From contig CM041292.1 of the NCBI GenBank assembly GCA_023052935.1, forward strand, positions 201,399,799-201,463,798: a DNA stretch of 64,000 nucleotides, given 5' to 3'. Below the pieces are notes generated by a model. That model was given only the letters and a program-made list of their open reading frames with translations, was not told the DNA's origin and made no database searches. Below, one piece after another: positions 1 through 64,000 of this stretch (positions are counted from its first letter, which is position 1; every line of letters begins with the position of its first letter). Made by a program: the position numbers and the translations under genes. Source of the DNA: Piezodorus guildinii (taxonomy: Eukaryota > Arthropoda > Insecta > Hemiptera > Pentatomidae).

Positions 1-2
1 AT

Positions 3-179
3 CTACACTATGACCTTAATATTCCATTTATTTTAGACCTGGTACCATCCAAATTCTCCAAATTCCATCAGAACCTTCTTCATCATCCTAATCCTCTTGC
101 TCAATCGCTCTCCAGCTCCACCCATCCCTACAATCCTCCTCGAAGATTGAAACGGCTGTGGCCTCGCGACGTTTTGTAA
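3..179 (+). pseudogene. Jockey-type LINE ORF2, C-terminal tail (family JA)
   Basis: An open frame enters from the left edge and ends at TAA 177-179. Its last residues read NPPRRLKRLWPRDVL. The same ending (NPPRRLKRRWPRDLL) closes the Jockey-type reverse transcriptase reading frame at 49071-49866, which carries a YADD box, so this is the extreme C-terminus of an ORF2 reverse transcriptase. The endonuclease and RT domains lie outside the window. No stop is seen in the visible 58 codons, so the copy may be fairly young. The clade assignment rests on the 49-kb relative; the short tail alone would not place it. Confidence 0.75.
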
Positions 180-668
180 ACATTTATTCTGGAGTTCTGA
201 CACTGGTCAGATCCTCCACTCATGTACTGTATGTTTGTGGCCATTCCGCCCTAGCTCGGCCTCCACTGGCTTACACCAGTGAAGTGCTGGGTGAGAGGCG
301 CTGGGATCTCTTGGATTCGGCTTCTCCCCCCTCTTGTGGAGGGAGCAGCTGAGTCTAGGATCCCTTTAGCAGATTGTATATATTGTATATAGTTAAGTTT
401 GCTTGTATGATTTTATTTATTTCCCAACTTTTATTTATCTCTACTACAGGTTGTTGTTTTCATTTGTTTGTTGTTGTTTTTTTGTTTTAATTAATTGTTA
501 TTTTCTTGTATTTATTTGAATTTATTTATTTCCGATTTTATGTAATTTGACTTTATCATTATTTTCTATATATATTGTATGAATGTGTACTACATCACTA
601 TTACTACTGTTCATTATGTAACAAATTGTAATATTTCTCAGTAAATAAAAAAAACTAAAAAAAAAACT
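180..668 (+). mobile_element. 3' UTR and poly-A tail of Jockey-type LINE JA
   Basis: This untranslated region follows the ORF2 stop and ends in an A-rich tail near 645-668. Parts of it recur, reverse-complemented, at 18366-18514 plus 19268-19362, at 42600-42840 and at 55775-55865. A weaker match to its GC-rich part (265-315) lies at 3820-3870. All repeat copies end at the same poly-A boundary, as expected for 5'-truncated LINE insertions. Confidence 0.7.
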
Positions 669-964
669 GAATCAGCGACCCACATATCCACGCATTGTAA
701 ATCCAACTATCCTATAGATAAGAAGCTACAATAATAATAATTAACACATATTATTAGAGTACATCACTATACACTCTACACTATAGTAATAAGAGATTGG
801 AGAAATTCATAATTAGCACAATGACAAACTTTCCAAGGATAATAAGCTTCTCAATAGATGAAAAATAATTTTTCGTAAAAAAAATTCAGGTTAAGCTACT
901 CATTTAAAAATTAAAAGGAAATAGAAACAGTTACATGTGACTGCATTAAAGCAAAAAAATAAAA
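669..964. other. AT-rich stretch, nothing recognised
   Basis: No ORF, tRNA-like box or inverted repeat recognised between the JA tail and the next LINE relic. Confidence 0.5.
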
Positions 965-1890
965 TAATAATAAGTGGCTTTGCAGATGATCTAGCCCTGC
1001 TAGCGGAAACAGAGGAGGAAGCTATAAAACAGATAAACATCCTAAAAGAAATAGCTGAGAAAACAGGTCTCAGGAGATAATGACAACAAATTCAAGGTAG
1101 GACCAGAAAATTTAGGCCACAAAATATGGACAAATAAAAGTGACCAAAAAGTTCAAATACCTAGGAGAGATAATATGCAGCAACGGGATAGATAAAGCAG
1201 GCCTAGATGAAAGAATAGCCCAACTAGAAAGACTGTACTTTTCAACTAGAAGCATGTACAGTAAGAAAAGTTTATCCTCCAATGCAAAAATAAGGCACTA
1301 CTGTACAGTAGTAAGACCAACAATATTGTATGGTATGGAAACAAAAGCCTTCCGAGTCTTGAGAAATTTCTTAAGATTGTTAGAAAAATTCTTAGGAATC
1401 TTCATGGACCCAAAATAACACAAGAGGGCCACAGGCTACAATCCAATGAAGAAATATATGGAAATTTGGAAAACCTGGAAGTAGACATCAGAACTAGGAG
1501 ACTAAAATTTTATGCCCATATGGTAAGAATGATCAATTAGAAGCTGAACAAACAGATTTTCGACAAAGTTCTAGGCTATAAGAATATGGGTGGTTATGCA
1601 AAGCAAATAAAAGAGGAGCTCGGTAGGTTAAAAATCAAGAAAATAGAGAGCTTTCGAGAAGGAAATAAAAGAAGTTGGGGTTCTTACAGGAAAAACAAAG
1701 AAACAGGGAGAAAATGGACAAAGGAAGAGCGGGAGGAACAGTCCAGGAAGATGAAAGAATATTGGAGGAAAAGGAAGATGAAAGATGTGAAGAAAACAGA
1801 ACGATATTCACGTGACCCTTGATGGCCAATTCGTGGAAAAAAAAAAAGTAGCTAATGCCCCATCATGGAGATGCTTATTAAACTAATAAT
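965..1890 (+). pseudogene. Decayed LINE reverse transcriptase, C-terminal half
   Basis: Bases 977-1078 encode GFADDLALLAETEEEA, the RT catalytic FADD box and its following strand, ending in a stop. A second frame from 1140 has FKYLGEIICSNG followed by RPTILYGMET, the usual post-RT thumb region of LINE ORF2. A third piece, 1586-1822, is very basic (KWTKEEREEQSRKMKEYW). At least two frame changes and several stops separate these, so it is dead. The gene order RT, thumb, basic tail is that of a LINE; I would place it near RTE but the clade is uncertain. No poly-A longer than the AAAAAAAAAA at 1839 marks the end. Confidence 0.7.
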
Positions 1891-1898
1891 TGACTTAC

Positions 1899-2815
1899 TG
1901 ATGGTAATTTAGGATTTTAAAATAAAATAGAATAGTAACATCTGCTGACTGGAAGTAATCACACATAAGTATATTTCAATAGATAAAAATTAATAGTTTG
2001 TTAAAAAAAATTCGTGAAGGTAAAGCCACTCTTATAATAATTAGAAAACAAACAAAACAAGCTAGACAAGACTAAAAAAAAATATGTTCATATATACAGT
2101 GCTAATTAAAATAGATTTACAATGCTTATGAAATGTGTGAAATAAAATACCGAAACATTTAAATACGATACAAAATAAAATATTATAAATAATCGTTTCT
2201 CTCTGCTCTATTTATTTTTTTATTGAAGTTTGCAAATCAGTTGGGTTTTTTCGAAAATTGGATAGCCAGGAAGTGTTTGAACAAACGGATTTAAAGTCTG
2301 CAGAGTATTGGAATGGGTATATAAGAAAGAATAGAATTCCGGACAAGAATCGGGAAAGATCTGTCGAAAGCTGCGGTATGATGAAGCGTTATATACAGGT
2401 CTGATGGTCGCGAATGTGTATTGCGGGAGTGGACGTAGGATTTCAATGAAAATGTATCCGAGATGTGTGATGGACGTTAACATTAGAGAAAGGATGCCAG
2501 GAATTACAGTTCTTAGAACGGTAATAAGGGTAAAGCCACTTTAACTCATTTTAGAATCGGTTAACAGAGTTGTCCCTGGATATCCTAAAGATGAAACGTA
2601 TCAGGCAATTAAACAATCGTTTTAGTTTTGCTTCAAAATCTCCAGAGACTCCCCCACACACCGCACAGTAGTAGACAAAATGGGAGAATATTAGTGAACG
2701 AAACAAGAGCCTACGGGTTTCAAGAAGATAGTGACGATGGTAATTTAGGATTTTAAAATAAAACAGAATAGTGACTTCAGCTAACTGAAAGTGACCACTA
2801 TCTAGGTATAGAATA
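1899..2815. repeat. Unit bounded by about 80-bp direct repeats
   Basis: The stretch starting TGGTAATTTAGGATTTTAAA at about 1901 recurs at about 2739 and stays similar for about 80 bp before diverging. The interior (about 760 bp) includes a more GC-balanced segment near 2330-2480. The 87-codon minus-strand frame at 2220-2483 resembles nothing I know and is probably chance. The arrangement could be a small LTR-like (TRIM) unit or a local duplication. No primer-binding site or polypurine tract is obvious. Confidence 0.45.
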
Positions 2816-3690
2816 ATGTGTTAAGATTACCCAGCATTGTAGAACAAAAACCTTTGAATTCATATACGGTAGGGTTTAAACTCTTGTGGAAGAAAAGTGT
2901 GTTAATTTTCAACTGCAATGACAAAGCTATATGTAGTTTTTTGAAATCCAGTTCCCAAAAACCTCTGCGGATGAGTTTACATTGAGGTAAGTTTCTCACC
3001 TTGTAGGATGAGGATCACTATCATTTCATCCCGTCTCGTGTTGTCCTTCACTTTCTTCAAATAGAACATTTCCATAATCCATAAAAGACCGAATTTGATT
3101 ATGTGAGAAAATTTGTAATAGTAAATTATGCTGAAAGATTTCCATTAAAAATGAGAATTTATGCAAATGTAAACTGCATAGATTGCACTAATATAAATGA
3201 TTTGATAATAAATGTTTTTGATGGCGCAAGCTGAGAACAAGCTCCCTCGATTGATATTCAAGAGGCACATGCCCTGATTCCGCCTAAGTTCAATTTATAC
3301 TTCCTGTTCCTGAGAGACAGCTAAGTTTGACACCTTCACTTCCGCATATCCTGCTATAAACTTCCGGCTTGTTCTTAAAGATGTCAATATCATAATGTAA
3401 TGCGTCTTCAGATAATATGAAAATAATTGTATTTAAATAAAAATAGGTCAAGTCAATTCTTATAGTGGCTTAGGTCCATTTGTCCATTATTTCAAGTTAT
3501 CTGTGGCCACGTGTACAAATTGAATTTATCAATCGATAAAGCATTTGAGGCTACTAAGTTTTCAGAGTTAGTTTAATATTTTTAAAAATTCTATATCCAA
3601 TGAGAACTAATACATATGCCATAGGCTAGAGTATGGGTATAAGTATTAGAATTATAAGAAACCATCCATAATGGACAAACAAAAATTAAT
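2816..3690. other. No recognised feature
   Basis: Mixed AT-rich sequence. The 65-codon minus-strand frame at 2802-2999 shows no domain or motif. Nothing else is supported. Confidence 0.4.
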
Positions 3691-3880
3691 ATGTAAAACA
3701 TAAAAAAAAAAAAAAAAACCTTGACTACATTCATAAATATATTGAATATTTACATAATGTCCCTGAGAACTCCGAATCAAACCTTAACACCTAATAATAG
3801 ATGTCAAGGCACAATGCCGGGAGATCCCAGCGCCAATCATTCAGCCACGTCACTGGTCTTGTACGTCAGTGAAAAATTAT
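3691..3880 (-). repeat. Short fragment related to JA 3' UTR, next to a poly-A run
   Basis: An 18-base A run ends near 3718. At 3820-3870 the minus strand matches the block around 265-315 of the JA untranslated region (it shares GGCGCTGGGATCTC and the ACCAGTGA block). It is probably an old LINE-tail relic. Confidence 0.4.
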
Positions 3881-5334
3881 AATAAATGATCTAATTATTT
3901 TGATAGTACTTAAATAGTTTAGCGGAAGACAAATTTTTTTTCAGAAATAATACAATTTTCCACTATATAAGCAATTAAAATAATGATGTGTATATTTTAT
4001 TTAGTATATCATAGTTTTAATAAAAATATTTTACTTTAATTATTATGCATCCACACATATTGTACCCTTGCGTTTGAGAAATCATTTCTGATCAAAGCTG
4101 TATCTGGAATTCTTTACCCACCGATATCCGTTATGCATGAACTGCTTCCTCTTGTAAAAAGGTGCTTTTCAACCACATTTTTGTTTCTCAATCAAATAGA
4201 CGATAAACTCAACGTGGAGATGCTAGAAATACCAATTTCGTTTGTTTTAATCTTTTTTTAATTATCTTTAAAAACATTTTGTAAATAAATAATAATTTTT
4301 ATTTATTTACTCAACCCTAATAGCTTGTGGTTTGTAAAATGTTCATTGTTTATAACCTCAATTTGTTGTTTTGTTCAGATTTTGATTTTAAAATTTACGA
4401 CCACACTATTCCGGTCATCAAACTTTTATTTTTATTTTATTCTTAAGGGACTTTAATCCCAGTATAATAAAGATATTTTTATATATAAAGATAAATTTAT
4501 TGCTAATTATTGTATTTCGATAACAAGCTTTAATAGCCACAGTCATTCAAATAGATTATAAGGTTCTTTCAAACCATTAAAGTATTTTCAGGAATTTAAT
4601 ATCGTAATTAAGACGAAATGGAATGATGCTAGGTAGGATAAAATCATTAACATATTTTCCATCTAAGTTTGTTTTACTTCAGGTTCATTACTAATAATTT
4701 CACCCCCGACGAGATAAAACGCCATTCTAAGGCTTTCTCCTTCTCGCAACTTGATAACGTCCTTAAAGCCCTAAACTTTTTCCATTTTAATATGGCATCT
4801 AAAATTGAATGAAACTAAGACGTTTGGGCAAGGGGCATTAGCAACTTGCTCCATCTTGGCTAACTTTCTTCCTTACTGTAGTATTAAATTATTACAGATA
4901 TCTTCCAACTTTAAATATTTGTTAAGTTTATTAGTCAACATTTCGTATCCATTAATAAAAAAGACATCTGTATATAAAATTTATTGTTTTTCCTGTTATC
5001 TATTTATATACATAAGACCTCTTCCGGTTATAAATCAATGGAGGCAAAATCAACTCCCATCAAGTCTTTTATTAATAGAAATATTAGTCCCAGGCATATC
5101 GTTCATCAGACTTTTATGACCTCAAATTTTATTATTAGTGTTTTCTAAAATGGCCGCTGGCACAGTTCTACTTACGTATTGCTCTATGTTAGTTTCCTTC
5201 TCATCAATGTGATACTGCTTAAAAATGCTTCAAACTTTGTAAATCGTGAGTGGTTGCACTGATAAACACATTAACGAACACATATCACGAGGTGAGTGGC
5301 AATTAGTTCGATAGACAATAATAGACTGGTGGCC
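3881..5334. other. No recognised feature
   Basis: About 1.45 kb of AT-rich DNA. A 104-codon frame at 4805-5119 is hydrophobic and low in complexity, with no recognisable motif; in such AT-rich DNA it is most likely chance. Confidence 0.4.
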
Positions 5335-5367
5335 GTCCTAGGCTGGAGATAACGCCTAGGCTAGGAC
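5335..5367. repeat. Small imperfect palindrome
   Basis: CCTAGGC (5337-5343) and GCCTAGG (5354-5360) are inverted copies around a 10-base spacer; GTCCTAG and CTAGGAC extend the outer symmetry. Function unknown. Confidence 0.6.
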
Positions 5368-5475
5368 TTGCTAATCGTCTTCTTTGTTTACAAGGTCTCG
5401 GTCGGCAATATTGTCATTTCCGACTTCGTTACCTAGACGTTCTTTATATAGACTTTTATTTTCTTCCTGTAAGAC

Positions 5476-5945
5476 TTTTGTGAACTTAAATATGTGAGTA
5501 GGGCGTTCGAACCTACGTCGGTTCGTAACTACGGATCGAACCTACGGATGTGAAACGTGGCCGCTTACTTTGAAGGATGAACAACGGCTTAAGGTTTTCG
5601 AAAATAAAGTACTGCGTAAAATATTTGGTCCGAAGAGAGATGAGGCCACTGGGGAGTTTAGAAGGTTGCACAACGCGGAATTACGGAGTTTGTACCCTGT
5701 GAATATAATTGAGTTGATAGCATCGCGGAGACTCAAATGGACGAGTAAAGTTGTTGGGCTCGGTGAGGAAAGGATTCCGAGAAAGTTGGTATTCGCTGAA
5801 CCGACTGGTGGGCGATGTGAGGATTGCAATAAGGCTGATCTCAGGGGCTTAAGGCCTGACCGGTGAACATTGGAAGAGTCTGTGCAGGCCAAGTTTGGTG
5901 GTATCGGCATCGGACCTTCGGGTTCGGTAAGCCTATTAATGATAA
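5476..5945 (+). pseudogene. RTE-like LINE fragment with inverted 5' piece (family R)
   Basis: From about 5530 the plus strand encodes the ORF2 C-terminus of family R (CETWPLTLKDEQRLKVFENK, then GPKRDEATGEFRRLHNAELR and SRRLKW). It breaks up after 5866 and ends in the family terminus GGTTCGGTAAGCCTATTA. Directly upstream, 5476-5519 matches the reverse complement of the 5' UTR of the long copy (28500-28544). So a 5' piece is inverted against a 3' piece, as seen when LINE insertion primes twice. Other family copies: 28345-31305, 43716-44520 and 57491-57951. Confidence 0.75.
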
Positions 5946-6599
5946 GACTTTATTTTATTTTTCATGTTTTTTCTCCTTTTCTAGCATTTTATTTTTATTT
6001 TATTAAATCAGAAATGTTCGTTTTGTTTTATGTTTTCTATGTATATGTATATATTGTAAATAGTTTAGTTTTAAGATCGTTACGTTAATTTTCTATTATT
6101 AGTAATTTATATAACTTTTTTTGTTCTTCTTTTTTATTATTTTTTTTTTATTAAGCTTACAATATAAGAGGACTTTATATTTATTTTTTCTATTGTATTC
6201 ATCATGGATTTAGAAAAGACTATCTTATGGTGAATCAGGGGAAGAAACGCCTTTCTCTGAGATTAGCGAATCCGATTCCCAATATTTATTATTTGGTAAT
6301 ATCTAACATTTATTACCATTCCATGACATAAATTGATATTGGAAAAAAAAATAACGAGGGAAATTCATAAAGGAGACAGGGCCTATCGGACAGAGTTGAT
6401 GACCAACTAATTCGAAAAGTTGTGCCACATTTCTTCATCCCCTCCGCCCTTCGGCGGAGCAGGGCAACTTCCCAACTACTTCCATTAGTCCTCTCGGCCA
6501 TCGTCTTCAAGAAATGAAATAGCTAGAAATGTTCCGGGGGTCTTATCGTCAGAGGGCTTGAGAGGAGGACTTCTTGCTAGCAAACGAAACAGTCGTAGA
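5946..6599. other. No recognised feature
   Basis: AT-rich, with one GC-richer patch at 6370-6500 holding a 65-codon minus-strand frame (6313-6510). I cannot match that frame to a family and do not call it a gene. Confidence 0.4.
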
Positions 6600-6790
6600 A
6601 TATTTTTTTTTTTTTTTATATTTATTTATTGGAATTAACAACTGTATAACAAGTAATACAACAAGTAAATTTGAATGAAATATAAAAAGGCATGAAACAC
6701 ATGTAGAGAAGCTTCCCGATGGAAGCACTCTAAAAATATTCTAAACTAGAAGGTCCCGGGGCCATCTCCTTAGTAGAAAAATAAAAATAT
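6600..6790 (-). mobile_element. Jockey-type LINE JB, 3' end
   Basis: An oligo-T run at 6602-6618 is followed by sequence matching, in reverse, the 3' UTR and last codons of the JB copy at 49800-49985. It is a heavily 5'-truncated minus-strand insertion, with the stop codon region near 6750-6770. Confidence 0.7.
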
Positions 6791-7288
6791 TTTTATTAAA
6801 TAATTTATTAATTTATCCAGCTCTAGGAAATCATTCATCCCATACGTACAGAGTAAACAAAAATAGAATAATTTGATTCGTTAAAATTCCCTGTCATTCA
6901 GCTTTCGTACCTAGTTGATAGAAGGTCAGATATGACCTCCTTTTATTACGAAAATACACTTTTGCCTCTGGAAGCAACAAAAGATTGCATCACCTCTCAG
7001 AAGGGATTGGGCCAATTTGAAGGATTATCGGAATAAACTTTGCATGGATTGCTTGAATGATTTTTAATACGCTGACTATTAGTGAAAAGTTGAATTTAAT
7101 ATTTTTTTTGGATCTTTATTTCATGTCAATGAATCTGGTTCTAAACAAGAGGTCTTGCCATCCCTTGGGAACAATTACTTCTTCATCGTGAAACTGATGA
7201 TTATCTTCTTGTCGTCCTGGATAGTCTCAATATGTGAATTATTATTCAGTAGATTCATCTGGAAGCTTACTTGAAATGTCCAAGGTAA
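6791..7288. other. No recognised feature
   Basis: No family match or motif seen. Confidence 0.4.

Positions 7289-7361
<73 letters not shown>
7289..7361. repeat. (TA)n tract
   Basis: About 70 bases of near-perfect TA repeat, directly abutting a 5'-truncated LINE that itself ends in A(n)(TA)n at 8241-8262. Confidence 0.9.
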
Positions 7362-7363
<2 letters not shown>

Positions 7364-8252
7364 AACACTTTTTAACATCTATATAGAACAGGTCTTAAAA
7401 TCATGGAAAAAAAAGTTGCTGGGGTATGGGAATAGAGGTCGGTAATGACGTTCTATTCACCTTACAATTCGCGGATGACCAGGTTGTCATATCATCGGAT
7501 GAATTTGATATCGAATATATGTTGAGGAAGCTCGTAAAGTATATGCACAATGGGGTCTGGAAATAAATAAGGAAAAAACTGAATATATGCCTATTCTCTC
7601 ATCTGTCCCTACTCTCTGTTTGGAAGGCTGGACGATTCCACAAAGCGATGCCTTCAAATATCTAGGCGTTACTATAAATAAGGACGCATCAATAGATAGG
7701 GACATATCTAATAAGATTGTTGACGGAAAAAGGATTATCGGGATACTAAATGGAGTGTTATGGAATAAGAAGGTTTCACTCCAAACGAAAAATAAGATAT
7801 TCCACTCCTTTTTGGTTGGAACTACGCTATATGGATGTGAATCTTGGACAGTGAAGAAATCCCAGCAAAAAAAATGATTATCCCTGGAGATGGATTTTCG
7901 GAGAAGAAGTTGTGCCGTGTCTCGGTTAGAAAAAATCCCCAATAACCAAATAAGGGAAAGAGTGGGGGCCGAGCTCACCATTCTCGAAGAAATTATTAGA
8001 AGAAGGCTGATGTGGTATGGGCACGTTATGAGAATGGATGAAGCACGTTGGCCTCTTCGATTGATTGAATACTGCCCACCCAAGAGGAGAAAACGTGGAA
8101 GACCTCGGAAAAGATGGTTAGAAGAGGTAATGGAGGATATGGCAGCCAGAGGTCTGACTGAGGACGACTGTAATGATCGAGATTATTGGAGAGACGGAGT
8201 GCTGAGGACCGGGATGTGATATCATTGCAGAACCCGGGAGAAAAAAAAAAAT
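7362..8252 (+). pseudogene. 5'-truncated LINE, RT palm to C-terminus (family D)
   Basis: It opens mid-ORF2 with PTLFNIYIEQVL, the region before the RT catalytic box, followed by LQFADDQVVISSDEF with the FADD box. After frame changes there are two good blocks: 7587-7877 (AFKYLGVTINKDASIDRDIS, then TLYGCESWTVKK) and 7890-8219 (RRRLMWYGHVMRMDEARWPL, then KRRKRGRPRKRWLEEVM). This order is typical of LINE ORF2. It ends in A(11) then (TA)n. Frames are broken near 7440, 7560 and 7877, so it is dead. The clade is not certain. Confidence 0.8.
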
Positions 8253-8265
8253 ATATATATATTTA

Positions 8266-8666
8266 TTGGGTTGTGTCACATGAAATGTCCGTTTTCAAGG
8301 ATTTTTATTAAAAATACGATATGAAAACAAAAGAATTTAATTCGAAGTATTTACATTATTTTTATACACATTTTTCCCAATGTGACACCAATTTTTTTAT
8401 CTCCGAACTGAAAAACTCTGAGCTTTGAAGTGAAACAAAATCTGAAAACGCACTTTTCACTTGATCATCATTTTCAAAAAGGTTTCCTTCGACGAAGTGG
8501 TCTAAATTCCTGAACAGGTAGTAATGTGTTGGAGACATTCGGGAGAATATGTTGGGTGTGGAAGAACTTCGTAGCCCAGTTCTTTAAATTTTTGCACGGT
8601 ATGTTTTGAAACATGGGGTCTTGCTGCCGCTCAGTGAGATCATAGGGGTTTCCTTGTACAACCCAA
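8266..8666 (-). mobile_element. Internally deleted mariner (family M1)
   Basis: Termini TTGGGTTGT (8266-8274) and ACAACCCAA (8658-8666) are inverted copies, each flanked by TA, the mariner target duplication. Minus-strand coding remnants around 8300-8640 match the C-terminal transposase of the copy at 50989-51420, including the third catalytic region. At 401 bp it is far shorter than a full mariner (about 1.3 kb), so most of the transposase is missing. It could only move with enzyme supplied by another copy. Confidence 0.8.
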
Positions 8667-8675
8667 TACATTGCG

Positions 8676-9185
8676 TCTTAACAAAGAAATATAAAGTATG
8701 GACTGGTTTCGGTGTAAGGTATCTTAATTATAAATCTATATTACATTTATTATGTTCGAAAATTACATATACCTATAATTTCTGTACTATTCTCCTTTAG
8801 ATAGATATTCGTTCACCAAATATAATTAATATTTTTTTCTATCATTGCTAACACGATAGTATAGTCAATTTTTGCAAATCTACATGATTAAAGGTACATG
8901 ATTTTTAGTGTAGGGTCATCACTCCCTACGACTAATTTTGTGAGTGGCCACCCTTTGGCTGACGGGTCTCACATACTCCGGGGAGAGGCTGTGATTGAAT
9001 CCCCATTTTTTTACATCCTTATAAAAGCCCCGCCGGGACTGGGATTCGAACTCAGAACCTGTAACTTGACAGACTAGCGCGCTAGCCACTCAGCTACGGG
9101 CTCCCCACCGTAAAGGTACTTTAGACCAGGAAAATTTAAAATATCGACATTTAAGCCCTGTCAAACGTAAATCATTCAAGAATTA
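8676..9185 (-). repeat. Diverged H-family repeat split by a SINE
   Basis: 8690-8888 and 9111-9185 match consecutive parts of family H (for example TCTCCTTTAG near 8790 and TAAAGGTACTTTAGA at 9111) in the same orientation as the well-preserved copies at 44950-45820 and 53726-54600. Both ends of the family consensus are missing. The interruption is the SINE at 8898-9110. Confidence 0.6.
8898..9110 (-). mobile_element. tRNA-derived SINE (family S3)
   Basis: Read on the minus strand it begins with a tRNA-like head containing an A box (TAGCTGAGTGGCTAGCGCG) and a B box (GTTCGAATCCC) at about 9030-9100. No 3' acceptor complement follows, so it is a SINE head, not a working tRNA. It is flanked by TAAAGGTAC on both sides (8889-8897 and 9111-9119), a target duplication inside an older H repeat. 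Confidence 0.75.
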
Positions 9186-9189
9186 ATAT

Positions 9190-9430
9190 ATTTTAGACAA
9201 CTATATTACTATTATTATGTTCAGGGAGACAAAAAATTACCTGTAAAAACATTTTTTCTATTTCCACCTTCATTTAGTGATTGAATTCTTTCATTTTGTA
9301 TATTTACTCGATTTTTATTAATTCCAACAACGTGATTTTATTTTTCAATCTATAAAATTAAAAGTACTTTAGAGGTTTTATTAAAGAAACTTTCCACAAT
9401 CGCAATATTTTTCCTTACTATATATTCCAT
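9190..9430 (-). repeat. Second diverged H-family fragment
   Basis: Contains the H blocks resembling TTTACCTG, a TTATTAAT-rich stretch and AAATTAAAAGTACTTTAGAG (near 9355) in family order. It repeats a part already present at 8790-9185, so this is a separate fragment. Confidence 0.45.
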
Positions 9431-9483
9431 ATATAGGTATGTGGCAACAAACTCAAGAATCGTTCAGACAGGAGAAGGTTGGA

Positions 9484-9775
9484 GGCGGGCTGGCCGAGTG
9501 GGTGGTTAGCATAACATCCTTCTATACCCAAGGTCCCGGGTTCAAACCCGCAGGTAGCCCTAGGATTTTTAATGGAAGTAAAAAATCCTTAGTTAATGCG
9601 TTCCTTCGAGGAACGTAAAAGTGGTCCGGCCTGTTGCGATGTCAGGTACACATTAAAGACCCCTATCTAATTAAACCTGATAGGCAAAATTTGGATCCCA
9701 CGGTAGATCATCCAATTAGCTACAGCAAATATAGAACGTCTTAATCAACAAACAACAAATAAACATGCATACAAT
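9484..9775 (+). mobile_element. tRNA-derived SINE (family S1)
   Basis: The head has A box GGCCGAGTGGGTGGTTAGC and B box GGTTCAAACCC (about 9490-9560), followed by a tRNA-unrelated body. The whole unit recurs in reverse at 17066-17366, including the body blocks TAAAAAATCCTTAGTTA and GATGTCAGGTAC. No target duplication found here. Confidence 0.8.
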
Positions 9776-10489
9776 GCCGTGCGTCAACACAGAAATTAAC
9801 GCCACAGTTAATACTTAAAAAGATTTTATTCTTCGAGATTACAACGTAAGTCAGACCTAAGACTTAGTGACAGAGGTCTAAACTCTATTAACTATCCTAA
9901 TTGCCAGCTCTCTAAAGTCATGTGTGGAATTCACAGGGTTTAAGATTGACATGGAGTTGAAATAAGCTGGCATGTGTCAACCACTAGTCTTGGTAAAAAC
10001 CTTAGAAATAACAGTAGTAAGCGCATAGGAAACTTCCCAAACTAAATTAAACAAACATTCTCTAAAAATGTGCGCATACACATAAACACAAAACTCAAAA
10101 AATAATGTTTTAAGCTTGATTTTTAAACCAAATTCAAATTCGTTGGAGTCAACAATTTTCCTTGCCAAATTGATACATCTACAGATACAATACACGAACT
10201 TCCTGAACAGAACAGACGAGCTAAATTAGGGCTTAAAAAGACATCCAAGACCTTGAAACAGTCTGTGGCTAAATTAGGAAACCAACAAAGGTGTTAGTGC
10301 TAAAAAGTATCCTGGCTCTTCTTGACGGGCTCTAAGGACACAGGACTATGTTTTTGTATTTAGCTCTCCACGAATTGTTTTACCTTTAATTGTGAGCTAG
10401 GCATTCATGTAAACGATTTTACCAATTAAAACTAAATAATAAATGAAATATTATAAATATTACAAAGAAATAAATATATACATTATATT
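9776..10489 (-). other. Unassigned; possible 3' exon or LINE tail
   Basis: A minus-strand frame of 72 codons (9977-10195) is followed downstream on that strand by AATAAA near 9825. The product (KIVDSNEFEFGLKIKLKTLF...) shows no domain I recognise. It could be the tail of an unknown retroelement or chance. I do not call a gene. Confidence 0.25.
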
Positions 10490-10680
10490 GTGGATGTAAT
10501 TAGTTGACCGTTGAGAATTACTGAAGGAATAGTCGGGTGCGGTCATTAAATGAAGCAAACTAAATAGTTCAAATATTTTATTGTTTTCCAACGTTTCGAC
10601 CCCCTTTGTGGTCATCATCAGGGCTAAAAAGATACAAAGAATATAATTCAATGACATTACATACAATATTATATAACCAT
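10490..10680 (-). repeat. Hammerhead-like repeat, class A
   Basis: On the minus strand CTGATGA (10615-10621), a 4-bp stem GACC/GGTC and GAAACG (10592-10597) follow in order, preceded by CCAGCCCTGA-type sequence and followed about 75 bases later by TGACCGCACCC. The same arrangement recurs at 28000-28130, 33330-33465, 34600-34738 and 52260-52400. The layout resembles the catalytic core of a hammerhead ribozyme, with one extra base before the stem. Confidence 0.55.
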
Positions 10681-10689
10681 AGCTAAGAA

Positions 10690-12780
10690 CGTCGGTATTG
10701 AAAAAATAACAGAAGAACTGTATATGTAAAAAAACTAATTAAAATACAATGACTATATTACATAATGAAGTGTTATACAGAAAAAAAAAAATGTCACTAA
10801 ACAAATTTTACACGGGTATCATAATTATGATATAAATTGAAGTAATGAGATATACCGATGGTGGAGAATGAAACTAGGTACTGTTTGGTCGATGGGGGGT
10901 AGGTGATGAAATGTTAAAAAAGGTTAGAAGGAAAATAGTACTGATTTATGGACAGGGCCTGACAACATGACTAAAATTCTAATACTACATACAGAATCAA
11001 TGAAATTTAATTATATTATAATAATGATACAGTATAAAAAATTATGATTTAATCTTGGAAATATCACCTAAAATATAAAACAGTGATGGAAGATTATATG
11101 GAGAAAAATGACTGTACTCCCAACTTAATTATCCCTAATTCTGTTTAAGGTATCCAAGATAAAGGATGGAAAAAATAATAATGAAATTGTAAATATTACA
11201 TTAATTGACAATGTTACAGTTGATAAAAACGTTGGCAAACAAAAATAGTTGAAACAAATTTAGTTTTTTCATTTATATGTCGCCACCGGATAATTCCTTC
11301 AGCAATAACTTTATATATGTGTTCGTCATCAATCAGTCTCATGCTAGAGACTTTGATTGGAAAGACTTAATATAAAAAAAAAAAAAATTCTACCGTGATA
11401 GCAATGTGTGACCTAAGTTGATTATGAGATAAAAATAAATAATTAAACAAACAGTAAATAAAAGGTAAACAACTGAAAAAAAAACTTAAACTAAGGAACC
11501 ATTAAAAACAAAATTTATTCTATTTATGTAAAAAAAAATAAAATTGTATAAAGCTTTAAAACTAATAAACCAAAAAAAAACTCAACTAACCAAACAACCG
11601 TAGGTACTCCTGAATGATGAGCGTCCAAAACCACTGAAGAAGAACGATAAGCCGGCGTATTGCTGAAGGCGTAACATATTGTCTACAACTTTTTTTGTTA
11701 TATGCATATTGCATTAGGATAATCACGTATTTAATGTATTAAATAGTTTGAACTATGTATAAGGTTATGTCTACTTTTTAAAGATCAATCAAAAATATAT
11801 GAAATCGACGAAAACAAGAAAAATCTTTTTGTCAATCAGATACCTGACATATTCACTAATTTCACCCTTAGGGGATTTGCACTCTCGGCGTAATAGACAA
11901 CATCAAATGGACAAAAAAAATTACATGTCAGCTGAGAAGGAACACTCAGCAGCACGCTTATTCAGTTTTATTTATGAATGTTTGTCCGAATATCGTACAA
12001 TTGGAATCAAGTTTTGTTTTATGTTGTATCAGACTAGATGAGCCCATCTAATACTTAAATACATTTTTGAGAAACGTTATAGGAAAAGGTATCTTAAGTA
12101 TAATTTTACAATACCATATTATTTTTACATGTTATTTGGACTAAAAATTGTTATAACAGTTTACCTTCTTTGTCAACTTCAGTTACAATATGTTTCTAGC
12201 AAAATATTCCCATCATCACGCTTATGGATCTTAAACTAACATATTCATAATCACACCATAATCTTAGAAACACGCACCCCCTTTCCCTTGAAGACTTCTT
12301 CCCCCAGGGAAGACGCTAAGGTTTAGAGATATTTAAATATGCATAGATAGGGATCGGTAGGTACAGATGCTTTACCCACTCCTTTTAAAGATTCAAGTTT
12401 AGAGGAGATCCAAGACACCACATTTTCCTCCTTTGAATATTATAATGTGAGTTTGAGTCATTTTTCGTGACGGAAAATAATATTGTTGAATTATTTTTTT
12501 CGAAAGTGATTGAATGATTTAATTTTAAATCGGATATGTTACTTTACAGTTTTATTTTATTTTTTCTCTTTATCATAATTATACGCGTTTTTTTTTTTGC
12601 TATAAAACACTAATACATGTTTCTCTAACTTGGAAAATAACGAAATTACAAGCGCATATGTGGGAAAGATTTCAATGCTTCCCGTTTTTTTTTTTCTTTT
12701 ATTTTTTTATTTTTTTTTTTTGTTGCTATTTTCGCGCTTTACATGTTTTTCTTTAGCTTCAAAAATAACTAAGTTATTAG
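10690..12780. other. No recognised feature
   Basis: About 2.1 kb, very AT-rich, with short A runs at 11370-11390 and 11470-11580. An 80-codon frame at 11799-12041 has no recognisable motif. The block 11294-11308 is an inverted match of about 13 bases to 10512-10525. Confidence 0.4.
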
Positions 12781-12891
12781 GTAAAATAACTTTTAATCGG
12801 CAACTGATATCAACGTCTAGGTGTTAAGATCATCGCTGTATTTTTGTGGCGTTGTTGTATCATTGTTGTATACCCTATTATTTTTGTGGCG

Positions 12892-12962
<71 letters not shown>

Positions 12963-13060
12963 TATAGTAGTATTGGATAAATGCTGTGGACGTAGGACAA
13001 ACATTTTTTCTCTTATTTTGGTTCTACCTATCTTGAGATGCAAGCTATCAATTTTCAGGG
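12781..13060 (+). repeat. Fragments of repeat Y around a 65-base poly-A
   Basis: 12800-12830 resembles the Y block AACGTCTAGGT-TTA-GA-CATC (also at 36998-37023), and 12990-13050 resembles the Y block with ATCTTGA and a CTCAAATTT-type sequence. Between them is an A run of about 65 bases (12893-12960), preceded by a short T/G-rich segment. The A run may mark an independent retroposed insert; no target duplication is clear. Confidence 0.4.
12893..12960. repeat. Long poly-A run
   Basis: About 66 consecutive A residues, the longest homopolymer in the window. Likely the tail of a recent retroposed copy, although the body upstream is unrecognised. Confidence 0.9.
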
Positions 13061-13469
13061 TTTTTTTTTTCTCGTTATAAAGGTTTATAATTGAAAATAA
13101 TAAACCAAAATGCTAATACAACAATAAACAAAGGAATTTTAACAATAAAAAAAGAAAGAAAGGAAGATGAAGGCACTGGGGTTAGTATGGTTAAGGGTGC
13201 CCACTTAGTGAAGTGATATGTTGTGCTTTATGTAGAGAAAGAATATAAGTAGCTGAAACAGCACAAGTAGCTGGTGGTTGAGTATAAGTAACTGGTGCAG
13301 AAAACACCAGACTTTCACATCCCTCGGTTGTTGAAAACGATCAAGAACTATTAACTAAAATAAGTTTCAACTTAATAAAGAGTTGACAAAAAATTAAAGA
13401 ATTCTATGCTTCTGTGTGAAATATATGATTCAGAATAAATTATATGACAATATAAAATTGTTATGCACG
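13061..13469. other. No recognised feature
   Basis: A-rich. The near-repeat AGTAGCTG, AAGTAGCTGG and AGTAACTGG at 13246-13300 is a short imperfect local repetition. Confidence 0.4.
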
Positions 13470-14030
13470 ATTCAGTAATAAGTTTATGCAGTATTCGTCA
13501 CTTTACAATTTCGTAAAATACATAATATTTTTTCCTAAATTCTCTAGCTTCCCAACGGTATACTATACATCTTTATCACTATTCTCATGTTGGAAAAAAA
13601 ACAACATAATATTGCTCTTTTTTCCTGTATTTGCTTTTCAAATTCGTTCAATATTTAGCCGCTTTTTATTAATGTTTGTGAGATGATATGGTAATTTTTT
13701 TTTCGAATATACAAAATTAAAGATACTTTAGAATTAGAACATTTTTATTCGGAACATAATTGGAAATTCGGTATTAAAGCCCCGTTAGACAATTTAAAAC
13801 ATACATGATACTAAAATTAATTAAATTTCACATCTATAAAGCTATTTTAATCAAAATCGCCAATAAATGAAAAAAAAATTAAAAAGAACAAAATCAAACA
13901 AAACTTCCGATCATCCCATTTATTCGTGTAACATCCCAGGTGTATAATTGTTTTAAAAATGAAATTTCATTTTCGTACGTTTTTTCTTTTTCGTGCTAGA
14001 CACCAGACACAAACACATTAAATGAATCAT
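13470..14030 (-). repeat. Diverged H-family repeat
   Basis: In order it shows the H blocks CTTCCCAACGGTATACTATAC (about 13548), TTCCTGTATTTGC, ACAAAATTAAAGATACTTTAG (about 13712), TCAAAATCG, GTGTATAATTGTTTTAAA (about 13940) and an ACACACA-containing block. The orientation is the same as the copies at 44950 and 53726. Both termini are lost. Confidence 0.6.
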
Positions 14031-14299
14031 AATGTGACGTTAAATGAACAAAAATAAAATAAAATAGATAACAAAAATATTGTATAATGAAAAAAAAAAT
14101 AGTTGGACTGTATAATAATGTAAATCATTAAGTCAATTATTATAATTTCGCACATTTAATTGTATATTTTTATGTACAATAGTAAATATCGATACAAATA
14201 AAAAATAAACGGATACTTGGAGTCGGTATTACACGAATTTTGAAGATTCCATAAATCAGCTACAAAATAATACACCGGCGAGACAACCTGATAACGAAC
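14031..14299. other. No recognised feature
   Basis: AT-rich, with no repeat or ORF recognised. Confidence 0.4.
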
Positions 14300-14945
14300 C
14301 TATAAATTTACCGTTATAGGGCTGTAAAGTGAGCAACTGGGATATCCAACGACAGGCCAGTTATTAGGTGGATAAATTTGCTTTGTGTATTCAAGAGGCC
14401 GTGCTATTTGAGTGGCAGTGGGCGGCATTAGCGGAAATGAAACAAAGCCAACCGGACGCGGCGGTATTTCCTGCCATAGAGGATCCTATTTACACCGCCC
14501 TAAGCCAATCAAACGCTTCGCTTCTCTGTCAAGTCATAAAGAAATTTACTATCCAGCTATTTAACCCCCATCTGTTTCTGAGAGTGTCATTGCTACAGTA
14601 TCAATGTATGGTGCAACAGAGTTTCTACCTTCAACTGACAGCGTATGTACTGTTGCAGCAGAGAGCAATTATTATACCTTTGCTGTATATTGCTATGTAT
14701 CGAGAATACTGGGAGGTTAAGAAATAATTTTGAATCATTCAAAATAGAACAGTTTCCGGGCTTCAAGCAGGAAGGTTTCCTAGAAGGGCTATGCAAAAAA
14801 TACACCCCTCCACTCCTAGAGCAGGGATAGCCCTCTGCTCAGGAGTCTTAGCCCGGACAGAATAGTAAGCGGAAGTCCAGCCTCGGACGGAGGAAGTTGA
14901 GGGTCAAGCCAGGGAAGAATTTTGCAGTTATGTCCAAAGGTACCT
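14300..14945 (+). other. GC-richer island with a 119-codon frame
   Basis: This segment stands out from its AT-rich surroundings. It holds an open frame (14368-14727, MDKFALCIQEAVLFEWQW...), a CCAAT-box-like AGCCAATCAAACGC near 14505, and a hairpin at 14811-14846. I recognise no domain in the frame. It could be an exon, a promoter-bearing terminal region of an unknown element, or a diverged viral or element fragment. The evidence does not separate these. Confidence 0.3.
14811..14846. repeat. Hairpin-forming inverted repeat
   Basis: ACTCCTAGAGCAGGG and CCCTCTGCTCAGGAGT are near-perfect inverted arms around ATAG, a stem of about 15 bp with one bulge on each side. It lies just after the end of the GC-rich frame. 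Confidence 0.7.
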
Positions 14946-15060
14946 TTATGTTATATTATGTGGTAAATCTGAATAAACCTCAATATTCTCGAAAATGATA
15001 ATGCCTCACTGTGTATTTTTATGTGTAATATGTTCTATTTTATAAATAAATGTTAGTTAA

Positions 15061-15460
15061 TAACACTTAAATGAGCACGCATAACTTCCTTTTGTTAATT
15101 ATTTATTTTATTTTATAACCATTCACATCATCTATCAACGTTTTGGGATTGTTTCCCCATTCTCAAGATATTATTTGCATATCTAAAAGTTCATCTATTT
15201 TTTCTTCATTGATGAACTGTTGGTCATATGGTTGGTGCTAATTTCCATATTTAAATTTAGTTTCTTTTCTGTTTTAATTTTTCTGGAATTTTTCTTTATA
15301 TTAACACTTAAATGAGCACACCTTAACTTCGTTTTGGATAAGCACATAATATCTTGAGAATGGGGAAACAACCCCGAAACGTTGATAGATGATGGAATAG
15401 TTATGAAATAAAGTAAATAATTAACAAAAGGAAGTTAAGCTGTGCTTATTTAAGTGTTAA
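15061..15460. mobile_element. Fold-back element with hammerhead-like motif in both arms
   Basis: Left arm 15061-15173 and right arm 15346-15460 are inverted copies, with most positions matching. Each arm carries the class B motif (TTGAGAATGGGG, short loop, CCCCGAAACGTTG). A third, direct partial copy of the outer arm is at 15301-15345. The core has no ORF. The unit resembles a MITE or fold-back element, or inverted terminal repeats of a Penelope-like element with its body lost. Confidence 0.65.
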
Positions 15461-16019
15461 TATTAAGAAAAACTTAATTAAGTTAAAATTAAAAAAGAAA
15501 AGATGTTAATTACTTTATGCCACCTGATCCCAGTTGAATTGATAAACGTGATACCTTAGGAAAATAAATCCAATAGTTTTATAAAATGAGAACAAATAAT
15601 TTGTCTATTAATTAATACAGTTTCGGAGTCACCGCTGCATTAGAAAAATAGCGGCCGAAACATAGTAATATCATCTAGACACATGACGTATCAAATAATC
15701 CATTAAATTAACTGAAATTTAATATTTTAGACATAATTTTCACAAAAATTGACCAACAAGAAATGCCACTTTATAATCAACATTTTATATCTTTTTACTT
15801 TAATCTCAGAAAGGGCTCTAACGACTTAGCTTAAAAAGATCATCTTATCAATTTTAAACTAAATAGAATTCCCATGAGGGCTTCGTCCTCACTGACATTG
15901 ACTAACAGTTCTTTAGAGCCATAGTTTTTAGATTATTTTCCTTAAAAGTACCTTAAATTTGTTAATTAGATAGAACTAATTATTTCTAGTAGTCAGCATT
16001 AATAAAAGCTGCAAATTAT
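15461..16019. other. No recognised feature
   Basis: AT-rich. The block AGCGGCCGAAACAT at about 15649 loosely recalls the GAAAC half of the hammerhead-like motif but lacks a clear CTGANGA partner. Confidence 0.4.
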
Positions 16020-16520
16020 TACACAATAGTTTGTTATTTCCACATAATATGTTACTGTATAACTGTTTAAAGCTAATTAACTAATATTAATCTACAACCT
16101 ACAGAAGGGCCTTGGGCTCAGTACATATAGAGATTCGTACTGTTTTTAAGCCAATGGCCGTGCAATGAGGCGGCAGAGCGTGATAGCCGTCAGGTTTTTT
16201 CCCGTAATTCGAGTACCCACTTTAAAGAAGATGGGTCTGTAACAGGAGGGTCTCCCATATCTAGGGTCACCTAGAATGAATAATATTCTGTCATTGGCGG
16301 GATTCAAACCCAGGACCCGGAGAACAGTAGATTAATCCTTAACGAATATGAAAAGCAATAATTATTTTAAAGAAAAATAGTCTATCACTAGTGATAATTT
16401 CTATGTTTTTGTTTATTTATTTGAACAGTAGACAAACGGACTTTTTAAAAATAGTCGTTCGGATTCTACGCATCTTGAAACGTAAGCTCTCAAATTTGGG
16501 GGGGGGGTTGTTATTATTTT
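16020..16520 (-). repeat. Repeat Y with SINE S2 inside
   Basis: 16020-16095 and 16345-16520 are consecutive parts of repeat Y (blocks ACACAATAGTTTGTTATTTCC and TTCGGATTCTACGCATCTTG). The middle, about 16097-16345, is a minus-strand SINE of family S2: tail block GGCTCAGTACATATAGAG first, B-box GGATTCAAACCC-like block last. The tRNA head is degraded after the B box. Confidence 0.6.
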
Positions 16521-16739
16521 TTTAAAATGAAGATAATAAATCAAAAAGGAAAAAAGAAGAGAAATATTAAATAATATATCCATTTAACTAAAGGATAAAG
16601 CAGCAGAAAATTTTTAGAAATATCGTAGTTTTTTTAGATTAGTATGTGACTTGAGGAAGTTTTCCTTTTTATCCATATTAAAAAAAAGTTAAAAGTCAAC
16701 TTTTATAAGTGGATGTAGCAGTTAGCTACAAAAAATAAT
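16521..16739. other. No recognised feature
   Basis: AT-rich filler after Y. Confidence 0.4.
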
Positions 16740-16830
16740 ATATATCAATAAAAGAGTCTTGATCATGGGGGAAAAGCCTCGAAACGTTGACTGAAATTGA
16801 CGTATTATATACAATAATACTGATAATAAA
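16740..16830 (+). repeat. Hammerhead-like motif, class B
   Basis: CTTGATCATGGGGGAAAAGC then CTCGAAACGTTGAC (16758-16792): the same order of box, G-rich arm, C-rich arm and GAAACGTTG as in the fold-back element and repeat Z. Confidence 0.5.
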
Positions 16831-17065
16831 AAGATGATAAAAAAAAATAATTTGCTTGTTTTAGTATGGAAAAATTATAAATATCGATGTATAATGGATC
16901 ATGGAAAGCTGTGATATCGAAAAAATATTTTGTAACATACTAAGTTGTAGGCGGTAAAGGAGAGAGACTAAAACAGTTTAAACATTGTCACAGCTGACAA
17001 AAGCTCGGGTTGGAACAAACCTCTGACTAAATCATCTGACGAAATATTTTTTAATGGAGGTATTT

Positions 17066-17366
17066 GATTTTTTTTTTTATAATTTGTTTAACGTCACTTT
17101 ATGCTACTATGACTAATCGGACGATGCTACAGTGGGAGTTCTAAATTTTGCCTATCCAGGTTTTATTAGGATAGGGATCTTTAACGTAGTACCTGACATC
17201 GCACAGGCTCGGGCTCGGGACCACCTTTTAACGTCCCCTCCGAAGGACGGCGTAACTAAGGATTTTTTACTCCCATTAAAAAATCCTAGGACCACCTGCG
17301 GGTTTGAACCCGTGATCTTTAGCATGGGAGGCTGTTACGCTAGCCACCCAGCTACAAGTGATCCCC
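17066..17366 (-). mobile_element. tRNA-derived SINE S1 with target duplication
   Basis: A minus-strand copy of the SINE at 9484-9775. The head (B box GGGTTTGAACCC at about 17302) lies on the right, and the A-rich tail (T run at 17067-17080 on plus) on the left. TAATGGAGGTATTT flanks it at 17052-17065 and 17367-17380, a 14-bp target duplication that fixes both ends and implies LINE-type mobilisation. The 117-codon plus-strand frame across it is an accident. Confidence 0.88.
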
Positions 17367-17380
17367 TAATGGAGGTATTT

Positions 17381-18019
17381 AAAGAAGGTATTGAAGAAAA
17401 CACTTGGTGTTGCTCCACGTCTGAAAGGACCATCCTCTATTTTCATGGACTTCATGGAGTTTCGCTCTATTCTTCGATCAGTTAAAATTTTTTAAAATAC
17501 ATGTACAAACTTTTACTTTTAACACCATAATTAATAACCGAATAATTTTTTAAAAAACCACGCAGAAACTGATTTCATTATAAAAATAACGTACTATTGT
17601 TTAACAATATAAAAAATTATTTACCCTCTTTGAAAGTTTTCTGATTTGGTTATATAAAATGTAAAAAAAAAAATGATCAAAATCGGAGCTGTTACTGAAA
17701 ACTATTCGACGGAACACGCTAAAACGGGTTAAGTAAAAATCGTACATTACTCGCAAAATTTCGTTTATACTTCATATAAAAAGCTATTTTTTTCTTAATA
17801 AGGCTCTCCTAAAGAAGAAAGGCTGCCTACAACACTAATGGGGTTCTCCTCAACGCTAAATTGGAAGGGACAGATGCTGGGAGTAGGGTGGGAAGTGCTG
17901 GTGGGAGTTGAGATCCAACGATATGCTATCTCTCCTGCCGTCTATTCCACTGTCTGTCAAGCTCCATCGTCTTCAACCAACATTCACGAGCATATAATCT
18001 AGAGCTTACATTCAACTTA
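17381..18019. other. No recognised feature
   Basis: AT-rich, with a GC-richer patch at 17810-17990 that I cannot assign. The stretch near 17640-17700 faintly recalls H but is too diverged to call. Confidence 0.35.
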
Positions 18020-18170
18020 GAGCACCATTTGAGGAACATAGGATAATTTACAGGAATAGAGGTCGGAAATAGGATAATATAACTATGATAAATTAATTCA
18101 TTATTGAGTTTTGGGTAAAGGTTAAATTTCTTACGAAAAAAACAATATAGGCGTATATCGCCGACAAAAT
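18020..18170. repeat. 150-bp dispersed repeat, copy 1
   Basis: It matches 19695-19850 in the same orientation, sharing AATTTACAGGAATA, GAATAATATAACTATG-like and TATCGCCGACAAAATG blocks. The copies bracket about 1.5 kb. Family unknown. Confidence 0.7.
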
Positions 18171-18515
18171 GTTGAAGTCACGTTCGTTAAAAGTAATTAG
18201 TTTCACGCATTCCATGCCCATTGTGCTCAGTAATTTTGAAAGAAATTTTTTTGATAGTAAAAAAAATTATTGATTCTTTCAATAAAAAACTGTACTATCT
18301 ACAAGCAAAACGATTTAAAGTTACTTTATTTTTAAGGAGCGTTATTTTTTCCTGATAGAAGATTATTTTTTTTTTGTTTATTGAGAAATATTACAATTTG
18401 TTACATAATGAACAGTAGTAATAGTGATGTATAACACATTCATACAATATATACAGAACATAATGATAGAGACAAATTACATAAAATCGGAAATAAATAA
18501 ATTCAAATATTATAA

Positions 18516-18710
18516 TTGCCTTATTGTTAGGCCGGGATTATATCTTATTTATCTGCTGTTGTAACATTGTATTTATCTTATCTATATCTCATTCATTTTT
18601 CTGTTTCAAAAGGTAGAAATAAGAACGAAAAAAAATTCGAAAAATAAATATTGTAGTTCCTGGTTCTCCCTCAAAAGTTTATTTTACATCAGTAACAATT
18701 ATAATAATAA

Positions 18711-18774
<64 letters not shown>

Positions 18775-19267
18775 AATTACAAGCCTTTTATTATTGGCAT
18801 AGATTTTAATAATAAATTAGGACATTTTTGCAGTGAAATAGCCCAAAGCCATTAGGGACCAAATGATACACGTATGTTAGCTGTTATGGGTGATTCTTAT
18901 ATGTTGTACGTATTTACATAAATTTTTTATGACTTCTCATTTAATTTATTATTGACAAAATAAAAAAAATAAATAAATGGATATCTACTTAACTTATACT
19001 TTGTTCTAAGGTGAATAGACTTTTATCTAACATTTTTATTTGTTCTAATATTGCATTTTAATTGTTATAGAATAGAAAAATTATTTGTAATAATAAATAG
19101 TAATTTGTTAATGTATTGTAGAGTTTCCTGAAGATGGGGAAAGCCCCCATAACGTTGACTCCTAATTGTTACTAGTCTAAAATAAACTATAGACGAAGAA
19201 CCATTTATTTGTCATTAATATATGCTTTTTTCAAATAATTAATTTTATTATGAAAGAAATTTCCTGC
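18516..19267 (+). repeat. Repeat Z, copy 1
   Basis: A second copy lies at 22452-27100, split by the Gypsy element. Z starts near TTATTGTTAGGC. It contains AAGTTTATTTTACATCAGTA upstream of a (TA)n tract (18716-18766), a class B hammerhead-like motif (19128-19160), and then an inverted version of the AGTTTATTTTA-type block (19165-19235). There is no coding frame. Size and internal inverted blocks suggest a non-autonomous element. Clean insertion in the JA UTR defines both ends to within a few bases. Confidence 0.7.
18716..18766. repeat. (TA)n tract in repeat Z
   Basis: About 50 bases of TA repeat; the equivalent tract in the other Z copy is where the Gypsy element inserted. Confidence 0.9.
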
Positions 19268-19494
19268 CAATAAAAAAATAACAATTAATAAAAACAACAA
19301 GAAACAAATTAAAACAACAACCTGTAGTAGAGATAAATACAAGTTGGGAAATAAATAAAAATCATTATAGAAGATTATAAGTTCTTAAAATGTTGAATCA
19401 GGATAAATAGATAGTTTAATACCCAAAGTGAAAAAATCAAGGAATAACCTTTATTTCAATTAAATTAAAAAAAAAAAAAGAAAGAAACAGAACG

Positions 19495-19570
19495 CTGCAA
19501 ATCATCACACAATGGTTTATTATTTTTAAATCGGTATAACTGTTTATCGCTGCTAATATTTTTCGATTTA
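19495..19570 (+). repeat. Fragment of repeat Y
   Basis: Contains the blocks GCAAATCATCACACAATGG and TATAACTGTTTATCG, which match the left part of Y at 16020 and 36645. Confidence 0.5.
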
Positions 19571-19694
19571 TCTATATCTTCAATAATAACTGAGTATTTT
19601 TGGAATCATATCTACTATAATATGTAACTTTAATGTATAGATCAACTCGATCTATCAATCAACTGATGGGCGTAATTATGAGTAAAATTTAATC

Positions 19695-19850
19695 TTAGAG
19701 CTTTATTTGAAGAACGTAGTGTAATTTACAGGAATAACGGTCGGAAATAGAATAATATAACTATGGTAAATCAATTTATTATTGAGTTTTGGGTGAAGGA
19801 AAAACTTCTTACGAAAAAACAAAATGGGATTTATCGCCGACAAAATGTGG
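19695..19850. repeat. 150-bp dispersed repeat, copy 2
   Basis: Direct partner of 18020-18170. It differs by scattered substitutions and short indels. Confidence 0.7.
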
Positions 19851-20200
19851 ATAAATGTTTGAAATTTTCTATTGCTTCACCTTTTTATTATTAGTTGTAA
19901 AGACCCTTAATACTATTATTTCCTGCCATACCGTGTTTACAAATAAATAGTAAATAAGTGAATCATTCCTGTTCGCACAAGTGCCTAATAACCGAAAGTA
20001 GGATTATCGTTATTCGATGGTCATTTATTGTGTTCAAGGTGTGTTTAGCGCAGTCTTTTTGCTTTTATTTAACGATGGGCAGGGATGAGACAGGTAAGAC
20101 ATTATATTTCACAACTCGTTTTTGAATAATATTGCAATCTACCTGTAGAGTTAATTTAGCAATTTGTAAATGTATGTCCCTCTTCAATAACGAAAAACTA

Positions 20201-21644
20201 CACCGCCGGACAAAATTAAAGGATTGCTTACAAATATTTATATTATTATTACATAAGAGATAAAAATAGGAATTCCTTTGTCCCAGACTGGGCTTTCTGT
20301 TGTATCTTATCAAGTTGATCCTCTATCTGTTTATATTCCCACCCATTATGGAGAAAGGGTCAGTTAACCCTCTTCTTTTCTTTCTTCCTATCATTAAATG
20401 GTTAGTTGTTAGCAAAGATTCATCTTATTGAAAATTTTCTAACATTTGAGGGACTTTAGTTTTTATTCGTGAGTTTAGTAAGAACGTTGCGATGGCCAAC
20501 AGAAGAGCATTGACCGAAGAGGAATCAATTCGTGCTGTTGCTTTGAGTGAAGAAGGGTTTTCTCAAAGGCATATTGCGCAACGGCTCCAGCGGTCACAAT
20601 CCGTAGTGCCCAGGGTGCTTAATAGGCACCGTCAAACCGGAGGGCATACAAGAAGAGTCGGACAAGGCCGTCCGAGGTCAACTTCCCACCGTGACGAGAG
20701 ATTTTTGCAACTGCATGCTCTTCGGGATCGCCGATCAACTGGTAACAGTCTGCGTAGTCTCCTCCAGAGGTTCAGGAATGTGCAAATTTCAGAGCGAACC
20801 GTGAGAAGACGACTCAACGATTATGGATTGACCTTCCATCCTTCAGCTACTGGACCTCTTCTCTCCAGGGAACACCGGGTTGAGCGCTTGAGGTTTGCTC
20901 GGGAGCACCTAAACTGGACTCGGGAAGATTGGAGCCTCGTATTATTCAGCGATGAGTCAATATTCTATCTCCGATCTTCAGATGGACGGGAAAAGGTATG
21001 GAGAAGGCGGGGAGAGAGGTATGCTCCATGAAATTTTTCTCCAAGGGTTGCGTTTGGTGGTGGGTCAGTGATGGTGTGGGGGGGCATAAATTTAAACTCC
21101 CGTACAGAGTTGGCTCTTGTGAACCGTGGCTTTATAACTGCTGACAGGTACATTAGGGAGGTACTTGAGCCACATGTAATACCTTTCGCTAGAAATATCG
21201 CAGGTCACTTTATTTTTATGCACGATAATGCCCGACCTCACGTTGCTCGATCAGTGCAAAATTTCCTCAGACAAGAAGAAATTTAGGTTGTGGTTTGGTC
21301 ACCCAGAAGTCCAGATATGAACCCAATAGAGCATGTCTGAGACATGCTTGGAAGACGTGTCCGCGCTCGAGACCCACAACATTTGGCAGATTTCAGGGAA
21401 ATGTTTATTCAGTTTTGTCATTTCATTTCATTTCAAAGATTTACTTTTTCATTTTGAGACTTTAGGACATTTTTATTTTTTGATTTGCTTTCCTATTAAA
21501 AATTTCTAGAAAAGAATTTTTTATTTTTTATTACCCTTATAATAATGTGTGACTTCCAAAGAAAAAAGGATATTTTCAAAATTACCCTATACAGTTCAGT
21601 AATTTCAAAATATTGAACTGATCCTTTAATTTTGTCCGGCAGTG
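20201..21644 (+). mobile_element. Tc1-type DNA transposon
   Basis: CACCGCCGGACAAAATTAAA at 20201 and its inverted partner ending at 21644 form terminal repeats of about 25 bp with one or two mismatches. Both ends touch TA (20199-20200 and 21645-21646), the standard Tc1/mariner target duplication. The single internal gene is a broken transposase (20492-21403). The sequence past about 21400 up to the right repeat is non-coding and may hold a deletion of the transposase C-terminus. Confidence 0.9.
20492..21403 (+). pseudogene. Tc1-type transposase, interrupted by stops
   Basis: One frame carries the whole protein, broken by TGA 21029-21031, TAG 21284-21286 and TGA 21338-21340. The N-terminus (residues 1-120) has the paired helix-turn-helix DNA-binding region (SQRHIAQRLQRSQSVV, and a GRPRSTSHRDER AT-hook-like link). 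The catalytic triad of the DDE fold is visible: D in LFSDES, D in FMHDNARPH, E in SPDMNPIEH, spacing typical of the D,D34E Tc1 group. The ATG at 20492 is the natural start. The last helices are missing. The stops make this copy inactive. Confidence 0.9.
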
Positions 21645-21646
21645 TA

Positions 21647-22440
21647 TATAACCCCAAGGATTTGATTAATCAATCCTTCTAATCTTTAAATATTACAATG
21701 AATTGTTGTGTTTTGGGCGATAAACAACACTCCGAATCAAATGTTTTACAGTCTATAATTTGAAGAGTTTCCTGAATGATACAAAATACATCTATTACAG
21801 GAACTCCGAGCCTTAATTAAATTATTTGCAATATTCTCCCCATTTTCTAGGACGCTAAACTTAAACTGTAGAGATGTTTTAAATTTAATGTTAGACCTCT
21901 GTAAGATCGCCGATCATGACTAGAAATTGATTAGGTTTTATATATTTTTTCCGTAATCTGGAACCACTTAGGTTAAATATGGTTTCAGAATTTATTCCAC
22001 CAAAATCGGTCATATTTTCCACTGTGCAGTGTATGATCAAGTTCATAGTCATATGGTTTTCAAACTAGGGAATCTACTGTGATAATAACTAATTACTTTC
22101 GTATACATAAACAGCGATATAAATAAAGTTAGTCAATGACTGTTAATAAAATAAAAATAATAAACAGATGTTGATAAGTAATATTCCATAGCTGCCAGGC
22201 ATTGCCTAGTAACAAGCTAATTACGCACAGTAAACAACATTGCGTCTGACAGCAATAATTGAAATTTGATCAGAACAGATATCTAGTGGTAGTATACGTT
22301 AATTGAACTGCCGATGTGTTAATAATAGATAGAGATCCAGCCAGAGGATTAACTAAGATTTTATAATTATGTTTATTCGAGCTGAGTTAAAAATAATCAC
22401 TAGTAATTACAAATAATCTAAACAAAATCCCTTAACAGCT
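21647..22440. other. No recognised feature
   Basis: About 800 bases of AT-rich DNA between the Tc1 element and repeat Z. No ORF or repeat recognised. Confidence 0.4.
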
Positions 22441-22638
22441 ATGAGTAATAGTTATTGTTAGGCAGGGATTATATCTTATTTATCAGTTGTTGTAACATTG
22501 TATTTATCTTTTCTATATCCCATTCATTTTTCTGTTTCAACAGGTCGAAATAGGAACGAAAAAAAAAATTCGAAAAATAAATAGTTTTTGGTTCTTCCTC
22601 AAAAGTTTATTTTACATCAGTAACAATTATAATGATAA

Positions 22639-22640
<2 letters not shown>

Positions 22641-22697
<57 letters not shown>
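22641..22697. repeat. (TA)n tract, Gypsy target
   Basis: The tract resumes as a shorter TA run at 26571-26586 beyond the Gypsy element. Confidence 0.9.
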
Positions 22698-22703
<6 letters not shown>

Positions 22704-22841
22704 GACTAATGGTAATAATTCGTAATATACTTGAAACAAAAACACTTCTTTATTGATATAATTAAAAGTTATAACAAGATTAATAGGTTATTGCAAGGAG
22801 GTTTAAGATACAACCGATAATCGATTTTAGCAATAGTTACA
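22698..22841 (-). repeat. Gypsy 3' LTR
   Basis: 144 bp, TG...CA ends on the coding strand. It contains the last codon of pol (TTG followed by TAA) at its beginning. Confidence 0.93.
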
Positions 22842-25800
22842 ATAGTCCTCCCACGCTATTTCGGCCAACCACGTAGTCGTTCAGATACTTTGGTGGGCGA
22901 GTTTGGCGGCTTGATCTTCGAAGTTCAGGAGCTTGATCTTGTCTTAATCCTTCGAGATTTGGAGCTTCAATTTCGTCCGCAACAGAAGGGTCTGCCGTGT
23001 CCTCTTGCGGATGGGCTGGAGCAGGCAGAGGAGGATACAGCACCTCTGGATATTGATTTTTTTGGCAGGCATCTTCTTTTGGATTGGTGATTTCCTCGTG
23101 GGCAAATGTGACACATTTCTTTTCTACTCCTGTTCTTCGGAGCTGGTTTATGTGCCTTTTGAAAGAGTAGCCGTTGTCTAATGTGACAATATAGTGTAGA
23201 CGACCAAGCTTTTTGCCAATAACACCAGGTCGCCACTGTTGCTTGTTGTTTGTATAATATCGAGCTTGTACTCGGTCCCCCACCTTAAGTTGTCTCGCGA
23301 GCTCCTTTGGTTGTGAATGCTGTTCAATGGTTGCAGGCTTAAGAGCGTCCAGTTGGATTCTAATCTGACGATTAAGGAAAAGCTCACTAGACGTTTTTCC
23401 GTTAATGAGAGGTGTCGCCCTGTACCTAAAAAGAATCTCTAGAATTTTCTTTTTCATAGGGAGATGTTCGTTTTCCATAGCAGCTAACCTGTGTTTTAAT
23501 GTCTGAACATTCCTCTCAGCGAGTCCGTTAGTTGCTGGATGACCCGGTGCGATGAACCTTTGAGTGATTCCAGCAGCTGCACAGAAGTTCTTGAATTCCT
23601 CACTTGTGAAAATTGTGGCGTTGTCACTCACCATGACGTCTGGGAACCCATTTCGTGCAAAAATCTCTTGCATTAGATCGATGGTCGATGATGATGTTGG
23701 AGCAGTGTTGCTCGGACAGATTTCCGCCCATCTTGATTTTGCATCCACCATTATAAGGAAGTGGTGATTTTGATATGGTCCAGCATAGTCAATGTGTATG
23801 CGCTGCCAATTTTCTTCTGGCTCCATCCATGGGTGAAGAGGAGCTTTAGGTGGGCTGTTTTGGACCTTCGCGCAGTCAGGACATTCCCTAACTGCTCGCT
23901 CTATGTCCTTGTCGATTGATTTCCAGTAGACATAGCGTCGTGCCAACTGCTTCATTTTTGTTGTCCCGATATGGGTTCGATGAAGCTCATGAAGAACGGC
24001 TGGTTGCAATGCAGTTGGTATCACAACTCTAGGTCCTCTGAAAAGCACATCTCCTTCAACTGTGAATTCGGTGTTTTCGACTCGGTTTCTGCGAAGTTTT
24101 TCAATCAAATTGGATAACTCTTCATCGGCTTGATACGCTTGTTTTAGAGCTTGATGTGTCAGGGTCGATGTTCCAATGTGTTGGATTGATGCTTCACAAA
24201 TTTGCTTCACTTCATTATTAATAGCTATGTCCGTACGATCATGTAATGGATTGATTGGGGCTCTAGATAGACAGTCGACGTTTGAGTTTTGTTCGCCTTT
24301 CTTGAATTTCAGAGAATAGTTGAATCCAGAAAGAAAAGCAGCATATCGTTGCAATCTAGCGGAAGTCATCTTTGGTATTTTTGAGTTCTGGTGAAAAATT
24401 CGCACGAGAGGCTGGTTGTCGGTTACCAGTGTAAAAGGTCGTGAAAATAGATACTGATAGAAGTGATCCACTGAAAAAATTATAGCTAGTGCCTCACGGT
24501 CGAGTTGTGAATATCCTTGTTCGGCTGGAGTTAAGGATCTGGAGGCAAATGCAATGGGATGTTCTACTCCTCCCACGATGTGAGAAAGGATACCCGCCAC
24601 TCCATGTGGACTTGCATCACATGCTAATTGAACTGGCAGTTGTGGATCAAACGGAGTTAATACCGTATCGCTCGAAATTTCTTGCTTCAAACGAAGAAAA
24701 GCAGCTTCATGTTTTGCTAGCCATTTAAAACTATTGTTGGTTTTTAAGAGGTCACGTAGCGGCGCTGTGAGAGTTGAAGCGTTTTGGATAAAGCGAGAAT
24801 AATATGTGACCATACCAAGAAATCGTCGAAGAGCTTCAACATTTGTTGGTCTAGGCATGTTTACGATCGCAGCAATTTTCGATGGTGCTTTTGATATCGT
24901 GTTGTGCTTGACAACATGGCCTAGGAAGTCAATTTCTTCCTGAAACAGGACACACTTTCGCTGGTTTAGGCGTAGATTGAATTTTTGAAGTTGTTTAAGA
25001 CAGGTGTCCAAGTTGGCTGCACATTCATCTTTTGATTCTCCATGGACAACTATATCATCGAAGTAGTACTCGCATTTTGGAACGTCATGAAGTATTTGAT
25101 CGATTATACGGTTGAATTCTGCAGGCGCTGTTTTGATTCCGAAAGACAGACGGTTCATGCGGTATGAACCTTTATGTGTTGTTATAGTCTGAATTTCAGC
25201 TGATGCCGGGTCACATTTGATGTGTAGGTACGCCTTGTACAGATCTAAACGGCAAAAGTATTTTGAATTGCGAAGGTTGTCCAATATATGGTTGATTTTC
25301 TTAACAGGATAATGTGCGTTAACAAGCCTTTCGTTTACACCAATTTTGTAATCAACGCATAAGCGCACTCCTCCATCGATCTTCGGAATAATAACCAAGG
25401 GTGATCCCCAGTCGCTAGTAGCAACTTTCGTTATGATTCCAGTCTCTTCCAAGGATTGAAGTTCCTTTTCTACGCGATCTCTAAGGGCGTAGGGCACTTC
25501 ACGTTCTCTATGGTAAACTGGTTTTGCGTTTTCACGAAGCTTGAGAGACACTTCGAATCCTGGAACGCAGCCTATTTTCTCGTCGAAAACCTGTGGGTAT
25601 CGGGCGCTAATTTCATCAATATTGTAGACGTAGCTAATGGTTGACTGCAGGTCGATGTTGAGTTTTCTGATCCATGCACGGCCAAGGATCGCTGCATATT
25701 CGTTCGGAACTACATAGATTTCGTCTTCGATTTGATGACCATTGTATTTTGCTGTGACCTTGATTTTTCCGTCTGGAACGAAAACAGTTTGAGTGTATGA

Positions 25801-26220
25801 CCTAAATCCAATAGTAGCAGGTTGCAATGGAAGTTGGAGATTTAGCTCATTGACCATGTTTCGAGGTAAAAATGTGTATGCTGAACCCGTGTCAACTTCA
25901 AACTTAACGATTTTGTCATTGACATCTACAGTTGCATAATAGCGAGTAATGTTTTGAGAATGGTCTACGTTTTGATAGATGTCTAATATATGACTAACAC
26001 CATAGCAGTGAAATGATTCAGATTTGGAGGTTTGATTTGAGGACGATGGTGTTGAAAATGTTAAGATTTGATTGGCTGTCTCTGATTTATCTTTTTTATT
26101 GAGAAGCGATCGAATGCATACCTTTGCGACGTGCCCGGATTTCTTGCATGTCTGGCATCTTAGTTTTGATTTTTCGGTGCGACAGTCATTTGATAGGTGG
26201 TTATCTTTGCCGCAACGCAA
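22837..26220 (-). CDS. pol: Gypsy (Mag-like) pol polyprotein with nucleocapsid zinc knuckles
   Basis: Order of domains, residues counted from 26220: two CCHC knuckles (3-35), aspartic protease with DTGS at 110, reverse transcriptase with YFDD at 386-389, RNase H starting near D535 (ACDASPHG), integrase with an HHCC finger (H744...C780, C783) and DDE residues D811, D866, E902, then a chromodomain-free basic tail. The frame is free of stops across all enzymes. It stays open 43 codons further upstream to 26349 without an ATG, so it was presumably translated as a continuation of gag. The stop lies inside the 3' LTR. Two knuckles plus protease DTGSAYTFLP fit the Mag clade; that clade call is from memory of family features. 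Confidence 0.92.
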   Translation of the reverse strand: MRCGKDNHLSNDCRTEKSKLRCQTCKKSGHVAKVCIRSLLNKKDKSETANQILTFSTPSSSNQTSKSESFHCYGVSHILDIYQNVDHSQNITRYYATVDVNDKIVKFEVDTGSAYTFLPRNMVNELNLQLPLQPATIGFRSYTQTVFVPDGKIKVTAKYNGHQIEDEIYVVPNEYAAILGRAWIRKLNIDLQSTISYVYNIDEISARYPQVFDEKIGCVPGFEVSLKLRENAKPVYHREREVPYALRDRVEKELQSLEETGIITKVATSDWGSPLVIIPKIDGGVRLCVDYKIGVNERLVNAHYPVKKINHILDNLRNSKYFCRLDLYKAYLHIKCDPASAEIQTITTHKGSYRMNRLSFGIKTAPAEFNRIIDQILHDVPKCEYYFDDIVVHGESKDECAANLDTCLKQLQKFNLRLNQRKCVLFQEEIDFLGHVVKHNTISKAPSKIAAIVNMPRPTNVEALRRFLGMVTYYSRFIQNASTLTAPLRDLLKTNNSFKWLAKHEAAFLRLKQEISSDTVLTPFDPQLPVQLACDASPHGVAGILSHIVGGVEHPIAFASRSLTPAEQGYSQLDREALAIIFSVDHFYQYLFSRPFTLVTDNQPLVRIFHQNSKIPKMTSARLQRYAAFLSGFNYSLKFKKGEQNSNVDCLSRAPINPLHDRTDIAINNEVKQICEASIQHIGTSTLTHQALKQAYQADEELSNLIEKLRRNRVENTEFTVEGDVLFRGPRVVIPTALQPAVLHELHRTHIGTTKMKQLARRYVYWKSIDKDIERAVRECPDCAKVQNSPPKAPLHPWMEPEENWQRIHIDYAGPYQNHHFLIMVDAKSRWAEICPSNTAPTSSSTIDLMQEIFARNGFPDVMVSDNATIFTSEEFKNFCAAAGITQRFIAPGHPATNGLAERNVQTLKHRLAAMENEHLPMKKKILEILFRYRATPLINGKTSSELFLNRQIRIQLDALKPATIEQHSQPKELARQLKVGDRVQARYYTNNKQQWRPGVIGKKLGRLHYIVTLDNGYSFKRHINQLRRTGVEKKCVTFAHEEITNPKEDACQKNQYPEVLYPPLPAPAHPQEDTADPSVADEIEAPNLEGLRQDQAPELRRSSRQTRPPKYLNDYVVGRNSVGGLL

Positions 26221-26403
26221 ACAGCAGCCATCAATGCCGAGAGAAGCAAAATCAATTTTAGATGAACGAGAGTTTGATTGAGACCTACCCTTAGCACGTG
26301 AACGCTGTGGGTTTGACTCAATTGAAAGTTCAATTAATAAAGAGATGTATTAATAAATCTCACCTTCTGGCTAATAGGTAATTTATCTTGATGAGTAGAA
26401 ATG

Positions 26404-26421
26404 TTTCACCTCGTCGCCAAA
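26404..26421 (-). promoter_or_regulatory. Candidate primer-binding site
   Basis: Read on the coding strand, TTGGCGACGAGGTGAAAC starts two bases after the 5' LTR. TGGCGAC is a usual tRNA 3'-end complement for this group (serine-type tRNA in Mag-like elements, by general knowledge). The exact tRNA cannot be told here. Confidence 0.6.
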
Positions 26422-26423
26422 TT

Positions 26424-26567
26424 TGTTGTGACTAATGGTAATAATTCGTAATATACTTGAAACAAAAACACTTCTTTATTGATATAATTAAAAGTTATAA
26501 CAAGATTAATAGGTTATTGCAAGGAGGTTTAAGATACAACCGATAATCGATTTTAACAATAGTTACA
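26424..26567 (-). repeat. Gypsy 5' LTR
   Basis: 144 bp, one mismatch to the 3' LTR. It should contain the promoter; no clear TATA box stands out in the AT-rich sequence. Confidence 0.93.
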
Positions 26568-27100
26568 ATAATATATATATATATATGCAGATGCAATAAA
26601 AAAAATTAAAATTACAAGCCTTTTATTATTGACATAGATTTTAATAATAAATTAGGACATTTTTACAGTGAAATAGCCCTAAGCCATTAGGGACCAAATA
26701 ATACACGTATGTTAGCTGTGATTGGTGATTCTCACATGTTGTATGTATTTACATAAATTTTTTATGACTTCTCATTTAATTTATTGTTGACAAAATTTAA
26801 AAAAAAAATGGATATCTACTTAACTTGTACTTTGTTCTAAGGTGAATAGACTTTTATCTAACATTTTTATTTGTCCTAATATTGCATTTTAATTGGTATA
26901 GAATAGAAAATTGTTTGTGATAATAAATGGTAATTTGTTAATGTATTGTAAAGTTTCCTGAAGATGCGGAAAGCCCCCAAACGTTGACTCCTAATTGTTA
27001 CTAGTCTAAAATAAACTTTAGACGAAGAACCATTTATTTGTCATCAATATATGTTTCTTTCGAATAATTAATTTTATTACAAAAAAAATGTTTTGCCTAT

Positions 27101-27404
27101 AAAAAATAAATAAATAAAAAGTGAGAGAACAGTATTATTGTATTTTAGGAAAGGATCAAGGTTTGTCTCTGGATTAAAGGAACTGTCAAATTGTTACTGT
27201 GAAAATATAAAACCAGATACATAAAGAATAAATTTTATGTCTGGACATATACTACATCAAATACATCAATCTAATGAAATACATATAACATACCTACCAT
27301 ATACATTCATAACTAACATACAGAACACAAACAATTTGAAAATTTCTTCAGTGTAGATATTTCATAAAACTAATAATGAATTTAAATTAATCTTTTTAAA
27401 ATAT
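27101..27404. other. No recognised feature
   Basis: AT-rich linker; CATA-rich stretch at 27250-27330. Confidence 0.4.
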
Positions 27405-27970
27405 TATTTATTGATATTTACAACTGTATTGTACAACATATCTAGTAAATAGGCTAAAAGAAAATAGACATGGACAAGACATGTTGAGAAACTTCCCATC
27501 GGCAGTACTCAAAAAATATTCTAAACTGGAAAGTCTCGAGAACATCTTCTTTTCAGGAGAATCGGAGAATTATTAGGAATTGAAGTGGAAGAAAGGATTG
27601 AAACTATAGGATTAGAGTGGGAATGGAGTTTTTCATGAAAGGAATGATATTTGGTTCGAGCCAAATCAGCAAACATAGGAATCATTAAGGTCTTTGTGGA
27701 TCAGTTTATTATTCGTTACAAGGTAAGGAGCATTGAGGATTTTACGAAGGATTGGGGATTGGATACGGGAAGAATTTGGTGATTTAGTAGAACCCCAAAG
27801 CTCTACTCCGTAAGTCCATCTAGGCCCATGATAGTTTTGTAGATGAGTCTTTTGTAGTTAATTAAAAGATTAGAACGTTAGTCTTGTAAGTGTTGGAGTA
27901 GCCGTAAACGTCGAGCAGTTTCTTGTCGCTTTAGTCTTGTTCAAGGGTTCCAAGCAGAGCGTTAAAATTA
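27405..27970 (-). pseudogene. Jockey-type LINE JB, 3' end with ORF2 C-terminus
   Basis: The minus strand matches the JB copy at 49430-49985 from about LLQHLL through GVELWGSTK to the 3' tail. Many substitutions and stops. The tail (27405) lies on the left. Confidence 0.7.
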
Positions 27971-27999
27971 AAAAAACATAAAATTTGTTTGGATGAGGA

Positions 28000-28340
28000 A
28001 GATGGTTGGGGGTGCGGTCATAAATTAAAAACACACATTTAAAATAAGTGTTATTTTAATTAATTATGTGCCGACGTTTCGGCCTACAATGTGGGCCTTC
28101 ATCAGGGCTAAATGTGTTCACATATTTTTCCTTTGTCATTTTTTTCCATTTGCTTAGTCTCTCTTTATATATTCTCATTACAATATTATCATCTCAATTA
28201 TGTTTACTTCCATACTTAATAACTATCATCTTAATTTTGTTTATTTCCCTACTTTATAACTGTCACCTTATTTCCATACTTTATAATTGTCATCTTATTA
28301 TCATTTTACATTTAATTTTATTTATGTTCCCATAATTTAT
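28000..28340 (-). repeat. Hammerhead-like repeat, class A, with T-rich neighbour
   Basis: On the minus strand CTGATGA (28099-28105), stem GGCC/GGCC, GAAACG (28075-28080), then about 70 bases on a GACCGCACCCCC block. The neighbouring 28130-28330 carries repeated TATCATCTTA-type and TAATTTTATTTATGTT-type blocks also found near 52130-52160. Confidence 0.55.
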
Positions 28341-28344
28341 TACT

Positions 28345-31305
28345 CCTCGCGCGGATCTCATTACCGCGTATAGGGAGCGTCCCACGGGTGGCGGATGTGG
28401 GGATGGTCGGTGGAATTTCCTCGGAAGCTCCTCCCGGCTAATTCCGATGAACTCGCTGACCAACAATGAGAGCGGTCCCCCAGGCTTGCTGGAGGGTGTG
28501 ACGTAGGTTCGAACGCACTACTCACAAATTTTAGTTCGCAAAATACCACCTAAAGTCATGGATTCCTCTGAGGTAAAACGCTCATTATCCGGAGGTAAAC
28601 TAGTCCCCCGTTCGGGTCTCCGGGTGGGGACTGCTTCAGGGGAATCATGGCACAAGATGAAAATTAGAGATCTAAAAATAGGGACGTGGAATGTTAGAAG
28701 TTCAAATACGGCAGAATGAAGTTAAGGGATACCATTTAGATATCGTTGCATTACAAGAGGTTCGCTGGCCAGGGGAGGGTTCGTTAACAGAATGAAAGTA
28801 TACTATTTGGTACGGGGGGAGCGTTAATTATTGTCTAGGTACCGGGTTTCTGATTAGGAATAGATTTCTTTCCGCATTACGGGAAGTACAGTTCTTTAGT
28901 GAAAGAATATCGGTTGCTATATTTCAAGGGCGTTGGTTTAAAATCGCGTTGATAAACATTCATTTTCCCACCGAAGACAGTGATGATGAAGTCAAATGCG
29001 AATTTTATGATAAACTAGAGTCGGTTTACGATAAGTTACCGCGAAATTACATTAAGATAATACTAGGCGACGCGAACGCAAAGGTTGGAAGGGAAGGAGT
29101 ATATCGTCCTACAATCGTAAAGAAAGTTTGCACGAATATAGTAATGATAATGGGACCCGACTAATAAACTTTGCCATTTCGAAAACCTAATAATCAAAAG
29201 TACTACGTTTAAACATAAAGATATTCATAAGTATACGTGGACATCGCCGGATGGACATACACGGAATCAAATCGATCATGTTTTAATACAAAACAGATGG
29301 CAAGGTAGCATAATTAACGTGAGATCGTATCGTGGTGCAGAATGCGGTTCTGATCATAAATCGCGAAACTTCGACAAAAACTAAATACAAAAAAGAGAAC
29401 ACCGAACTATATTCGTTCCGAGAATTTTGATTTAGTTAAATTGAACAACCTCGAAATTAGAAAACAATTCGCATAGAAGTAAACAATCGGTTCGAAGCTT
29501 TGGAATCGACAGACGAGGAACACAAAGATGTAAACAAACTATGGGAAGGAATCAGGGATAATATTAAAGCGGCGGTAATTTATGTCGGGAAAATCGAAAA
29601 TAAAAAGAACAAACCTTGGTTCGACAGGGATTGTCAAAATATGTGCGAAAAAAGAAAAACTGTAATTCCTTAAATAATCCAAGCGATAATAATGTGGATT
29701 ATTTTCGGTTAGTAAAGAATGAAACTTCAAAACTCTTAAAAAATAAGAAAAGAGAGTATCTTAAAGGCAAAATAATAGAAATAGAAAAACACCGAAACGA
29801 AAATAACGTAAGAGAGATGTACAAAGGTATAAACAAATCGCGTAAAAGATTTGAACGGATATTGAATGCGGTTAAAGATGCAAATTACAATATAATTGCG
29901 GATCCTTCTGAGATATTAAATAAATTTAAACAACACTTTGACGGCATATTAAATACGGAAAATAATAATCAATCTCCTCTCTCTGAATATCGCTGAGCGC
30001 TGAAACATGGATAGACGCACCGAGTAAAGAGGAAGTCGAAATGGTGATAGTAAAATTAAAACGTTATAAGGCTGCAGGAAATGATAATATCACGAGTGAA
30101 TTAATCAAGGCGTGTGGAGAAGCGGGCGTTTCCAAAATACATTTTTTAGTTAAAAAGATCTGGGAAACTGAAAAAATGCCCGAAGAATGGAAAGAATCAA
30201 TACTTATTCCGATTCACAAAAAAGGACCGAGGTCGGATTGTAACAACTATCGTGGGATCTCTCTTCTCCCAGTATGCTATAAAATATTCTCGTCAATTCT
30301 AACTAGCAATCACGGAATACGCTGAGGAAATTATCGGAGATTACCAATGTGGTTTTAGGCGGAATCGCTCGACTACTGACCAAATATTTTCCTTACGTCA
30401 AATATTAGAGAAAAAATTGGAATACAACGGTGTAGTCCATCAACTTTATATCGATTTTAAAAAGGCTTATGATTCATAGACCGTCAGAAGCTATATAACA
30501 TCATGATTGAACAGGGAATACCTAGAAAGTTAGTAAACCTAGTAGAGATGTGTTTGTCGGAAACATTCCATAAAGTTAGAATCGGTCATAATTACTCCGA
30601 GAGATTTAAGGTGCGATCGGGTTTGAAACAGGGTTACTCCCTTTCACCTGTTTTATTTAATATAACTTTAGAATATGTCATAGAAAAGGTGACGTGTGCC
30701 GAGAACGGCTTAAATATGGGTGACAAGATTCCGGTTTTGGGGTATGCCGATGATGTGGTACTGCTAGGTGAGGACACGGAAAGCATACAACTAAAACAAG
30801 TGTGTTAATAAAAACCGGTAAAGAAATAGGACTCGAATTAAATACCGATAAGACGAAGTATATGATTAGTAGCAGAAACGGTTTCGATCTTGGTGATATT
30901 GATGTATCAGGTCATACTTTTAAACACGTAGAGAAATTCAAGTATTTAGGTTCAATTATAACTAGAAAAAATGAAATCCAGGAAGAAATAAAGTCCCGGT
31001 TAAAGGTGGGAAATGCGTGTTATTATTCAGTTGATAAGTTACTTAGTTCGCGGCTTCTATCTAAAAACTTAAAGATTAGAATTTATAAAACTATTATTCT
31101 TCCAACGGTTCTTTACGGATGTGAAACGTGGCCGCTTACTTAGAAGGATGAACAACGGCTTAAGGTTTTCGAAAATAAGGTATTGAGTAAAATATTTGGT
31201 CCGAAGAGAGATGAGGCCACTGGGGAGTTTAGAAGGTTGCACAACGCGGAATTGCGGAACTTGTACCAGTGAATATAATTGTGCTGATTACATCGCGGAG
31301 ACACA
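28345..31305 (+). mobile_element. RTE-like LINE, longest copy (family R)
   Basis: It runs from a GC-rich 5' UTR (28345-28660) through an apurinic-type endonuclease, RT and C-terminal region, and stops about 200 bp short of the family 3' end, where an H fragment follows. Other members are 5476-5945, 43716-44520 and 57491-57951, which show the real 3' end, (ATT)n after GGTTCGGTAAGCC. The simple-repeat tail, the endonuclease-RT layout and the lack of a separate ORF1 fit the RTE group. Frames are broken in at least six places. Confidence 0.85.
28660..31305 (+). pseudogene. RTE-like endonuclease-reverse transcriptase, broken
   Basis: Endonuclease motifs: KIGTWNVRS (about 28677), VALQEVRWPG (about 28746), LINIHFP and LGDANAKVG (28949-29164). 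The RT region begins near 30040: KAAGNDNITSELIKA, PIHKKGPRSDCNNYRGISLL, QCGFRRNRSTTDQIF, YIDFKKAYDS, SGLKQGYSLSP and the catalytic YADDVVLLGEDTE (about 30740). The thumb region is at 30802-31143 (FKYLGSIITRKNE, LPTVLYGCETWPLT). Stops and frame changes occur near 28795, 29165, 29650, 29996, 30320, 30476 and 30806. It would make the nicking and copying enzyme of target-primed insertion; this copy cannot. Confidence 0.85.
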
Positions 31306-31465
31306 AATGAGAAATTCCATTTTAGTACGACTTTCTATGCTAGACTTGTCACCCACACACTCGCACGCGCACTCACACACTGACCTTTTCGTGAGACTTA
31401 GTTATTTGAACTTAAGGGGCCCTATCACGTGTATTTCTGTTGTAATCTGGAGGCTTTCCAAGTTA
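31306..31465 (-). repeat. H-family fragment
   Basis: Contains the H end-region blocks CACACACTGACCTTTTCG and GTGTATTTCTGTTG in the same order as 45690-45760. It replaces the last part of the LINE. Confidence 0.5.
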
Positions 31466-31645
31466 GGGAGTGCTCTGTGCATACCATCCTCTCCACTTCA
31501 GACCAAAGACGGTAATCTGTTGGGTTGAGATCAGGGCTTCCTGTCAGAGATGTTCTTTTGCAGCTACTTCTTTTTCGTAGACACGATACTACTGGCGATT
31601 AAATTTTTCTTCAATTGTAAACAAAACAAAACCATCACAGGATAC

Positions 31646-32100
31646 TGTGAAGTAGATGAACATCTACAAAGCCATTTACCTACCAGTCCTTACATATGGA
31701 GGCGAGAGCTGGATGATGCTTGACAAGCATATAGTCCGAAATTCTTACGTAGAGCAGCGGGAAATATAAGGCGAGAATGTGTCCGAAACACTAGGATCAG
31801 AGAGCAACTCGAAGTACCACCATTGAAGATAATCATGAAAAACAGGCAATTAAGATGGTGAGGGCATGTTTGCCGTATGGACGAAATAAGGGAATCCAGA
31901 AGTAGAGGTAGAAGACCACGTGACCGACCTAGAATTTCCTATTAGAAACATATCCAGAGAATTGGGACTAACAGAGGCAAGGCCCTTTCAGAAATGAAAC
32001 GACTCAGCAGAGAACGGGATAACTGGTAGAGCTGGATCGAGACCCCTCTTCGCCAAAAATGGCTCGATGAGGAAGAGAAAGAAGAAGATTTGTTGTTTTT
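31646..32100 (+). pseudogene. LINE ORF2 C-terminal fragment (family C)
   Basis: The plus strand encodes NIYKAIYLPVLTYGGESWMM, then IREQLEVPPLKIIMKNRQLR, HVCRMDEIRESRS and GRRPRDRPR. This is the post-RT region of a LINE distinct from families R and D. Several stops; the 3' end is A- and G-rich (AAGAGAAAGAAGAAG). Confidence 0.75.
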
Positions 32101-32650
32101 GAATGAGATTTCTTCTAATTCGAGAAGCCACTGTATTTGCCCTTTTCACCTACTCGGTCGAGGTCTGTTACTTACAGTTATGGCCTCATAAAATCTATTT
32201 ATAGTGCAGTACACGAACATACGGATGATGTGCAAAATTTAAGAGCTGAAAATCTCAGACCAAAATTTACCACTATGAGTTAACTGAATAAATGAAATAT
32301 ACAATAAAAATATGATTACTGAACTGCCATATAGGGAAAATAACCTGAAAGAGGTAAGGATTATCTAAACAATACCTACGAATGTAAACAAAGTTTAACA
32401 ATGGAACAGTATTTATGACAGAACTAGGTATAGATAATTAAAAGTAAAATAAATAGTTAAATTATAACATAAATCAGTCTGAAGAACAACGAAAAGTATA
32501 TATTGATAAAGTTTTTATGAGTAATATTGCTACAGTTCTTCCATAAAACAGGAGCTTCGAGACCATCTTGTTTTGAAGATAAGGATATGAGACGGCCATG
32601 AGTAGAATTAATAGCTATCCTTAAATCCTATTCCAGAATACCCTCTCATA
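32101..32650. other. No recognised feature
   Basis: AT-rich, unassigned. Confidence 0.4.
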
Positions 32651-33040
32651 AATCTTCAATACCAAAACGCCGGACAGTTCCGGATATAGCGGCCATTCCG
32701 GAAAGTAATGAATATGCCTCCTATATCAACGAGAGATATCGATACAAAGGAAGAAACGCGGGAGTTGGGAGGAGGAGCGGGTAGGCATTTAGTGTGGGTA
32801 CAAATCTCGCCGCGACACCTGCTTTCGCTATCAGCTAATGACACCCCTCAATCTTCCCCTGTATTGCCTCCTTTTCTACTTCACTTTTCTTCTCCAGCGG
32901 CGGTTATAAATTCGGCAAGTTATGATAGTCGGCGGGGGTATTTTCCCAGATAGCGGAGATGGGCAAGTTGCTTCGAAAACACCCTTCCGCCCACTGAGAG
33001 GGCCTTCGCGATTCAATATCGATTCCAGATTTAGCAGCAT
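32651..33040 (+). other. GC-richer island with TATA-like box
   Basis: It stands out by base composition. TTCCGG (32668) and CCGGAA (32697) form inverted arms around a 22-base spacer. GGCGGTTATAAATTCGGC at about 32898 is a TATA-box-like site with GC-rich flanks. An 81-codon frame (32708-32953) shows no known domain. It may be a promoter or terminal repeat of an unrecognised element, or host sequence. Confidence 0.3.
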
Positions 33041-33329
33041 CTCACAACAATAATTCAGATATATTTGTCTTCCTCTGTATTTTAAACAACTACCACCTAA
33101 ATCGAAAGAAAACATTTTTAAAATTGTCTCATGGAGTTATTTTTAAGAAAAAAATTCAATCAGCAATATTATAAAGTGTGTGATTTATCGTTACAAAATG
33201 AGTTAAACATTAAATACCTATCAACTATCTACCAGAGAACATTTTTTCAATACATTAATAAGGTTATAAACATTAAGAATAAATGTATAATTTGTATAAA
33301 GATAGAGTTTAGTTGACCTTTGAGACTAT
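33041..33329. other. No recognised feature
   Basis: A 61-codon frame at 33131-33316 is K/I/N-rich without motifs and is probably chance. Confidence 0.4.
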
Positions 33330-33465
33330 ATAATGGAGAAGATGGTTAGGGGTGCGGTCATCAAGAAAGTACACACTAATAAGGAACATTTATCGTATTC
33401 GTGTGTCGACGTTTCGGCCAACGTTGTGGGCCCTTCATCAGGGCTAGGAGAAACAAGATAGGAGA
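33330..33465 (-). repeat. Hammerhead-like repeat, class A, left member of an inverted pair
   Basis: Core CTGATGA (33435-33441), GGCC/GGCC stem, GAAACG (33410-33415) on the minus strand. The whole 135 bp matches 34600-34738 in reverse. Confidence 0.6.
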
Positions 33466-33740
33466 GAGATGCACTTTATTGAACAAGAACAAGCGATGCT
33501 GCACAACTTAGTTGGGTTGTTATTTACACAGCTTACTATTTTTTCCTTAATGGATAATTTTTAATATAAAAATCATATCATGCAATACACACAAAAAAAA
33601 AAATTATTTATAAAAATATAAAATATTAAGACAGCAATAAAAATAAAATATTGAAACAAACATTAATGTAAACTGATAATGTTTGGAGACTACTAGTTTC
33701 TCATTGTAAAAAATAAATAAAAAAAACCCGTAACTATACA

Positions 33741-34425
33741 ACCCATGTCTTTGGCTCAGTACATATAGAGATTCGTACTGTTTCTAGGCCAACGGCTGTT
33801 CAATGAAGTGATTAGGCCTTGATCACGCTCAGCCACCAGGTTTTTCCCTAATAGCAATTAAACAATATTAAAAGCGATAAATTAATTAAAGCTAAAGCAT
33901 CTATCACCACTGATCATTTCTAAATACTATAAATAAGCTATTTCTAAACCAATTTCAATGATTCTTTTACTGTTTTTTTGGGAATTGAATTTCCTATTAT
34001 CTACAACAATGTTTCGTATAAGTTTGAAAATAACCGAGTCATGATCGTATATATATGGACAAGATTTTATTTTTTTCAAATTTCGAGAAATTTCTCTCAG
34101 TAGTTTCGGAGAAAAGGCACGGACGGCGGACAAATGGGTTTTTTCATTCGTTATTCGGATTTTACGTATCTTAAAACACGAAACCAAATTTTGAGGGGGT
34201 AGAGAGTCGATTAGGCCGAGATAACGCTTATTCACCGGGTTTTTCCTAATAGGGTGCTCACTTTAAAGAGACTGGGTTTGTCCCAGGAGAGTCTCTATAT
34301 CCAAGGGTCGCCCCTCGGCCAAATTAACAGAATAAATAATATTCAGTCATAGCCGGGATTCGAACCTAGGACCTAGAGAACTACTGTTCTAGCGCTCTAT
34401 CAACTAGACCACGCCACTCCATAAA
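33741..34425 (-). repeat. Two SINE S2 pieces around repeat Y
   Basis: 33741-33851 is the 3' part of S2 (GGCTCAGTACATATAGAG). 33852-34205 is a repeat Y copy matching 36078-36425. 34206-34425 is a second S2 lacking its 3' tail but with a good tRNA-like head: B box GGATTCGAACC at about 34357 and A-box sequence near 34395-34415 on the minus strand. The block GATTAGGCC...TTTTTCCCTAATA appears in both S2 pieces, so these are two SINE copies, not one split one. Confidence 0.6.
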
Positions 34426-34599
34426 ATTAATGCACAATCGTTTATTATTTCCAAATAACTATATATTTAGTTTCTCATTATAGTCTTTATATATCATCAT
34501 TCCATTGTTATCATTTTAATTTAATGTGTTTTTTTTTATATAACTATCATCGTATCATTATACCTCAGTAATTATAATTTCTCTTTTATTTCTATTAGT

Positions 34600-34738
34600 T
34601 ATTATCTTGTTTCTCTTAGCCCTGATGAAGACCCACAATTTAGGCCCAAACGTCGATCAACAAATAAGTGTTACTTATCAGTGTGTTATTTCTTGATGAC
34701 CGCACTCCCAACTATCTCCATATTATATCCCTGTGCTA
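34600..34738 (+). repeat. Hammerhead-like repeat, class A, right member of an inverted pair
   Basis: CTGATGA (34622-34628), GACC...GGCC arms, then CAAACG (34647-34652) where other copies have GAAACG, so this core is degraded. The GATGACCGCAC block lies at about 34695. Confidence 0.6.
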
Positions 34739-34829
34739 ATATTATTTTAAATCGAGGAATTTTAATAATAACTAGGATAGAAAAATATAGGCTTGTTAAA
34801 ATTCTTACTAAAACATTTTTATTATAAAA

Positions 34830-34880
34830 CTAATAACGTTTCGGGGCTCCTCTCCCATCTTCAGAATCTTCTAAAAACAT
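34830..34880 (-). repeat. Hammerhead-like motif, class B
   Basis: Minus strand CTGAAGATGGGAG, GGAG loop, CCCCGAAACGTTA (34838-34863). Confidence 0.5.
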
Positions 34881-34939
34881 TTACACCAAATCACTACAAA
34901 TTTATAAACAAATATCAATAATTCACATTTAAAGTTTTC

Positions 34940-35215
34940 TTCTGGGGTGGCCGAGTGGGTTAGCGCTAACGCGCCTAGCAACTACAAATGACCAAAAACA
35001 TGGAATAAAATAATTAAGAGTTCGCTTCTTGGTGCGAAGGGACTTTTAACTCGGCATTTATCCTTCGCCCTCAACCCTTGGCTAGATAAACAATTGAAAC
35101 TTTAGATATTTGGACATCTGACTATAGGATAATGTATTTCTACACAGTGACCATCCGAGGAGAAAAAAAGTCATCCGCCACGTTCACCAACATCAAATAA
35201 CCAGTACTAACAGTA
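34940..35215 (+). repeat. tRNA-headed repeat, head only
   Basis: GGGGTGGCCGAGTGGGTTAG with GCGCTAACGCGCC (34943-34975) is an A-box-type tRNA head. No clear B box follows. Probably a degraded SINE; the body 34980-35215 has no second copy in the window. Confidence 0.4.
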
Positions 35216-35650
35216 TTTTGGTTTTATTTCTAATTTAATTTTATTAATTGTCTTTTGTTTTGATTTATGGTTTTTATCGATTTAGAATATGAAATTCAAC
35301 ATGTTCATGAATTTCAAATAGTTTCCATCAGTGGAGTATAAGAAACAACATTTATTTAATTATGTAAGGGCTTATGTTCATTATTTTCTGTTTATAGTTA
35401 TACTGTTATGATTTATGTTACCTTTATAAAATTAAAAGTGTGTAACACATATATTTGTTGTAATTTATATATTGTTTTTATAACATAAAAAAATACTATT
35501 GAATGTTCAGCTGCTATCGAGAGAAGAAAGCTCTAAATTGATTTGTTTACACCGTCATCCTTTTACAAATGACACTTACTTATCTTCCATATACTAAAAA
35601 TATCTGATATTTAATAATTTCTGTTTTACATCTCTCTGTATGAGAAATCA
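35216..35650. other. No recognised feature
   Basis: AT-rich, unassigned. Confidence 0.4.
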
Positions 35651-35659
35651 CCAAAATTA

Positions 35660-36000
35660 ATTTAGAAGGCAGGAGTACCGCAAGGATCAATACTATCTCC
35701 TTTGCCATACATCATATATGCCCATTACAAACCTACCGACACTGAGACATTGATTACGATTCCAACATTACAAAAACATTAGGTTTCCAAATTACATCCA
35801 TAATCCGGCCATTCCCTCTTACAGATATATGTTTTAACCAACATTTTTAACATTACCTAATTTAATCCTGCTTTTGACTGAAAGACTATCTGCCGTTATA
35901 ATAATTTTAAGCGATTCCGCAACTCAAAACAGAAATTTAAAATTCCCCTTAACCAAAATCAAACAACTAGAAAAATTCTCAAGTTCAATAATTATCCAAA
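35660..36000 (+). pseudogene. Jockey-like RT fragment
   Basis: The plus strand encodes KAGVPQGSILSPLPYIIYAH, the conserved GVPQGS block of Jockey-like reverse transcriptases. Later weak matches with stops, and no YADD box kept. A short dead piece. Confidence 0.65.
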
Positions 36001-36077
36001 AAGACGAAACCATCCTCTGAGTATAGAGTAGAGCTGCTTAACATTCTTCAAAACATTTCGGAAGCTAAGCTTTTAAG

Positions 36078-36645
36078 AGGCAATTAAACAATATTAAAAG
36101 CGATAAATTAATCAAAGCAATAGCGTCTATCAACACTGATCATTTCTAAACGCTATATATAAGCTATTTCTAAACAAAATTAAATGATTCTTTTACTGTT
36201 TTTTGGAGAATTGAATTTCCTATTATCTATAACAATGTTTTATATAAGTTTGAAAATAACCGAGTCATGATCGTATACGTGTATATATACATGATTTTAT
36301 TTTTTTCCAATTTCGAGAGATTTCTCTCACTAGTTTCGGAGAAAAGGCAGGGACTGCGGACAAAAAGGTTTTTTCATTCGTTATTCGGATTTTACGCATC
36401 TTAAAACATGAAACCAAATTTGGAGGGGGGAGAGAATTGACTAGGCCGAGATAACGCTTATCTGCCGGCTTTTTTCCCCAATTGGGGTATCCACTTTATA
36501 GAGGCTTGGTCTGCCCCAGGAGGGTCCCCATACCCTACGGTCGTCCTCCGGCTGAATTAAAAGAATAAATAATAGACTTTCATTGGCGGGATTCGATCCT
36601 AGGACCCGGGGAACAGTTGCCTAGTGCTATACCCAGGGTATAACT
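36078..36645 (-). repeat. Repeat Y joined to SINE S2
   Basis: 36078-36425 matches 33852-34205 closely (GCGATAAATTAAT, ACCGAGTCATGATCGTATA, TCGGAGAAAAGGCA blocks). 36426-36645 is S2 with B box GGGATTCGATCCT. The same Y-S2 junction in two places shows the pair was copied together. Confidence 0.65.
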
Positions 36646-37995
36646 GTTTATAGGCAATTAACTAATACGAAAATCAAGTAATAATTTAATAGAAAATGGC
36701 ATATCACCATTGACTAATTTCAAAACGCTATATCTCTGCTAGTTCTGAATCTATTTCAATGATATTTTTTTCATTTAGTACAAAATTTTACTCTCTATAA
36801 TTTCAATTTTGACCCTTTATCTTAAAAATAAAGAGTTATAAAATTTATGGTAAGTTTATAAAAAATTATTCTCTATTTATTTCAATTATTAGCAGTTTTT
36901 TTGTTTAAAAAATACCAATAAATATTCTGTATATTTAAAAATAGCTGAGTTATAGAATTAAATTAGTTTTGACCGGCTGCTATTTTAACCAGCTGATGAC
37001 AACGTCTAGGTATTAGGACCATCCGCGGACAAACGGATTTTTTACTTTCACTTACTATATATAGTAAGGGGAAGTATTGCGATCGTGAAAATTTTGAATT
37101 CCAGTTTTCAACGGAAATACACGTTTTAGTGTCCCCTGAGTCCAAATAACCAAGTCCCGCGAAAGGGTCAGTGTGTGTGTGGTAACTCCCGGGTGGAAAG
37201 GGTAAGTCCTATGAAACTGAAATTTCATATTTAAGACAACTATACGCCCGAGACGTGACAAAACTTTTTTCATCAAAATGATCATACCGGAAGGGGCACT
37301 TTATACCAGCATTTGCATCTTTTTTCGATTTTCTCAAAAACGGTTCCGACGATTTTGTTTTAAACTCGCTATATCAATGTAAAATTTAATGAGCTTTAGT
37401 ATCATGTAGGTTTTTAAAATGGTCTGACAGGGCTTAAATGCCGATATTTTAAATTTTATTTCCCTAAAGTACCTTTAATTTTGTAGATTCAATAAAAATA
37501 ACTACATTATCTTTTTAACACTCATAAAAAACAGGTAAATATATAAATTGAATAAATTCGATACCCAACTAAAGGAGAAAACAGAAAAAATATTTTATAA
37601 TGCAATTTTTCGTTTTTGAACATAAGATCAGTAATATACATGTATGATATACCGTTGGAAAGCTAAAGATTTTAGAAAAGATATTATCTCATACACAAGC
37701 TTTTAAAAGTGAATAGATAGTGATAAACAGCCGATAAAACTAACTGATTATTTTAGATAATAATATAATAGATTTTTTAATAAAACACATGTTTCTATAT
37801 AAATTCGATTTAATTAATTCTTTAATGGTTTCTCACATTTTTATCTCTAACTGAATTTGAAAATTCTTTCTTTGATTTTAAAAATGTTCTTTGTTTTAAG
37901 TTTGTTATTCATTATTCGGATTCTGGGTATCTTGAAACGTTATCCCTAAAATTTTGAGAGGGAGGGAGTAAATTTTATTTTTGGGGGGTACCAAA
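36646..37995 (+). repeat. Repeat Y split by H copy 1
   Basis: Y runs 36646-37040 and resumes at about 37896-37995 (TTATTCATTATTCGGATTCT, ATCTTGAAACG). The interrupted site GGACAAACGGATTTTTT / GTTATTCATTATTCGG is continuous in the other Y copies (34130-34170, 36360-36400). Confidence 0.6.
37040..37895 (+). mobile_element. H-family element, copy 1 (truncated end)
   Basis: Left end: ACTTTCACTTAC at 37044, inside the palindrome CTTACTATATATAGTAAG. Contains the GT microsatellite (37170-37182) and all internal H blocks. The other end lacks the GTAAGTGAAAGT and CCCGCACCAGA blocks, so it is cut there. Plus here means the palindrome end comes first. Confidence 0.7.
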
Positions 37996-38381
37996 ATATT
38001 GCACTCTTTCTAAACGCATAATATGATATTAAATGATGTCATAGAATATATTAAACATTCTAAATGTACTGTGATATCAGATATTCAGACAGAATATTTG
38101 GAAAATTCGTAGTTGATAAATTCCAAAATAAAGGTTTGTATTATATTGTGGCGGAAGGGGTAGGGGTAGATGGGAGTACATGTGACGGATGTGAGTGACA
38201 AGATACGGGAGAGCGGATCTCGGGGTGCACCCTAATATTGAAGCTCAATGCAGCCAGTTCTAGATACCTGCCTCCTTTATCTCAGAAATAATTTTATTTG
38301 TATCATTCAGTTAGAATAGTTATTTCAAAAAATAAACCATTGAAACTGATTTTTTTTTTGTTTTCATTCATAGGAACATTA
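37996..38381. other. No recognised feature
   Basis: Includes a GC-richer patch with G-runs (38148-38250), unassigned. Confidence 0.4.
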
Positions 38382-38626
38382 TCTATACTAATATTATAAA
38401 GCTGAAGAGTTTGTTTGAACGCGCTAATCTCAGAAACTACTGGTTCAAATTAAAAAATTCTTTTTGTGTTCGATAGTGCATTTCTTGAGGAAGACTATAG
38501 GCTGTATAACATCACAATGCGACCAATAGGACAATCAGAGGAAAATCTGAAAAAAACGGGAAAAAATTGACTTTGCATCCCAACGATTCCAAATGATTTA
38601 CCTTTTAATCTATACTAATATTATAA

Positions 38627-38741
38627 AGCTGAAGAGATTACCTCCGGGTAATAGAAGGACAAAATGTGACATATATACATATTATATTTGTATTTGTATT
38701 TTGTTCGAAAATAAAACCAGAGGGTAAGAAAAAAAAAAAAA
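38627..38741 (+). repeat. Short poly-A retroposed insert in the Helitron
   Basis: The insert starts after CTGAAGAG and ends in about 15 A and a C before a second CTGAAGAG (38742-38749). Helitron sequence resumes there. The 8-bp duplication and tail point to LINE-type insertion of an unidentified RNA. Confidence 0.65.
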
Positions 38742-39053
38742 AACCTGAAGAGTCTGTTTGTTTGAACGCGCTTATCTACTAAATCTATGGAAACTACTGA
38801 TTCAAATTGAAAAATTCTTTTTGAGTTGGATAGCCCATTTATCGAGGAAGGTTATAGGCTATATAACATCACGCTGCAACTAATAGGAGCGAAAAATTAG
38901 TGGAAAATCTGGGAAAAAACGGGTGAAATCAACCACGCATCCCAACGATTCTAAATAATTACCTTTTAATTTTAAAATAATTCAGTTTCCAGTTAAGTCA
39001 TCTTTTGCCGTAACAATTAATAAATCACGTGGCAAACATTTAAACACGTAGGA

Positions 39054-39340
39054 GATTTGGCCCGAACTAGATATCAATCCTTCTATGACAAACTCCATTC
39101 CCACTCCAACCCACTAGTTTCAACCCTTGCTTACTCTTCGATTCCTGATAATCCTCCGAGGCGTCTGAAAAGAAGATGGCCTCGAGACCTTCTTGTTTAA
39201 AATAGTTACTGGAGTGCTTCCATTGGGTTGCTCCTCAACAAGTCTGTCTCATGTGATTTTTCTTTTAGCATATTTACTTGTTGTAATATAAATTACAGTT
39301 GTAAATTTCAATAAATAAATATAAAAAACAAAAAAAAAAA
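39054..39340 (+). pseudogene. Jockey-type LINE JB, 3' end with target duplication
   Basis: Encodes the last ORF2 part (LARTRYQSFYDKLHSHSNP-like, NPPRRLKRRWPRDLLV) then the 3' UTR and an A tail. AAACACGTAGGA (39042-39053) and AAACACTTAGGA (39341-39352) flank it, a 12-bp target duplication with one change. Confidence 0.85.
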
Positions 39341-39451
39341 AAACACTTAGGAATCGATTTACGTCAAGAATAGGTTGTGGATAAAATCAGCATATCTCTG
39401 AACAAGAAAATAAAACCAAATATATCATTTACGCAGAAGTACTTCAAAATA

Positions 39452-40400
39452 TTAGGTTGTCCGAAAAGTTCGTAGAGATTTTAAAAATAAAATTTACCTT
39501 TTATTTTGTCCACCTTGCCTTTAATCCTCATGGAATTAAATATGTTTACACACTGAATTCGTCTTTATTTTTAAGGCTCAGTAGTGTAGTTTATTGCAAA
39601 CCAACATGAGTGACGATTCGGTTCATTTTCGGCATATTATGCTGTTCTTTTTGAAAAAAAGTAAAAAAGCATCCCAAACTGCAAGAAAGATTGGTGTAGT
39701 GTATGACAACAATTCAATTGCTGATAGCATGGTTCAGAAGTGGTTTTCGCGGTTAACATAAGGAGATTTCAATTTGGAAAATTAACCCCGGGGTTGCCGG
39801 AGCTCAACTCTTGACATCGAGGATATTATGACGGTCATCACAAACAATCGACGAATTACTGTCCGTGAGATAGCTACGTTATTATACATTTTGAGCTCCT
39901 ACCACAATACCATGCTATAAATACGGACTTTTACTGCGCCCAGTTAGATAGATAGATTGAAGGCAGCAATTGAAGAGAAACGGCCAGAGTTGGCAAATCG
40001 GAAAGGAGTGCTATTCCACCAAGACAACGGTAGGCCCCATGTGTCTTTTAAGACTCGGCAAAAGTTATTAAGCTTCAGATGGGAGGTTTTACCTCACCCG
40101 CCGTACTCTCCTGACATTGCTCCTTCGGATTTCCATCTTTTCCGTTCCCTCGAAAATTTTCTTCAAGGGTAATTCCTACTCTTTAGAAGATGACTTCAAA
40201 ACGGACCTTTTATTGTTCTTCAGGATTAAGTACAGTGATTTTTGGAAAAAAAGGATAATGGACTATTCAAGGCGTTGGAAAAGGTAATCGCTAACGTTGG
40301 TAAATATTTTGTAGATTAAATAAATAAATTTTAAAACAGCTTAAGTTCATCAATTTTAATTTTTGTCCAAATTTCTCTACGAACTTTCCGGACAACCCAA
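39452..40400 (+). mobile_element. Mariner transposon M2, deleted and dead
   Basis: Terminal inverted repeats of about 30 bp (TTAGGTTGTCCGAAAAGTTC left; the right copy begins TTGGGTTGTCCGG when reversed) with TA at both outer ends (39450-39451 and 40401-40402). Length 949 bp against about 1.3 kb in intact mariners. Transposase pieces: N-terminal MSDDSVHFRHIMLFFLKKSK (39606) and C-terminal 39957-40172. Confidence 0.9.
39606..40172 (+). pseudogene. Mariner transposase, internally deleted
   Basis: The helix-turn-helix N-terminus is readable to about 39760, then stops occur. The second aspartate is in FHQDNGRPHVS and the third in YSPDIAPSDFHLF, the D34D mariner signature. The first catalytic aspartate region is gone, with the deletion near 39930. 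Inactive. Confidence 0.85.
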
Positions 40401-40477
40401 TACATTCTTTTAAAAACGTCTTAATAGCGATCATAATAACAGAAAATGGCGCTGACTAAGTCGCGAAAAACAGCTAG

Positions 40478-40955
40478 TTTATAATAAAAATAAAATAAAC
40501 AAAAAATAAATCCCTTACCCATAAAATTTAGGGGCTTACGTTTCAAGATATGAAGAATTCGAACTAACCGAATCTCTCCAAAAGGTCTGTGATTTGTGTG
40601 TGTTTAAGTTTAGCTTGAAAACAAACTTTCTTACGCAACTGAAATATCATATTTAAAACTAGCATACATCTGATATGTTACATAAATTGTTTATATATTA
40701 GTATTAAATAATTACGGGTGTGACTACTTCCAAGTATGGCATTTTAGCTATGATTAAATAAAATTATGATCTGACTTAAAATTCCGTTGTACATAAAAAA
40801 AAAAAAAAAAAATTGTAGGTTTATTTGAGATGTATTATAGTCATCGTGTACTCGAATCCAAACATTTTTAGGATCGGAATACTTTCTTTAACTTTATATT
40901 TCATATATAGGTAAGTAAAAGTAAAATAAATGTACAATTCTAAAAAATAACTATT
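40478..40955. repeat. Diverged Y and H fragments
   Basis: The block TTACGTTTCAAGATATGAAG (about 40538) is an inverted Y piece. 40590-40690 has H-like GTCTGTG...GTGTGTG and TCATATTTAAAACTA blocks. Too diverged for clear ends. 16-base A run at 40797. Confidence 0.4.
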
Positions 40956-41762
40956 TTTACTTCCATTAACTATATATATATATATAATCGTGAAAATTTT
41001 CGAATTCCAGTTTTCGACGGTAATACACGTCTTAGGGTCCTCTGAGTCCTAATGACCAAATCCCAATAAAAGGTCTGTGTGTGTGGTAACTCTAGATCAC
41101 ACAAACCATAAGTCGTATAAAACTGAAATTTTAACTATACGCCCGAGATTTTACATCAGCTTTTTCACTAAAAGCAGCTGACCGGAAATCCTACTTTAGC
41201 ACCTTTTTACGATTTCATCAAAAAACGGCTCTAACGATTTTGATTAAACTAGCTATATCGATGTAAAATTGGACGGACTTTATATCATGTAGGTTTTTCT
41301 CTGATTGGAATAGTCTGACAGGGTTTAAATGCTAATATTTAAAATGTTCTTCCTCTAAAGTACCTTTAATTTTGTAGATACTAAAAAAATAACTATTATA
41401 ATCTTGTTATCAACGGTAAAAAAAAAAAGGTAAACATATAAGTTGAACGAATTGGATATATAACTAAAGGAGAAATCAGCATTTATTTGTTTTGAACATA
41501 ACAATAGTAATATACATGTATAATATAACCTTGGAATGCCAAAGATTTTAGAAAAAATATTATCTTATACACAAGTTTGTAAATGTTGATATAGAATGAT
41601 GAAAAGCCGATAATAATATAATAGATTATTTAATAGAACACACGTTTCTATAGAAATTCCATTTAATTAATTCACTCATTTTTATCTCTTACTGTATTTA
41701 AAAATTCTGTAATCGATATTAAAAACAGAGGTAAGTGAAAGTCGGGTGTTGCCCGCACCAGA
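40956..41762 (+). mobile_element. H-family element, copy 2
   Basis: It has both ends: a degraded ACTTCCATTAACTATATATA start and GTAAGTGAAAGTCGGGTGTT then GCCCGCACCAGA at the end (41731-41762). Internal blocks are as in other copies, with about one-fifth of positions changed by eye, so it is older than copies 4-6. Confidence 0.7.
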
Positions 41763-42329
41763 TTTTTTCGTTTCGAGTGTTTCATATAGGAGATATTATT
41801 TAATAATTATAATATTGTATGTAAGGCTAATTAAATTGTTTATTCCAATTTAATAATTGTTTAGAGACATGGAGATAATTGATTTTGGCCGGAAGAAGAT
41901 CCTCAGAGAAGGTAGGTTGAGATAAGAGGGAGAGGAATAGAGAAGTGGGAGTGTTGTGGTTTCTATTATTGCTCCAGTAACGAGGTGGTTTCGGCTGACT
42001 CCAGCTACTCCAGCGGCTCCAGGAGGTAACAAGGCTCACATTCGGAATAAATAGGAGGCTCACTTAGCCCGACTCTCTTGTACGGCGGGACCATTGTCAA
42101 TAGCGGGCTTCTGTTTCAGCCATGTCGGAGTATCTGAGGGCTATTGTATAATTTAATTAGCTCATATCCTATTTCAGATACGAAATAGGATATAATAGAC
42201 ATGATGATCATAAGATTTCCTTTGAATAACACAACTTTCCACAATAAATCTATACAAAGTAAGAATATAACACTATAATTACATATGAAATAAGTAGTGC
42301 CCATGAGAAAATAATTCAATCATGAAATT
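41763..42329. other. Unassigned, with GC-richer patch
   Basis: 41880-42115 is GC-richer, with CTCCAG repeated at 42000, 42009 and 42018. The 78-codon minus-strand frame there has no known motif. Confidence 0.35.
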
Positions 42330-42599
42330 TTCAGGAGTTTTTTATGAGAAATGTGTCCGTGGCAAGGATAGCATACGAACGCAAAGTCGTACGAAACTAA
42401 AATTACATATAAAAAATTAGTTCTTCTGAAGCGATACTTACTACCGTTTATTTTATTCCTTTTTAAGATTTTTTTCTTAATACAGCCCCAAAAATTCTTA
42501 TTAAAATTCCAAATATCACTGGATAATTAAGTGATTTTATTATTTACAAAGTCTTAAAGCTTTGATATTTGGTTTCACGGATTTAGTAGTAATATTTTT

Positions 42600-42840
42600 T
42601 TATTTATAGAGATTTATTACAATTTGTTTCATAATGAACAGTAGTAATAGTGAGATGATACACATTCATACAATATATACAGAAAATAATGATAACGTCA
42701 AATTACATAAAATCGGAAATGAATAAATTCAAATATATACAAAACAATAACAATTAATAAAACAAAAAAGAGACAACAAACAAATCAAAACAACCTGTAG
42801 GAGAGATAAATACAAAGTTGGAAAATAAATAAATATCAAT
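42600..42840 (-). mobile_element. Jockey-type LINE JA, 3' UTR fragment
   Basis: Reverse match to 415-660, with the tail end at left. Contains the GAACAGTAGTAATAGTG and AACCTGTAG-AGAGATAAATAC blocks. Confidence 0.75.
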
Positions 42841-42891
42841 AATATTGTAGTAATATAAAATTATAAATCGATAGCAAATTATGACTTGTTT

Positions 42892-44573
42892 TTACTTTCA
42901 CGTACATATGTATATAATATAGGGAAAGTAAAGCGATCGGGGAAAATTTCTAATCCCAGTTTTCGTCGGAAATACACTTTTTAGGTTCCCCCTGAGTCCA
43001 AATGACCATGTCCCGAGAAAAAAGGTCTGTGTGTGTGTGGTAAGTCTAGTGGAAAAACCAAAAGTCGTACGAAAGTGGAATTCCATATTTAAAACCACTA
43101 TACGCCCGAGATGTTACACCAACGTTTTCATTAAAATCGGCTAACTAGAAGGGCCACTTAATACCATGCATTTTGCACCTTTCCACGATTTTATCAAAAA
43201 CGGCTGTAACGATTTTGATTAAATTCGCTAAATTAATGTTAAATTAATTGGGCTTTTATATTATGTAGGTTTCATTCTGATAGAAATAGTCAGACAGCGC
43301 TTAAATGCCGATATTTTAAATTGTCTTCTTCTAAACTACCTTTAATTGTGTACATTCCAAAACAATAACCGTATTATTTTAATGACATTGATAAAGGAAT
43401 GTAAGATATACAAGTTGTACGAATTTGATGACTAACGTAAGGATAAAAGATCAAAACTATTTTTTTTTTTTAATAATAAGAACAGTAATATAGACGTATA
43501 AAATACCGTTGGAAAGAGAAAGATGTTAGAAAAAATATTATCTGATACACAAAGTTGTAAAAGGTAATATAAAGTGACGAATAAGGAATAAACTTATTAC
43601 TCATTAACAATTTAATATAGTTATATTATTTAATATAAATCTGAATCATTCCAACAAAAATTAGTACACGTTTTATTAAAAACAATTTAAAATATTTTTC
43701 AAATTGATTTTAACATAATAATAATAATAATAGGCTTACCGAACCCGAAGGTTCGATGCCGATACCACCAAACTTCGCCTGCACAGACTCGTCCAATGTT
43801 CACCGGTCAAGCCCAAGCTCCCGAGATCAGCCTTAATGCAATCCTCCCATCGACGCTTCGGCCTACCTTTCGGACGCCTACCAGTCGGTTCCAATACCAA
43901 CTTTCTCGGAATCCGTTCCTCACCTAGCCCAACAACTTTACGCGCCCATTTGAGTCTCCGCGATGCTATTAACTCAATTATATTCACAGGGTACAAACTC
44001 AGCAATTCCGCGTTGTGCAACCTTCTAAACTCCCCAGTGGCCTCATCTCTCTTCGGACCAAATATTTCACGCAGTACCTTATTCCCGAAAACCTTAAGCC
44101 GTTGTTCATCCTTCAAAGTAAGCGGCCACGTTTCACATCCGTAAAGACCGTCGGAAGAATAATAGTTTTATAAATTCTAACCTTTAAGTTTTTATACAGA
44201 AGCCGCGACCTAAGTAATTTAGCAACTGAATGATAACACGCATTTCCCACCTTAAACCGGGACTTTATTTCTTCCTGGATTTCATTTTTTCTAGTTATCA
44301 TTGAACCTAAATACTTGAATTTCTCTACGTGTTCAAAAGGATGACCTGAATTATTAATATCACCAAGATCGCCACCGTTATTGCTACCAATCATATATTT
44401 CGTCTTATCGGTATTTAATTCGAGACCTATTTGTTTGCCGGTATTTATTAATACACTTGTATTTATTTGTATGGTTTCCGTGTCTTCACCTAGCAGTACC
44501 AAATCATCGGCATACCCCGAAAATTGATTTTAACAGTCGTGGTAAGTGAAAGGCGTGTGTTGCCCGCACCAGA
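42892..44573 (+). mobile_element. H-family element, copy 3, split by an RTE-like LINE
   Basis: H sequence runs from the ACTTTCACGTACATATG-type start to 43715 and resumes at 44521 through GGTAAGTGAAAGGCGTGTGT and GCCCGCACCAGA. The interruption is a LINE with a 15-bp target duplication. Confidence 0.75.
43716..44520 (-). pseudogene. RTE-like LINE (family R), 5'-truncated, with target duplication
   Basis: The minus strand encodes PEYADDLVLLGEDTE (44510 downwards), FKYLGSMITRKNEIQ, then after a frame change CETWPLTLKDEQRLKVFGNK through RRWEDCIKADLGSL, and ends GGTTCGGTAAGCC(TAT)n. AAATTGATTTTAACA flanks it at 43701-43715 and 44521-44535. The simple-repeat 3' tail is the RTE hallmark. The only clear lesions here are the frame change near 44115 and truncation, so it is rather young. 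Confidence 0.9.
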
Positions 44574-44949
44574 TTTTTCTTATTAATGAGTCCGCCTCAA
44601 CCCATAGTGTTACTGGCATCAAGAAAGTTAATTATACTCTGTTATAGTTTCCTCCTTTTTTCAAAGTTTCTCCTAGTACGGATGCTTGTTTTTCTTCGTT
44701 ACCAAGTATTCGATTTTAAAATGAGTTCGCAGCCTATTTAATTTACAGGTGATTTCAATAAAAACTTTTTGTAAACATTTTATTCGATTGTATAAGACCT
44801 ATTTTAATACAATACATATTGCCATCATTCAGATTTTTTTTTTTTTTTTAATTTGGTCATTATCAAATGTTGAAGGACGACCCCACTTTAACTACGAACG
44901 AAATGAGGTAAAGTAAGTGGATTTCTTGAAGTTTTTTCATATTAAAAAA
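44574..44949. other. No recognised feature
   Basis: AT-rich, with a T run at 44836-44849. Confidence 0.4.
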
Positions 44950-45820
44950 TCTGGTGCGGGCAACACACGGCTTTCACTTACCTCCGTCAATTGAAGAATT
45001 TTCAAATACAGTTAGAGATAAAAATACGTGAAACTATTAAGGAATTAATCAAATTGAATTTATATAGAAACATGTGTTTTATTAAAAAATCTATTATATT
45101 ATTATCTAAATAATCAGTTAGTTTTATCTTCTTCTCGTCACTCTCTATTAACTTTAAAAAGCTTGTGTATGAGATGATATTTTTTCTAAAATCTTCAGCT
45201 TTCCAACGGTATATCATGTATATTACTGCTCTTATGTTCAAAAACGAAAAATTGCATTAAAAAAATATTTTTTTTGTTTTCTCCTTTAGTTGGGTATCGA
45301 ATTTATTCAATTTATATATTTACCTTTTTTTTATCAGCGTTAACAAGATAATATAGTTATTATTATTGAATCTACAAAATTAAAGGTACTTTAGAGAAAG
45401 AAAATTTAAAATATTGGAATTTAAGCCCTGCCAGACCATTTTTATCCAGATAAAACCTAAATGTTATTAAAGCCCATTAAATTTTACATCGATATAGCGA
45501 GTTTAATCAAAATCGTCGGAACCGTTTTCGAGAAAATTGAAAAAAGGCGCAAAATGCATGTTATAAAGTGCCTCTTCTGGTAAGCTCATTTTGATGAAAA
45601 AAGTTTTGTGACGTCTCGGGCGTATAGTTGTCTTAAGTATGAAATTTCAGTTTTATAGGACTTACCGTTTCCGCCCGGGAGTTACCACACACACACACAC
45701 ACAGACCTTTTTGCGGGACTTAGTGGACCCTAAAACGTGTATTTCCGTTGAAAACTGGAATTCGAAAATTTTCACGATCGCAATACTTCCCCTTACTATA
45801 TATAGTAAGTGAAAGTAAAA
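44950..45820 (-). mobile_element. H-family element, copy 4 (complete)
   Basis: Begins TCTGGTGCGGGCAACACACG, has the subterminal repeat ACTTTCACTTAC (one change), (CA)n at 45686-45702, the palindrome CTTACTATATATAGTAAG at 45792-45809 and ends GTAAGTGAAAGTAAAAA. No coding frame. It is followed by 273 bp that recurs after copy 5. Confidence 0.8.
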
Positions 45821-46093
45821 AAATGTGAATGATAAGTGCTATAAAAACAACTTCTTTGATATTGAAAAAAAAAGGTACATGTGAAAAAAAAAGGTACATG
45901 TGAGACGTTGAATGTACACACTAGCCTTCATTATAACTTTGAAACATTATTTTAAAAATCAGTATTGTTCATATGACGTCACCAAGCCATGTTTATATTT
46001 ATATGACTTAATTTCTAAAAATATTATGTATATCATTTAAAACATCCTGAAATAAGATAAAATAAAGAGTCATATCACTGGTATTATAAAAAA
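45821..46093. repeat. Spacer of the tandem H unit
   Basis: Nearly the same sequence follows copy 5 (46991 to about 47255), including TATGACGTCAC and ATGTTTATATTTATATGACT. Confidence 0.8.
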
Positions 46094-46990
46094 TCTGGTG
46101 CGGGCAACACACGACTTTCACTTACCTCCATTTTTAAAATCAATGAAAGAATTTTCAAATACAGTCAGACATAAAAATACGTGAAATTATTAAGGAATTA
46201 ATCAAATTGAATTTATATAGAAACATGTGTTTTATTAAAAAATCTATTATATTATTATCTTAAATAATCAGTTAGCTTTATCTTCTTTTCATCACTCTCC
46301 GTTAACTTCTAAAAGCTTGTGTATGAGATGATATTTTTTCTAAAATCTTTAGCTTTCCAACGGTATATCATTCATGTATATTACTGCTCTTATGTTCAAA
46401 AACGATAAATTGCATTAAAAAAATATTTTTTCTGTTTTCTCCTTTAGTTGGGCATCGAATTTATTCAATTTATATATTTACCTGTTTTTCATCAGCGTTA
46501 ACAAGATAATCTAGTTATTATTATTGAATCTACAAAATTAAAGGTACTTTAGGGGAAGACAATTTAAAATATCGGCATTTAAGCCCTGTCAGACCACTTT
46601 TGTCTAAATAAACCTACATGATATTAAAGCCTATTAAATTTTACTTCGATATAGCGAGTTTAATCAAAATCGTCGGAACCGTTTTTGAGAAAATCGAAAA
46701 AAGGTGCAAAATGCATGGTATAAAGTGCCTCTTCTGGTAGGCTCATTTTGATGAAAAAAGTTTTGTCACGTCTCGGGCGTATAGTTGTCTTAAATATGAA
46801 ATTTCAGTTTCATAGGACTTACTGTTTCCGCCCGGGAGTTACCACACACACACAGACCTTTTTACGGGACTTGGTTATTTGGACTCAGGGGACCCTAAAA
46901 CGTGTATTTCCGTATTTTCGAAAACTGGAATTCGAAAATTTTCATGATCGCAATACTTCCCCTTACTATATATAGTAAGTGAAAGTAAAA
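46094..46990 (-). mobile_element. H-family element, copy 5 (complete)
   Basis: Same ends and blocks as copy 4, starting exactly 1144 bases later. The palindrome is at 46962-46979. Intact subterminal repeat ACTTTCACTTAC near 46115. Confidence 0.85.
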
Positions 46991-47255
46991 AAATGTGAAT
47001 GATAAGTGCTATAAAAACAACTTCTTTGATATTGAAAAAAAAGGTACATAATTGAGACATTGTGAATGTACACAGTTTGCCTTCATTATAACTTTGAAAA
47101 ATTATTTTAAAAATCAGTATTGTTCATATGACGTCACGAAGCCATGTTTATATTTATATGACTTAATTTAAAAAAATATTATGTGTATCATTTAAAACAT
47201 ACAGCAATAAGACAAAATAAAAAGTGATATCACTGGTATTATAAAAAATACTGAA
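46991..47255. repeat. 3' flank shared with the copy-4 spacer
   Basis: It matches 45821-46090 up to GGTATTATAAAAAAT, where the first unit passes into TCTGGTGC (copy 5 start) and this one into ACTGAAAC. Confidence 0.8.
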
Positions 47256-47689
47256 ACTATAAAGCTATCCTCGAATTATTTTATCTGATTAAAAAAAGAA
47301 TAATCCTACCTATGATATGAAGTGATGACACAAATGATCTCACTCAAAAGAAATTCTCACCTGAAAAAGAAAAAAAAAGTTACATAAGACTTGCTAAATA
47401 CATCTATAACTTATGTAAATCTTCATTAACAGGATGAAGACATAGCTGAAAAGATAATTTTACCTGAATCTACTTTTAATTGTTATAGATTAATTTAAAG
47501 TGTTGCTTTTAATAACATTAGTCTGTTATCAGAAACAGTTACCAAATCATTTTTTTCTACATTCCTGGGTTATTTTTCCCGTCTCAGAATATAAAATATT
47601 ACCATTGAATAGAAATATAAAAATGTCGAATCATCACCGCAGAAATAATTGGCAGGAACTATACAAATTCATCTGTCCTAGCATATGTC
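47256..47689. other. No recognised feature
   Basis: AT-rich, unassigned. Confidence 0.4.
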
Positions 47690-48552
47690 GATATATATTA
47701 ATAGCACGAACCCTTCAAAAGCGCTCAAGCAAGTAGAGAAAACTTGTGAGATTATAAAGAACCAACTAAATACCTTAAATATCCAAATAAAGCCATCTAA
47801 AACTGACTGCATTATATTTTCTTTCCAAAAAATAAGAAAAAACTGCCGACTAAATTTCAAATAGAAAATTCACAATTCAAGATATCCAGAAACATCGTAT
47901 ACTTGGGTATGAAACTTGATAGGCATCTAAAATTTAACAACCATATCAATTCGAAATTATCAAAAGTTAGACAAATAACCTATAAATTTAACCATCTCTT
48001 AAAAACTCCTAATTTAAGTTTTAGACTGAAACTACTAATTTACAAAAGTGTGATCAGACCTTCAATATTATACGGAGCACCATTACTAATCCATTCTTCA
48101 GATAACTCAAAAAAAGAAACTACAGCAATTCCAAAATGGCGTTTGAAAGAAGATTGCAAGAAGAACTACATTTGAAAAAGTAAAGGCAGAAAGGCTTCAT
48201 TTACTATTTAATATTCCTAAAGTGAGTGAATTCATAGATAAAAGAAGACATAACTTTTATAATTCCTTAGAAGTTCTTCCAAACCAGGTTTTTAGTAGGC
48301 TTAAGTTTCCACCAGCTCCTCAGAGGTGGCAACATAGTGTAAGCTAGGGTTTAAGATTAGCCTAAGTCTGGAAGTGTCAAGATTGAAGTGATCCCCATCA
48401 CCAAGAGGAATAGCAAATCAGTGATAGCACAAAAACATAATCTCTAACAGAAATATCCTTAAAATGTATCTATATATAGTAAAAGGAAATTATTCAGAAA
48501 ATATTTTAGCAAAACATGCAACTAAATTGGGGTTATGAAAAAAAAAAAAAAT
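47680..48552 (+). pseudogene. Jockey-like LINE, RT end and C-terminus (family JC)
   Basis: A degraded AYVD box (about 47682) is followed by KTCEIIKNQLNTLNIQIKPS. The frame at 47903-48175 gives MGMKLDRHLKFNNHINSKLS and IRPSILYGAPLL. A third frame to about 48346 ends KFPPAPQRWQHSVS. The 3' UTR ends in 14 A near 48550. Three frame changes; dead. Confidence 0.75.
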
Positions 48553-48854
48553 CATATCCATTCATTCGCATTAGTATTCTGTAGAGCAATTCAGAATGAG
48601 ATTATATTTTAAAGGTTTTTTATAAGATATAAATATGAATAGACGATTCGAGAGTATATTTCTTATGGCTTTGTGCAGCATTTCCTTTACAATGTTAGAA
48701 AATAAAAAAAAGTTTTCTGTTAAAATTCGATAGTTTATTAGAATATTATAATAATACTAGGTCAGGCATTAATTATACGTGTTAAATCAACTCGTGCACA
48801 ACTAAGACTACATAGAAATGAATGTTTTTGTTTTTTTCTAACAAATATAAAAAT
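48553..48854. other. No recognised feature
   Basis: AT-rich, unassigned. Confidence 0.4.
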
Positions 48855-49065
48855 GCTGCCAATTACACAGTAGTTTATTATTTCTAAATAACTTTTTATA
48901 AGGCTGTAGATAGGCAATTAAGTAATATAAAAAGCAATAAATAATAAAAGTAAAATAGCATATCACCACTGCTAACTCGAACTGCTTAATCTCAGATAGT
49001 TCTGAGACAATTTCAATGATTCTTTTTTTTATTTTGTAGACAATTTAATTTTAGTATTTATTTAT
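48855..49065 (+). repeat. Fragment of repeat Y
   Basis: Blocks AATTACACAGTAGTTTATTATTTC, GATAGGCAATTAA and AGCATATCACCACTG match the left half of Y. Confidence 0.6.
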
Positions 49066-49070
49066 TTATT

Positions 49071-49990
49071 AATAAGGCGGTACTCAGGGCAGCATTCTGG
49101 GAGCCATCCTTTACACAGTTTATACAGCTGATATCCCAACCCATCCTAACACATTCCTTTCTACCTATGCCGATGACACTTGCGTGCTATCAGTTCATAA
49201 TGATCCTAGTATTGCCTCTCAAACTCTCCAATCCCACATCAGAGACCTTGAGGTATGGTGTCAGAATTGGAGAATTAAAATCAATTCCAATAAATCCCAT
49301 CAAATTACCTTTACCCTTCGTCGAAATCCTATGACATCCTGCCCTACAGTTTCCTTTAATGATATTCCGCTTGTCCCGGTTGAACAGATCCGCTATTTAG
49401 GACTCCTGCTTGACAAACGTCTTACATGGAATCCGCATACAAGACTGAAAAGACAAGAAACTGCTCGACGTTTTCGGCTGCTCCAACACTTACTAGACAG
49501 ACGCGCTAACGTTTCACTTAACTACAAAAGACTCATTTACATGACAATCATAAGGCCTATCTGGACCTACGGAGTTGAGCTATGGGGCTCTACTAAACCA
49601 TCCACTTCTTCCCGTATCCAATCCTTATAATCCAAAATCCTTCGTAAAATCCTCAACGCTCCTTACTTTGTCACGATCAAAATCATTCATAAAGACCTCC
49701 AAGTTCCGTATGTAGCCGATTTGGCCCGTACCAGGTATCATTCCTTCCATGACAAACTCCATTCCCACTCTAATCTACTAGTTTCAATCCTTGCTTCCTC
49801 TACAATCCCTGATAATCCACCGAGGCGTCTGAAGAGAAGATGGCCTCGAGACCTTCTTGTTTAGATTGATCACTAGAGTGCTGCCAATGGGCAGTTTCTC
49901 TTCACGTTTTTCATGTACATATTCTTTATCAGCATATTTACTTGATGTATTGTAGTATACAGTTGTAAATTTCAATAAAATATAATTTAA
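49071..49990 (+). pseudogene. Jockey-type LINE JB, RT palm to poly-A
   Basis: The longest JB copy. It opens at GGTQGSILGAILYTVYTADI, then TYADDTCVLSVHND (catalytic YADD at about 49168), RYLGLLLDKRLTWNPH, RPIWTYGVELWGSTK. One TAA (49628-49630) interrupts before SKILRKILNAPY, and the frame then continues to NPPRRLKRRWPRDLLV (TAG 49864). The 3' UTR and A tail end near 49995. The endonuclease and front half of the RT are absent through 5' truncation. Only one stop, so it is comparatively recent. Confidence 0.88.
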
Positions 49991-49995
49991 AATAA

Positions 49996-50310
49996 AAAAA
50001 AATTAATTAGGAGAAACACCTCACATTTTTCTCCATATTTAATAATGACCGAGTTATCAGGGCATCACATCTCTTATAACTTGTAACTTGACCATTTAAG
50101 ATTTTTTTTCTCTCTTTGTTCATCGCGTTGTCTTGATCTTAAAAGTCTTTTCGATTTTTCTCCATCTTTAATAATAACCGATTTTTATAGCCGATTACAA
50201 CTATTATAATTTGTGTCCTAAATATAGAGATCAATATTTAAAAAAAAAAAAAATTATCATCGCACTTTGCTTTTGATGAAATTATGTAATTATCCTTAAC
50301 AATTTATTGC
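49996..50310. other. No recognised feature
   Basis: AT-rich. Two similar phrases (TTTCTCCATATTTAATAATGACCG at 50029 and TTTCTCCATCTTTAATAATAACCG at 50157) form a short direct repeat. Confidence 0.45.
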
Positions 50311-50360
50311 TTTGCTAACGTTTCGACCCCCACAGTAGATCATCATCCGGGCACCTGATG
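50311..50360 (-). repeat. Degraded hammerhead-like motif, class A
   Basis: GTTTCGACCCCC...GATCATCATCCGGG (50320-50351) has the same order as 10593-10621 but a changed CTGATGA box. Confidence 0.4.
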
Positions 50361-50988
50361 GTACAGCGGTTAGTAAAGGAGTCGCGTAGCTACTGTAACG
50401 CTAAAGAAATGCCTTTAGAATTCCCTAACGGTTTGATATTTATTGTAATACCTTTTATTTTATTTGCTCAGCTTGAAAGCCGACTACAAAAGGAATCGCA
50501 TTACATCGATAAAAATTTTGTGGATAAAAAAAAAGTTATTTATCACGATACTAAAAGTTCTCTACCATTATTCCCCTTTTTATTCAGACACTTTGGTACT
50601 ATAAAGGAAGGGTCTGTAAGAAATAAAAGGCGGTGTGTTTTTGTGGCCGAAAGGAGTAGGCCTTTATAAGGGAGGTTCTTTTGATTTAAAGCAATGTCCC
50701 ACTGGCGTTTGGCTCCTTCACGGCAAACCCAGGATATATTTAGGGCCAGGATCGATTCTAGCCTTCTCCCAACATCTCATCTCCCTCTTTTTAGTCATAA
50801 AGTAGAAAAACTAAAATGAATTTCTACAGAATTATTTCATTCCTGAAATCCGTATTATCACATTCTGAGGATATCGGATAACGTACTGAGATGGAACAAA
50901 CATTTAGTTAAATAGCTCCAGCTTGTTAAAATAAGTTTTACCATCACTTGTATAAATATTTGATTTTTATTTTTTTTCTATGAATCTA
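50361..50988. other. No recognised feature
   Basis: A 103-codon frame (50358-50669) has no motif I recognise; a hydrophobic stretch (FIVIPFILFAQ) is visible. Probably chance, but it is one of the longer unassigned frames. Confidence 0.3.
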
Positions 50989-51420
50989 TTGGTTTCTGTC
51001 ACATGAAATGTCCGTTCTCAAGGTAAGGGATTTTTATTAAAAATGCGACCTGAAAACCAGATAATTTTATTCGAAGTATTTACCTTCTTTTTCTACACAT
51101 TTTTCCCAACGTGACACCAACTTTTTTATTCGCGAACTAAAAAACTCTGAGCTTTGAAGTGAAACAAAATCTGAAAACGCTCTTTTCACTTGATCGTCAT
51201 TTTCAAAAAATTTTCCTTTGACGAAGTTGTCTAAATTCCTGAACAGGTGGTAATCTGTTGGAGACAAGTCGGGAGAATATGGTGGGTGCGGAAGAACTTC
51301 GTAGCCCTGTTCTTTCAATTTTTGCACGGTATGTTTTGAAACATTGGGTCTAGCTGCTGCTCAGTGAGATCATGAGGTGCCCATGTATCAAGCTCATTTT
51401 TTTTATTATTATCCATTTTG
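50989..51420 (-). pseudogene. Mariner relic M1 with transposase C-terminus
   Basis: The left end TTGGTTTCTGTCACATGAAA resembles the M1 terminus and follows TA (50987-50988). The minus-strand frame 51067-51327 gives YEVLPHPPYSPDLSPTDYHLF, with the third catalytic D, and the C-terminal helix RWEKCVEKEGKYF. Upstream, LDTWAPHDLTE (about 51366-51400) is the mariner WVPHEL-type motif. The rest of the transposase and the right terminus are absent. Confidence 0.8.
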
Positions 51421-51956
51421 TTCTTAATACGTGCTATGTAAATATCATTTGTAATCTGGTTTTTATAAGCGTTTTTCCAAATCGTTGCATATTTGTCAAA
51501 TTCGGCCGGTTATCTTGGCATAGGAACTCGCTTTTCGTCCGTCGCTAAAAGGGTTAACCATAAGTCTTTCCAACATATGTAATATCTTAAGTTACAGATG
51601 ATAAAATCTGTTATATAGTTATACTTAAGTCTTAAAATACCAGAGAATTAACATTTGCGATGAACAGTTTTGTTACTCCTAGGGGACCACTCGTCCCAGA
51701 ATTAAGTTGATTTTGATTTCATTTCAAATGTATGACTAGCAGTCTCCAATTTCACCAGCCTCCCTCTTTTCCTGTTCATATATTTTTCCGTTATATATTC
51801 TCACATATAATTGTTAGTTTAATATTACATTAATTAAAAATAAAAATAAATTATTTTTATTGTTTTTCGTTTCTAATGATTATTTTCTTTATATATCCTA
51901 CCTATGTTCTTTTTATATATTGCTGTGAAATTTCCAACCCCAACTCCCTCGGGGCT

Positions 51957-51960
<4 letters not shown>
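51421..51960. other. No recognised feature
   Basis: AT-rich, unassigned. Confidence 0.4.

Positions 51961-52032
<72 letters not shown>
51961..52032. repeat. (TA)n tract
   Basis: About 72 bases of TA repeat. The frames reading poly-YI across it are artefacts. Confidence 0.95.
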
Positions 52033-52036
<4 letters not shown>

Positions 52037-52059
52037 CGTCAAATATCACTTCAAAATTG

Positions 52060-52400
52060 TTTAAAAAATTGTTCACATATTGTTCTTAACATTTAACCAT
52101 TTGCTTAGTTTCTGTTTAAATATTCTTATTATCATTTTACATTTAATTTGATGTTTTTAACATATTATACGATATTACTGTCACCATATTATTTATTATA
52201 TACCTAACGTATTATTAGGTTTCTAATTACATTGTTGTTATCTTGTTTATAATTACATGGCTGTTATCTTGTTTCTCTCAGCCCTGATAAAAGCCCACTG
52301 TATAGGCCAAAACTTCGGCACACAATTAAAATAAGTTCTACTTGTTAATGCATGTTTCTTTCTAATGACCGCGCCCCCAACCACCTTCCTTATATAATAT
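52060..52400 (+). repeat. Hammerhead-like repeat, class A, degraded core
   Basis: Shares the T-rich lead-in with 28130-28330 and 34450-34620, then CTGATAA (52284-52290), GCC...GGCC and AAAACTTCGG, then TGACCGCGCCCCCAACCACC (52358). The core boxes have mutated. Confidence 0.5.
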
Positions 52401-53279
52401 TCTCAACGGTCAACCAAACTCCATAATTAAACATTTACACGCATTATTCAAGCTTAAGCCCATCTTCGTTTCCTCTGGAATGGAAAGTGATTATAATAAA
52501 ATCTATTTTTTCCCCAAGATCTAAATATTTTGGCTTGTAGGACGCAGTTGTGGGGTTACAAAAGAATACATTACACATCCTAGAACACTGATTAAAATCA
52601 ACTCAACATCAAAGCCTAAAATGTCTCTTTCTATTCTGTCATTTTTTTTTCGATTAGCATAATAAGCAAAAGGAATCCAGAAGATGTCCACATTAATATG
52701 GATCAGAAAAGTTTTGATATTCCTCGAATATTCAAATTATTTTTAAAGAGCACATAAGAATGCTCGAAAGAGTGGTCTGGAGTAGAAAAGTAAAGTTTGA
52801 GTTAAAAAAGTTTTCAAGCTGTTCCTTGAGACAAGTCAGTTAAACCTCTTCTGTAGAGGAAAAGTTTAACCAAGCGGTGCATTCAAAGAGGTTCCAAACA
52901 GTCGCTTACTAGCAAAGTTACAGTAATTGGTTATGTCCGCTGTTGTTTCTGCTTTGTTGGTCAGCATTGATATAGCTAACTCCGGAGTTTACTATTAGTC
53001 TCATATCCACATCCCGGGGTAGTTATGTTAGCTTTCCTAAGGTAATTGTGAAGCACCTAGTACTTCATTCTCAATGTAATCGCGCTTTGTTAGCAACCCG
53101 TTTTAATACATAAATATGGCTCAATCCATTTGAATCGTCCAATTTTTAATAATTTTGCCGCTCAGCAATTTTGATTTTCATGATTTTTGGACCAGTTATT
53201 CTTTATTCTTTCCTGATGTTGATGAGAGTATATTATACAGTTTTGGTCCTTACAGCATCTTATCTATGTAGCCAAGAAA
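52401..53279. other. No recognised feature
   Basis: About 880 bases without a recognisable gene or repeat. Confidence 0.4.
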
Positions 53280-53720
53280 AGTATTAAAAAAATTCACGAC
53301 TTGGTCATTTGGGCGCAGCGAACCTAGTAGCAATCCCAGTCAGCCAATTTTGGTGAAAAGTTTTGTGTAACAACTTGGTCCTTAAATATGAAATAAAATC
53401 TTAAATAAGGGTTAATATCTTGTTTTAATTACAACTCTTCCGAACAAACTACAAACAAGAAAACTCAATGAGAAAATCGTAAAAAACTGTAAAATTGCAT
53501 TGTATAAAGTAGCACTCCCGGTCAGCCAATTTTGATAAAACTCGGTGTAACATCTCGGGCGTATAGTTGTCTTCAATATAAAATTTTAGTTCCGTACAGA
53601 TCTTCGTTTTCGTGCAAAGACTTACCACACACAGACCTTTTTGCAGGACTTGGTGATTTGGGCTTATGGGACCCTAAAACGTATATTCTGCAGGAACTTG
53701 CCCTTATTTTTTATAAAAGT
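53280..53720 (-). repeat. Diverged partial H element
   Basis: H blocks CATCTCGGGCGTATAGTTG (about 53552), TTACCACACACAGACC and GGACCCTAAAACGTATATT occur in family order, next to copy 6. A further weak match at 53290-53400 suggests two overlapping remnants. Confidence 0.6.
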
Positions 53721-53725
53721 AAAAA

Positions 53726-54600
53726 TCTGGTGCGGGCAACACACGACTTTCACTTACCTCCATTTTTAAAATCAATGAAATTATTTTCAAAAACAGTTAG
53801 AGATAAAAATACGTGAAACTATTAAGGAATTAATTAAATTGAATTTATATAAAAACATGTGTTTTATTAACAAATCTACTATATTATTATCTAAAATAAT
53901 CAGTTAGTTTTATGTTCATTTCATCACTCTCTATTAACTTTTAAAAGCTTGTGTATGAGAAAATATATTTTTTTTAAATATTTAGCTTTCCAACGGTATA
54001 TCATACATGTATATTACTGATCTTATGTTAAAAAACGAAAAATTGCTTTAAAAAAATATTTTTCCTGTTTTCTCCTTTTGTTGGGTATCGAATTTATTCA
54101 ATTTATATATTTACCTGTTTTTCATTAGCGTTAACAAGATAATATAGTAATTTTAATTGAATCTACAAAATTAAAGGTGGTTTAGAAGAAGAAAATTTAA
54201 AATATCGGCATTTAAGCCCTTTAATCAGAATAAAACCTAAATAATATTAAAGCCCATTTAATTTTACATCGATATAGCGAGTTTAATCGAAATCGTCGGA
54301 ACCGTTTTTGAGAAAATCGAAAAAAGGTGCAAAATGCATTGTATAAAGTGCCTCTTCTGGTTAGCTCATTTTGATGAAAAAAGTTTTGTCACGTCTCGGG
54401 CGTATAGTTGTCTTAAATATGAAATTTCAGTTTCATAGGACTTACCGTTTCCGCCCGGGAGTTACCACACACAGACCATTTTGCGGGACTTGGTTATTTG
54501 GACTCAGGGGACCCTAAAACGGGTATTTCCGTTGAAAACTGGAATTCGAAAAATTTCACGATCGCAATACTTTCCCCTTCTATACATAGTAAGTGAAAGT
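53726..54600 (-). mobile_element. H-family element, copy 6 (complete)
   Basis: TCTGGTGCGGGCAACACACG start, ACTTTCACTTAC at 53747, short (CA)n (54463-54474), imperfect palindrome near 54577-54592 and GTAAGTGAAAGT end at 54589-54600. Confidence 0.82.
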
Positions 54601-55084
54601 AAAAAAAAGGGATGAATATCATGTTTTATTTTAAAATCTCCCTAAAAATTAAGAAAAGTCAACGAGGTAATTGGAAAAGAAAACTGTTTAGCTCTGCAAG
54701 AAAACTAAAACGAAGCTAACATAAAACTAAAACTATATGTTTTTATCATTGAACCTCTTTTCTCTAGTTCTAAAAGAATTGGAGGGTTGTCAAGAGAGAA
54801 ATTTGGCTGGTGGCGTGGGGTACCGCATTGCAGGAGGTGGCTCCAGGCTCCAGACGATATGCTCTTGGCAAGGTTCCCCCTAACGTGAAATAGAAGGCGC
54901 CCAAGAGCTCCAACTTTTGTCTCTTGTTGACCCACACCCACGGCCAAAATATTATCCTAAAAGTATTACTATCTGGTTCAGCTGGGTTTGCGGTGCTCAT
55001 TTCTGAAATAAAGTGGAGTTCGATAAAGTCAAGATCACTCTTACAACGTGGGAGTATTTAGAGGGAAAACACTGGAAAATCTTT
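54601..55084. other. Unassigned, with GC-richer patch
   Basis: 54770-54990 is GC-richer. Two overlapping minus-strand frames of 76-80 codons lack known motifs. Confidence 0.35.
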
Positions 55085-55405
55085 TTATTTATTTGTTTTG
55101 TTATTATCATTTATTGAAATTTACACTGTATTAGTTAGCACATCAAGTAAAATGGCCAACAGAAATACATGAAAAAGACATGAAGAGTAAATGCCCATTG
55201 GCACCACTCCACTGGGTAATCTAAACTAGATGGTCTCGAGGCTATCTTCTTTTCAGACGCCACGGAGGATTGTCAGGAATGGAAGAGGAAGCAAGGATTG
55301 AAACTTGTGGGTTAGAGTGGGAGTGGATTTTGTCATGAAAGGCCAAATGGTTTAGGCTAAATCAGAACATATTGAATGTTAAGGTCTTTATGAATGGGTT
55401 TATTC
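55085..55405 (-). pseudogene. Jockey-type LINE JB, 3' end
   Basis: A reverse match to 49680-49985 with several changes, tail at the left. The last ORF2 residues are readable with a stop. Confidence 0.75.
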
Positions 55406-55740
55406 GTGAAAAAGGTTGTAAGTTCGAATCCTAGTTCCGGTATGACTTTATAAAGCATACAATTAAATGGTGATTCTCTCACCACCTCTCCCTTGTGTTT
55501 GCGATGCCTCACAGCCTTCTCGTGGCAACTCACAAAAATAGGTGTAGAAAGTAATGACCATCCCCTATTATATAAGAGAATCGATTCAAGTATTGTATAT
55601 AGTAATATACATCGAGAAGGCAATGCCAGCCGGCCAGTTGTGATAACAAAAAATTATGAAACTCAGATAAGATATGAAATTTTTAATGTAATGCACGTAA
55701 TAAAGTATTATGCCACTAATGCTCAACCTAACTTTTAGCT
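55406..55740 (+). repeat. Possible SINE tail with B box
   Basis: AAGTTCGAATCCTAGTTCCG at 55421 is a B-box-like block without a clear A box before it. It may be a truncated SINE. Confidence 0.3.
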
Positions 55741-55774
55741 GACAAATCAAAATAAAGATTTTTAACACTTAAAT

Positions 55775-55865
55775 ATCTATTTATTGAGAAATATTACAAT
55801 CTGTTTCAGAATGAACAATAGTAATAGTGATATAGGACCTTATTCATACAATCGAAATAAAGATA
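55775..55865 (-). mobile_element. Jockey-type LINE JA, 3' UTR fragment
   Basis: A reverse match to about 580-655 (TTATTGAGAAATATTACAAT). Confidence 0.65.
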
Positions 55866-56740
55866 ATATAAAAAAATCACAGACTTTATTTTTTGAAGAA
55901 AATATATAAAGCAGATTCCAAAAGATTTATTAACGAAATAGTTAATTAAATACATGTTATAAAGACCAACTTAATAAGAAAGGTCTGCTAGAACTGCTCA
56001 AAAAGAGGCGAGCTGATAACGAGTGGATGTCCGCTCCTTAAGGCTGCCCCAACCATTGTTGCCCTACCGCCTTAATGAACTCCTTACGAGAGGAAATAAA
56101 AATAAACCGATGTTGCCCAGGACCATCTCAGGATCAATTTCGTCCTCCCCCGCAAAAACAATTTCAGAAAACAAAAGTAAGTAAAGTGAAGCGTTATCTG
56201 CTAAGGATCATAGGTGACCTGACACCCACTTTGTAAATTGGAACAGCACTAAAGCATTAATGGGGGATAATAATAATAAAATGCTTATTAAATCGGATGT
56301 TTGGTGCCAATACAGATTCGACCATTGATCACCGGCACTGACAGGCTACAAGCCCCGTAATTCCTCGTTGTGTGACCTTTCGAATTCGTAGTACTTAATT
56401 GAGACGTTGATTTCTTTAAGGTACTATATCCACTTTAGACAATTTTATAGGAAACGCAAAAATCAGCCCATTTATTTAATATTGGACCATTTTACGTGAT
56501 TCTTTTTTTTTATAAAAATCAAAAGTTGTATAATAAGCGTGTTACCAACTCATTTTTCCAAATTATTGCACTTTTTGATGAATTTTAAACATTATAATAT
56601 GGATGTAGTACTTTTTGGAACGAAACATGGATATAGAACTTTTTGGAAATAATAAAATAGGATACAGTACCTTTTTATAATTTTAATAATTTATAATAAT
56701 TTTATAAGAATATAACGCGCGATAAGTTGGTAACAGTCAC
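55866..56740. other. No recognised feature
   Basis: Includes a GC-richer patch at 55980-56230. GTTACCAACT (about 56543) and AGTTGGTAAC (about 56724) are inverted 10-mers. No gene. Confidence 0.35.
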
Positions 56741-56762
56741 TATAATAATAGTAATAATAATA
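56741..56762. repeat. (TAA)n tract, target of the R4/Dong-type LINE
   Basis: TATAATAATAGTAATAATAA. It continues as TAATATT at 57491, after the inserted LINE, and there joins the reversed 3' end of an RTE-like LINE. Confidence 0.75.
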
Positions 56763-56763
56763 C

Positions 56764-57411
56764 CAGGACCAAGTTGTTGCAACGAGAGCATACAGGAGGC
56801 ATATAATGAAGGAAAATATGATAACAGATAAATGTCGCCTTTGCTCCAAGACCCACGAGTCTATTCAGCATGTAACAAATGGTTGTGAAACTTTGGCAGG
56901 GACGGACTATTTAATAAGGCATAATAACGTTGCTAAAATTTACCACCAAGGTCTGTGCAGAGCTCTGGGATTGTTGGGGGGTGAAGAGATACCCTATTAT
57001 CGGTATACCCCTGAAAAACTTCTGGAAAATAAAGACGTAAAAGTTTACTGGGATGAACAGATTATCATCGACCACAGAGTGCTGCATAATCGTCCAGATA
57101 TTTTGGTATTAGATAAAACCAACAAAATGGCCAGAATTGTCGATATTGCTGTCCCATGTGACTCCAATCTGTTAAGCACTAGAGCTGAAAAAATTAGAAA
57201 ATATCAAGAGCTCTCTTTAGAACTGAAATCGCTCTACCGCCTGGAAAAAGTTGCAACAACTCCAATAGTTCTCTCTTCAAATGGTCAAATCCTCAAAAGC
57301 ACGAAGGAGGGCACAGAAGAGCTTGGCCTAGACCACAAGCATCTAAAACTAGCACAGAAAGCAGTTCTGCTGGATACCTGCAGAATTGTTAGAAAATTTT
57401 TAAATAAGTAA
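56764..57411 (+). CDS. R4/Dong-type ORF, zinc finger and restriction-like endonuclease
   Basis: The frame is open from the left junction (QDQVVATRAYRRHIMKENM), with the first ATG at 56806. It carries a CCHC finger CRLCSKTHESIQHVTNGC (C-x2-C-x8-H-x4-C) and the restriction-like endonuclease of R2/R4-group LINEs: RPDILVLD, then RIVDIAVPCD, then KIRKYQELSLELK, the usual PD, D, K series. This enzyme nicks the target for reverse transcription. About 215 codons without a stop suggest recent arrival, as a 5'-truncated fragment. Confidence 0.82.
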   Translation, partial: QDQVVATRAYRRHIMKENMITDKCRLCSKTHESIQHVTNGCETLAGTDYLIRHNNVAKIYHQGLCRALGLLGGEEIPYYRYTPEKLLENKDVKVYWDEQIIIDHRVLHNRPDILVLDKTNKMARIVDIAVPCDSNLLSTRAEKIRKYQELSLELKSLYRLEKVATTPIVLSSNGQILKSTKEGTEELGLDHKHLKLAQKAVLLDTCRIVRKFLNK

Positions 57412-57417
57412 AACCTT

Positions 57418-57449
57418 CTACTTCCCTTTGACTTTTATCCGGGAAGTAG
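57418..57449 (+). repeat. 3' UTR hairpin of the R4/Dong-type LINE
   Basis: CTACTTCCC and GGGAAGTAG are perfect 9-bp arms around a 14-base loop, seven bases after the stop codon. Such RNA structures can be the handle for the element's own RT; that role is inference. Confidence 0.7.
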
Positions 57450-57490
57450 ATGAAGCTCCAGTTACCTGAGAGAAATAAAAAAAAAAAAAA

Positions 57491-57951
57491 TAATATTAGG
57501 CTTACCGAACCCAAAGGTTCGATGCAGATACCAATAAATTCTGCCTACACAGACTCGTCCAATGTTCACCGTTCAAGCTCAAGCCCCCGAGATCAGCCTT
57601 AATGCAATCCTCCCATCGACGCTTCGGCCTACCTTTCGAACGCCTACCAGTCGGATCAGCGAATACCAACTTTCTTAGAATCCGCTCCTCATCGAGCCCA
57701 ACAACTCTACTCGCCCATTTGAGTCTCCGCGATGCTATCAGCTCAATTATATTCACAGGATACAAGTTCCGAAATTCCGCGTTGTGCAACCTTCTAAACT
57801 CCTCAGTGGTCTCATCTCTCTTCCGACCAAATATTTTACGGAGTACCTTATTTTCGAAATCCTTAAGCCGTTATTTATCCTTCAAAGTAAGCGGCCACGT
57901 TTCACATCCGTAAAGAACCGTCGGAAGAATAATAGTTTTATAAATTCTAAC
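57491..57951 (-). pseudogene. RTE-like LINE (family R), 3' part, interrupted by a BEL element
   Basis: The minus strand matches 43716-44170: CETWPLTLKD..., frame change, LHNAEFRNLYPVNIIELIAS, RRWEDCIKADLGGL, end GGTTCGGTAAGCCTAATATTA. It breaks at AATTCTAAC (57951) where the BEL LTR begins; the other copies continue there. The rest of this LINE should lie beyond the right edge of the window. Confidence 0.85.
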
Positions 57952-58350
57952 TGTTTAGGCGGGAATGAAAAATATTATTTCATTTTAAATTTAAATTTAA
58001 TACCGGAAGGTGCTGCCCCCTAATATCCTAGCAAGCCCACTAATCCTTAAGAGAAGTGGGCCCACTTGCTTCTTAAACTTCGTCCGCCGTAGATCGTCCT
58101 AGACAGCGAGTTCCCGATCGTCGTGGGAGCTGGTGGTGCTGACAGAGGCGGTCCTAAGAATCCTTCATACTTCTCTCTTTAACCTCATCCTTTCCTATTT
58201 CCTGACTCCCCTTAGGAACCAGGACAGAAAGGAGGGACGAGAGGTGAGTTTTTTTTTGTTTTTGTTTTTTCGTTCAGCGAACACGCTGCCAATAATTTTT
58301 TGTTCGTATAAAAAATTAAAATATCAGAATACAGTCCACTGGCTCACCCA
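57952..58350 (+). repeat. BEL 5' LTR (right end approximate)
   Basis: Starts TGTTTAGGCGGG exactly where family R LINE sequence stops. The end is set by a CA (58349-58350) just before TTTTTGGTCCTCCGG, which looks like a primer-binding site. Without the 3' LTR the right boundary is a judgement. Confidence 0.6.
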
Positions 58351-59205
58351 TTTTTGGTCCTCCGGTGCCAATTTGTTTTGTTCGGCCGATTGTGATTATA
58401 TTATAAACGAAAAATAAGAACTAATAGTTTCTACAAAAATAATAATAATAATAAATTCATTTAATAAACGGTTGATAATAATATAATAGTATATTTTTTA
58501 CAATAGTTTTTGCAGCAACGCGCTAAATACAATGAACATAGAATTAGCATATATATACAAATACATATAGTATTGACACAGTCCAATGGTCAATCCATTA
58601 ATATATATATATTAGCGTATTTTCTTTAAATAATTCGTAATTGATTTGCTTTAAAGTATAAACTTTAATTGATTAATTTAAAACACCGAATAAACCAATA
58701 GAATAAAACGAACTCTGTATATTCTTGTGATTAATTTCAGTGTTTAATTTTTTTTTTTTTTTTTTAGAGTTTGTGTGTATTATATCAATGGTAATAATTT
58801 TTGTTTAAATTTAATTTAATTTTAAAATTAACCAAACATAGGAATGTTTTTTTATGTATTTCTTTAACTCTAGGTTAAGATATTTGTTTAATTATTAAAA
58901 AAAAAAAGAAAAGGAGATTGGTTTATATATTTTTTTGTTTTGTTTCTAAATTATTATTAAATCAATTAGTTACTATATATTTAATAATTAGAGTTTGTGG
59001 AAAAATCCAGTTCGTCTATATTTTATTTTCTACTTAAATATAATAAATTAATTGAAGTAAAATATTTTTTTTTAAATTATTAATCTTATTAAAATAATTA
59101 TTAACAACTAATCATATTAAAATAATTATTAACAATTAATCATATTAAAATAATTATTAACAATTAATCTTTTTTATTTGTTATTGCTGATTAGTATTAT
59201 TAAAA
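58351..59205 (+). other. BEL leader, non-coding
   Basis: It begins with the candidate primer-binding site (TTGGTCCTCCGGTGCC). The rest is AT-rich without ORFs and ends in a short tandem repeat at 59084-59170. Confidence 0.6.
59084..59170 (+). repeat. Tandem repeat just before the BEL gag start
   Basis: About three copies of a 28-base unit containing AAAATAATTATTAACAATTA. The last copy ends about 35 bases before the ATG at 59206. Confidence 0.85.
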
Positions 59206-60560
59206 ATGAGTGAGAAAATCGAATCAACGTTAAAAATTTGTCGTGCTAAACAAATTAAACTCTACCAGCGTATTCAAAGGGTTTACGACTTATCAAAAGG
59301 TGTAGCGGATAAAAAAGTTTTGCAACAATTTGAAACGCTTTATCGTTTAATACCGAATACGTTAAAGGAATATGACGAGATAGAATTCAAAATAAATGAA
59401 TTAAACTTAGAGCTCGATTCTGAATTTAATCCAACCTTTAACGATTCTCATATGGAAATGATAGGCTACATTGAAGCGACTGCGGACAAGCTACAATTAA
59501 ATAAAAAATTTCTGGCCACTGCATCGGTTTCCGGGGCGCCATTACCAACCCAGTCGTCTAGTAAAACAGAGTTTAACCTTCCTAAGATAGAATTGCCTTC
59601 GTTTTCTGGAAATCATTCTCAATGGTCGATATTTTATGAAATGTTTAAATCGTTGATACACGAAAATGCAACTTTAACTGATCAGCACAAAATTCAGTAT
59701 TTAGTTTCAAAGCTGACTGGGGAAGCGTCGAATATTTGCAAACATTTACCACCTGTAGCGGCAAATTATCCGATCATCTGAGAGGCTTTACAAAAGCGGT
59801 ATAATGATCCTAGAGCCCTAACAGATAATTATTTAGAACAGATTTTCGAATTTAAACCATTAAAGGTAGAGACAAGGGAAAATTTAAATTCGATATTAGA
59901 TAAATTTTGTGGGCCCATAACAGCTCTTAAAAGATTAAATATGGACAATTTATCCGATTTAATATTTTTAAATCGTGGTTTAAAAATTTTAGACCCCGTG
60001 TCTCGTCGTGCGTTCGAAGCCGCGGTTCGGGAAAAAGACCTTCCCACATATGAGGATTTTGTTTCGTTCGTCGAGAAACAAATTAAAACTCTTCCCTGGG
60101 AACATAACTCTTCAAATGCCAGGTCGGATAAATCGTTTAAAAATCTCAGACCTAAGATTTTCGTCGCTCAAGCGGAAGGAAGCGCAAGTAATGATGCTCG
60201 GGAAAATGCTAAGTGCTTAAAATGCAATATAAACTCCCATCAATTGCTTAGCTGTAAAACATTTTTAAAGATGTCTCCGTGGGATAGATTTCGTTTTATA
60301 AAACAAAAGGCTTGTTGTTTAAAATGTTTTTCACCTCATCATTTAGCCCCTCACTGCCAGAAAGGGAGTTCCTGCGCCCAATGTAATAAACCACACCATA
60401 CCTTGTTACATTTTGATTTTTCGAAAAATACTCCAGACCGACATTCTGGGCCGGAAAGTCAGCAGAATCCTGTGATTAATTGCTGTTCGATGGCGGATTT
60501 TAAAAATCGTTTTCCTGCCGAGCGATCTATGGTTTTGCTGTCTACTGCGGTTGTAAATTT
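59206..60560 (+). pseudogene. gag: BEL gag with zinc knuckles, one premature stop
   Basis: Starts at ATG 59206 (MSEKIESTLKICRAKQIKLY). The matrix/capsid-type region includes FSGNHSQWSIFYEMFKSLIH and KIQYLVSKLTGEA, characteristic of BEL/Pao gag. TGA at 59779 interrupts where a tryptophan codon is likely; the same frame then continues (EALQKRYNDPRALTDNYLEQ). Three cysteine-rich knuckles follow: CLKCNINSHQLLSC, CLKCFSPHHLAPHC and CAQCNKPHH (60210-60420). Gag forms the particle and binds RNA. Confidence 0.88.
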
Positions 60561-63500
60561 ACAAAATAACAAAGGTAAAAAGTACGAGGCGCGGTTTTTA
60601 ATCGATTCAGGCAGCCAGTGTCATTTTCTAACATCGAAAACATGCCAACAGTTTAAACTGCCTATTCTCCCGTTGAAAACATCGGTGGTAGGTTTTGGAG
60701 GAGGAGTGAATTAGGTTTTAGGAAAAACAGTCTGTACCTTCAGTTCAAAAATTAATCCGAATATTTCTTTTACAATTGAACCTTTGGTAGTGGATAAGAT
60801 AGTCGAGAAATTGCCGGCTAGGGAAATTGATTTGTCTCGGCTTTCTTATTTTAAGGGTCTGAAACTCGCTGATGAGAAATTTTATTTACCGGGTAATATC
60901 GATGGGATTATAGGGGCCGAGTTGGTGCCTCATTTATTAAAAGAAAAGAAATACCGACGAGAACCTTATCAGTTGATGGCAGTAGATAGTGTTTTGGGTT
61001 GCATTCTTATGGGAAGGGCACCAGTTCTAGACATACCATCTGAAGGGGTCAATTGTTTGTCCGTTTGCCATTCATCGCTGGATAGTGTGGTGAGACGATT
61101 TTGGGAGATCGAAGAGGTCCCAAGCTTGGTTAATTCTCTTTCACCCAAGGAATTAGAGTGTGAGGGTATATTTAAATCATCGGTGCGCCGTTTGGAATCA
61201 GGGCGGTTTGTGGTTTCGTTACCGTTTCAGGATAATCCCGATCGGTTGGGGGGATTCGTTTGAGATGGCTAAACGAAGATTTTTAAACCTAGAAAAACGT
61301 TTAGGTCAATACCCAGAATTTAAGGCATTATATCAAGAGGTTTTTTTGGATTATTTACGGCAAGGGCACATGTCCTTGGTAACCAATCCGAGGGATAAAT
61401 GTGGCTATTACATACCACATCATGCTATATTCAAACCCAGTAGTTCGAGTACACCACTTAGAATAGTTTTTGATGCTAGTGCAAAAACTACTTCTCATTT
61501 GTCATTAAATGACGTTTTACACGTGGGCCCAAAGTTACAAACGGATATTTTCGTTTTGCTACTACACTTTCGTTTATTTCCTATAGCTTTGACGGCAGAT
61601 ATCAAGCAAATGTATCGGCAAATTCTAATAGATGAATCTCATCGAAGTTACCAACGGGTATTATGGAGATTTTCGCCGGAAGATCCCGTGGAGATTTACG
61701 AATTAAACTGTGTGGTTTTTGGTATCACCTCATCCCCTTACTTGGCTCTTCGTACGGTCCTTCATTTGGTCGAAGAAGAAGGTGGAAATTTCCCTGCCAC
61801 CAAAGGTAGAATACCACACGATATGTATATGGACGATCTTATCACTTCGGTCCCCTCGGTTCAAGATGCCGAACGTCTTTATCACCAAACTAATATTTTA
61901 TTCGAAAAAGGAGGTTTTCAGTTTACCAAATGGGCTTCTAATACTCCTGAAGTGCTAGCTCTATTCCCGGACGAAGATAAATCTTTTTCAGCAAAAGATT
62001 TTGAAACAGGATTATCGTTAGCTGTTTTGGGTCTTGAGTGGCAACCAAGCGGGGATATTTTTCGTTTTCGAGTCAATCACGAAAACAAAACCGGAACAAA
62101 ACGCAATATACTCTCGTCCGTAGCGAGAATTTTCGACCCCTTGGGCCTACTAGCACCCCTGACTTTGTTTCTCAAGTGCTTGATTAAAGAGTTGTGGCGT
62201 TTGGGTTTAGATTGGGATCAAGTTCCACCCAGTTCTGTTGATATTCAGTGGGAACGTTGTCAAAGGGAATTAAGAGCGTTGTCGGATCTATCGGTTCCGA
62301 GACACATCGGCGTGTTAGTTGGTTCGCGCGTGACTTTGGTCGGATTTTGTGACGCATCCGAGATGGGTTATGGAGCCGTAATTTATTTAAGGATCCAGAC
62401 AGGAAAGAAATCTTTTAGGGTTTCTTTATTGTGTGCAAAATCCAAGGTAGCTCCTTCGAAGTTCCAAACCATTCCTCGTTTAGAGCTTTGTGCCGCCCTA
62501 CTTTTAGCTAATCTGTTGCTAGCCACAGCAACTACCCTTCGCACCCGCTGTCAGGTCGAGCGTATCGTTGCGCTTTCGGATTCAACGGTAGCGTTGCATT
62601 GGATTAAAGCTCCACCGTCCAAATGGCAGACGTTTGTCGCTCATCGGGTGTCTCGAATACAGGATTGTTGCATCGATAGTTGGATGCATGTATCAGGAAA
62701 TGACAATCCAGCGGATTGTCTGTCTAGAGGCTTAACACCAGGCGAGCTTGTTGGTCATGCCCTATGGTGGACGGGACCGATTTGGCTGGGTTCTGATGAA
62801 AGTGTCTGGCCCATTGAACTAGACTTAGAGGAGCCGGAAAATCTTCCGGAAACTAAGAGTAGTAGCATATTGACCGTAATACAACCGGAAAAAATAGAAG
62901 AAAACTCCATTTGGGCTTTAGTCGATCGTTGCTCGAATTACCTACGGTTATTACGAACGATGGTGTTTGTATTGAGGTTTCTTAGACTATTACCCAAAGG
63001 GATAGGTATTAGGGAAAGAGACTTACACACCGCCGAGATATATCTGTGTAGAGTGGTCCAAATGATTCATTTTCCACATGAATTCGACAGATTAAAGAAG
63101 GGAAAAATTTGTTCAGCTCAACTGCAACGGTTGTCTCCGTTCCTCGACCGTGGAATCATTCGCGTCGGCGGTCGTTTGCAGAATGCTGATATTGGGTTTG
63201 ACAGCTGTCATCCGATTGTCTTGCCAAAGAAGGATCCTTTGATAATTCGATTAATTGATTATTATCATGAAAAAAATTGTCATGCTGGACCCCATCTATT
63301 ATTATCGTTGCTTAGACAAAGATTTTGGATTCTATCAGGTCGAGAAATTATTAGAAGTAGGATAAGAAAATGCAATCGGTGTTTCAGAGTTCGCCCCTCG
63401 ATCGTACCTCCGAAAATGGGTAATCTCCCTACCTGTAGGGTTACACAATGTAAGCCTTTCGAACAAACAGGAGTAGACTACGCTGGGCCAATTCGTATTA

Positions 63501-63949
63501 CGATGGCTAGAAGACGAAATCCTTTTATTTTTAAGGCGTATATTTGTCTTTTTATATGTATGTCCACCAAGGCGGTACATATTGAATTGGTGTCAGAATT
63601 ATCTACCCCCATGTTTTTGGCCGCTTTCCGTCGATTTTTGTCGCGTCGAGGTCCATGTCGAACCGTTTATTCGGATTGTGGGACGAATTTTTTGGGTGCT
63701 CAAGAGGAATTGGCTCAATTGTCACAGTTGCTGAGTTCAAGGGACTATCAGGATACAATGGCTAATCAACTTTCCGAATATAGAATTGATTGGAAATTTA
63801 TCCCCCCAGGGGCTCCTCACTTTGGAGGACTTTGGGAGTCTAATATTAAAAGTGTGAAATCCCATTTATTTCGCGTAATTGGAACTCAACTTCTCACCTA
63901 CGAAGAGTTAAATACGGTTTTAGTTCAAATTGAAGCTGTACTGAATTAG
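60561..63949 (+). pseudogene. pol: BEL pol: protease, RT, RNase H, integrase
   Basis: Same frame as gag at first. Protease FLIDSGSQCHFL (DSG at about 60604). TAG at 60712. Frame shift at the G run (61247-61252), then an open frame for over 890 codons. RT: LRIVFDASAKT, LTADIKQMYRQI and catalytic YMDDLITS (about 61828). RNase H: GFCDASEMGYGAV (about 62343). Integrase finger H...H...CNRCF (63270-63385), with DDE residues in GVDYAGP (63470), VYSDCGTNF (63667) and FGGLWESNIKS (63823). The frame is lost at 63947; related coding sequence continues shifted to the edge. No envelope-like gene is visible in the window. Confidence 0.9.
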
Positions 63950-64000
63950 TAGTACCAGGCCTCTTTGTCCACTTAGTACGGATCCACGGGAACCCCTTGC

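Follow-up and report, generated by a model that had tools for sequence, protein, structure and literature searches.

In the sections of PMC4067079 and PMC2374699 drawn on here, DINE-1 and HINE elements are described as having a 5' subterminal repeat 0-4 nt from the element end with a partial inverted repeat adjoining it, a 5' block that contains a microsatellite, and a TT target; part of PMC5148889 adds that some Helitron2 elements have no 3' stem-loop. The family described here, which we call H, is about 890 bp long and occurs repeatedly in the window, the 64,000-nucleotide stretch of DNA analysed as a whole. Because it combines subterminal repeats, a microsatellite, insertion into T-rich sequence and no duplication beyond T's, H is very probably a non-autonomous element of the Helitron2/Helentron type (DINE/HINE-like), presumably mobilised through a rolling-circle step. 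The same features support the Helentron/DINE/HINE-like class proposed in the initial annotation of this DNA.

Abundance of family H

The 20 bases of the H 3' end have 24,419 exact matches in the 1.2 Gb host genome, and the 27-base palindrome end has 41,350 matches with up to two mismatches; reversed-pattern controls gave zero matches in both searches. Within the window, the 20-mer end is found five times at up to three mismatches (0 in 100 shuffles) and the palindrome four times (shuffle mean 0.07), and H-like matches make up 10.1% of the sequence. If all 41,350 recognisable 5' ends came from full-length copies, H would occupy about 3% of the genome. Searches of IMG/VR viral contigs, where near-host records may be omitted, with a 22-mer from the 3' end, and of open-access papers with an H 16-mer, gave no matches. 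H is a new, very abundant family of a class, the rolling-circle Helitron2/Helentron elements, that is already known.

Anatomy and orientation

Read from its 5' side, H begins after a T-rich target with (A)CTTTCACTTAC, the 5' subterminal repeat lying within a hairpin, followed by about 100 bp, (GT)n, a non-coding body, the 3' subterminal repeat GTAAGTGAAAGT, CGTGTGTTGCCCGCACCAGA and then about 4-5 T's. The subterminal inverted repeats are 12 bases long, the 5' one 0-1 nt from its end and the 3' one 20 nt plus the T's from the other. These repeats and a microsatellite had been noted before and both are seen, the microsatellite being GT and near the 5' end. The 5' palindrome can pair as a stem of 12 bp that includes a single mismatch (z -5.7, 0/200 shuffles), and the hairpin is retained, with a different inner stem, in an older H subfamily. 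At the 3' end the best stem is 5 bp and weak (z -0.46), and visual inspection of 33 end sequences showed no compensating change.

By analogy with DINE-1 and HINE elements, the palindrome end is assigned as 5' and the GC-rich end as 3', because the position of the 5' repeat, its inverted repeat, the microsatellite and the TT target all fit. This reverses the direction of the initial annotation, which had taken the GC-rich end as the 5' terminus. The strong hairpin that it placed at the 3' end is therefore the 5' inverted repeat of H, and the 3' end has only the weak possible hairpin described above.

Copies in the window

With strands given on the palindrome-end-first convention, all six copies and five fragments previously named as one family do align together. 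Near-complete copies lie at 40956..41762 (+), 44950..45818 (-), 46094..46988 (-) and 53726..54602 (-). The first belongs to the older subfamily; it has both ends, matches consensus positions 38-891 at 76%, differs by one mismatch in the 20-base end and shows the older-type pattern at its 5' end. The second is complete, with its 3' end at 44950 and its 5' end at about 45817, as are the third (95% to consensus) and the fourth (93%). The remaining two, listed earlier among the good copies, need correction: 37042..37886 (+, 93% to consensus 1-856) retains the 5' palindrome end but does not align over about the last 35 bases at the opposite side, so that the TCTGGTG.. end is missing, and 42892..44573 (+) is interrupted at 43639-44522 by unrelated sequence of about 0.9 kb, with consensus 1-755 on one side (42895-43638) and consensus 841-891 on the other (44523-44573).

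The copies at 44950 and 46094 are part of a tandem duplication of element plus flank: the 278-bp flank at 45816..46093 (-) is repeated beyond the 46094 copy with 244/278 positions identical (88%), and the copies themselves are 90% identical. Over 44950-46990, which spans these two copies, there are three ORFs of at least 60 aa, the longest 79 aa; the earlier statement that H has no ORF holds for this pair, in the sense that no long one is present. Older fragments lie at 8727..8897 (-), 9111..9425 (-), 13522..14017 (-), 31370..31451 (-) and 53469..53687 (-, 77% to consensus), the last with the copy at 53726-54602 directly 5' of it in the same direction. One more, absent from the initial list, is at 15737..15983 (+, 65% over 253 columns).

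Insertion sites

The ends of H are sharp: an A at -1 and T's at +1 to +4 are present at the termini of 29/29 copies, a set from which 3 of 32 had been excluded beforehand, each for want of one of these two features. H inserts into T-rich sequence with extra T's on its 3' side, and the number of border T's varies. Empty sites were recovered for 7 of 38 joined copies. Flank matches of lengths 2-10 are no commoner than in shuffled pairs, and the length of the T-run on one side does not correlate with that on the other (rho 0.01, n=29). H insertion thus makes no target duplication beyond the T's, as the empty sites and flank matches indicate; the previous observation of no obvious duplication holds to that extent, with a 2-bp TT duplication possible.

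These data bear on three other assignments, which we rejected. H could be a MITE of a cut-and-paste transposon with a TTTTT target duplication, given the T-rich flanks on both sides and a copy with five T's before and six after (L028). We consider this improbable: a nested copy (L026) has ATATT before it and TTTTTC after it, one inverted repeat lies 20 nt inside the element, and the flank-match and T-run results above point the same way. A non-autonomous canonical Helitron (Helitron1, with a 5' TC, a 3' CTRR and integration between A and T) is highly improbable, since the other end is not CTRR in either direction (..GAAAGT or ..CACCAGA) and the targets are T-runs rather than simply sites between A and T, even though the genome has Helitron-like Rep genes (L049, L050) and the end from which the initial annotation read starts with TC. 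Scarcely credible is a SINE-like retroposon: a short A-run does end the copy in that earlier direction, but A-runs occur on both sides, inverted repeats are at both ends, flank duplication is absent and no tRNA-like gene was found in the window.

Target choice and head-to-tail junctions

T-runs followed by ACTTTC, with at most one mismatch, are the targets of 10/77 H insertions versus 85/3507 other T-runs (p 3e-5), in a post hoc comparison made after the pattern was noticed and counting target runs from three T's and background runs from five. Five of these ten targets are old H 5' ends, and a sixth, at 53726 in the window, may be one. Genome-wide there are 291 head-to-tail H junctions and no tail-to-tail ones; head-to-head junctions were counted in local loci only. 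The spacing CCAGA-TTTTTT-ACTTTC is found in 68 of the 100 junctions listed and differs in the other 32. Given the one-way orientation and shared spacing, H integration appears to recognise sequence resembling the 5' terminus of H itself, multimeric transposition being a less likely source of the junctions. With confidence evenly balanced, we propose that the protein mobilising H picks its targets by the sequence of the 5' cut site (T-run plus ACTTTC), mostly with single-base precision, such that older copies and look-alikes are preferred sites and one-way head-to-tail arrays result.

The same class is compatible with a different origin of the junctions, as rolling-circle multimers or circle junctions rather than insertions beside older copies. 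A joined circle would also yield CCAGA-TTTTTT-ACTTTC, successive junctions at two places on C1 are 898 and 962 bp apart, approximately one unit, and tandem Helitrons have been reported (parts of PMC2267711 and PMC5148889). We nevertheless regard this origin as unlikely. Neighbours are 71-86% identical in the four of six local junctions where they can be compared, and in three of the six the upstream copy is near consensus (90-98%) while the downstream copy is far from it (74-77%), the reverse order occurring at 7831 in L048 (upstream 77%, downstream 84%). ACTTTC-like targets also precede sequence that cannot be recognised as H (L028, L009, L020, L032).

On the main reading of H as a Helitron2/Helentron-type element, a Rep-helicase acting in trans would nick the H donor within the T's before ACTTTC. 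A single-stranded, probably circular, intermediate would then be formed and ended after the 3' T's, and would be joined at a T-run, with preference for a T-run plus ACTTTC, the sequence cut in the donor. A candidate single-stranded substrate for cutting by a Helentron Rep domain is TTTTTACTTTC. If target choice does follow the H 5' end, multimeric transposition is not required to explain clusters of Helentrons in tandem, an idea that can be checked in any HINE-rich genome.

Candidate autonomous partners

Matches to Rep, DUF6570 and PIF1 place a Helentron-type Rep and helicase in the host genome, where Helentron-type loci lie at C2:74.62 Mb, C2:72.01 Mb, C2:116.62 Mb and C1:54.52 Mb. An endonuclease of Helentron type is probably present as well, in a piece that we take to be endonuclease-like from its sequence motifs. 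Searched against PDB, that piece matched only pentatricopeptide-repeat chains, taken as spurious, and Pfam gave no match for its first part and a sub-threshold PF14529 match (E 0.14) for its second. No Rep-helicase partner sharing the H ends was found in the read parts of four loci (L054 with L062/L063, L055 with L065, L057 and L064). The H 3' end was not seen in the DNA read downstream of the Helentron-like locus at C2:74.62 Mb, the sole locus read on that side, and an inverted-repeat search for the ends of the L054 Helentron relic gave none. A borderline Rep match (L061) adjoins an H copy, which we take as chance given so many copies.

Comparison with known systems

The comparisons below follow the portions of the cited papers drawn on here. 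H resembles DINE-1/INE-1 of Drosophila (PMC2374699, PMC4067079) in its subterminal repeats, the 5' one nearly terminal and adjoined by a partial inverted repeat, as well as in its 5'-block microsatellite, TT/T-rich insertion, lack of an ORF and very high copy number. Unlike DINE-1, for which these sources give 13-nt repeats, H has the 12-nt repeat ACTTTCACTTAC; its microsatellite is GT rather than GTCY, no central tandem repeat was noticed, and its 3' stem-loop is weak compared with the 7-11 nt stems of DINE-1. With the HINEs of mite and mosquito (PMC4067079), H shares a palindromic 5' subterminal repeat, variable border T's, T-rich targets and no duplication. In the mite HINE, however, the 3' repeat is 38-60 nt from the end, versus 20 nt plus T's in H, and H differs from HINEs in that the read parts of the four Helentron-type loci revealed no partner with shared ends.

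The FoHeli elements of Fusarium, of Helitron2 type (PMC5148889), are similar to H in their asymmetric inverted repeats, of which the 3' one sits roughly 20-40 bp inside its end, and in the presence of one copy just upstream of another's 5' end. FoHeli1/2 resemble H in having 12-bp repeats and an ATTTT ending; FoHeli3-5 share a 5' hairpin with H and lack one at the 3' end, where that of H is at best weak. The FoHelis in that paper encode Rep-Hel or are low-copy derivatives, whereas H is non-coding, its ends number in the tens of thousands and its junctions of this type in the hundreds. Where the cited papers describe few cases, H provides an extensive natural sample of site choice by Helitron2/Helentron elements.

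Abundance and structure of family H

The initial annotation had described H as a repeat family, and this holds: all six named copies and all five named fragments were recovered by BLAST with the copy that starts at 44950 in the window, and later with a consensus. Its list of copies needs two corrections: in the 37040 copy the TCTGGTG end is missing, and the 42892 copy runs to 44573, interrupted by other DNA. That DNA (43639-44522) resembles a non-LTR retrotransposon, and a related reverse-transcriptase frame occurs in locus L062. Among other repeats nearby are an apparent Mariner-like remnant, recognized by eye at 39460-40400, with near-identical inverted ends about 0.9 kb apart (GGTTGTCCGAAAAGTTCGTAGAGA, inverse form near 40390), and two copies of another dispersed repeat, at about 38390 and 38610, which start CTATACTAATATTATAAAGCTGAAGAG.

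In what follows the palindrome end of H is called 5', and the end with TCTGGTG and the 20-mer is called 3'. In the assembly searched (1.203 Gb, 434 contigs) the exact 20-mer end occurs 24,419 times and the palindrome end, allowing two mismatches, 41,350 times; the reversed-pattern controls gave 0 in both cases. These genome-wide counts, together with shuffles run on the occurrence of the two ends in the window, exclude a chance origin of the repeat. The 5' end folds into a stem of 12 bp that includes a single mismatch (z -5.7), which none of 200 shuffles equalled. At 18 local 5' ends, an older subfamily carries a different inner stem, CTATATAT-GAA-ATATATAG, within the same repeat; the best kept, in L023, has an 18-bp fold, and several others have decayed. 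The 3' end forms a stem of 5 bp at most (z -0.46), and no compensating changes were seen by eye in 91 ends, which comprise 33 different sequences.

The local sample comprised 48 loci (8 + 40) of contig C1, covering 52 of 100 listed 20-mer places. Whole-length aligned copies numbered 31 at first and 35 once later loci had been added and the limit slightly relaxed; these 35 near-complete copies gave a consensus of 891 bp. Divergence from it is 2.5-10.8% in 30 copies and 17.5-22.3% in the other five, and pairs of copies differ by a median of 10.9% (closest, 1.5%). H has been active in more than one wave. Exact 3' ends in L012 (at 2001), L036 (2001) and L047 (3001) align over about 21-50 bp, with upstream DNA mostly unrelated to H; these are either other families having just the H 3' end in common or rearranged copies.

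Search for an autonomous partner

Genome matches numbered at least 13 for Helitron_like_N (20 candidates scored), at least 4 for DUF6570 (4 of 4), at least 19 for PIF1 (of 25) and at least 14 for a Helentron-like Rep query (of 20). The Helitron-like (L049, L050) and Helentron-like (L054, L055, L057) lineages are clearly distinct. One locus, at C2:74.62 Mb, has an open PIF1 frame of 360 aa and an endonuclease-like end, and the H 3' end is absent from about 2.4 kb past that end. In the Helentron-like locus at C2:72.01 Mb (L065), a 122-bp satellite array (about 311-2000) truncates the endonuclease region. At L054 the Rep region is broken across four frames, neither a PIF1 nor an endonuclease match was found, and a search for the element's own ends found none; H copies are present within 20 kb around it. 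No Rep-helicase element with H ends was identified in the parts read of four Helentron-type loci; H is placed in its class by structure.

Target sites

A typical copy reads TTTTTA-CTTTCACTTAC....GCACCAGA-TTTTTT. Among 29 of 32 copies, those that have A at -1 as well as T at +1, T's follow the 3' end at +1 to +4 in all 29, at +5 in 28, at +6 in 25 and at +7 in 14. Seven of 38 joined copies have a local empty site, several of these with flank identity of just 74-81%, and others were found separately. The two clearest are L028 (empty, GAGC-TTTTTT-ACTTTCCC; filled, GAGC-TTTTT-A[H]TTTTTT-ACTTTCCC) and L026, where H is nested inside H sequence (empty, ATATTATTATCT; filled, AATATTA[H]TTTTTCATTT). Filled sites have about 2-8 extra T's, which in L026 can lie on the 3' side only. 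Matches between the two flanks at lengths 2-10 were in no excess over shuffled partners, and T-run length on one side shows no correlation with that on the other (rho 0.01); thus there is no target duplication beyond the T's. The data are compatible with duplication of TT. The first A may be the element's or the target's; both fit the data.

Head-to-tail junctions and target preference

Six of 89 local 3' ends lead straight into the 5' end of a second copy with the same orientation. Tail-to-tail joins were absent from these 89, as were head-to-head joins from 89 local 5' ends. Across the whole genome the tail-to-tail pattern is absent, and 291 exact matches to the head-to-tail pattern were counted (control, 0); rough estimates from the T-run density of the window predict about 5 if insertion were random and about 85 if T-runs alone were the target. 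Exactly six T's separate the ends in 68 of 100 listed junctions (counted by eye); single copies have exactly six in 26 of 91 cases on the 3' side and 3 of 29 on the 5' side. Neighbours in four of the six local junctions are 71-86% identical, so these four are not fresh dimers; the other two are not comparable. A tandem duplication of flank plus H (45816-46093, with the second flank copy past 46988) starts at a six-T run, the tract after an H 3' end, and may have originated by recombination between T-runs.

Targets consisting of a T-run and ACTTTC, the first bases of the H 5' end (up to one mismatch), are over-used: 10 of 77 insertions versus 85 of 3507 T-runs (p 3e-5). The test was devised after the pattern had been noticed, with at least three T's for target and at least five for background T-runs. 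Without recognizable H 5' ends the figures are 5 of 72 versus 39 of 3461 (p 0.002); when the background is restricted to the 519 non-H T-runs of the window, of which 5 fit, p is 0.004. One of the five remaining insertions (53726 in the window) has an old fragment of H next to it, and the 5' end of that fragment may have decayed.

Comparison with known elements

So many junctions at a fixed spacing were not found described in a limited search of the literature. The simplest account is that a Helitron2/Helentron Rep protein would cut target DNA at sequences resembling its own cut site, the 5' end of the element. In DINE-1/HINE elements, as described in two sources (PMC4067079, PMC2374699), the 5' end has a subterminal repeat at 0-4 nt with a partial inverted repeat adjoining it, the microsatellite lies in the 5' block, the 3' repeat is internal and the target is TT. 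By this layout the 5' end of H lies at the palindrome, reversing the orientation of the initial annotation, which had proposed the GC-rich end as 5'.
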